Source: Candidatus Limnocylindria bacterium (GTDB lineage: Bacteria > Chloroflexota > Limnocylindria > P2-11E). Taken from it: a stretch of 34,206 nucleotides of DNA. Location of the stretch: positions 1-34,206 of the forward strand of contig DATDEH010000113.1 in assembly GCA_036523395.1 (NCBI GenBank), given 5' to 3'. Below the pieces are notes generated by a model. The model did not search any database, had not been told where the DNA came from, and worked only from the letters and a program-made list of their open reading frames with translations. This document shows, one piece after another, positions 1-34,206 of the stretch; positions within the stretch are counted from its first letter, which is position 1; the number at the start of each line of letters is the position of its first letter. The position numbers and the translations under genes are program-made.

Positions 1-11
1 CGAGAAGCCAA

Positions 12-740
12 GTGGCGATCGTCCGTCCACCCCTACCACCTAGCATCGCGAGCGTGAAGACGGTCCTCGTCGTCGACGACGAACCGAAGATCGTCGAGCT
101 CGCAAGGGACTACCTCGAGCACGCGGGATTTGCGGTCGTGAGCGCCTCCGATGGGACGGCGGCGCTCGCGACCGCTCGGGCGTCGCGGCCAGATCTCGTC
201 GTGCTCGACCTGGGATTACCTGAGCTCGACGGACTCGACGTGGCTCGGGCGCTCCGCCGCGATTCCACCGTGCCGATCGTCATGCTCACCGGCCGCGGCG
301 ACGAGGCCGACAAGATCGCCGGGCTCGAGATCGGCGCCGACGACTACGTCACCAAGCCATTCAGCCCGAAGGAGCTCGTCGCGCGCATCCGCGCGGTGCT
401 CCGACGCACGGAGCGGCCACCCGATTCCGGCGATGTGGTCCGCGCCGGCGATGTCACGCTCGACGTGCCGCGCATGCGCGTTCGCGTCGGCGAACGTTCG
501 GTCGAGCTCACGCCGACGGAGTTCCAGCTCCTCGCGGCGCTCGCGCGCGCCCCCGGTCGAATCTTCACGCGCTCCCAGCTCCTCGACGCTGTTCATGGGG
601 TCGCGTTCGAGTCCTATGAGCGAGCGATCGACGCGCACGTGAAGAACATCCGACGCAAGCTCGAGCCCGTTCCGAACGAGCCACGTTACCTGCTCACCGT
701 GTATGGCGTCGGCTACCGCTTCGCCGACGACGAGTCCTGA
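12..740 (+). CDS. OmpR-family DNA-binding response regulator
   Basis: Cytoplasmic transcription factor of a two-component system. The receiver domain (about residues 16-130) shows the acidic pair D22/D23, the phospho-acceptor D66 in VVLDLGLP, the switch T93 and the conserved K115 in TKPF. The C-terminal winged helix (about 145-240) ends in the family signature YLLTVYGVGYRF. At 242 residues it is the usual length plus a short N-terminal extension. Translation may start at GTG 12 or at GTG 54, which would begin directly at the receiver strand (VKTVLVVDDE); neither has a clear ribosome site, and the window begins just upstream. It overlaps the following kinase gene by one base (TGATG), so the two are almost certainly co-transcribed and partners. 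The target genes and signal cannot be told from sequence. Confidence 0.95.
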   Translation: MAIVRPPLPPSIASVKTVLVVDDEPKIVELARDYLEHAGFAVVSASDGTAALATARASRPDLVVLDLGLPELDGLDVARALRRDSTVPIVMLTGRGDEADKIAGLEIGADDYVTKPFSPKELVARIRAVLRRTERPPDSGDVVRAGDVTLDVPRMRVRVGERSVELTPTEFQLLAALARAPGRIFTRSQLLDAVHGVAFESYERAIDAHVKNIRRKLEPVPNEPRYLLTVYGVGYRFADDES

Positions 741-1867
741 TGCGACCGCCGGACGGCCGCGGCTGGCGCGGGGGTGTGTGGACCGGTGGCGCGCGTCCGT
801 TGTGGTGGCCTGAGAACGAACCGTTCCCGCCCAGCCGCGATGCGTGGCGCCGCGCGGGACAGCGGCACCCGCCCCGCCGCTACGCGCCAATGTTCTGCGC
901 CGCGTTCCTGATCTTCGTGCTCGTGGTCGCGGCGTTCATCACGCTCCTCGTCAACGCGTTCAGCGCCGCGACATCAGGCGGCGGTCTTGCGGCCTTCGCC
1001 CCGCTCGCGATCCTCTTCGCCGTCGTCTTCGCGATCGGCGCCGGGACGGTCGGCCGTTTCGCCCGACCGGTTGCCGACCTCGTCGACGCCGCCGAGCGGA
1101 TCGAGGCCGGCGACTATGCGGTGCGGGTCCGTGCGCGCGGGCCGCGCACGCTGCGCTCGCTCGCCACGGCCTTCAACTCGATGTCCGAGCGTCTCGAGAG
1201 CAGCGAACGTGAACGCCGCCGACTCCTGGCCGACGTGACGCACGAGCTCCGCACGCCACTCACCGTCATGCAGGGAAACCTCGAGGCGCTGCTCGACGGC
1301 GTCTACCCGGCTGACAAGAGTCACCTTGAGCCAATCCTCGACGAGACCCGCGTGCTCTCGCGGCTCGTCGACGATCTGCGCACGCTGTCGATGGCGGAGG
1401 CCGGTGCGCTCGCGCTGCATCGCGAGACGACCAACATCAGCGAGCTCGCTCTCGACTCGGTCGCGTCCTTTCAGACGCAGGCGGACAGTGCGGGCATCGC
1501 CCTGACTGCCGAGACCGACGGCACGCTCCCGCAGATCGACGTGGATCCGGTGCGAATCCGCGAAGTGCTCACGAACCTGCTGTCGAACGCACTGCGGTTC
1601 ACGCCGCGCGGCGGGACCGTTCGCGTCACGAGCTCTGTGTCCGACGGGCGCCTGCTGGTGTCTGTGCGCGACAGCGGCCCCGGCATCGCGCCGGACGTGT
1701 TGCCCCATGTGTTCGACCGGTTCTACAAGTCGCCCGAGTCGCGCGGCGCGGGTCTGGGGCTCGCGATCGCCAAGAGCCTGGTCGTGGCACACGGTGGCGA
1801 GATCGAGGCACTCAGCACCCTCGGTCAGGGGACCGAGATGCGCGTCATGCTCCCGCTCGCGGAGTAG
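740..1867 (+). CDS. Membrane histidine kinase, HAMP-HisKA-HATPase
   Basis: Sensor kinase partnered with the preceding response regulator; its ATG overlaps the regulator stop. In order: a proline- and arginine-rich cytoplasmic N-terminus (1-50), two membrane helices (about 51-74 and 83-107) with almost no extracellular loop, a HAMP linker (about 108-158), the HisKA dimerisation helix with the phospho-accepting H168 in DVTHELRTPL, then the ATPase domain with N box NLLSNALRFTP, G1 box DSGPGI and G2 box GAGLGLAIAKS. At 375 residues it is compact. The near absence of a periplasmic sensor loop suggests it senses the membrane or receives a signal from another protein, as in intramembrane-sensing kinases; this is an inference. 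Its 3' end overlaps the tail of the convergent DUF5655 gene by 23 bases. Confidence 0.95.
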   Translation: MRPPDGRGWRGGVWTGGARPLWWPENEPFPPSRDAWRRAGQRHPPRRYAPMFCAAFLIFVLVVAAFITLLVNAFSAATSGGGLAAFAPLAILFAVVFAIGAGTVGRFARPVADLVDAAERIEAGDYAVRVRARGPRTLRSLATAFNSMSERLESSERERRRLLADVTHELRTPLTVMQGNLEALLDGVYPADKSHLEPILDETRVLSRLVDDLRTLSMAEAGALALHRETTNISELALDSVASFQTQADSAGIALTAETDGTLPQIDVDPVRIREVLTNLLSNALRFTPRGGTVRVTSSVSDGRLLVSVRDSGPGIAPDVLPHVFDRFYKSPESRGAGLGLAIAKSLVVAHGGEIEALSTLGQGTEMRVMLPLAE

Positions 1868-2341
1868 CGGGCCGCGCGCGGGGTGAGGCGGCGTCCCGAG
1901 CGCCGACCTTGTACGCCTCGCGCATCAGCTTCACGAGCTCGGCGTCGATGTCCTCTTCGTCGGTGAGGCGGAAGTGGAGGATCCGGCCGAGCACGCCGTA
2001 GTCGTCGACCTTGCGCACCGCGGATGGGTCTGCCGCCCGCCTTTGAGCCACAGCGTGAGGTCCACCCACCGCTCGCGCGGCGTTACGCCGATCGAACGCG
2101 CTCGCACTTGGAACACGATCGCGCGTCCTTGCGGATCGACCGTGACCGGCCCGATCTGACGGACGATGTCGTGGAGATGGCGATAGAGGCCAACGACGTG
2201 CGGCGGCTTTCCCTCGAGATGCGACGCGACGGTCATCCGGCGCAGGAGTGCGACATGTTGCGCGTGACGAAGGTGCGCCCGCAGCGCGGGCAGCGCCACA
2301 GCGGGCGTTTCTTCGTCGCTGCTATGGCGCCTTACCTCCAT
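1845..2341 (-). pseudogene. DUF5655-like protein interrupted by a frameshift
   Basis: Two adjacent minus-strand frames together spell one protein. The first (from 2341) ends its recognisable part at RERWVDLTLWLK; the second resumes at VRKVDDYGVLGRILHFRLTDE and stops at 1845. Together they match my memory of the DUF5655 domain, a conserved domain of unknown function of roughly 110 residues. The break lies at a run of three A in the coding strand (plus-strand ttt 2042-2044): one extra A there would join the frames as LKRRAADPSAVRKVDDYG. It could be a true inactivating mutation, a base missed in sequencing or, less likely, a -1 ribosomal slip. The start overlaps the end of the upstream aldehyde dehydrogenase gene by 20 bases, so the two look like one transcription unit. 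An alternative start is ATG at 2236. Confidence 0.65.
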
Positions 2342-3824
2342 CGGTGTCGATCTGCGCGCGCTGGAGCTTGCCCGAGTAGTCGACGTAGATCGACTTCCAC
2401 TCGGAGTACACGTCGAGCGCTGCGCGTCCGGCCTCGCGGTGTCCGTTCCCGGTGGACTTCACCCCGCCGAAGGGCAGCTGGATCTCCGCGCCGATCGTCC
2501 CGGCGTTGATGTAGACGAGCCCGGTCTCCGCGTCGCGCATGAAGCGGAAGGCGTTGTTGACGTTGCGCGTGTACACGGATGACGAGAGGCCGTACTTGGT
2601 GTTGTTCAGGACCTTGATGGCCTCGTCGATGCTGCTCACCTCGATGACCGACGTCACCGGGCCGAAGATCTCCTCCTGCGCGACGCGCATATTGGGCTTC
2701 ACGTCCACCAGGACCGTCGGCTCGTGGAAGAACCCCTTCGCGAGCGCGCCCTCGGTCGGGATGCGACCGCCAGCCGCGATCGTCGCGCCTTCCTTCTCGG
2801 CGATCGGCATGTAGCTCGCGACCTTCTCCTGAGCCGCTTTCGAGACGACCGGGCCGAGGTCCGTGCCCGACTCGAGGCCGTGGCCCATCTTCATCTTCTT
2901 GGCCCGACCCACGAGCTTGTCGATCAGGTCGTTCGCGATGCCGCGGTGCGCGATGACCCGCGACGCAGCCGTACAACGCTGCCCGGACGTGCCGAACGCC
3001 GACCAGACGATGCCGTCGAGCGAGAGGTCGACGTCGGCGTCGTCGAGCACGACGATCGCGTTCTTGCCGCCGAGCTCGCACGACACGCGCTTGAGAAGGC
3101 GTCCGGCGATCTCGCTGAGATGCGCACCGGTGTCGCTCGACCCCGTGAACGAGATCAGGTCGACGCTCGGGTGCTGCACGATGTGATCGCCGAGCGCGCC
3201 ACCCGGCCCAAGCACGAGGTTGAGCACGCCCTTCGGGAGCCCGGCTTCCTCGAGGATCTCGACCAGGCGCACCGCGAGCATCGGCGTGGACGAAGCGGGC
3301 TTGAAGACGATGGTGTTCCCAAGTACGAGCGCGGGCATGATCTTCCAGGTCGGGATCGCGAACGGGAAGTTCCAGGGTGTGATCGCCGCGACCACGCCGT
3401 GGGGTTGCCGGATGCTCATCGCCCATTTGTTGGGCAATTCCGCAGGCACGACGTCGCCGAACTGGCGGCGGCCCTCGCCGGCGATGTAATAGGTCATGTC
3501 GATGCCCTCTTGGACATCGCCCTTGGATTCCTGAAGGACTTTGCCCATCTCGAGCGTCATTTCGCGTGCGAGGTCGTCCTTTCGCCGGAGCATGATCTCG
3601 GCGGCCCGGTAGAGGATCTCGCCGCGCTTCGGCGCGGGGTAGAGCCGCCAGCTGTCGTACGCGCGTCGCGCGGCGTCGACCGCCTTGTCGACGTCGGCCG
3701 TCGTTGATTTCGTGGCCGTGGCGATGATGTCGCCGTTCGCCGGGTCGGAGTCTTCGAAGGCGTCGCCCGAGACCGAGTCCACCCAGCGGCCGTCGATGTA
3801 GTTCTTCAGATGTGTCGTGGCCAT
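2322..3824 (-). CDS. NAD(P)-dependent aldehyde dehydrogenase
   Basis: ALDH-superfamily enzyme that oxidises an aldehyde to the acid using NAD(P)+. At 500 residues it is full length. Visible catalytic residues are N152 in TPWNFP, K175 of the cofactor site in VFKPAS, the general base E250 in CELGGKN and the nucleophile C284 in GQRCTAASR. The C-terminal stretch GAEIQLPFGGVKSTGNGHRE followed by LDVYSEWKSIYVDYSG resembles alpha-ketoglutarate semialdehyde and piperideine-6-carboxylate dehydrogenases, so a semialdehyde is the likeliest substrate class, but I cannot fix it. The ATG is preceded by GGGGAG about five bases upstream, a good ribosome site. The DUF5655 gene follows with a 20-base overlap; a 40-residue membrane protein gene lies just upstream on the same strand. 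Confidence 0.93.
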   Translation of the reverse strand: MATTHLKNYIDGRWVDSVSGDAFEDSDPANGDIIATATKSTTADVDKAVDAARRAYDSWRLYPAPKRGEILYRAAEIMLRRKDDLAREMTLEMGKVLQESKGDVQEGIDMTYYIAGEGRRQFGDVVPAELPNKWAMSIRQPHGVVAAITPWNFPFAIPTWKIMPALVLGNTIVFKPASSTPMLAVRLVEILEEAGLPKGVLNLVLGPGGALGDHIVQHPSVDLISFTGSSDTGAHLSEIAGRLLKRVSCELGGKNAIVVLDDADVDLSLDGIVWSAFGTSGQRCTAASRVIAHRGIANDLIDKLVGRAKKMKMGHGLESGTDLGPVVSKAAQEKVASYMPIAEKEGATIAAGGRIPTEGALAKGFFHEPTVLVDVKPNMRVAQEEIFGPVTSVIEVSSIDEAIKVLNNTKYGLSSSVYTRNVNNAFRFMRDAETGLVYINAGTIGAEIQLPFGGVKSTGNGHREAGRAALDVYSEWKSIYVDYSGKLQRAQIDTDGGKAP

Positions 3825-3860
3825 GGCACTCCCCTTACTGCGTCGCGCGCGATCGGCGGG

Positions 3861-3983
3861 CTAGAAGCTGGCTCCGTAGAACAACCAGATGGTCAGGCCG
3901 CCGACAAAGATGATCCCGAGGAAGATGAGGATGAAAGCGATGTTCGCCTGCCGTTCAGGGTCATCGCTCGAAAAGAAGCTCAC
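3861..3983 (-). CDS. Small single-helix membrane protein, 40 residues
   Basis: Short open frame starting at GTG 3983 and ending at TAG 3861. It begins with a polar head (SFFSSDDPERQAN), continues with one strongly hydrophobic helix (about residues 15-37, IAFILIFLGIIFVGGLTIWL) and ends FYGASF. No cysteine, signal-peptidase site or known domain is visible. There is no Shine-Dalgarno; instead a good -10-like hexamer CATAAT lies eight bases before the GTG, as expected for a leaderless transcript. It precedes the aldehyde dehydrogenase gene by 36 bases on the same strand. The clean polar-head/helix layout and codon pattern support a real gene, but I do not recognise a family; similar small proteins often attach to larger membrane complexes. 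Confidence 0.6.
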   Translation of the reverse strand: MSFFSSDDPERQANIAFILIFLGIIFVGGLTIWLFYGASF

Positions 3984-3994
3984 AACGCGCGATT

Positions 3995-4444
3995 ATGCGG
4001 TCGCTGATGTGGCCGCGTCTCGCGCGCACTGCCGCGAACGAACAGGTCTTCCGAGGCTTCGATCCGGAACTGACCCGACTCTCGCCCGGCCGTGATCCGT
4101 ACATGGAGATGGGGAGCCACCCGGACGTTGTGGAGCGCGTGATGGATCAGCTCGGTGCCGCGCTACCGGTCGACTGTCGGTTCCTCGCCGACGGCCGCGC
4201 GGTGCTGGCGCATCCAGCAACTGGACGGATCCTCGCGATGCCGTACGGCACGGCCTACGCACTCTGGCTGCCTGAGGACGCGTGCGTGGAAGCCAAGCGA
4301 TCCGGCCTGCTTTCCACACGCCGCTGGAGCAACGGCATATTGACCGATCTCGAACGCCAGATCGGACCCGGTTGGCTCTTCGGGGCGTGGCACGCGGACG
4401 AGGAACGCTGGCTTCGCGCAGCGTACGACGCGTTCAACTCATAG
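3995..4444 (+). CDS. Hypothetical protein, 149 residues
   Basis: I do not recognise this protein. It is soluble, with no signal peptide or membrane helix. The middle and end look structured: PVDCRFLADGRAVLAHPATGRILAM, then a tryptophan-rich C-terminus with NGILTDLERQIGPGWLFGAWHADEERWL. The first 35 residues are less convincing, so translation could begin at ATG 4010 or at ATG 4103 (MEMGSHPDVVERV). It is divergent from the 40-residue membrane protein gene, with 11 bases between the starts, and convergent with the HNH-like gene, whose stop lies 18 bases beyond. Codon use is like its neighbours. Confidence 0.6.
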   Translation: MRSLMWPRLARTAANEQVFRGFDPELTRLSPGRDPYMEMGSHPDVVERVMDQLGAALPVDCRFLADGRAVLAHPATGRILAMPYGTAYALWLPEDACVEAKRSGLLSTRRWSNGILTDLERQIGPGWLFGAWHADEERWLRAAYDAFNS

Positions 4445-4462
4445 CGGCGTCGCGGAGGGGAG

Positions 4463-5137
4463 TCAGGATCCCTCGCCTGTCAGATCGGACAGTCGGTTCA
4501 CGACCGGCAACGTCGTCCAACGCAGGATGTGTGATTGGATCGGCCACAGCGTCGTTGCCGGGGTCACCGACGACCGTCGCGTGACGATCGCGACCAGGTC
4601 GTCGACCTGCACGGCGACGCTGGTCAACTGCGCAACAGGACCGTTCGCGTTGGACGCGGCGTATTCGAGTCCGACATCCAGCGGCTGCCGCTTGCGACGG
4701 ACGCGCGCGATACCGACGCGGATCCCGCTCGGCATCGCGTCGGTCAGCTCCGGCCAGTGCTCCTCGGGCACCAGCTCTTGGCCGGTCGCGTGAGCCACCA
4801 GCGTCGCGGTCTTGGCGAACCAGCGGCTGAGCGTTCGACGCGTCGGCTCAGCCACGTGCTCGGGGCGCGATTTGGCGAAGACAGCCTGACGAAAGCTGAC
4901 TTCCAAGGTGCTCATCCACCCGGCATTGCACGTCCCACAGACGCTCGTGACGAGTCGGGCGATCCGCGCGTCCGCTACAGCGTCGGCCGGCCCGTTCGCG
5001 GCGTGCGTCGCGCGCCATGCACGCAGTCGTTCCACCAGCCAGCGGGCGAACACGTGTTCACGCGTGAGCGCGACACCTTCCCGTAGACAGAACCTGCAAC
5101 GGCCGCGCGGCATCGGCAATCCAGACCGTGCGGTCAT
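4463..5137 (-). CDS. HNH-like zinc-binding protein
   Basis: Protein of 224 residues whose N-terminus carries a treble-clef type motif: C14-x2-C17, then TREHVFARWL with H28, then C67-x2-C70-N71 in VCGTCNAGW. This CxxC...EH...CxxCN layout is typical of HNH-endonuclease-fold proteins in which four cysteines hold zinc and the EH pair sits in the nuclease beta-beta-alpha unit. The C-terminal 140 residues have no feature I recognise. DNA cleavage is therefore possible but unproven; many such stand-alone chromosomal genes have no known role. The ATG has no Shine-Dalgarno but is preceded at six bases by TAGCCT, a -10-like box. The gene is convergent with the unknown protein at 3995-4444. Confidence 0.65.
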   Translation of the reverse strand: MTARSGLPMPRGRCRFCLREGVALTREHVFARWLVERLRAWRATHAANGPADAVADARIARLVTSVCGTCNAGWMSTLEVSFRQAVFAKSRPEHVAEPTRRTLSRWFAKTATLVAHATGQELVPEEHWPELTDAMPSGIRVGIARVRRKRQPLDVGLEYAASNANGPVAQLTSVAVQVDDLVAIVTRRSSVTPATTLWPIQSHILRWTTLPVVNRLSDLTGEGS

Positions 5138-5143
5138 CGCTTT

Positions 5144-5149
5144 AGGCTA
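5144..5149 (-). promoter_or_regulatory. -10 box of a likely leaderless promoter (HNH-like gene)
   Basis: On the minus strand the hexamer TAGCCT is followed by six bases and then the ATG at 5137, which would place transcription start on or next to the start codon. No Shine-Dalgarno is present. I see no good -35 hexamer at 16-18 bases. Confidence 0.35.
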
Positions 5150-5183
5150 CCGGGGGCGTGTTCATCAACGTGAGCGCGATGTG

Positions 5184-5470
5184 ATGGCGGTGTCGGCGCA
5201 GACCTACGCGCGAATCGCGGGAGTCCTTTTCCTGATCTCGGCCGTAGCCGGTGGCTTCGGTGAGTTCTTCGTCCCGCTCCAGCTGATCGTCTCGAACGAC
5301 GCGACGGCGACCGCGAACAACATCATGTCGTCTCGGCGGCCTCGGATTCGTGATCAGGAGCTTCGTGTTGGTCCTGGCGCCGACATACGCGTCCTTGGGC
5401 CTGCTTCTGCCTACGGCCGTCGCGGGCCTCGCACTGACCGTGTGGTCGTGAAGGGCGTCGATTGGCCCCG
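5184..5470 (+). pseudogene. DUF4386 membrane protein remnant with internal deletion
   Basis: The first 47 residues (SAQTYARIAGVLFLISAVAG through NDATATANNIMSS) look like the N-terminus of a DUF4386 integral membrane protein. Immediately after, in the +2 frame, comes LGGLGFVIRSFVLVLAPTYA and LLLPTAVAGLALTVW, which look like the last two helices of the same family. A third piece, VKGVDWPR, resembling the usual tail, is again one frame off beyond the TGA at 5449-5451. About half of the protein between the two pieces (roughly 100 residues or more, judged from family length) is missing near position 5330. A deletion plus at least two frame changes makes a functional product very unlikely. The remnant ends nine bases from tRNA-Ala. 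ATG 5184 and GTG 5181 are both possible ancestral starts. Confidence 0.7.
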
Positions 5471-5478
5471 TGATTCAG

Positions 5479-5551
5479 TGGAGCTGAGGGGAGTCGAACC
5501 CCTGACCTCTTGAGTGCGATTCAAGCGCTCTACCAACTGAGCTACAGCCCC
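5479..5551 (-). tRNA. tRNA-Ala (anticodon CGC)
   Basis: Cloverleaf read on the minus strand: acceptor GGGGCTG pairs with CAGCTCC, D arm GCTC/GAGC, anticodon stem CTTGA/TCAAG around a seven-base loop ATCGCAC giving anticodon CGC, and T arm AGGGG-TTCGACT-CCCCT. The acceptor stem has a G3-U70 wobble pair, the classical alanine identity element, and discriminator A73. CCA is not encoded and must be added after transcription. Loop position 32 is A and 38 is C, a slightly unusual pairing. The first seven bases are also one end of a long palindrome (5545-5579). Confidence 0.93.
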
Positions 5552-5579
5552 GGAAGCGGCTGCGCCGCTTCCGGGGCTG
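5545..5579. repeat. 15-5-15 perfect inverted repeat overlapping tRNA 5' end
   Basis: Arms CAGCCCCGGAAGCGG and CCGCTTCCGGGGCTG flank the five-base loop CTGCG. One arm contains the complete 5' acceptor strand of tRNA-Ala (5545-5551). In the precursor RNA the leader could pair with that strand and compete with the acceptor stem. It has no T-rich tail, so it is not an ordinary terminator. Confidence 0.9.
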
Positions 5580-5590
5580 CTTCCACTTGC

Positions 5591-5650
5591 CGAGCGAGCG
5601 AAGCGAACGAGTCCGTGTGGATGACACAGCCCCAGGTGGCGAAGCCACCT
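5591..5650. repeat. Intergenic GCGAGC-rich motif and 7-bp hairpin
   Basis: The intergenic stretch between tRNA-Ala and the cupin gene has a GCGAGC-rich motif (5591-5613, ending GCGAACGAGTC) and a perfect hairpin AGGTGGC-GAA-GCCACCT, arms 5634-5640 and 5644-5650. A similar motif, GCGACGAGCGAGTC, occurs between nuoJ and nuoK. They may belong to a family of short dispersed intergenic repeats. Confidence 0.5.
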
Positions 5651-5717
5651 CAATCGTACCCGAGCAGACACCCGACCACGAGTCGTAGAGTCTGCCCGTT
5701 CAGTCGGAGGGGCAGCC

Positions 5718-6083
5718 GTGAAGTTGGGAACGCATCACACCTGGGACAGCATCCCGAAAGAGCGCATGACCGCGCAGATCGAGCGCCGCTTCGTCCACGG
5801 CGAGCGTGCGATGGTGGCGCAGGTCTTCCTCAAGAAGGGCGCGATCGTGCAGACGCACACGCATGAGAGCGAGCAGATCACCTACATCCTCGAGGGCGCC
5901 CTGCGTCTGTGGCTCGGAACGAATGGCGAGCAGGAAGTGACCGTGCGCGCCGGCGAGATCCTGACGATCCCATCCAACGTCCCACATCGGGCGGAGGCGC
6001 TCGAGGACACGCTCGACGTGGATGTATTCAGCCCGCCGCGGCAAGACTGGATCAGCAAGACCGACGATTACCTGCGGCGCTGA
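5718..6083 (+). CDS. Cupin-domain protein
   Basis: Small single-domain cupin (121 residues), a beta-barrel fold that usually binds one metal ion. The first cupin motif is G41-A-I-V-Q-THTHESEQ with ligand candidates H47, H49 and E52 or Q53; the second motif PSNVPHRAEA supplies H90. The tail PPRQDWISKTDDYLRR is typical of stand-alone cupin_2 proteins with no assigned substrate. GTG 5718 is chosen because GGAGG lies seven bases upstream. It may be an isomerase, dioxygenase or sensor; the sequence does not say which. It is convergent with rsfS (stop codons 13 bases apart). Confidence 0.85.
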   Translation: MKLGTHHTWDSIPKERMTAQIERRFVHGERAMVAQVFLKKGAIVQTHTHESEQITYILEGALRLWLGTNGEQEVTVRAGEILTIPSNVPHRAEALEDTLDVDVFSPPRQDWISKTDDYLRR

Positions 6084-6096
6084 GGCGAAGCGTGGC

Positions 6097-6465
6097 TCAG
6101 GCGATCCGTAGCACCACGGGCGCGTCGCCCCAGAGCCGCTCGAGCCGGTACAGCTCGCGTTCCTCGGGAACGAAGATGTGCACGACAACGTCGCTCAGGT
6201 CGACAAGGATCCACCGCCCGCCCTCGTAACCCTCGATCCCGAACGGCTGCTGTCCCGCAGCCTTCGCCTTCTCCACGATCCCATCCGCGATCCCTTGCGC
6301 CTGCCGCTCGCCGCGCGCGCTGCAGATGACGAAGAGGTCCGCGATGGTGGATACCTCGGAGATGTTGAGCACGAGGATGTCCTCGGCCTTCTTGTCGCTC
6401 GCCGCTTCGACGACAAGGTCGGCGAGCGCTCGTGGGGGGAGCTCAGCGCGCGTGGATGCCGTCAC
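6097..6465 (-). CDS. rsfS: Ribosome silencing factor RsfS
   Basis: RsfS binds ribosomal protein L14 on the large subunit and blocks joining with the small subunit, lowering translation when nutrients are short. The whole 122-residue protein is the RsfS/Iojap domain: DLVVEAASDKKAEDILVLNI, STIADLFVICSARGERQAQ, GYEGGRWILVDLSDVVVHIF and the YRLERLWGDAP tail are all signature segments. The start GTG overlaps the nadD stop (GTGA), so translation is coupled to nadD. The obg-nadD-rsfS order is common in bacteria. Confidence 0.96.
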   Translation of the reverse strand: MTASTRAELPPRALADLVVEAASDKKAEDILVLNISEVSTIADLFVICSARGERQAQGIADGIVEKAKAAGQQPFGIEGYEGGRWILVDLSDVVVHIFVPEERELYRLERLWGDAPVVLRIA

Positions 6466-7025
6466 TTATAGAGACCGCGTTGTTTGATGTGCTCCCACAC
6501 TGCGTCCGGAACAAGGTAACGCAGGGACATGCCGCGAGCGGCCCTGGCGCGTAGCTCGCGCGAGCTGATATCGAGCCGTGGCGCGTCGAACGCACGTGCA
6601 TCGTGCATCGGGTCGGGTTCCGGGGCACCGGGCCGTGCTGCGACGAGGATCGTGGATAGCTCGCGGATGCGATCGGGCGCTCGCCAGCGAGCGAGATCCG
6701 CGAGCGCATCGCTCCCGAGGATCAGGAAGAGTTCGCCCTGCGAGCGGAGAGCATCGAGCGTGTCCACCGTATACGAGACGCCCTCACGATCGAGCTCGAC
6801 CCGCGACAGCGCGAAGCGAGGCTCGCCCGCGATCGCTGCCTCGAGCATCGTGACGCGGTCCGCCACGCTCGCGAGTGGGTCGCGGTCCTTGAGCGGCGAT
6901 CGGCGTACCGGCACGAACAACACGCGGTCGAGCGGGACCGATTCGAGCGCAGCGAGAGCGATCGCGAGATGCCCGACGTGCACCGGATCGAACGTGCCGC
7001 CGAAAACTCCGACGCGCGCAGTCAA
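6462..7025 (-). CDS. nadD: Nicotinate-nucleotide adenylyltransferase
   Basis: Makes deamido-NAD+ from nicotinate mononucleotide and ATP, the penultimate step of NAD synthesis. The nucleotidyltransferase motif GGTFDPVHVGHL is at the N-terminus, and ISSRELRARAARG near the end matches the second ATP-binding motif. I place the start at TTG 7025 because the protein then begins MTARVGVFGGTFDP, the normal family N-terminus, and the TTGA overlaps the obg stop codon; reading further upstream only adds a non-conserved Ala/Gly-rich stretch inside obg. Length 187 residues, as expected. It lies between obg and rsfS in one overlapping operon. Confidence 0.95.
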   Translation of the reverse strand: MTARVGVFGGTFDPVHVGHLAIALAALESVPLDRVLFVPVRRSPLKDRDPLASVADRVTMLEAAIAGEPRFALSRVELDREGVSYTVDTLDALRSQGELFLILGSDALADLARWRAPDRIRELSTILVAARPGAPEPDPMHDARAFDAPRLDISSRELRARAARGMSLRYLVPDAVWEHIKQRGLYK

Positions 7026-8323
7026 CGCTTCTTCGTCGCGCCCGGAGCCGCCAGCTGCTGCGGCGCATCCAGCCATTCGAGCTCGAGCTTGCCGATACGC
7101 ACGGTGTCCCCGCTCTTCACGCCGAGCGTCCGAAGCTTTCCCTCGACCCCCGACCTGAGTAGGAGGCGGTGGAAGTATGCGGAGGCCTCAGGACTGTCCC
7201 AGTCGATCCCAGCGGCAAGCCGTTCGAGGCGGTCCCCACGGACGCGATACGCCTCACCCTCACGTGACACCTTGACGTCCCTCGCCCCACCCGCGAACAC
7301 GATCCGCCGTTCTGCCGGCCCCGCGGCCTCGGGCTTAGGTCGCGCGGTGCAGAGCGCGAAGATGCGCTTATTGAGGCGGTCGACGCCCTCGCCGGATGCG
7401 GCCGAGATAGCGATAGCCTCGCGACCTTTGGCCTCAAGGGCTTCAACGATCCCGGGCACCGCGTCGCGCGCCTCCGCGAGATCGATCTTGTTCAAAGCGA
7501 ACAGCTCGGGCAGCTCGTTGAGTGCTTGCCCGTACGCGGCGATCTCCGTGTCGATCGTCGCGATCGCAGCCAGGGGATCGGGGAGCGACGCATCGACGAC
7601 ATGGACGATGAGTCGGGTGCGCTCGATGTGGCGCAGGAACTCCTCGCCGAGGCCAGCGCCTTTGCTCGCGCCCTCGATCAATCCGGGGATATCGGCGATC
7701 ACGAGCTCGCGGTCGTCGAGGCGCGCGACCCCCAGGTTCGGCGTGAGGGTCGTGAACGGGTAGTTCGCGATCTTCGGTCGCGCGCGCGTCAGCGCTGCAA
7801 GCAGGCTGGACTTCCCGGCGTTCGGCAGACCGGCAAGGCCGACGTCGGCGATCAGGCGGAGCTCGAGCTCGAGCTCGCGCTGCTCGCCCGGCTGACCGTC
7901 CTCCGCGATGCGTGGCACGCGCCGCGTGCTCGATGCGAATCGCGCGTTGCCACGGCCGCCCCTGCCGCCGCGCGCGACGATGATCTCTTGGCCGGGCGCG
8001 ACGAGGTCCGCGACGATCTCGCCAGTCGCGACATCCTTCACCGTCGTGCCCGGTGGCACCTTGAGGACGAGATCGCCACCCGCTTTGCCGGACTTGTTCT
8101 GTCCACCGCCCGCATTTCCGCTCGTCGCCGCGTGCACATTCTGGTTCCGGTAGTCGCCAAGTGACGCGAGCTGATCGTCGACGCGGAGGACGACGTCGCC
8201 GCCTCGGCCACCATCGCCGCCGTCCGGTCCGCCGCGGGGAACGTGTGCTTCGCGGCGGAAGGAGATGACACCCTTGCCACCGTCGCCGGCGCGGATGGGC
8301 ACGCGCGCGCGATCGAGGAACAC
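7022..8323 (-). CDS. obg: Obg/CgtA GTPase
   Basis: Essential GTPase of large-ribosomal-subunit maturation and stress control. Domains in order: the glycine-rich Obg fold (1-157, GDGGKGVISFRREAHVPRGG), the G domain with P-loop GLPNAGKS (165-172), switch I TT in YPFTTLTP, DIPG (211-214), NKID and SAASG, and a C-terminal OCT domain (about 350-420). Full length at 433 residues. Start is GTG 8323, directly after the stop of the radical-SAM-like gene; nadD follows with an overlap. Confidence 0.96.
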   Translation of the reverse strand: MFLDRARVPIRAGDGGKGVISFRREAHVPRGGPDGGDGGRGGDVVLRVDDQLASLGDYRNQNVHAATSGNAGGGQNKSGKAGGDLVLKVPPGTTVKDVATGEIVADLVAPGQEIIVARGGRGGRGNARFASSTRRVPRIAEDGQPGEQRELELELRLIADVGLAGLPNAGKSSLLAALTRARPKIANYPFTTLTPNLGVARLDDRELVIADIPGLIEGASKGAGLGEEFLRHIERTRLIVHVVDASLPDPLAAIATIDTEIAAYGQALNELPELFALNKIDLAEARDAVPGIVEALEAKGREAIAISAASGEGVDRLNKRIFALCTARPKPEAAGPAERRIVFAGGARDVKVSREGEAYRVRGDRLERLAAGIDWDSPEASAYFHRLLLRSGVEGKLRTLGVKSGDTVRIGKLELEWLDAPQQLAAPGATKKR

Positions 8324-9553
8324 CTAGATCCTCGCCAGCGGTCGCACGAACGAACCGATGCGCAATTGCGGCAACTCATGGCGCAGTCGCTCCAGTGCGT
8401 GTGCGATGCCGATGCGCATCTCACGACCCTTCACTGCGGCAAGCGCACGAAGCGGATCGGCGGCGAGGTCGCGCAGGAGGATCGCGCTCCCTTCGCGCAG
8501 GTCGCCCGCGACTGAGATGAGCGCGGCGATCTCCTCTTCGCGATCGAAGATGCCAGGGAGGACCGGGATCAGCAGGCTCGTCGCGAGGCGCTGCTCGGCC
8601 GCGATGCGAAGTGACGCGCGAACGTCGGCGAACCGATAGCCATCCGGCCGGTGCAGGGTGTCGTATGTGTCCGCGCGCGCGGACATCAGCCGGATCGTCA
8701 CGGAATCAAGGCCGTTCGTCGCGAGGCGCCGCAGTGCGGTCGGCGCCGAGCCGTTCGTCTCGAGGTGGATCGTCCCCGACCGCGTCGTGGCACGGATCAG
8801 GTGGATCGCGTCCTCGACCATCCGCGGGACGAGCAGGGGCTCTCCCTCACACGCGCGCCCGAATGACACGAGCATTCCTCCGGCGCCGATGTGCTGCGTC
8901 GCGAGGCTCGCGATCTCTTCCACGGTGGCGTGGAACGCCGCGGGCTCGCGCGGCTCGGCTTCGCCATCGAAGCGCGGCGCGATCACGGCGAGCGGGTGCT
9001 CGTTGGCCGGCGCGGCGATGGGCAGCGCGCATTCCCAGCGGCCGTAGAAGGCATTCGCGGCGGCGCGGCACCCGTACTCGCGCGCGCAGCGTGCGAGCTG
9101 GCGGATCAGGCTGTCCGCGGGCCGTGAGCGGAGGGCTTCGTTGACCTTCGACGCGATCTCGGACTTTGGATATGCATCGACCTGGTGCGTTGGATCGCGA
9201 TCGAGGAGTGCCGCCGCGACGACGAGGTCGCCCGCATCGTCGGCCGCCACGGCCGTGTACGCGCGTCGCGTCAGGTCCGGCTTGTCCGTCGCATCCGCGT
9301 ATGCCGGTAGCTGTGTGCGCAGATGTCCGGGTGGCAGGACCGCCGCGACAGCGAGCCGGCCGGCGCCGACCCGTCGCGCGCGTCCGGCCTTGTCGAGCGT
9401 TTCGGCATCGCGCTCGACATGCAGGACGGTCGCGCCACTTGGAAGCGGGAGCGCGTCGGAGAACGGCACGGTCGCGGCGCCATCAAAGGCGGCAGCCGCG
9501 TAATCCGACACGATGACCCGTCCCGCCCGATCCGCATGGACTGCTCGATACAC
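8324..9553 (-). CDS. Radical-SAM-fold protein without cluster cysteines
   Basis: The 409-residue protein has the layout of a radical SAM family that I know from Firmicutes and Chloroflexi: an N-terminal beta domain (1-130), a linker with LARCAREYGCRAAANAFYGRW, then a radical SAM barrel with the SAM-binding GEP element in GRACEGEPLLVP, followed by IHLETNGS and SVTIRLMSARADTYDTLHRP. Where relatives carry CNxxCxxC after ALP, this protein has A183-N-E-H-P187-L-A-V190, the same 3 and 2 spacing but no cysteine. It therefore probably cannot hold the [4Fe-4S] cluster at the usual place. Other cysteines (C162-C167, C179, one before GEP) remain. Start GTG 9553 lacks a clear ribosome site. The stop abuts the obg start codon, so the two are co-transcribed. 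Substrate and role unknown. Confidence 0.75.
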   Translation of the reverse strand: MYRAVHADRAGRVIVSDYAAAAFDGAATVPFSDALPLPSGATVLHVERDAETLDKAGRARRVGAGRLAVAAVLPPGHLRTQLPAYADATDKPDLTRRAYTAVAADDAGDLVVAAALLDRDPTHQVDAYPKSEIASKVNEALRSRPADSLIRQLARCAREYGCRAAANAFYGRWECALPIAAPANEHPLAVIAPRFDGEAEPREPAAFHATVEEIASLATQHIGAGGMLVSFGRACEGEPLLVPRMVEDAIHLIRATTRSGTIHLETNGSAPTALRRLATNGLDSVTIRLMSARADTYDTLHRPDGYRFADVRASLRIAAEQRLATSLLIPVLPGIFDREEEIAALISVAGDLREGSAILLRDLAADPLRALAAVKGREMRIGIAHALERLRHELPQLRIGSFVRPLARI

Positions 9554-9629
9554 ATCACGAGTATGGGGAGGAGCCAGTGTCTAACGCGCGGAGCCACGGA
9601 ACCCGGTCGAGCCGACCGATCGAGGCGAA

Positions 9630-9681
9630 GCGCCGCGGGTGACGTGGCGAGGACCCCGAGCCGCGGCAGGACCCGCGGCGC
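9630..9681. repeat. 11-bp inverted repeat with 30-base loop
   Basis: Arms GCGCCGCGGGT (9630-9640) and ACCCGCGGCGC (9671-9681) lie in the 177-base gap between the end of the LysM-M23 gene and the start of the radical-SAM-like gene, both on the minus strand. It may act as a terminator or attenuator for the M23 transcript; there is no T run. Confidence 0.5.
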
Positions 9682-9730
9682 GTCAGGCCGCAGTAGCGGA
9701 CGGGTCAAATGGAACGGTCGCCGGCGCGCG

Positions 9731-10732
9731 TTAGTACGCGAGCGGGTCCTGCGGTACTCCGTTCACCTTGAGCTCCCAGTGGACGTGGGGCCCTGTCGTG
9801 ACACCCGTCAGACCGATCGCGGCGATGAGCTGTCCGCGCGCCACGGTCTGTCCCGGGCTGACGTACACAGCGCTCGTGTGGTAGTAGCAGGTCTGCAGAC
9901 CGCCTGAGTGCTGCACGCAGACGCGAAGTCCGCCGACGGCGACGGGGCCGGTCGCGACGACGACGCCGTCATCGGAAGCGCCGATGCCTGTTCCATAGGG
10001 CGCGGCGATGTCGACACCGGTGTGGCCCCACCAGAAGTACTGAGTGATGTAGCCCTTGACAGGCCAACCCAGACGACCGGTGCGCGCTGGCAGTGACGCG
10101 TTCGATGGGACCGGTATGGACTTCGACCGCTCGGTGCGCTTGAGGGCGGGGAGCGCCGCGCCCGGCACGAAGATCAACTGGCCCACCGCGAAGTGCTCGG
10201 GCTCGAAGTACACGCGGTTGTAGGACATGACGACCGATGGATCGACCTTGAAGCGATCCGCGACGCTCTCCGGTGTGTCTCCGTCCTTCACCTTGTAGAG
10301 CGCGCCCTCGCCCGGCGGGATCAGCAGCTCGTGTCCGATCGTGAGGGTCTGGTCTTCCTCGCTGATGTTGTTCGCATAAGCGAGCGCTTCGAGAGAAAGG
10401 TCGTAGTAGTTGGCCATCGAGGAGAGCGTGTCTTCCTTCACGATCGTGCGGACCACAACAGGTCGTGCCTCCGGGGCGGCGACGGTCGTGGGACTACGCG
10501 TCCCGGCGATGACACCGCGTGCCGTGATCTGTGCGCGCGCGACATCGTCGGCCGGCACCGTGGCGAAAGATGTTGCTGCAGCGTCGGTCAGTGAGGCTTC
10601 GGCGCGCCCAGCCGTCGCGGCGGTGTAGGGAAGCATGAGGACCAACATCGCGGTTGCGATGTTGAGCACCAAACGAAGGCCCTTCGAGCCGAAGTACGCG
10701 GCGAGAGCGCGCGGGATGCGACGGATCGTCAC
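9731..10732 (-). CDS. LysM-M23 cell-wall peptidase
   Basis: Predicted cell-envelope endopeptidase that cuts peptidoglycan cross-links. From GTG 10732 the protein has a basic head (TIRRIPRAL), a membrane/signal helix (LRLVLNIATAMLVLMLPY), two LysM-like modules (VKEDTLSSMANYYDLSLEAL and VKDGDTPESVADRFKVDPSV, each ending in a LLIPPG or LIFVPG type strand) and a C-terminal M23 domain with HTGVDIAAP and HVHWE, which supply the zinc ligands. The CxQHSGGLQTCYYH core has two cysteines. ATG 10798 in the same frame is an alternative start, but it falls at the end of the possible leader element. Transcribed from a promoter at 10930-10958. Its M23 domain is clearly paralogous to that of the gene at 27201-28661. 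Confidence 0.88.
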   Translation of the reverse strand: MTIRRIPRALAAYFGSKGLRLVLNIATAMLVLMLPYTAATAGRAEASLTDAAATSFATVPADDVARAQITARGVIAGTRSPTTVAAPEARPVVVRTIVKEDTLSSMANYYDLSLEALAYANNISEEDQTLTIGHELLIPPGEGALYKVKDGDTPESVADRFKVDPSVVMSYNRVYFEPEHFAVGQLIFVPGAALPALKRTERSKSIPVPSNASLPARTGRLGWPVKGYITQYFWWGHTGVDIAAPYGTGIGASDDGVVVATGPVAVGGLRVCVQHSGGLQTCYYHTSAVYVSPGQTVARGQLIAAIGLTGVTTGPHVHWELKVNGVPQDPLAY

Positions 10733-10797
10733 GTCGACAAGCCGTTGCTTCGAGTGTTGACCCGAGGTGATCAGCGACGCGGCGCTCCTACGGACCA

Positions 10798-10908
10798 TCC
10801 TTCGCGCGCCGAGAGTCAGCGAAGGTGTCGCATGCGCCCTTCTAACGTTCGTCGCCAATACGGGCTTCCCTCCCCCAGGTAATGCCGATTCATGTACGCA
10901 ATGCGTAC
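10798..10908 (-). promoter_or_regulatory. Long leader of M23 gene; possible c-di-AMP riboswitch
   Basis: The promoter at 10930-10958 implies a leader of about 190 bases before GTG 10732. Within it, read on the minus strand, are ACCTGGGGGAGGGAAGCCCG, TTGGCGACGAAC and CGCTGACTCTCGG followed by CGAAGGA. Order and spacing recall ydaO-yuaA c-di-AMP riboswitches (GGAGGAACC, GGGGTTAATC, CAGCTAACTCCGG, GAAGGA), which often control wall hydrolases. The match is imperfect, so this is only a candidate. Confidence 0.3.
10894..10908. promoter_or_regulatory. Palindrome GTACGCA-A-TGCGTAC, possible operator
   Basis: Perfect 7-1-7 palindrome about 15-30 bases downstream of the predicted M23 transcription start. 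It may be a repressor site or simply the first hairpin of the leader RNA. Confidence 0.35.
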
Positions 10909-10929
10909 TGCTCTGTCCCGAGCCGGGGT

Positions 10930-10958
10930 ACCGTACCCACGAGGCCAAACGCTGTCAA
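10930..10958 (-). promoter_or_regulatory. Sigma-70-type promoter of the LysM-M23 gene
   Basis: Consensus -35 TTGACA (10958-10953), 17-base spacer, -10 TACGGT (10935-10930) on the minus strand. Transcription would begin near 10923. The -35 is a perfect match to the vegetative consensus and the spacing is optimal. Confidence 0.6.
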
Positions 10959-10977
10959 TCGCAGGACCGTCACGGGT

Positions 10978-11006
10978 TTGCTCACCCATTAGTACCTCCG
11001 TACCCT
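10978..11006 (+). promoter_or_regulatory. Probable leaderless promoter of the nuo operon
   Basis: TTGCTC (10978-10983), 17-base spacer, TACCCT (11001-11006), then six bases to GTG 11013 of nuoA. No Shine-Dalgarno precedes the GTG, so the transcript is likely leaderless. It is divergent from the M23 promoter, the two -35 boxes being about 20 bases apart. Confidence 0.4.
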
Positions 11007-11012
11007 ACGTGC

Positions 11013-11378
11013 GTGCCCGACTACAACCTCTCCTATGTCTATGTGTTCGCGTTCTTCGTAGCGGGAGCCCTGGTCGTCACGGTGATGATGTTGCTCAGCC
11101 ACTTGCTTGCTCCCTTCAAGCCGACGCGCGAGAAGCTGAAGACATATGAGTCCGGCGAGGAGCCCGTTGGTCAGGCGTGGGGTCGTTACCCAACTCATTT
11201 CTACGTGTTCGCGCTGCTTTTTGTCGTCTTCGATGTTGAGGTGATCTTCCTCTTCCCCTGGGCGGTGCTTTTCCGTGATCTCGGTTGGTACGGTCTCGTC
11301 GAGATGACGATCTTCATCGCCATCCTCGTAGTTGGCCTCTTCTACGCGTGGAAGAAGAAAGCGCTCAATTGGTACTGA
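11013..11378 (+). CDS. nuoA: NADH-quinone oxidoreductase subunit A
   Basis: Membrane subunit of respiratory complex I at the junction of the membrane and peripheral arms. The 121-residue protein has three helices; the conserved cytoplasmic loop [20 protein letters not shown] leads into [14 protein letters not shown], which holds the acidic residues of helix 2. The loop has YESG where many homologues have YECG. GTG 11013 gives the expected N-terminus ([14 protein letters not shown]). It starts an operon of eight nuo genes, all on the plus strand. Its TGA overlaps the first codons of nuoC. Confidence 0.95.
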
Positions 11379-11857
11379 GCACACCTCGCCCGACGATCGA
11401 CCTCATCGCGGCGCGCGGTGCGCTGGCGAAGAGCATCGGCGACCGGGCGAAGGTCTCGACACTGCATGACATGGTCGTGGTCGATGTGGAGGGCGCGCGG
11501 TTGGTGGAGGTCGCGACGATCGTGCGTGACGACCCCGCGACCCGCTGCGATCTCTATTCGGTGAACGCCGGTGTCGACACTGGGACCGAGCTACGCAGCG
11601 TCACGTTCGTTCGCGGCACCGAGACACACGTTTTTGTGATGCTTCGCACCCCGTGCGACGCGGCCGAGCCGCATGTCCCAACGCTCAGCTCGGTCTGGAC
11701 CGGCGCGAACTGGTGTGAGCGCGAGACCTACGACATGTTCGGCATCGTCTTCGACGGCCATCCGGACCTGCGACGGATCTTCCTCGAAGAGTCGTTCCCC
11801 GGTCACCCGATGCGCAAATCGTTCCTTCCCCCACGCAGCGACGCGCGCGGAGGCTGA
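11369..11857 (+). CDS. nuoC: NADH-quinone oxidoreductase subunit C
   Basis: Peripheral-arm (30 kDa type) subunit of complex I, here separate from NuoD. The signature [20 protein letters not shown] followed by [18 protein letters not shown] is complete. Translation must start near the nuoA stop: TTG 11369 is in frame and overlaps nuoA, and CTG 11375 is the only other nearby candidate; no ATG or GTG is suitably placed. Length about 162 residues is normal for stand-alone NuoC. Unusually, nuoB is missing between nuoA and nuoC and nuoD does not follow. Confidence 0.92.
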
Positions 11858-11864
11858 TGACGCT

Positions 11865-12989
11865 GTGCCGGTAGGTCCGTTCGGGATCGATCCCGCGATC
11901 TGGGCTCCACTTCGACTCGTGATCGCGGTCCTTCTGGTGGTGGGCCTCGTCTTCAATGGTGCGCTCGCGCAGATCTATCTCGAGCGCAAGATCCAGGCGG
12001 TCATCCAGGACCGGCTCGGGCCGCTGCACACCGGACCCTGGGGTCTGCTCCAGACCCTCGCCGATGCCGTCAAGCTGCTCGGCAAAGAAGACATCCGCGC
12101 GCGGCTGACCGACAAGTGGTTCTTCCTCGCCGCGCCCTCGATCGTGTTCAGCCCGATGCTCGCGAGCTATGTCGTGATCCCATTCGCGCCGGGGATCGTC
12201 GGTGCGGACCTCAACGTCGGGCTGCTGTATCTCACGACGCTCGGCTCGATGACCGTCCTCGGGATCGTCATCGCCGGCTGGGCCTCGAACAACAAGTATT
12301 CGCTCATCGGCGGCCTTCGCTCCGCCGGCCAGCTCATCTCCTACGAGGTGCCGCAGATCCTGTCGCTGGTCACCGTCGTGCTGGTCGTCGGCACGCTCTC
12401 GATGGTCGGCATCGCCGAGAGTCAACCGGGTTGGCAGCTGAATGTCCTCGTGCTGCCGCTCGCTTTCGTGACCTACTTCATCGCCGGCTTGGCCGAGACG
12501 AACCGCGCCCCCTTCGACCTCCCCGAGGCCGAGTCGGAGCTGGTCGCGGGCTTCCTGACCGAGTACTCGGGGATGCGCTGGGCGATCTTCTTCCTGGCCG
12601 AATACGGTGAAGTCACCGTCGTGTCGTCGATCGTGGCGACGCTGTGGTTCGGCGCATGGCACGGCCCGTTCGTCGAGGTCCTCCCGCTCCTCGGCGTGCT
12701 CTGGTTCACGCTGAAGACCTACTTCTTCGTGCTCGTCTTCATGTGGATCCGCGCCACGTTGCCGCGGCTGCGCATCGACCAGCTCATGTCGCTCTGCTGG
12801 AAGGTCCTGATCCCGCTGACGCTGACCAACCTCATGGTCACGGCCATCCTGCTGCTGGTCTTTCCCACGACGGTGGTGCCGGTGGCGATCGCCAACTGGA
12901 TCCTCCTGGCCTTCTTCGTGGTCGCCCTGCCGTACGTCCAGCGCCGCCGCCTTGTCGCGCTCCGCGAGCACCTCCGGACCGCGGCGTAG
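11865..12989 (+). CDS. nuoH: NADH-quinone oxidoreductase subunit H
   Basis: Membrane subunit that forms much of the quinone-binding chamber and links it to the proton channels. The 374-residue protein has eight or nine helices and the conserved loops ERKIQAVIQDRLGPLHTGPW, GGLRSAGQLISYEVP and AETNRAPFDLPEAESELVAG followed by FLTEYSGMRWAIFFLAEYGE. GTG 11865 is chosen because GGAGG (11849-11853) lies upstream and the first helix follows shortly. Three bases separate it from nuoJ. NuoI, which normally follows NuoH, is absent. Confidence 0.96.
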   Translation: MPVGPFGIDPAIWAPLRLVIAVLLVVGLVFNGALAQIYLERKIQAVIQDRLGPLHTGPWGLLQTLADAVKLLGKEDIRARLTDKWFFLAAPSIVFSPMLASYVVIPFAPGIVGADLNVGLLYLTTLGSMTVLGIVIAGWASNNKYSLIGGLRSAGQLISYEVPQILSLVTVVLVVGTLSMVGIAESQPGWQLNVLVLPLAFVTYFIAGLAETNRAPFDLPEAESELVAGFLTEYSGMRWAIFFLAEYGEVTVVSSIVATLWFGAWHGPFVEVLPLLGVLWFTLKTYFFVLVFMWIRATLPRLRIDQLMSLCWKVLIPLTLTNLMVTAILLLVFPTTVVPVAIANWILLAFFVVALPYVQRRRLVALREHLRTAA

Positions 12990-12991
12990 GC

Positions 12992-13492
12992 ATGTATGAC
13001 TTCATCGAGCCCTCGCTGTTCGCTGTCTTGACCATCGCGACCATCGCCTCGGGTGCGGGCGTCGTGTTCGCGAACCGCATCACCACGTCAGCGCTGCTGA
13101 TGGCCTTCACATTCCTCAACGTCGCGGCGATGTTCCTGCTGCTCGGCGCGGAGACCGTCGCGATGTTCCAGGTCCTCATCTACGTGGGCGCGATCACGGT
13201 CCTGATCCTCTACGGCGTGATGTTCACGCCGCAGTCGCCGCGCCCGTACGGGCTCTTCTTCCAGACCCAGAAGTGGTGGGCCGCGCTGTTCGTCGTTCCG
13301 ATCGCGATCTTCGTCGCGCTCGTGTCGTTCACCTTCCGCGATCCCGCGACGCTGGCCCCGAAGGGCGGCGACCTCCTGCCGCTCGCCACGAGCGTGTTCC
13401 GCGACTTCGCGTTCCCGTTCGAGGTCGCGTCCGTGCTTCTTCTCGCAGCGATGGTCGGCGCGATCGTCCTCGTGAAGCGGGACGAAGATTGA
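12992..13492 (+). CDS. nuoJ: NADH-quinone oxidoreductase subunit J
   Basis: Membrane-arm subunit of complex I; its third helix carries the pi-bulge important for coupling. The protein has 166 residues and five predicted helices; NVAAMFLLLGAETVAMFQVL and IYVGAITVLILYGVMF are the family core, ending in LLAAMVGAIVLVKRDED. ATG 12992 is two bases after the nuoH stop. A 91-base gap to nuoK follows, the only real gap in the operon. Confidence 0.95.
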   Translation: MYDFIEPSLFAVLTIATIASGAGVVFANRITTSALLMAFTFLNVAAMFLLLGAETVAMFQVLIYVGAITVLILYGVMFTPQSPRPYGLFFQTQKWWAALFVVPIAIFVALVSFTFRDPATLAPKGGDLLPLATSVFRDFAFPFEVASVLLLAAMVGAIVLVKRDED

Positions 13493-13583
13493 ATGAGCGA
13501 GGAGCGGCTCCGCCGCGACGAGCGAGTCAACCAGCCGTGAGCCTGTCTCCTGGGCGCAGCCCAGAGATCGAGCAGGAGTAAGC
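13493..13583. repeat. nuoJ-nuoK gap with hairpins and a GCGAGC motif
   Basis: The only long spacer of the nuo operon. It contains GCGACGAGCGAGTC (from about 13515, like the motif near tRNA-Ala), a short palindrome GAGCGGCTCCGC, and a hairpin CTGGGC-GCA-GCCCAG (13550-13564). The last bases AGGAG (13574-13578) serve as the nuoK ribosome site. No open frame of note. Confidence 0.5.
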
Positions 13584-13895
13584 ATGGCCGTTCCGCTCGG
13601 AGCGTTCATCGCGGTCTCGGCGGTGCTGTTCTTCATCGGCACCGCCGGGGTCCTGGTCCGACGGAACGCGGTCGTGATCCTCATGTCCGTCGAGCTGATG
13701 CTCAACGCGACGAACCTCGCGCTCGTCGCCTTCTCGCGACGCTACTCGTCGATCGACGAGCGTGGCAGCGTCTTCGTCGTCTTCATCTTCGTCGTCGCCG
13801 CGGCAGAGGTCGCGGTCGGTCTCGCGATCGTCCTCTCCGCCTACCGCAACCGGCCGACCGTCGACGTCGATGAGATAAGGCAGATGAGGGGCTAG
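13584..13895 (+). CDS. nuoK: NADH-quinone oxidoreductase subunit K
   Basis: Small three-helix proton-channel subunit. The two membrane glutamates needed for proton transfer are visible in SVELMLNATNLALVAF and VVAAAEVAVGLAIVLSAYR. At 103 residues it is the standard length. AGGAG stands five bases before ATG 13584. The stop codon directly abuts the ATG of nuoL. Confidence 0.96.
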   Translation: MAVPLGAFIAVSAVLFFIGTAGVLVRRNAVVILMSVELMLNATNLALVAFSRRYSSIDERGSVFVVFIFVVAAAEVAVGLAIVLSAYRNRPTVDVDEIRQMRG

Positions 13896-15794
13896 ATGAT
13901 CCAGAACGTCTGGCTCATTCCGGCATTCCCGCTCGCCGCGTTCCTCATCAACGGTCTGCTCGGTCGCAGGTGGCTGCACAAATGGACCGGCATCATCGCC
14001 TCGGTCGCGGTCGGGGCTTCGGCGCTCGTCGCCATCGGCGTGTTCCTCGAGGTCCTCGGCGGGCAGGAGCGAACGACCGTGGCGCTCTACGAATGGATCG
14101 GCGTTGCGGACTTCCGCATCAAGGTCGCTGCGCTCGTCGACCCGCTCTCCTCGGTGATGCTCCTCGTCGTCACGGTCGTGAGCTTCCTGATCTTCGTCTA
14201 CTCGAACGGGTATATGGAGCACGATCACGGGTTCGCGCGCTTCTTCACGTGGCTGTCGCTCTTCGTGTTCGCGATGCTCATCCTCGTCATGGCCGACAAC
14301 TACCTCCTGATGTTCGTCGGGTGGGAGGGCGTCGGCCTGTGCAGCTATCTGCTCATCGGGTTCTGGTTCGAGCGTCCTGAGCCGTACGTCGCGGCGAAGA
14401 AGGCGTTCGTCATGAACCGCATCGGCGACTGGGGCTACACGATCGGGATGATCACGACCTTCCTCGTCTTCGGGTCGATGCGATTCGTCGACGTCTTCGA
14501 GCATGTCGACATCGCGACGCAGGCGAACCTCACGCTCATCTGCCTTGCCCTCTTCTTCGGCGCGACGGGCAAGTCCGCGCAGCTGCCGCTGTACTCCTGG
14601 CTGCCGGACGCGATGGAAGGTCCGACCCCTGTGTCCGCCCTGATCCACGCGGCGACCATGGTCACGGCCGGCGTCTATCTGGTCGCCCGCTCCCTGCCAC
14701 TGTTCGAGGCGGCCGGACCGTCGCTCGCGGTCGTCGGGACCGTCGGCGCGGTGACCGCGATCTTCGCAGCGACGATCGCGCTGGTGCAGTTCGACATCAA
14801 GCGCGTGATGGCGTACTCGACGGTGAGCCAGCTCGGCTACATGTTCCTAGCCCTCGGCGTCGGTGCGCCGGTCGCGGCGATCTTCCACCTCGCCACGCAC
14901 GCGTTCTTCAAGGCCCTGCTGTTCCTTGGATCCGGCTCGGTGATCCACGGACTCGGAGGCGAGCAGGACATGCGGAAGATGGGTGGGTTGCGGCGCAAGA
15001 TGCCGGTGACGTTCTGGACGATGCTCTTCGCCGGCGGTGCGCTCGCCGCGCTGCCACCGCTCGCCGGGTTCTGGTCGAAGGACGCGATCCTCGCGTCGGC
15101 GTTCGTGAACGGACAGGTCGTCCTGTGGGCCGTCGGGATCGTGACCGCCGTGCTCACCGCGTTCTACGTGACGCGCGCGATGTGGATGACGTTCTACGGC
15201 GAGCCCCGCGACCACCACCTCTACGACCACGCTCACGAGTCGCCGGCAGTCATGACGCTGCCGCTCATCGCGCTCGCCGTCGGCACGGTCGTGCTCGGCA
15301 TCCTCGTGGGCTTCCCGCCGGAACAGGGCTTCATCGACCGGTTCCTGGGGCCCGTCTTCGAAGCCGCGGGCGGCGGTCACGTGCCGGAGGCCGCGACGCT
15401 CGTCACGCTCGCCGCGGTGTCCGTCGCCGCGGGCCTTCTCGGCATCCTCGCCGGCTTCTCGATGTACGTGCGGCACCGGCCCGACCCCGCTGCCGTCTCG
15501 CGCGCCGCCGGGCCGTTCTACCGGCTGCTCGTGAACAAGTACTTCATCGATGAGCTCTACGACCGGCGGATCGTCGAGGCGTTCCGCGCCGCGTTCGGAG
15601 CGATGTGGGCCTTTGACATCCACGTCGTGGACGGTCTCGCGAACCGGGTCGGCTGGGTCGCGGCCCTTGGCGGCGGTGCGCTGCGTCGCGCGCAGACCGG
15701 CGTCGTCGGCAACTACGCGCTCACGATCGTCGCCGGTCTGCTCGTGATCCTCGTGGCGTACGGCGGCTACGCGGTGGGGATCTTCACGCGATGA
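13896..15794 (+). CDS. nuoL: NADH-quinone oxidoreductase subunit L
   Basis: Largest antiporter-like proton-pumping subunit of complex I, at the far end of the membrane arm. 632 residues. Key residues are present: the helix-5 glutamate in GWEGVGLCSYLLIGFWF, the helix-7 lysine in GATGKSAQLPLYSWLPDAME followed by GPTPVSALIHAATMV, and the helix-8 and discontinuous-helix region QFDIKRVMAYSTVSQLGYM and HAFFKALLFLGSGSVIHGL. The C-terminal part contains the long lateral helix region and a last anchor helix (YALTIVAGLLVILVAYGGYA). ATG 13896 follows the nuoK stop without a gap; nuoM overlaps the end by four bases. Confidence 0.97.
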   Translation: MIQNVWLIPAFPLAAFLINGLLGRRWLHKWTGIIASVAVGASALVAIGVFLEVLGGQERTTVALYEWIGVADFRIKVAALVDPLSSVMLLVVTVVSFLIFVYSNGYMEHDHGFARFFTWLSLFVFAMLILVMADNYLLMFVGWEGVGLCSYLLIGFWFERPEPYVAAKKAFVMNRIGDWGYTIGMITTFLVFGSMRFVDVFEHVDIATQANLTLICLALFFGATGKSAQLPLYSWLPDAMEGPTPVSALIHAATMVTAGVYLVARSLPLFEAAGPSLAVVGTVGAVTAIFAATIALVQFDIKRVMAYSTVSQLGYMFLALGVGAPVAAIFHLATHAFFKALLFLGSGSVIHGLGGEQDMRKMGGLRRKMPVTFWTMLFAGGALAALPPLAGFWSKDAILASAFVNGQVVLWAVGIVTAVLTAFYVTRAMWMTFYGEPRDHHLYDHAHESPAVMTLPLIALAVGTVVLGILVGFPPEQGFIDRFLGPVFEAAGGGHVPEAATLVTLAAVSVAAGLLGILAGFSMYVRHRPDPAAVSRAAGPFYRLLVNKYFIDELYDRRIVEAFRAAFGAMWAFDIHVVDGLANRVGWVAALGGGALRRAQTGVVGNYALTIVAGLLVILVAYGGYAVGIFTR

Positions 15795-17317
15795 CGATCG
15801 ACCACATCCTCACCCTGCTCCTCACCGTGCCGGGCGTCGGACTCATTCCGCTCTACGTCTTCCGGAACGATCCGCGTTCGGTGAAGCAGGTCGCGGTCGT
15901 CACGACGCTGGTCGAGCTGGCGCTCTCGCTCGTGATGCTCGCGCAGTTCCGCGCGGGCGAGGCGGGCTTTCAGCTCGTCGAACAGGCGGACTGGCTTCCG
16001 AGCCTCGGCATCCGCTACCTCGTCGGCGTCGACGGGATCTCCGTCCTGCTCGTGCCGATGACGACGCTGCTGACCTTCATCTCGGTGCTCTACTCGTCGG
16101 GCGGGGCGATCAAGGACCGAATCGCGTCGTTCATGGCTGCGTTCCTCGTGCTCGAGATCGGCATGGTCGGCGTGTTCGTGTCGCTCGACCTCTTCCTGTT
16201 CTACGTGATGTTCGAGCTGATGCTCGTGCCGATGTACCTGATCATCGGCATCTGGGGCGGCCCGCGTCGAATCTACTCGACGCTGAAGTTCGTGATCTTC
16301 ACGCTCGCAGGCTCGCTCCTCATGCTCGTGGCCATCGTTGCCGTGTGGCTCGCGACCGGCGACGAGGGCTCGCGGACGCTCTCGCTGCCGGAGCTGCTCG
16401 CGTCACGCGGACGCTTCTCCGCCGAGTTCCAGTTCTGGGTGTTCCTCGCCTTCGGTCTGGCGTTCGCGATCAAGCTGCCGATGGTCCCGTTCCACACCTG
16501 GCTGCCCGACGCCCATGTCGAGGCGCCGACCGCTGGCTCGATCATCCTCGCCGGCGTCCTGCTGAAAGCGGGCGGCTACGGTTTCTTGCGCTTCGCGCTT
16601 CCGCTCTTCCCGGTCGGGACACAGCTGTGGCTGCCGGTGATCATCGTGCTCTCGGTCATCGCGATCCTCTACGGCGCCGCCGTGTCGACGGTGCAGAAGG
16701 ATCTGAAGAAGCTCGTCGCGTATTCATCGGTGGCGCACATGGGCTTCGTGACGCTGGGCATCTTCGTTCTCAATGCACAGGGCGGTGTCGGCGCGGTGTT
16801 GCAGATGCTCAACCACGGGTTCGTCACCGGCGCCCTTTTCCTCTTCGTCGGCATCCAGTACGAGCGCACCCATCGCCGTCTCATTGCCGATCTCGGCGGT
16901 CTTGCGAACCGGTGGCCGCTGTACACGACGTTCTTTGGCGTCTTCGTGCTCGCGTCGCTCGGCCTCCCAGGGCTGAACGGCTTCGTCGGGGAGTTCCTCG
17001 TGCTGCTCGGAACGTTCAAGTTCAGCGGTGTGCCGCTCGGCGGCCTCTTCTGGGGCCCGGTCGCGGCTCTCGGCGTGATCCTCGCCGCGGTGTACCTCCT
17101 GTGGATGTTCCAGCGCGTGATGTACGGACCAGTGCGTGAAGCCTTCCGCGGGCTCCCCGACCTGTCGCCGATCGAAGTGATCTGCGCCGTGCCGCTCCTC
17201 GTGCTCACCGTCCTGCTCGGCGTCTTTCCGCAGCCGGCGATCGCGATCATCGAGCCGTCGCTCCAGCAGGTGCTCCGGCTCGCGACCGATCCCGGCTTCC
17301 AGGTCGCGTTCAAGTGA
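15791..17317 (+). CDS. nuoM: NADH-quinone oxidoreductase subunit M
   Basis: Second antiporter-like proton-pumping subunit. The 508-residue protein has the helix-5 glutamate in VMFELMLVPMYLIIGIWGG, the helix-7 lysine in AIKLPMVPFHTWLPDAHVEA, LKKLVAYSSVAHMGFV in helix 8, and the helix-12 glutamate in GLNGFVGEFLVLLG. Starts with ATGA overlapping the nuoL stop and ends overlapping nuoN (GTGA), so translation of L, M and N is coupled. Confidence 0.97.
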   Translation: MTIDHILTLLLTVPGVGLIPLYVFRNDPRSVKQVAVVTTLVELALSLVMLAQFRAGEAGFQLVEQADWLPSLGIRYLVGVDGISVLLVPMTTLLTFISVLYSSGGAIKDRIASFMAAFLVLEIGMVGVFVSLDLFLFYVMFELMLVPMYLIIGIWGGPRRIYSTLKFVIFTLAGSLLMLVAIVAVWLATGDEGSRTLSLPELLASRGRFSAEFQFWVFLAFGLAFAIKLPMVPFHTWLPDAHVEAPTAGSIILAGVLLKAGGYGFLRFALPLFPVGTQLWLPVIIVLSVIAILYGAAVSTVQKDLKKLVAYSSVAHMGFVTLGIFVLNAQGGVGAVLQMLNHGFVTGALFLFVGIQYERTHRRLIADLGGLANRWPLYTTFFGVFVLASLGLPGLNGFVGEFLVLLGTFKFSGVPLGGLFWGPVAALGVILAAVYLLWMFQRVMYGPVREAFRGLPDLSPIEVICAVPLLVLTVLLGVFPQPAIAIIEPSLQQVLRLATDPGFQVAFK

Positions 17318-18768
17318 GCACATTCGTCGACACGCTGGTGCCGATCCTTCCCGAGGTGATCGTCACGATCACGGCCTCGGTGGTCCTGATCGCGGACGGT
17401 CTTCTCCCGAAAGGACAGTCCCGACTGGTGCTGCCCGCCATGACGGTCGTCGGTCTCGCGCTCGCCTTCCTGGGCGGACCGCTCGCGCCGCCGTCGGGCC
17501 AGTACTTCGGCGGGTACGTGCAGATCGACACGTTCACGACGTTCTTCCGCGCGGTGTTCATCCTCCTCGCCGCGTTCGCGACCCTCGTCGCTCCGTCGTA
17601 CCTCGAGCGGCGCGGCATCTCGCCGGGCGAGTACTACGCGACGATCTGCTTCTCGACCGTCGGCGCGATGACGATCGCGCTCTCGACCGATCTCATCACG
17701 CTCTTCGTGGGGCTCGAGCTCATGACCATCCCGATCTACGTGCTCGCCGGCATGCAGCGCCGCGACCGGTTCGCGAACGAGGCCGCCCTCAAGTACTTCC
17801 TGCTCGGCGCGTTCAGCTCGGCGCTGCTCGTCTATGGCTTCGCGTGGTTGTACGGCGTGACGGGCTCGACGCGCTACATCGACGTCGCGACGGAGCTGCA
17901 GCGCATCGGCCTCGCAAATGGACCCACCATCGTCGCCCTCGCCCTCGTCACGGCCGGCCTCGGGTTCAAGGCCGCGGTCGTGCCGTTCCACCAGTGGACC
18001 CCTGACGCGTACGACGGCGCGCCGACCCCGGCGACCGCGTTCATGTCGGTGGCGCCGAAGGCCGCGGCGTTCGCCGCGATCCTCCGCGTGCTGTTCATCG
18101 CGCTGGCACCACTCTCGGTCGACTGGAGCTCGGTCTTCGCGATCCTGGCCGCGGTCACCATGACCGGCGGGAACATCGTCGCGCTCGTGCAGATGAATAC
18201 GAAGCGCATGCTCGCGTACTCGAGCATCGCGCACACCGGGTACATCCTCGCCGCGGTCGCGGCCTCGGCGGCGGGACCATCGGCCACCGCGGCCGTTCTC
18301 TTCTACGTGTTCGCGTACGGCGTCATGAATCTCGGCGCGTTCGCGTGCCTGCTCTACTTCGACGTCGAGGGCTCGCGCGGGGCGACGCTCGAGGAGCTCA
18401 ACGGCTTCGCGCGCCGCCAGCCGCTCGGCGCTTTCGCCTTCGCGATATTCCTCTTCTCGCTCACCGGGATCCCACCCACGGTCGGCTTCGTCGCGAAGTT
18501 CCTCGTCATCCAGCCGGTGCTCGACGCCGGCTATGCGTGGCTCGCGGTCTTCATCGCGCTCAACGCCGTGCTCGCGGCCTTCTACTACCTGCGTGTCGTC
18601 GTCCACATGTACATGTACGACCCGGACACGGGCGCGCCCATGGTGGTGAACACGCGGCTGCTCTCCGCGGCGCTCGGGATCTCGGCGCTCGCCACGATCG
18701 TCCTGGGCGTGCTGCCGAACTCCTTATATGCGTGGGCGCTGCAGGCGGCGAACCCGCTGCTGCGATAG
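17314..18768 (+). CDS. nuoN: NADH-quinone oxidoreductase subunit N
   Basis: Third antiporter-like subunit, next to NuoK in the complex. In the 484 residues the helix-5 glutamate is in GLELMTIPIYVLAGM, the helix-7 lysine in GLGFKAAVVPFHQWTPDAYD, NTKRMLAYSSIAHTGY is helix 8, and the terminal channel lysine, which replaces the NuoM glutamate, is in PTVGFVAKFLVI. GTG 17314 overlaps the nuoM stop. It is the last gene of the operon and is convergent with a small membrane protein gene whose stop lies 10 bases away. Confidence 0.97.
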   Translation: MSTFVDTLVPILPEVIVTITASVVLIADGLLPKGQSRLVLPAMTVVGLALAFLGGPLAPPSGQYFGGYVQIDTFTTFFRAVFILLAAFATLVAPSYLERRGISPGEYYATICFSTVGAMTIALSTDLITLFVGLELMTIPIYVLAGMQRRDRFANEAALKYFLLGAFSSALLVYGFAWLYGVTGSTRYIDVATELQRIGLANGPTIVALALVTAGLGFKAAVVPFHQWTPDAYDGAPTPATAFMSVAPKAAAFAAILRVLFIALAPLSVDWSSVFAILAAVTMTGGNIVALVQMNTKRMLAYSSIAHTGYILAAVAASAAGPSATAAVLFYVFAYGVMNLGAFACLLYFDVEGSRGATLEELNGFARRQPLGAFAFAIFLFSLTGIPPTVGFVAKFLVIQPVLDAGYAWLAVFIALNAVLAAFYYLRVVVHMYMYDPDTGAPMVVNTRLLSAALGISALATIVLGVLPNSLYAWALQAANPLLR

Positions 18769-18777
18769 CTCCACGCG

Positions 18778-19164
18778 CTAGCGGGTAGGGCCCGCCGAGG
18801 GCAGCAGCCGTTCGCCGAGGAGGCCGCCCGCGCCGCCGAGCACGACGGCCGCGGCGAGCGGGGCGATCAGCTCCGGGAACGCGAGCACCACGAGCTCGCC
18901 GAAGGAAGATACGGGCGGCGTGTTCGGCCGGAAGTATTGATGCAGCTGCGTCGCGATGATGCTGCCGATGAAGAGCGAGAAGAGCAGCGCGACCGGCGAG
19001 GCGATCGCGCCGAGGCGGCCCGCCATGACGCCTGCGCAGAAGAGGATCGCCGCAGGCACCGCGAGCAGGATCACCGGCGGCACGGGTAGTGGCTCGGTGA
19101 GGGCCCACCAGAACGCGAGACCGATGGATGTCGCGGTCACCGCCGCGACGAGACGCGTGCGCAT
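18778..19164 (-). CDS. Hypothetical membrane protein, four helices
   Basis: A 128-residue protein with four predicted helices (RLVAAVTATSIGLAFWWAL, VPPVILLAVPAAILFCAGVM, SPVALLFSLFIGSIIATQL, and one near the C-terminus, LIAPLAAAVVLGGAGGLLG). No family recognised. ATG 19164 shares its A with the stop codon of the preceding gene (TGATG), so translation is coupled to it and to the M24 peptidase upstream. The glycine/alanine-rich helices suggest packing in a membrane complex, but no function can be assigned. Confidence 0.75.
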   Translation of the reverse strand: MRTRLVAAVTATSIGLAFWWALTEPLPVPPVILLAVPAAILFCAGVMAGRLGAIASPVALLFSLFIGSIIATQLHQYFRPNTPPVSSFGELVVLAFPELIAPLAAAVVLGGAGGLLGERLLPSAGPTR

Positions 19165-19511
19165 CAGAGGCGCGCCATCGCGCGCCGTCGCAGCCAGCCG
19201 CCCGCAGCGCCCGCGAATGCGCCGCCCACCGCGTACGGGAGAAGCGCGGTGAGGAGGCGCGCTTCCCACCCCAGGAGATCGACGCCGCTCGCGCCGACTC
19301 CGGCGCCCTGGACGAACAGCGAGTACACGCCGTAGATCAGCGCACCGACGACGACCGAGAGGAACCCGGCGAGCGCCGACCTACGCATCGCGAACCAACC
19401 GGCCCCGAACGCCGAGAAGAGCAGGTACGCGACGGCGCCGATCGCCGCGATGCCGAACCAGTTCGGCACGGCGAGGAAGGCGGCGAGGTCAGCGATCCCC
19501 GCCGCGATCAC
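19164..19511 (-). CDS. Hypothetical membrane protein, three to four helices
   Basis: A 115-residue membrane protein starting at GTG 19511, 22 bases after the stop of the M24 peptidase gene. Helices: AGIADLAAFLAVP at the N-terminus (weak), WFGIAAIGAVAYLLFSAFGA, LAGFLSVVVGALIYGVYSLF, and LLPYAVGGAFAGAAGGWL, followed by a basic tail RRRAMARL that favours a cytoplasmic C-terminus. It overlaps the next membrane gene (TGATG). I do not recognise a family. The pairing with the similar-sized protein downstream suggests a two-subunit membrane unit. Confidence 0.72.
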   Translation of the reverse strand: MIAAGIADLAAFLAVPNWFGIAAIGAVAYLLFSAFGAGWFAMRRSALAGFLSVVVGALIYGVYSLFVQGAGVGASGVDLLGWEARLLTALLPYAVGGAFAGAAGGWLRRRAMARL

Positions 19512-19533
19512 GGCGAGTACGAGACGCAGCGGG

Positions 19534-20640
19534 CTAGCGGACGATCGCGAGCGCGTGGTCCGCTCGGTTCAGCGGTTCGGCGCGGCCGTCGTCGCCAAGG
19601 ATCGCGATGTCTTCGATGCGGACGCCGAACCGTCCAGGGATGTAGATGCCCGGCTCGATCGAGAACGCCATCCCCGGCTCGAGGCGCTCCTCGTTGCCGC
19701 GCACGAGATAGGGATGCTCGTGCCCATCGAGCCCGATACCGTGGCCGGTCCGGTGGATGAAGCGCTCGCCGTATCCGGCGTCGTCGATCACGCGGCGCGA
19801 CGCGGCATCGACCGATGCCGCCGTGGCACCGGTGCGCGCGGCCGCGTAGCCCGCCTCCTGCGATCGCAGCACGATCTCGTGCACGCGTCGCACCTCGTCG
19901 TCGACGTCCGCGCCGACGTGGACCGTGCGCGTGATGTCCGAGCAGTACCACTCGCGCGTCCCGCCGAAGTCGAGCACGACGGCGTCGCCGCGGGCGATGC
20001 GCCGATCCCCCGCGGCGTGATGCGGCGACGCGCCGTTCGGTCCCGAGCCGACGATCGTGAAGGTGGCCTCGTCGTGTCCCTCATCGCGCAGCATTTCCGC
20101 GAGTTCCGCGCCGATCTCGCGCTCGGTCCGGCCGGCGAACTCGCGCTGGAGAAGCCGCAGGAACGCGCGATCCGCAGCGGCAGAGACCGCGCGCAGTGCT
20201 TCGCGCTCGTACGCGTCCTTCCGTATGCGCAGTCCACGCGTGACGACGGATGCGAGCTGGAACCCGCGGCCGCGGAGCGTGGCCTGCAGGCGAAGCACGA
20301 ACAACGACCACATCTGGTCCGCGACGGCGACGTCGCCCTTCGCGCTCACGAGGCTCGCGACGAGTGCGTAGGGGTCATCCGTCTCGCCCCAGGTGCGCTG
20401 CGCGAGGTCAGGTGCCGCGGCCTTGGCGCGGGGTGATTCGAGCTCCGGCACGACGAGCGTGGCGGCACCGTCCGCGCTCACGACCAGACAGGTGAGGCGC
20501 TCACTGGCAAAGATGCGATAGCCCGCGAGGTATGCGAGGTCCGAGCTCGGAGACAGCAGCAGCGCGGCGAGGCCGCGAGAGCGCAGCGCTGCGCTCGCTT
20601 GCTCACGGCGCGACTGGTACGTCAGGCGTTCGGCGGGCAT
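19534..20640 (-). CDS. M24-family Xaa-Pro aminopeptidase
   Basis: Cytoplasmic metallopeptidase that removes the N-terminal residue before proline. The N-terminal creatinase-like domain (about 1-135) contains SPSSDLAYLAGY; the pita-bread catalytic domain (about 140-365) has all five metal ligands: D224 in VVLDFGG, D235 in CSDITRTV, H300 in TGHGIGLDGHE, E329 in SIEPGIY and E343 in RIEDI. At 368 residues it is typical of PepQ/YpdF-type enzymes; exact dipeptidase versus aminopeptidase activity cannot be told. ATG 20640 is divergent from the sortase-like gene with 16 bases between start codons. Confidence 0.93.
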   Translation of the reverse strand: MPAERLTYQSRREQASAALRSRGLAALLLSPSSDLAYLAGYRIFASERLTCLVVSADGAATLVVPELESPRAKAAAPDLAQRTWGETDDPYALVASLVSAKGDVAVADQMWSLFVLRLQATLRGRGFQLASVVTRGLRIRKDAYEREALRAVSAAADRAFLRLLQREFAGRTEREIGAELAEMLRDEGHDEATFTIVGSGPNGASPHHAAGDRRIARGDAVVLDFGGTREWYCSDITRTVHVGADVDDEVRRVHEIVLRSQEAGYAAARTGATAASVDAASRRVIDDAGYGERFIHRTGHGIGLDGHEHPYLVRGNEERLEPGMAFSIEPGIYIPGRFGVRIEDIAILGDDGRAEPLNRADHALAIVR

Positions 20641-20656
20641 CTAGTGTGCTCGGAGT

Positions 20657-21256
20657 ATGCCCGTGAACCGCTGGGCACCCGCTGCGAGTGTCCTCGCCCT
20701 CTGCGTCGGCCTGATCCTGCTCATCGGACTGAGACCGACCGCGCCCGCCCCCGTGCTGCCGCCGGCGGTCGCCGCGGTCACGACATCGCCCTCGCCAAGC
20801 CAGACCAGCGGTCCCGTCGCGAGCGTTTCCATAGCCACTCCAACGCCGGCGATCCCCGCCGGCTATCGGATCAGGATCGCGCGCCTCGCGATCGATCTAC
20901 CGATCGTGGAGGGCGATCTCCAGCGCGATGCGGTCCGACAGGAAACTCCGGAGAACGTCGCGCTGCATCTGCCGGGCACTGCGATACCTGGCGACGGCAG
21001 CAATACCTATCTTTACGCGCATGCGCGTCGCGGCATGTTCCTGACGCTCTGGAGCGCACGCGAAGGCGATGAGGTCGTGATCGCGACGCCTTCGGGGCGC
21101 GAGCTTCGCTACGTCGTGAGTGAAGTGCATCCGCGGGTGGATCCGACGGACATCTCATGGGTCGCTCGCACCGCCGGGGAGCGGCTGACGCTGCAGACGT
21201 CGACCGGTCCGAATCCCGCCGACCCACGCTTCGTCGTCGTCGCATTACCCGTGTGA
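20657..21256 (+). CDS. Sortase-fold protein with Ser for catalytic Cys
   Basis: Membrane-anchored extracellular protein of 199 residues: N-terminal helix (about 8-25, SVLALCVGLILLIGL), a Pro/Ser/Thr-rich linker (27-68), then a sortase beta-barrel. Sortases are transpeptidases using a His-Cys-Arg triad. Here the His motif is present (YLYAHARRGMF, H122) and the Arg too (PADPRFVVVA, R191), but the TLxTC site reads T178-L-Q-T-S182. The only cysteine (C16) lies in the membrane helix. So either a serine-based enzyme, an inactive binding domain, or a sequence error. The ATG is only 16 bases from the divergent peptidase start; a -10-like TAGTGT lies nine bases upstream. No pilin or LPxTG substrate gene is seen nearby. 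Confidence 0.8.
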   Translation: MPVNRWAPAASVLALCVGLILLIGLRPTAPAPVLPPAVAAVTTSPSPSQTSGPVASVSIATPTPAIPAGYRIRIARLAIDLPIVEGDLQRDAVRQETPENVALHLPGTAIPGDGSNTYLYAHARRGMFLTLWSAREGDEVVIATPSGRELRYVVSEVHPRVDPTDISWVARTAGERLTLQTSTGPNPADPRFVVVALPV

Positions 21257-21384
21257 ATGACTGCGCATCGCGAGAAAGATGCCTAGGCAAGCAAGCGCTC
21301 GTCCCGCACGAGATGTCGCCCGCGTAACGATGTGTCAACAGCAGGGACACAGACTGGAATCGGTCCTGCATAGGCGCGCGAGCA

Positions 21385-22089
21385 GTGGGGCGGCGGGTGA
21401 GCATTCAGACCGCGCGACGTCCGCGCGTCGTGCCGGGTCGCGACGAGTGGATGTTCCGCTCGTTCCACGCAGCCCTGTCACTCTTCTCTCCGCAGCGCGC
21501 TTCGATCATCGCGCGCACCGGTGTGGCGGTGTTCAGCGTCTCGCTGCTGTTGCCGATGCTCGTCTCGGGGATGGTCTCGCGCCCGCAGTCTCCGGTCGTG
21601 GTCGCCGCGAAGACGGACTTGCTACAGCTGACGACCGAGTACGAGCTGCCGCGGCTACCAGAACCGGTAGCACGCGCGCGGGTCATCGCCGCGATGCCCG
21701 AGCCGATCCCAGCGCCGATCGCGCCTCAAGCTCCGCCGGGCGTCGCCGCGGTCCCGATCGAGATCACCGCCGTGCTCGCCTCCGCGAGTGGCAGCGTTGT
21801 TACGGTGTCGTGGTACGGACCCGGCTTCTTCGAGAACCGGCTGCCGTGCTGGCAGTGGTTGGCCGCGAACGGTCTGCCCATCCAGTTCCTGCCGGACACC
21901 TGGGGCGTCGCGCACAAGTCACTCCCGTGCGGAACGATGGTCACGCTGACGCACGGCACGAGTACGGTGACCGTACCCGTCGTCGATCGAGGGCCGTATA
22001 TCGCCGGGCGCGAGTTCGACCTGGCTCCACGCGTGAAGGCCGCGCTCGGTTGCACCGACCTGTGCACGGTAGTGATGCAGATCCGGTGA
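21385..22089 (+). CDS. RlpA-like double-psi beta-barrel envelope protein
   Basis: Exported protein of about 234 residues. One membrane or signal helix (GVAVFSVSLLLPMLVSGMV, about residues 47-65), a proline-rich linker (LPRLPEPVAR...PEPIPAPIAPQAPP), then a C-terminal RlpA/3D-type barrel: VTVSWYGPGFFENRLPCWQW, TWGVAHKSLPCGTMVTLTHG and VPVVDRGPYIAGREFDLAP. The aspartates of VVDRGPY and EFDLAP are those seen in lytic transglycosylase-type double-psi barrels that act on peptidoglycan. Three or four cysteines near the barrel may form disulfides. GTG 21385, GTG 21397 (with GGGGCGG upstream) or ATG 21450 could be the start. The 128 bases upstream hold no gene I can support. Confidence 0.85.
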   Translation: MGRRVSIQTARRPRVVPGRDEWMFRSFHAALSLFSPQRASIIARTGVAVFSVSLLLPMLVSGMVSRPQSPVVVAAKTDLLQLTTEYELPRLPEPVARARVIAAMPEPIPAPIAPQAPPGVAAVPIEITAVLASASGSVVTVSWYGPGFFENRLPCWQWLAANGLPIQFLPDTWGVAHKSLPCGTMVTLTHGTSTVTVPVVDRGPYIAGREFDLAPRVKAALGCTDLCTVVMQIR

Positions 22090-22143
22090 CCAACGTCCGC
22101 TTGCCGTCCGGGTCGGCTGGCATCTGCGTCGACGCTTGATGGG

Positions 22144-22168
22144 TCGCTCGTCGTTCGACCTTACGAGC
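22144..22168. repeat. Short inverted repeat before the KGG-repeat gene
   Basis: TCGCTCGT and ACGAGCGA form an eight-base stem with an eleven-base loop in the 161-base gap between the RlpA-like and KGG-repeat genes. It could end the upstream transcript. Nothing else is recognisable in this gap apart from the ribosome site GAAGGGAGA before ATG 22251. Confidence 0.35.
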
Positions 22169-22250
22169 GATGGCATGGGACTTGCAGCCTGCCTCGCTAC
22201 TCAGCGGGGAAGCCACAGGGCCCCCGGAAGGCATCGAAGGGAGACCACGG

Positions 22251-22589
22251 ATGACGCGAAACAAGGGCGCCATGACCGTCGCCGAGGCTGGTCGGCGAGG
22301 CGGAGCCACGACAGCCCAGCGACACGGCCCGGAGTTCTACGAGCAGATCGGCAAGAAGGGTGGCCGCACGACCGCGCAGCGCCACGGCTCCGATTTCTAC
22401 GAGCAGATCGGAAAGCAGGGTGGCCAGAAGGTCAAGGAGCTCTACGGTCCGCGCTTCTACGGTCGCATCGGAAAGATCGGCGGCGACACCGTCTCCGAGA
22501 AATATGGACACGAGCACTTCGAAGAGATCGGCAAGAAGGGCGGACAGAAGGTCGCTGAGTTGATCGCTCGGGGACGCCAAGCGGGCTAG
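22251..22589 (+). CDS. KGG-repeat (Em/GsiB-like) stress protein
   Basis: Very hydrophilic, Gly/Lys-rich protein of 112 residues made of tandem 20-residue repeats: R24-Q43, R44-E63, L64-E83 and K84-E103, with consensus +(H/Y)GxxFYEQIGKKGGxxxxE, preceded by a half repeat AEAGRRGGATTAQ. This is the stress-induced KGG repeat known from group 1 LEA (Em) proteins, fungal Con-10 and Bacillus GsiB. Family knowledge suggests protection during drying, salt or starvation stress, probably as a largely disordered cytoplasmic protein. ATG 22251 is fixed by GAAGGGAGA upstream and by the MTRNKGAMTVAEAGRRGG family start. The two middle repeats are also similar at DNA level (60-base period). Confidence 0.9.
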   Translation: MTRNKGAMTVAEAGRRGGATTAQRHGPEFYEQIGKKGGRTTAQRHGSDFYEQIGKQGGQKVKELYGPRFYGRIGKIGGDTVSEKYGHEHFEEIGKKGGQKVAELIARGRQAG

Positions 22590-22654
22590 CAAGCCTTCAC
22601 ACAAACTGAGTCCGCGTTGAGATGAATGAGCCGACTCCCGCGCCGTTCACACCG

Positions 22655-22682
22655 TTGACACGACGGTTGCGAATCGTATCGT
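22655..22682 (+). promoter_or_regulatory. Sigma-70-type promoter
   Basis: TTGACA (22655-22660), 16-base spacer, TATCGT (22677-22682). Transcription would start near 22689, just ahead of the small gene at 22775, which excludes translation starts further upstream such as ATG 22622. Confidence 0.6.
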
Positions 22683-22774
22683 CGCGAACTGTACGCGAGC
22701 GTGACGAAGGATCGCTCTCGTGTACCGAGATGCGGACGGAAGAGCGCCGCATCCGAGCGAGGGAGAAAAGGGCG

Positions 22775-23080
22775 TTGGACGGCGGCAAGCTCAACTCGGA
22801 CACACCTCTGGTCGCGGTCGAGTGGGAGGACATCACGGCCTACTCGCGGACCGCGATCCCTGATGACTTCGAGCCGTACCGGCTCCGGAAGCTCACCTGC
22901 GGGATCCTCTGGAAGGACACGACCGAGTACGTCGTGATCGTGGGTGACTACGACATGACCAACGAGGGCAAGGATTACCGCCACAATGACTTCCACATCA
23001 TCCCCCGCGGGGTCATCCGCAAGCTGACGTACCTGACCGACGCGGACTCCCTCGTCTCCCTTCAGGTCGAATCGGCCTAG
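22775..23080 (+). CDS. Hypothetical small soluble protein
   Basis: About 101 residues from TTG 22775. I chose this start because GAGGGAG lies about ten bases upstream and the conserved-looking sequence begins here (SDTPLVAVEWEDITAYSRT). The body looks like a compact all-beta protein: LRKLTCGILWKDTTEYVVIV, GDYDMTNEGKDYRHNDFHII and PRGVIRKLTYL. Acidic and aromatic, no membrane helix or signal. ATG 22730 is an alternative start. No family recognised. It has its own promoter at 22655-22682 and is followed by a strong hairpin, so it is probably a monocistronic unit. Confidence 0.7.
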   Translation: MDGGKLNSDTPLVAVEWEDITAYSRTAIPDDFEPYRLRKLTCGILWKDTTEYVVIVGDYDMTNEGKDYRHNDFHIIPRGVIRKLTYLTDADSLVSLQVESA

Positions 23081-23117
23081 TCCCGCCGGCGCTCGCAACT
23101 ACCTCGCCGTAAGTCGT

Positions 23118-23148
23118 CGGCCCGGCCCAGCTCCGCTGGCCCGGGCCG
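23118..23148 (+). terminator. Strong GC-rich hairpin after the small protein gene
   Basis: Arms CGGCCCGGCCCAGC and GCTGGCCCGGGCCG pair with one mismatch around a TCC loop, 38 bases after the stop codon. There is no T run, only CCCTATTC, so it would be an I-shaped or factor-assisted terminator. Confidence 0.55.
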
Positions 23149-23166
23149 AGCCCTATTCAACGGCCT

Positions 23167-23191
23167 GCATATCCGCCGGAGGCGGATATGC
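23167..23191. repeat. Perfect 11-3-11 hairpin
   Basis: GCATATCCGCC-GGA-GGCGGATATGC, a perfect inverted repeat about 20 bases after the preceding hairpin. It may protect an RNA end or be a dispersed repeat. The following 100 bases are less GC-rich than their surroundings and contain an 8-bp inverted repeat AGAACGGT/ACCGTTCT. Confidence 0.6.
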
Positions 23192-23231
23192 GTACGGATT
23201 AACGGAACGAGAACGGTCGTTTCTGGGTAAT

Positions 23232-23258
23232 GGAACAAAGGAACGCTCTGGCACCGTT
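23232..23258 (+). promoter_or_regulatory. Possible ECF-sigma promoter of the zinc-ribbon gene
   Basis: GGAAC (23232-23236), 19 bases, then GTT (23256-23258, within CCGTTCT). This is the GGAAC-N-GTT pattern of many extracytoplasmic-function sigma factors. Weak short motifs; seen by eye only. Confidence 0.25.
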
Positions 23259-23287
23259 CTTGGGGTGTTTCCGGGTGGAGGTCTTTG

Positions 23288-23542
23288 GTGGCTGTTCGTG
23301 CTGAGCTTTACTGCTATTTCTGTGGACACGGGCTGGGGGAGGTCCTCGTACCGACCAGTGCCCGTCGTCCCTCTCTGGCGCAACTGCGGACCGCATACGC
23401 GACCGTCGGCCGTGAGGCCCCGGTGTGGGACGAGTCCGATCAGCCGCTTTGCCCGCGCTGCGGTGGACAGCTCTTCCTCGAGCGCTTCGAGCACGAGGTG
23501 ATCCGTGCCCACGACCGGCGCGCGCTGAGGCGCGCGAGCTGA
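23288..23542 (+). CDS. Small zinc-ribbon protein
   Basis: 84 residues. Two cysteine pairs, CYFCG near the N-terminus (after VAVRAELY) and CPRCGG near residue 57, frame a linker containing VGREAPVWDE; together they form a typical zinc-ribbon knuckle pair, followed by QLFLERFEHEVIRAHDRRAL. Start GTG 23288 is set by GGAGG (23277-23281) seven bases ahead; TTG 23285 is one codon earlier. The fold commonly binds nucleic acid or serves as a partner-protein module; no specific function is visible. It lies in the same direction as the LuxR-type gene 42 bases downstream, possibly co-transcribed. Confidence 0.75.
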   Translation: MAVRAELYCYFCGHGLGEVLVPTSARRPSLAQLRTAYATVGREAPVWDESDQPLCPRCGGQLFLERFEHEVIRAHDRRALRRAS

Positions 23543-23584
23543 TCTAGACGCCGGCCCTCGCAAGCCGCCGCCGCTCGTTCTTCC

Positions 23585-24118
23585 GTGGGTGTCCGCGGAC
23601 CAGCATGGCTGGCGTTCGGCGCGCTCGTCGGGTGGTCCGTCTCGCGTCGCGTCCTGTTAGACCGCTCGCGGACCGACTTCGCGCTGACTGACCGCCAGAT
23701 CGAGATCCTGTGGCTCGTCGCGCGTGGGCTCACGACCAAAGAGATCGCTGCGCACGAAGGTATCAGCCCGCATTCCGTCAGCACGCACATCCGTCGTGCC
23801 TGCCGCACGCTCGGCGTTCCGAACCGGACCGCCGCCGCGGCGATCGTATGGCGCGGGACCGATCAGCTGTCGGTGCCGGCGAGACCGAGCCGATCGGCGA
23901 TGTCGCTCATCGCGACGATCACCTCGGTCGTGAGCTCCTCGAACGGGATGGCCATATCCTCGGCACCCTTGAGCATCATCTCGCGGCTCACCGCGCGCGC
24001 GAAGGCCTTGTCCTTCATCTTCTTGCGCACCGATCCCGCGTCGACGTCCCGCACCGCCTTGGATGGCCGAACCAGGGTCACGGCGGTCACGAACCCGCAG
24101 AGCTCGTCGACCGCGTAG
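23585..24118 (+). CDS. LuxR-type HTH protein; C-terminus doubtful
   Basis: Residues 34-90 form a clear LuxR/GerE helix-turn-helix (LTDRQIEILWLVARGLTTKE, then IAAHEGISPHSVSTHIRRAC). There is no receiver domain; the N-terminal 30 residues include a short hydrophobic stretch (WLAFGALVGWSVS). After residue 91 (AAAIVWRG), where such proteins normally end, the frame stays open for about 86 more codons, and these lie antisense to the HD-hydrolase gene (23863-24423). The tail has the low-complexity Ser/Arg look of an antisense frame. The stop may have been lost by mutation, or the real protein simply carries a meaningless extension. Start GTG 23585 is uncertain. Confidence 0.6.
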   Translation: MGVRGPAWLAFGALVGWSVSRRVLLDRSRTDFALTDRQIEILWLVARGLTTKEIAAHEGISPHSVSTHIRRACRTLGVPNRTAAAAIVWRGTDQLSVPARPSRSAMSLIATITSVVSSSNGMAISSAPLSIISRLTARAKALSFIFLRTDPASTSRTALDGRTRVTAVTNPQSSSTA

Positions 24119-24423
24119 AGCGTCTTCTCCATCGGCGTCACGCGCGGGATCCCGGTGTGGTCGCCGTGCGACTGGATCGCGTGCACGATCGGCCCGGGTA
24201 CGCCGGCCTGCTCGAGGATCGGCTTGCCGTTCTGCGGATGGCCAGTGGGATCGCGCTCGTAATCGAAATCGTGGAGCAGCCCGGTGATGGCCCAGGTCTC
24301 CTCGTTCTCGTCGAGCTTGCGCGCGAAGTGGCGCATCGCCGCCTCGACCGCAAGTCCGTGCTTCCGGAGGCTTTCGCCCTTGGTGTATTCGCAGAGCAGC
24401 TCCCAGGCTTCATCGCGGGTCAT
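23863..24423 (-). CDS. HD-superfamily hydrolase (COG2316-like)
   Basis: Cytoplasmic metal-dependent phosphohydrolase fold, 186 residues. The HD ligands are visible as H22 (RKHGLAVE), H51-D52 in GLLHDFDYERDPTGHP and H86 in IQSHGDHTG, followed by an acidic segment with DELCGFVTAV. The set matches a widespread family of small HD-domain proteins with no proven substrate, usually annotated as predicted hydrolase or nucleotidyltransferase-associated HD protein. ATG 24423 gives the family N-terminus (TRDEAWELLCEYTKGESLRK). It is convergent with and overlapped by the extended tail of the LuxR-type gene. Confidence 0.88.
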   Translation of the reverse strand: MTRDEAWELLCEYTKGESLRKHGLAVEAAMRHFARKLDENEETWAITGLLHDFDYERDPTGHPQNGKPILEQAGVPGPIVHAIQSHGDHTGIPRVTPMEKTLYAVDELCGFVTAVTLVRPSKAVRDVDAGSVRKKMKDKAFARAVSREMMLKGAEDMAIPFEELTTEVIVAMSDIADRLGLAGTDS

Positions 24424-24474
24424 CAGCGCACCTCCCCCGGTCGCAGCACGTAGCGATGCTAGGCTCGATCACGC

Positions 24475-24663
24475 GTGACCGGTTGCGGGTGCCTGCTCCT
24501 CATCGCGGCGCTCGTCGGGCTCATCGTCTTCTTGATCTTCGGCTCTACCGATGCGGGCGAGCCCATCGAGAGCGCGGTCGCGCTGCTCGTCTTGCTGTGG
24601 TTAGCTCAGTGGGAGGCGCTTGTGCCAGGGCCTCGCGCGCTCGTACGCACGCGCGACGCGTAA
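24475..24663 (+). CDS. Small membrane protein, 62 residues
   Basis: GTG 24475 begins a protein with two hydrophobic segments (CLLLIAALVGLIVFLIFG and ESAVALLVLLWLAQW) and a polar tail. The first 47 residues look like a genuine membrane protein; the last 20 overlap the end of the convergent amidase gene and may be arbitrary. There is no Shine-Dalgarno; TAGGCT lies nine bases before the GTG. No family recognised. The start is divergent from the HD-hydrolase start by 51 bases. Confidence 0.5.
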   Translation: MTGCGCLLLIAALVGLIVFLIFGSTDAGEPIESAVALLVLLWLAQWEALVPGPRALVRTRDA

Positions 24664-25986
24664 GACAAGCCCCTCGCGCCACGGGCCAGCCGCGAGCTGA
24701 AGTCCGATCGGCAGACCTGTCGTTGTGAAGCCGCAGGGGATGGAGATCGCGGGAAGTCCGGTGAGGTTGAAGGGCGCGGTATTCGCGGTGAGGCGCCCCG
24801 CGGCCGCGACCGCGTCCTGCCCATCGCGCAGCGGCGCGACGACCGGAGTCGTCGGCGACAGGATCACGTCGTGCTCGCGCAGCAGCGCGATCCACTCGCG
24901 CCGCAGCTCGTCACGGTCACGCCGCGCCTGCGCGTAGTCCGTCCCGGTGAAGGTCTGGCCGGTGCGAAGTCGTGTGAGCACGTCGGCTCCGATGTCCGCT
25001 GCGCGCTCGCGCAGATGCTCACGGTGATAGGCGGCGGCATCGGTGAGCAGGATGGCCCGCTGCGCGGCGATCAGCTCGACGCGCGGGAGAGAGGTCTCGG
25101 TCACCGACGCGCCGAGCGAGGTGAGCACGCGTGCGGCCTCGCGCACCGCGGCGTCGACCTCGGGGTCGACGTTGTCAAAGAAATGGTTCGTCGGGATGAT
25201 GACGCGCACGCCGGTCGCACCGCCTTCGACGCCTGCGGCGTAGTCCTCGGTCGGGACATCCGCCGACGAGGGATCGAGCGGATCGTGGCCGGCGACCGCG
25301 TTCAGCGCGAGCGCGAGGTCACCGACCGTGCGCGCGAGCGGTCCGGAGTGATCGAGGGTCCACGCGAGCGGGATCACGCCGCGCAGGCTCACCCGCCCAT
25401 ACGTCGGCTTCAGCCCCGCGACGCCGCATAGCGACGCGGGGATCCGGATCGATCCGCCGGTGTCGCTGCCGGGCGAGGCGTAGCAGAAGCCCGACGCGAC
25501 GGCGATCGCGCTGCCGCCGCTCGAGCCCCCGGGAATGCGTGAGGTGTCCCAGGGATTGCACGCCGGACCGAAGTGCGGGTTCTGATTCGTGACACCGAGC
25601 GCCCACTCGTGAAGGTTGAGCTTGCCGAGGAACACCGCACCCGCCGCGCGTAGCCTTTCGACGACTGCCGAGTCCCGCTCGGGGACGCGATCTCCGAAGA
25701 TGCGCGATCCGCCCGTCGTGCGCACACCCGCGGTGTCGTACAGATCCTTCAGCGCGACCGGGATCCCGTGGAGCGGGCCTCGATCGATGCCGTTCGCAAG
25801 GTCCGCATCGGCGCGCTTCGCCTCGGCGAGCGCGCTCTCGGCGGTGACCGTGATGAACGCGCCGAGCTCGCGGTCGTGGCGAGCGATGCGATCGAGGCAT
25901 GCGCGCACGAGATCGACCGACGAAGTACGGCGGGAATGGATGAGCGCGGATGCAGCCTGAAGCGGCAGCAGCGCGACGTCGCTCAC
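24601..25986 (-). CDS. Amidase-signature family enzyme
   Basis: Hydrolyses a carbon-nitrogen amide bond. The Ser-cisSer-Lys triad is complete: K80 in IPVALKDLYDTAG, S155 in PGGSSGGSA and S179 in GSDTGGSIRIPAS. Length 461 matches GatA and related amidases. No gatB or gatC lies next to it, and the C-terminus is that of generic amidases, so a free-standing amidase (nitrile, aryl-acid or peptide amide catabolism) is more likely than the tRNA amidotransferase; the substrate is unknown. Start GTG 25986 precedes SDVALLPLQAASALI. The gene is divergent from the membrane gene at 26020 and slightly overlaps the small membrane gene at its 3' end. Confidence 0.92.
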   Translation of the reverse strand: MSDVALLPLQAASALIHSRRTSSVDLVRACLDRIARHDRELGAFITVTAESALAEAKRADADLANGIDRGPLHGIPVALKDLYDTAGVRTTGGSRIFGDRVPERDSAVVERLRAAGAVFLGKLNLHEWALGVTNQNPHFGPACNPWDTSRIPGGSSGGSAIAVASGFCYASPGSDTGGSIRIPASLCGVAGLKPTYGRVSLRGVIPLAWTLDHSGPLARTVGDLALALNAVAGHDPLDPSSADVPTEDYAAGVEGGATGVRVIIPTNHFFDNVDPEVDAAVREAARVLTSLGASVTETSLPRVELIAAQRAILLTDAAAYHREHLRERAADIGADVLTRLRTGQTFTGTDYAQARRDRDELRREWIALLREHDVILSPTTPVVAPLRDGQDAVAAAGRLTANTAPFNLTGLPAISIPCGFTTTGLPIGLQLAAGPWREGLVLRVARAYERARPWHKRLPLS

Positions 25987-26019
25987 GGCGCTGAATGGTA
26001 GGAGCGCCGTGACCGTATC

Positions 26020-26643
26020 GTGCTTGTCGTGAACGACCGCTCCTTCGTGCGCTTCGGCGGCCTTGCCGCCATCCTCCTTGCGCTGACGTCGTGGGCAGCC
26101 GTCGTCACGTACGCGACGCTCGCGCAGCCCGCACCCGACGCGCAGCCGAGTGAGCTGACGAAGGTGTTCCTCGGCCGCCAGATCTTCCAGTTCCTCTACG
26201 CGCTCGTCGCTTTCTGGGCCATGTTCGCCACCGTCGCGGTGTACTACCGGGTGCGCTCCGTGGGCGAGGCGTGGGCGTTCTTCGGAGCGCTCATCGGCAT
26301 CGCGGCGTCCGTGGGCACGATGGTCGCCGCGATGTACGAGGTCGCGAACCTCCGTGAGGCCGCGCGCCTTGTCGGGCCCTCGCCGATCAATCCGCTCGGC
26401 GTGATGTCGTTCGGTCTCACCGGGCTGTGGTTCCTCATCGCGAACGTGCTCCTTTGGTGGACGACGACGCCGCGTGTCCTGGTGCTGCTCGGATTCATCG
26501 CGACGTTCGATCTCTTCGCGGGATTCGTCGCGGGACTGTCGGAGAACAACGGTGTCGTCTACCTCGCATCGCTCATCGCTGGCGCGATCGGCGGTCCGAT
26601 CTACTGGCTCTGGCTCGGCCGGCTACTGCGTCGCGACGCCTAG
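26020..26643 (+). CDS. Six-helix membrane protein, DUF4386-like
   Basis: A 207-residue protein with six clear helices beginning VRFGGLAAILLALTSWAAVV. Helix spacing and the FGGLAAILLALTSW opening resemble DUF4386-type membrane proteins, whose function is unknown; the match is weaker than for the remnant at 5184-5470, so a different hydrophobic family is possible. The frame opens at GTG 26020 but GTG 26029 (NDRSFVRFGG) would give the more natural N-terminus. It is divergent from the amidase and is followed three bases later by the secreted LmeA-like protein, likely in one operon. Confidence 0.72.
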   Translation: MLVVNDRSFVRFGGLAAILLALTSWAAVVTYATLAQPAPDAQPSELTKVFLGRQIFQFLYALVAFWAMFATVAVYYRVRSVGEAWAFFGALIGIAASVGTMVAAMYEVANLREAARLVGPSPINPLGVMSFGLTGLWFLIANVLLWWTTTPRVLVLLGFIATFDLFAGFVAGLSENNGVVYLASLIAGAIGGPIYWLWLGRLLRRDA

Positions 26644-26646
26644 CGC

Positions 26647-27204
26647 ATGCGGTCGCTCGCGCGGCTCGCGTTCCTCGCCATCGGGATCCTCGTGGCCTAC
26701 CTGGCCGCGCGCGACTGCGTGCCGTCCCGCGTCGTGTTGCCGTCGCCGACCGCCAGCGTCGCTGTGAGCAGCCCGTCGCCGACCCACTCCGTCACGCCGT
26801 CCGCGACCAGCACGCCGCAGTCGGCGTTCACGCTGACCGTGACGGATGCCGAGCTCACGAAGGCCGCGGCGTCCTCCTTCCCGCAGACGGTGAGCGGCGT
26901 GACCGTGCGTGACCCCGTCGTGAAGACGACGCCGAGCGGCGTCCGCCTGACGGCCACGGCGAACGTGTTCTTCGGGACGACGCAGTTCGTGATGATCGGA
27001 GCGCCGTACGCGAGCGCCGGCCGAGTTGCGGTGCGCGTGGACTCGGTCACCCTCGGCGGCCTTGCGTTACCCGACTCGGTGCGCGCGTCGACCGCCGCCG
27101 CGGTCGAGAGCGCGATCGGGCGGCTCGTTCCTTCCTCAGTGGACGTGCAGCGCGTGACGCTTGGAGATGGGACGGTCACGATCGAAGGCATCACGCAGCG
27201 CTAG
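26647..27204 (+). CDS. Secreted LmeA/DUF2993-like protein
   Basis: A 185-residue exported protein: basic head and helix (RLAFLAIGILVAYLAA), a cysteine soon after (RDC), a long Pro/Ser/Thr linker (about 30-60), and a beta-rich domain starting FTLTVTDAELTKAAASSFPQ with a repeated strand pattern and ending RVTLGDGTVTIEGITQR. The overall layout resembles DUF2993/LmeA phospholipid-binding proteins of the envelope; I am not certain of the family. The stop overlaps the convergent M23-propeller stop by four bases around GCTAGC. Confidence 0.6.
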   Translation: MRSLARLAFLAIGILVAYLAARDCVPSRVVLPSPTASVAVSSPSPTHSVTPSATSTPQSAFTLTVTDAELTKAAASSFPQTVSGVTVRDPVVKTTPSGVRLTATANVFFGTTQFVMIGAPYASAGRVAVRVDSVTLGGLALPDSVRASTAAAVESAIGRLVPSSVDVQRVTLGDGTVTIEGITQR

Positions 27205-28661
27205 CGTGCGAGCGGGTCGACCAGCTTTCCGAAGAGCTTCGCTTCCCAGTGGACATGCGGGCCCGTCGTCACGCCGGTCATACCGATGAGCGCGATCGGT
27301 TGGCCGCGGACCACACGTTGTCCGACGTTCACCAGCGCGCTCGAGGTGTGGTAGTAGCAGCTCTCCAGACCACCGCCATGTGCGACGCACACGCCGTTGC
27401 CGCCGAAGCTCTCCCAGCCGACCTTGCTCACCGTGCCGCCATCGGACGCGACCACGATCGCGCCGACCGGTGCCGCGACGTCGATCCCGGTGTGCGAGTA
27501 CTGAAGGAATTGCGCGACGTCCCCTGCGACCGGACGGAGGAACCGCAGCTCGTCGTTCTCGATGCGGCCGAGCCGCGACTCGGCGTCCGGATCGCCGCGG
27601 AGATTCCATTCGTCGACCGACCAGGTGCCGCAGCGGTAGAGCTCGAGGCGCGTGGTGTCGAGCCGCTCGCGGCTCACCCCGGTGAAGTACCGGCCGTCCG
27701 GGCTGAAGACCCGCGCGCCGACGAGATTTGGCAGGGTCGCGCTGGCGCGCTCCTGCGGGGCGCCCCACACCGCGAACTTCTCAAACCGGTCGCCGGCCGG
27801 GACCGTCGACGACAAGCGTCCGACGAGAAGCGAGCGGCCGTCCGCCGTCCACGTCGCGACCGGACCGCTGAACCGGCTGAGCGGCGTGCTCTCCCTGCCA
27901 CCATCGGGTCCGATGAGCTCGAGCCTATTCGGATACCGCACCAGGAGCGTGCTGCCCACCGGCGACCACTCCGTGTACGTCGCGCCGGGTGCGTCGATGA
28001 GGTCGACCTCGGCGGTCGCGGTATTTCCGATGTAGCGCTCGATCTTCCCGTCGTACGAGTAGCGCGTCAGTGTGAAGCGCCTTCCGTCGGCGCTGAAATA
28101 GACGTCGTCGAGTGGGTACGCGGGCTCGAAGTCTTTGTCGAACCGCGCGACGGTCCGTGTCTCGCCGTTCGCCCATTCGCGGATGTCACGCTTGTAGATG
28201 TACAGGAGCTTGTCGCCGACCCAGCGGACCTCGGGGATCGACATGAGGAGCTTCGCCTCGACCTTTCCCGCGTGGACCACGCGCAGGTCCTCATCGCGCG
28301 GCCAGTAGGAGAGGTACTTGCCCGTTCCGGACCACTCGGGCCGGATGCCGAAGCCGATCGGCGACAGCTCGCCGGTGCGGATGTTTACCGTGTAGATGAG
28401 CTCGTCCTCTTTCCACCCGACGGGCGACGTGGTCGAGGGGGTGCGCTGGCCCGCCGTGACCGCGAGCGTCCTACTGTCGGGGGACCACTTCGCTTCGATC
28501 ACGTTCTGGATGAGCGGAAGATCGACCCGACCGGTGCAGTTCAGTCCAGCGTCCCATCCGCCGGCCGGATCGTCGGGCACCTGCGCGGCCGAGCGCGGTT
28601 CGGCGGGCATCCACGCGCCGAGGACAAGTGAAAGGACCGCGAGGGCCAGCTTCGCTCTCAT
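27201..28661 (-). CDS. Beta-propeller/M23 peptidase fusion
   Basis: Exported protein of 486 residues starting at ATG 28661 with a signal peptide (AKLALAVLSLVLGAWMPAEP). Residues about 45-350 contain repeated WSPDSRTLAV, FSADGRRFTLT, WTADGRSLLVG and FSPDGRYFTGV strands, typical of WD40-like/TolB (PD40) propeller blades. The C-terminal 120 residues are an M23 metallopeptidase with YSHTGIDVAAP and GPHVHWEAK as metal motifs and the disulfide-like CVAHGGGLESCYYH core. The M23 part is clearly paralogous to that of the LysM-M23 gene at 9731-10732, with the LysM modules replaced by a propeller. The propeller could bind wall polymer or a partner protein. Confidence 0.85.
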   Translation of the reverse strand: MRAKLALAVLSLVLGAWMPAEPRSAAQVPDDPAGGWDAGLNCTGRVDLPLIQNVIEAKWSPDSRTLAVTAGQRTPSTTSPVGWKEDELIYTVNIRTGELSPIGFGIRPEWSGTGKYLSYWPRDEDLRVVHAGKVEAKLLMSIPEVRWVGDKLLYIYKRDIREWANGETRTVARFDKDFEPAYPLDDVYFSADGRRFTLTRYSYDGKIERYIGNTATAEVDLIDAPGATYTEWSPVGSTLLVRYPNRLELIGPDGGRESTPLSRFSGPVATWTADGRSLLVGRLSSTVPAGDRFEKFAVWGAPQERASATLPNLVGARVFSPDGRYFTGVSRERLDTTRLELYRCGTWSVDEWNLRGDPDAESRLGRIENDELRFLRPVAGDVAQFLQYSHTGIDVAAPVGAIVVASDGGTVSKVGWESFGGNGVCVAHGGGLESCYYHTSSALVNVGQRVVRGQPIALIGMTGVTTGPHVHWEAKLFGKLVDPLAR

Positions 28662-28699
28662 CGTCGAAATTCTAGGAGTGGGTCCGCACGCGCCGAGCG

Positions 28700-28705
28700 T
28701 ACTCT
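28700..28705 (+). promoter_or_regulatory. -10 box of a likely leaderless promoter
   Basis: TACTCT lies six bases before ATG 28712, with no Shine-Dalgarno. No good -35 is visible; the spacing matches the other leaderless-type starts in the window. Confidence 0.35.
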
Positions 28706-28711
28706 CGGCCA

Positions 28712-28945
28712 ATGCAACGACATCGAGACGGAGAGCTCGACGATCTCGTTCGCAACACGATCATCTGGATCGCGGTCGTGCTCTGGCTTGCTTGGGGTTA
28801 CTTCGTTCAGGAGCCACCGAGCGACGCGTATACGGACACGGTGCGTGACGCGTTCACCATCGTCCTCGCGTTCGTGATCCCGGTCATTTCTCTCTTTGTC
28901 GTGGTTGCCTGGGTGAGCGCCCTGCGGAATCGTCAACAACGATGA
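28712..28945 (+). CDS. Small two-helix membrane protein
   Basis: A 77-residue protein: polar head MQRHRDGELDDLVRN, helix TIIWIAVVLWLAWGYFVQ, a short acidic loop PPSDAYTDTVRDA, helix IVLAFVIPVISLFVVVAWV, basic tail RNRQQR. The hairpin would leave both ends in the cytoplasm. No known domain. Divergent from the propeller-M23 gene by 50 bases. Confidence 0.72.
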   Translation: MQRHRDGELDDLVRNTIIWIAVVLWLAWGYFVQEPPSDAYTDTVRDAFTIVLAFVIPVISLFVVVAWVSALRNRQQR

Positions 28946-29158
28946 GAGCGCGACGTCGCGGTCGCGTATCAACGAAATCGACGATCCGCCCAAGGCACGC
29001 GGTCTTCGCCCGCTTTGGGAACACCACCCGTAGCGCGGACGTGCTCCGCGTGCGTAAGAGCACGCTTGGCCGTCACACAGTCAGACGTCCGCTGCTCGTG
29101 TCGGCCGTACACACGCGGTATTGCGCTGTACCGCTTATCGCGTGCAGTCTTCGCGGAG
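28946..29158. other. 213-base gap with two competing hairpins
   Basis: No gene is supported here. Two nearly exclusive hairpins lie at 29035-29049 (GCGGA-CGTGC-TCCGC) and 29048-29065 (GCGTGC-GTAAGA-GCACGC); the loop of the first (CGTGC) can also pair with GCACG at 29060-29064. This could be a leader switch for the SpoIID/LytB gene or chance in GC-rich DNA. The downstream reading frame stays open to about 29015, but that stretch does not look coding. Confidence 0.3.
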
Positions 29159-31255
29159 GTGGGGAAGAGGTCGTTCGCCTGGATCACCTTCGGCGCACTC
29201 CTTATCGCCGCGTTCGCGCCGATCGATAGCGGTCCCACGAGCGCGGCCGCGCGCGCAAGCGCCGGGTTCGATGCGGCAGGGGCCCGCGCGAGCGCGGTCG
29301 CACGTGGCGAGTCAGTTGGGGCGACCGCCGATCCATCGGTTGCGATCGAGACGAACTCCACCGTTTCGTACATCGGTTACCCGAGCGGACCTGCGAGTCC
29401 CGGCGAGACGGTCACGATCCCGGTCGCTCTGCGCAATCGCGATGTCGTTACGTGGGCCGCCTCGGGCGAGCAGGCCGTGAAGCTTTCGTATCACCTCTAC
29501 GACTCCACCGGGCGCGTCGTCGCGTGGGATGGTCTGCGTTCGGTCCTGACCGAAGACCTTCCCTCGGGCGGCGCCGACGTGATCCCGATGACCCTGGCCG
29601 CTCCGGCGCTCACCGGGACATACACGGTCAAGCCCGACCTGGTGCGCGACGGACGCGGCTGGTTCTCATCGGGCGGCGCCGCGCCTGGGTCATTCGCGCT
29701 CAAGGTCACGACCGATCTCGACGCGGGTTACGGCACAACGACCACGCCCGAGGCGATCGTCCCCGGTGGCGTGGTACCCATCGAGGTGCACGTGACGAAC
29801 ACGGGCCTGAGGAGCTGGTCCGCCGGCGGCGACGCTCCGATCCGTCTCGGCTATCACTGGCTCGATGGGAATGGCAAGGCCGTGGTGTGGGATGGCGCGC
29901 GTCTTCCCCTCGCGCGTGATGTCGCGCCGGGCCGGGATGCCGCGTTCAGCGTCGATGTGCGCGCCCCAGATCGCGAGGGTGACTACGTGCTCGTGTGGGA
30001 CATGGTCCAGGACGGCGGCATCGGCTGGTTCTCCGGGCACGCGGTCCCAGCGAAGCGCGAGGTCATCGCGGTAGGGGACGGCGTCACGTTCTACGGAAAG
30101 GGCTGGGGCCACGGCATCGGGCTCTCGCAGTGGGGCGCACAGGGGTGGGCCGAGGGCGCGGTCGGGCCACGCCTCACGGGCGAACAGATCGTCGCGAAGT
30201 ATTTCCCCGGAACGCGCCTCGCCACCCAGCCGATGACACACCCATTCCGCGTGCTGCTTTCCGCTCCTTCAACAGGGTGCGTCGGGCGGACGATCGCGAA
30301 CGTCGCGCGCATGCAATCCCAAGGCGGCATGCGCCTGGTCAACAGCGCGGATCCGACTGTCGTCTACATCGAGACGGCGCCGGATCAGCCGCTCCGATTC
30401 TGGAACGATGGCGGCTCACTCGTCGTGCGCGATGAGTGGTCGCGCGCGGTCGTCTTCTTCGGCGCCGACACGCTCATGCTCATGCCAAGGCAGTTCTGGG
30501 ATCCGATCTACATCGATCAGAAGGGTCTCGGGTACCGCGGCAATCTCCAGGTCGGTCTGCGTGAGGAAGGCAACCTTCGCGTCGTGAACTTCGTGTCGTC
30601 CGACGACTACATGCGCGGCGCGCTTCCCGGGGAGATGCCGTCGCACTGGGAGTTCGAGGCGCTGCGCGCCCAGGCGATCGCCGCGCGCACGTATGCCGCG
30701 TGGCGGCAGTCGACCGCGGGCGATCGGACCTGGGATGTGCGTGACGACACCGCGGACCAGTGCTACGGCGGCGACGGCTTCGAGAGCGCGCGAACGAGCG
30801 CGGCGGTGGACGCGACCGCGTCGCTCATCCTCACCTACGACGGAAAGCCGATCCGAGCGCTGTACTCATCGGCGAGTGGCGGCATCAGTGAGAACGTCGG
30901 CTGCGTCCTCGACGCGCAGAAGGTCGACGGCACGTGGCAGTGCACCCAGGGTTGGCCCTACCTGCAGGTCACGGAGGACCCGGCCGAGGCCGCCGCGTAC
31001 GACAAGCGAGGTGGGATGCCACACACCCTCTGGGCGCAGCACTTCAGCGGTGCCGAGATCCGTAAACAGATCATCGAGGACTACGGCGTGGACATCGGCC
31101 GCTTCGTTTCGATCGAGTTCAACGAGAGTCCCGGCGGTCGTCCCATCTCCGTGCTTGTGCGCGGCACCTCTGCCGACGTCGACCTGAAGGGTGATCGCTT
31201 CCTGCGCACGACTCTCGGTCTGAAGAGCACGCTGGTCCACACGACACCTTTCTAG
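29159..31255 (+). CDS. SpoIID/LytB-domain cell-wall protein
   Basis: Exported protein of about 698 residues starting at GTG 29159, with a membrane/signal helix (FAWITFGALLIAAFAPI) followed by two Ig-like repeats of about 105 residues, each ending in an aromatic GW motif (DGRGWFSSGG and GGIGWFSGHA) and sharing YHxxDxxGxxVxWDGxR. The C-terminal half is a SpoIID/LytB domain: GWGHGIGLSQWGAQGWA, LPGEMPSHWEFEALRAQAIA (containing the likely catalytic glutamate), ARTYAAW and a paired cysteine region (DQCYGG and GCVLDA). SpoIID proteins are lytic transglycosylases that remodel peptidoglycan; in non-spore-formers they serve growth or division. Role here inferred from family only. Confidence 0.9.
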   Translation: MGKRSFAWITFGALLIAAFAPIDSGPTSAAARASAGFDAAGARASAVARGESVGATADPSVAIETNSTVSYIGYPSGPASPGETVTIPVALRNRDVVTWAASGEQAVKLSYHLYDSTGRVVAWDGLRSVLTEDLPSGGADVIPMTLAAPALTGTYTVKPDLVRDGRGWFSSGGAAPGSFALKVTTDLDAGYGTTTTPEAIVPGGVVPIEVHVTNTGLRSWSAGGDAPIRLGYHWLDGNGKAVVWDGARLPLARDVAPGRDAAFSVDVRAPDREGDYVLVWDMVQDGGIGWFSGHAVPAKREVIAVGDGVTFYGKGWGHGIGLSQWGAQGWAEGAVGPRLTGEQIVAKYFPGTRLATQPMTHPFRVLLSAPSTGCVGRTIANVARMQSQGGMRLVNSADPTVVYIETAPDQPLRFWNDGGSLVVRDEWSRAVVFFGADTLMLMPRQFWDPIYIDQKGLGYRGNLQVGLREEGNLRVVNFVSSDDYMRGALPGEMPSHWEFEALRAQAIAARTYAAWRQSTAGDRTWDVRDDTADQCYGGDGFESARTSAAVDATASLILTYDGKPIRALYSSASGGISENVGCVLDAQKVDGTWQCTQGWPYLQVTEDPAEAAAYDKRGGMPHTLWAQHFSGAEIRKQIIEDYGVDIGRFVSIEFNESPGGRPISVLVRGTSADVDLKGDRFLRTTLGLKSTLVHTTPF

Positions 31256-31349
31256 CCGCCGCGCGGCCCCGCGTGCTTGGTTGCCCGCCGAGTTCCTTAA
31301 GAAGTGGCTAAGGATGCAATCCCCGGACCGCATACTCGGTATTAGCCGT

Positions 31350-32264
31350 ATGACGAACTCTGCGCGCCGCGGTCCGGTGCTGGCGCTCGCGACGGCGCTG
31401 GTCTTTGTCGCATGCGGAGCGATCGGTGGTCCGGCGAACGCGACGCTGTGCCCGCCCGCCGCGCTCGAATCGGTGACGGTCGAGGCGAAGGCGATCACTC
31501 CCGTGACGTACGCGGTCCTCATCGATCGCGCCTACACCGGCGATTCGAAGCGGTCGCCGTCCTATCCGTGGCCGCAGCTACCGCGCACCGCCCTCGAGAC
31601 CGTGGCCGCCGCGTTGCCGAAGCTCGACCTGCGGCCAGGTGACGCTCTCGTCGGCGCGTGGATCAGCCACAACTCGAACGACACGAGCGAGATCTTCCTG
31701 CCACTCAGCCAGGTGAAGCGAGCGACGGCTCTGGAGCTACCTGCCGCGCCGGCCGCACCGAAGCTTCCAGTGAACAAGCTCGAGTGCAACGAATACGCGG
31801 CCAACGTGAAGACGTTCAACGAGGCCGCGAGAGCCTGGCGGGCGAAGGTCAACGACCTGCAACAGCGGGCCGCCCTCGAGGATCAGCGGAACGTCGCGTC
31901 CTTCATCACCGCGACGACCGCGGCGATCCGGGGTGCCGCGCCGGCGCAGGACCCAGTCGGGACGGACATCTACGGCAGCCTTGCCGTGGCGTCGGGCGTC
32001 TTCGCGGCGAATCCCGGCACGCACAAGCTCCTTCTGTTCTCGGACATGACAGACACGATCGGCAATCCGGTCCGTCCTGATCTCGCGCAAAGCGAGGTCG
32101 TGGTCGCGCTCTATCACCGCGATGACGCGAGCGATCAGGGCAAAGGACAGAAGGACTGGGAAACGACGTTCAAGGCGCTTGGCGCTCGCGCTCCGGTATT
32201 TCTCGCATGGGCCGCGACCACAGCCGACAAGCTCGCGGAACAGTTGAAGGGAAGTGCGCGATGA
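31350..32264 (+). CDS. Probable lipoprotein with VWA-like domain
   Basis: ATG 31350 opens a 304-residue protein. The signal peptide LALATALVFVAC leads to a cysteine in a lipobox-like FVAC site (the -3 residue F is unusual). The mature part has a strand-turn pattern like a von Willebrand A domain (TYAVLIDRAYTGDS, then GTDIYGSLAVASGVF and HKLLLFSDMTDTIG), but the DxSxS metal motif is degenerate (DRAYTG), so metal binding is doubtful. A helical middle part (residues about 130-190) follows. ATGA overlap with the next membrane protein gene indicates one operon and a likely complex. Confidence 0.7.
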   Translation: MTNSARRGPVLALATALVFVACGAIGGPANATLCPPAALESVTVEAKAITPVTYAVLIDRAYTGDSKRSPSYPWPQLPRTALETVAAALPKLDLRPGDALVGAWISHNSNDTSEIFLPLSQVKRATALELPAAPAAPKLPVNKLECNEYAANVKTFNEAARAWRAKVNDLQQRAALEDQRNVASFITATTAAIRGAAPAQDPVGTDIYGSLAVASGVFAANPGTHKLLLFSDMTDTIGNPVRPDLAQSEVVVALYHRDDASDQGKGQKDWETTFKALGARAPVFLAWAATTADKLAEQLKGSAR

Positions 32265-33703
32265 CGCTCACCCAGATGCTCGACCTGTTGCAGCCGATCC
32301 TCGATCGCTGGCAGCTGGTGCTCCTCGCGCTGGTCCTCGTGACGCTTCTCGGCAACCCCGCTCGCAGTCTCGTCGGCGCGCTGGCTGTCGTGCTGCGCGT
32401 GCCGGCGCAGTTCACTCGGACGGATGTCGAACCCGCGCTGCGGCGTGTCGCGCCATCCGCACCGAGCCGATTCCTCCGGAATCTGCGTGGCTATTTCGGG
32501 CCGGTGCTCGACCGCCCGGCGCGCGCGCTCGGCCGCGCGATCGTCGGGCTCTTCCGGACCGCGACGAACGCGCCGCGCTGGCCGGTCGCGCCGATCACCG
32601 ACGCGATCGTCGGACTCGTGAGTCCGCTCGTGGATCAGGCCGCGACGCACGCCGAGAACGGGAGCGACCGTCTCGCGACGCAGTCACGCTCCGCCGCGTC
32701 CGAGCTGCGCGGACGGTCGGGCCGTTGGGCCGGGTGGCGCGTCATCGGAGGGTTCCTCTTCTTCGCAGGCCTCTGCCTCTTCCTGTACGCGGACGCCTCG
32801 CTGTCGATCGCGAGCCACGAGAAGGCGATCGGGGCGCCGGTCGCGTTCCTTCCGGATTGGTTCAGAGAGGTCACCCTGGCCTACTCGATCGCCTCGTTCG
32901 TCGGGGCGCTGATGCTCGGACTGGTCTTCTTCGATCTCATCGGCATGACGCACCTCGGTCCGTGGGACGACCTCGAGGACCGACCGCGTCTCTGGCTCAC
33001 GCGCATCGCCGCCGCTCTGGCCGTCTCGTTCCTGCTGCTCGCGCTGTTCCTCGCGCTGTGGCGCGCGTCCGTGATCGTGCCGTCGTTCATCTCTCCTGAC
33101 GTCGCCGACAAGCTGCTCGGCATCGCGCTCACCGCGCCGGTCCCGCTCATGCTCCTCGCGACCGCCCTCATCGCGTGGGGTGCGATCGCGATGCCGTGGC
33201 TCGCGTGGATCCTCGGCGTGGGCGCGCTCGCCCTCGCGATGCTGCTCGTCGCCCTCCTCCTGCGGGCCATCAGCCGCGCCCTCCCGCCGGCCGCGGTGTT
33301 GCTCGGCGGACTGCTGCGGATCGTCGGCGTCATCGCGCTTGGTGGCGTGATCGGGTTCCTCGGCCTTGGCGCGATCGCGTACTTCGGAGTGAGCGTCATC
33401 GCCGTCGCCACCGTGCTCGTCCTCGGCGCGGTCGGACTCGCGCTATGGAGCGTCGGATGGGTCCTCGCGGAAACCACGGTCTACGCGGTGCGGCTCATTG
33501 CGCGTCTCACCGACGGCGCGGCGATCGTGCTCCAACGTTCGATCGACCTGCTCATGACCCCGGGGAGGACGGTGTGGAACTGGCTCGCGAGCTTCGATCG
33601 AGCGCGAGCGCTGCGCCTGCAGCCGATCGCACAGCCTGAGTCGCGCGTCATCCGCGTGGCACCCGGCGATGTCGATGCGCTCGAGGAGGCCGCCGCTCGC
33701 TAA
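32261..33703 (+). CDS. Polytopic membrane protein, unknown family
   Basis: A 480-residue protein starting at ATG 32261 with an ATGA overlap to the lipoprotein gene. It has an N-terminal helix (QLVLLALVLVTLLG), a large polar region (about 45-165), and at least eight further hydrophobic segments from residue about 165 to 440, ending with a basic/polar tail (ARALRLQPIAQPES...). No motif for a known transporter or enzyme is visible. The gene arrangement (lipoprotein followed by membrane protein) suggests that they form a membrane-anchored unit. Confidence 0.7.
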   Translation: MTLTQMLDLLQPILDRWQLVLLALVLVTLLGNPARSLVGALAVVLRVPAQFTRTDVEPALRRVAPSAPSRFLRNLRGYFGPVLDRPARALGRAIVGLFRTATNAPRWPVAPITDAIVGLVSPLVDQAATHAENGSDRLATQSRSAASELRGRSGRWAGWRVIGGFLFFAGLCLFLYADASLSIASHEKAIGAPVAFLPDWFREVTLAYSIASFVGALMLGLVFFDLIGMTHLGPWDDLEDRPRLWLTRIAAALAVSFLLLALFLALWRASVIVPSFISPDVADKLLGIALTAPVPLMLLATALIAWGAIAMPWLAWILGVGALALAMLLVALLLRAISRALPPAAVLLGGLLRIVGVIALGGVIGFLGLGAIAYFGVSVIAVATVLVLGAVGLALWSVGWVLAETTVYAVRLIARLTDGAAIVLQRSIDLLMTPGRTVWNWLASFDRARALRLQPIAQPESRVIRVAPGDVDALEEAAAR

Positions 33704-33708
33704 GGCGG

Positions 33709-34206
33709 TCAGGCGTCCTCAGCGAAGCGGGGCGGTATCGCGAACACCGTCGCCACGAGTCCGTAGACCCCGGCGAGTAGCGGCGCGCCCGCCCAGAGCG
33801 ACGTAGACCAGCTGATCCCGCCGCCGAACGCGGCCATGAGCACGAAGTACGCGTAGAGCTGCGTCGCCGGGACGGCGAACGCGATGAGCCAGTAACCCAT
33901 TCGCCCGTCAGGTCCACCCCACGCGCCGCGCCGCACGAGCATCCAGAGTGTCTCGCCCACGATCGCCGCCGCGAGCGCGGCAGGCAGGTAGATCCACAGC
34001 TCGGGCGTTGCGACACAGATCAGCACCGCGGTCCACACGACGATCGTCGCGATCGTTCCTGCCGGAAGTCGGAGGCGTCGCAGGGGAACGGTCACGAACA
34101 GCGCGACGAGGATCCCGTAAAGGATGATCCCCGTCGTGCCCGCGACCTGCGCGGTCATGTCGCTCCATGCACCGATGCCGGCGAATCCGAAGAGATTCCT
34201 TGCCAT
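33709..34206 (-). CDS. Membrane protein, probably cut by the window end
   Basis: A 165-residue stretch with five helices, ending at 33709 with FAEDA. It opens at ATG 34206, exactly at the window edge, so the true start may lie beyond it. No family recognised. It is convergent with the preceding membrane protein gene (stops five bases apart). Confidence 0.6.
   Translation of the reverse strand: MARNLFGFAGIGAWSDMTAQVAGTTGIILYGILVALFVTVPLRRLRLPAGTIATIVVWTAVLICVATPELWIYLPAALAAAIVGETLWMLVRRGAWGGPDGRMGYWLIAFAVPATQLYAYFVLMAAFGGGISWSTSLWAGAPLLAGVYGLVATVFAIPPRFAEDA

Follow-up and report, generated by a model that had tools for sequence, protein, structure and literature searches.

The window, by which we mean the whole 34,206-nucleotide stretch of DNA analyzed here, carries on its reverse strand a gene (8324..9553, GTG start) for a 409-aa protein that we classify as a radical-SAM-derived pseudoenzyme on the basis of its open reading frame and translation, its orthologs, and the ratio of nonsynonymous to synonymous change (dN/dS). 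Directly downstream, and on the same strand, lies obg (7022..8323), which codes for the GTPase ObgE and matches NCBIfam TIGR02729/NF008955 above cut-off. The run continues with nadD (6462..7076, reverse strand; NF000840 and TIGR00482, both above cut-off) and with rsfS, the gene for the ribosome silencing factor (6097..6465, reverse strand; TIGR00090 above cut-off, PF02410). On the upstream side, a LysM/M23 peptidase gene (9731..10948, reverse strand; PF01551 and PF01476) is a conserved neighbor, and in the lineage loci compared it precedes the pseudoenzyme gene wherever the contig reaches that far. In 25 of 26 loci, the stop codon of the pseudoenzyme gene falls from -11 to +4 nt relative to the start of obg; the one exception is at +68. 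This near-zero spacing, kept across the lineage, supports the earlier proposal that the two genes are cotranscribed.

Elsewhere in the window, nuoA- and nuoC-like open reading frames on the forward strand are followed by nuoH- and nuoK-N-like ones (10767-18768; names assigned by eye), and nuoB and nuoD are missing between them. The complex I genes are split because genes of the NuoB and NuoD type sit on a separate contig (G000:C32, 20322-21863). A further forward-strand reading frame (22170-22589) carries KGG-type repeats (GRRGGATTAQRHG...GKKGGRTTAQ) and, by eye only, resembles small stress-induced KGG proteins.

The former cluster site and its ancestry

Radical SAM proteins normally are recognized by their cluster cysteines, and a whole bacterial family here retains such a protein without them. 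On alignment with 155 cysteine-bearing loci, the segment that was once the CxxxCxxC cluster site (8984..9007, reverse strand) reads A183-N-E-H-P187-L-A-V190. The original prediction had placed the lost site at this point, and translation confirms both its residues (A N E H P L A V I at 183-191, encoded at 9007..8981) and its numbering. The segment is indeed the cluster site, as A183, P187, and V190 align on the three cluster cysteines of canonical homologs. One of these is the sister locus L024 (VBHP01000067, a 'Chloroflexi' MAG of the same order), where the site reads SPACNARCVGCISLQ and the spacing to the flanking motifs is unchanged. The flanking family motifs that had been named alongside the site, GEP (237-239) and ETNGS (265-269), are likewise present in the window protein.

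The homolog alignment shows that the cysteine loss is common to the whole lineage. Within the window's taxonomic family, 25 genomes cover the site, and every one is noncysteine at the three positions, none having any of the three, whereas CxxxCxxC is kept in 155 of 155 homologous loci outside the family (loci, not species, some genomes having been fetched by two routes). The orthologs were drawn from genomes related to that of the window, from the same phylum, and from a single scan across GTDB species genomes. Three further family genomes yielded only fragments that end before the cluster site, and one cysteine-less fragment (L217) is the second half of a split copy whose genome is already included in the 25. 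The three-cysteine [4Fe-4S] site that follows beta 1 in catalytic radical SAM enzymes is thus absent from the window protein, where A183/P187/V190 stand in its place.

A tree of 68 rows, from which the cluster-site columns were excluded, unites all 24 degenerate rows in a single clade whose sister is L024 (100% SH-aLRT). Only one state change is needed on this tree, and repeated independent loss of the cysteines is therefore rejected. The gene order at L024 (LysM/M23 peptidase - radical SAM gene - obg - nadD) matches that of the window, and the two proteins are 44% identical. With the same neighbors and this degree of identity, the window gene is an ortholog within an uncharacterized family of radical SAM genes that neighbor rho or obg. 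Orthologs are present in 29 of 29 genomes of the order. A second, intact paralog was found in none of the 28 genomes of the family, where the other matches are weak, unrelated radical SAM proteins. The gene was also not found in the rest of the class (122 of 122 genomes searched), which therefore seems to have discarded it except in the window's order.

Selection has continued to act on the protein. Pairwise NG86 estimates of dN/dS are 0.12-0.35 for the whole gene; by region, the N-terminal domain gives 0.10-0.32, the former cluster loop 0.03-0.28, and the barrel 0.12-0.27. Owing to the short loop and the high synonymous divergence, these figures are approximate. In the same pairs, obg gives 0.04-0.09, and protein identities place the divergence rate of the pseudoenzyme between those of obg and the M23 gene. 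Every complete copy in the lineage keeps its full length, and dozens of residues are newly conserved. That the protein is functional is, in our judgment, nearly certain.

Two other explanations are rejected. The genome is a 128-contig assembly, which lends some color to the idea that the missing cysteines are an assembly or sequencing artefact, or that the gene is a paralog and the true enzyme is encoded elsewhere in the genome. The identical loss in 25 independent genomes with one copy each, the lack of a second family member, and the orthology established by synteny refute this idea, and we give it essentially no credence. The other explanation is that the gene is a relic reading frame, retained only through translational coupling to obg, as might be imagined from stop and start codons that touch or nearly touch in almost all members. 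A dN/dS of about 0.1-0.35 along the whole protein rejects it, and the maintained length, the newly conserved residues, and the confidently predicted fold also make it a very improbable account.

The claim that the site reflects evolved loss rather than misannotation is therefore upheld by purifying selection, by synteny with a cysteine-bearing ortholog, by a tree that needs only one loss, and by the alignment across the family. The window protein genuinely descends from a radical SAM enzyme and lacks its cluster; it is not an error. The cysteine loss is old, a single event in the ancestor of the window's family, the gene having been inherited vertically beside obg. Pseudoenzymes, which are enzyme homologs that lack catalytic residues and are conserved by selection, are a well-known kind of protein, and the window protein resembles them in that its catalytic residues are lost and the protein is retained by selection. 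In open-licence literature, no comparable radical SAM pseudoenzyme was found that is fixed throughout a bacterial family, and a family-fixed example with an intact sister ortholog at the same locus may, on weak evidence, be new.

What the barrel has kept and lost

The AlphaFold2 model of the window protein (pLDDT 93.5, pTM 0.91, from a 49-row alignment) and that of canonical L024 (pLDDT 94.7, pTM 0.92) both consist of an N-terminal beta domain (about residues 1-116), helices that carry C156 and flank C162, and a barrel. In the window protein, the N-terminal all-beta domain (residues 1-116; 9206..9553, reverse strand) has pLDDT values of mostly 94-98, and Pfam scans of this domain returned no match. 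Searches of the PDB with Foldseek gave radical SAM enzymes as top matches for both models, the best for the window model being BlsE, LipA, NifB, and PFL-AE with E values down to 3e-8. Modeling thus bears out a confident N-terminal beta domain joined to a radical-SAM barrel of the partial TIM type. Just past the old site, residues 191-195 form a strand in the window model and coil in that of L024, and confidence is lowest there (blocks 67-76).

Pfam scans gave the window protein no match to PF04055 above the gathering score; relative L011 scores 39.1 and intact sister L024 scores 47.2, against a cut-off of 29.5. Nor was the canonical family readily named, as NCBIfam returned only weak, sub-cut-off matches (MoaA, BlsE, NrdG2), Pfam gave PF04055 only, and PHROGs gave nothing. 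The same genome encodes five other PF04055 proteins, all with intact CxxxCxxC. The organism therefore still has radical SAM proteins, and a general loss of iron-sulfur chemistry is not the reason for the missing cysteines.

The canonical family, which occurs in Bacillota, in Ktedonobacteria and other Chloroflexota, and in Vulcanimicrobiota, is homologous to the window protein over its full length at about 30-44% identity. Common to this family and the window lineage are the N-terminal domain, CxxxxxC (C156/C162), CEGEP, and PG.TD, as well as the gene order in the sister genome. Canonical members differ in carrying CNxxCxGCIS and near-invariant Q233, N265, R286, S288, Y300, N328, Q359, and N364, all of which are absent from the window lineage. 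Canonical members have 68 columns with conservation of at least 95%; the window lineage keeps 27 of these, and the other 41 are lost or relaxed. The kept columns include C156, C162, H221, FG231-232, C235, G237-E238-P239, R254, P333-G334, D337, and D366, and the PG.TDR motif is kept as well. Lost together with the cluster are Q233 (now R), G234 (A), N265 (E), R286 (T/A), S288 (R), and Y300 (L/I), along with N328, Q359, and N364.

Three of these replacements have become nearly fixed features of the lineage. R233 (8855..8857, reverse strand) is Arg in 22 of 24 members, compared with Gln in 153 of 153 canonical ones; E265 (8759..8761, reverse strand) is Glu in 22 of 24, compared with Asn in 153 of 153. 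The same 22 of 24 members carry both R233 and E265, and the two that lack both, L023 and L027, are sisters in the tree; we infer that the two residues may interact. H301 is newly invariant in the degenerate lineage. The third replacement, R288 (8690..8692, reverse strand; Arg in 23 of 24), takes the place of the Ser/Thr of the ribose motif (canonical S 148, T 4). In a profile alignment, the canonical S288 column corresponds to the ribose serine of BlsE and to S126 of MoaA, a residue that contacts SAM. The ribose motif, a Ser on beta 4, positions SAM in SkfB (PMC6231123), and with Arg in 23 of 24 members the window lineage no longer has it.

Because this Ser and residues of the barrel lumen are also gone, damage to the SAM site extends past the cluster. 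These changes weaken the suggestion, made in the original prediction, that the protein perhaps still binds SAM, and ordinary SAM or radical chemistry is very unlikely. The GGE-type motif at the end of beta 2 is retained in the window lineage as G237-E238-P239 (CEGEP; 8837..8845, reverse strand; kept in at least 96% of members). Residues of the GGE motif are required for the activity of BlsE (PMC3715490). Against the pseudoenzyme reading stands the retention of GEP, the adjacent C235, and PG.TDR, with which the barrel might still accommodate a ligand or metal. BlsE, MoaA, NifB, and LipA share with the window protein the partial TIM barrel, the GE motif, and sequence similarity in the barrel, but they carry the cluster, and BlsE and MoaA also the aligned ribose serine. 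The window protein has neither and possesses an N-terminal domain that is extra by comparison.

The remaining cysteines of the window protein are C156, C162, C175, and C235. An earlier list of candidates for a different cluster gave C162, C167, and C179, numbers that are off by about five. C156 (9086..9088) and C162 (9068..9070), both on the reverse strand, are invariant in both forms (each 24/24 degenerate and 154/154 canonical). C235 (8849..8851, reverse strand), just before the GE motif, is equally so (24/24, and 153/153 with a residue there). H221 is retained in 96-99%, and C175 is poorly conserved (16 of 24 lineage members). Among the 24 degenerate rows, no newly conserved cysteine accompanied the loss. 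Compensatory cysteines as a replacement cluster are accordingly rejected, with none gained and C175 present in only 16 of 24. The earlier alternative of a role for other cysteines is partly right in that C156, C162, and C235 are invariant, but the invariance is the same in cluster-bearing members, and the three are therefore ancestral and did not arise to replace the cluster. Judged by their conservation, they may hold a separate metal site.

ThiC, PhnJ, and Dph2 are noncanonical radical SAM enzymes that have no CxxxCxxC at the standard position and hold a three-cysteine cluster elsewhere. The window protein resembles them in the first respect. It differs in that its lineage gained no conserved cysteine and the three left over predate the loss.

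Possible functions of the cluster-less protein

The explanation we favor, and consider likely as a whole, is that this is a lineage-fixed radical SAM pseudoenzyme whose re-plugged barrel now acts as a nonradical binding or scaffold protein. The sequences show that the gene beside obg lost its three [4Fe-4S] cysteines and several active-site residues in the family ancestor, and that purifying selection has acted ever since. Because no cluster is left, normal bidentate SAM binding and formation of a 5'-deoxyadenosyl radical should be impossible, and we are confident that canonical radical chemistry does not occur. R233, E265, and R288 would have repacked the emptied barrel mouth together with the former cluster loop, part of which is strand in the window model. 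Binding or scaffold work would then be carried out through the N-terminal beta domain, the barrel, and the conserved C156/C162/C235 set.

Two other accounts, a nonradical active site and a surviving ancestral metal site, are live rivals. In the former, R233, E265, and R288 together with the barrel would form a different, cluster-free active site in a neofunctionalized enzyme. The joint presence of R233 and E265 and their joint absence in L023 and L027, the invariance of H301, and the strong purifying selection are all consistent with such a site. The same pattern would result, however, if a salt bridge plugged the old site, and the lumen positions 286, 328, 359, and 364 are now variable, which is unusual in a catalytic site; we therefore regard new catalysis as rather improbable. 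Somewhat less probable still is that C156, C162, and C235, perhaps with H221, bind an ancestral auxiliary metal or iron-sulfur cluster that has become the sole cofactor of a metalloenzyme of a different type. The persistence of the three cysteines in every degenerate row and essentially all canonical members, the retention of H221, and the position of C235 immediately before the GE motif speak for this account, but the loss brought no newly conserved cysteine and took ribose-motif and lumen residues with it.

On our preferred reading as a binding or scaffold protein, the partner would most likely be the co-encoded ribosome-assembly/translation module (Obg, RsfS). A translation-related role is hinted at by the run M23 - X - obg - nadD - rsfS and by the placement of canonical members in Bacillota, often near rho, rpmE (L31), prfA (RF1), prmC, and pth. 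Because the Ktedonobacteria relatives have different neighbors and the evidence consists of such neighborhood hints, a function linked with the ribosome or the Obg module is offered only tentatively. More specifically, the protein could be a cluster-less ribosome-biogenesis factor in which a barrel plugged by R233/E265/R288 and bearing the ancestral C156/C162/C235 metal site binds Obg or the maturing 50S subunit, a proposal that we think unlikely in this full form. If it were true, the ancestral enzyme itself would have acted on the translation machinery.

Because an intact ortholog occupies the same locus in the sister lineage, the two proteins form a clean before/after pair. Comparing them could reveal the use of a radical SAM barrel once its radical chemistry is gone, and could separate residues that serve the cluster from those that serve the remainder of the protein. 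A further lead is the canonical family, which is widespread and uncharacterized and is often encoded near translation genes. The canonical homologs L063-L142 are widespread in Bacillota and likewise bear the invariant C156/C162/C235 set.
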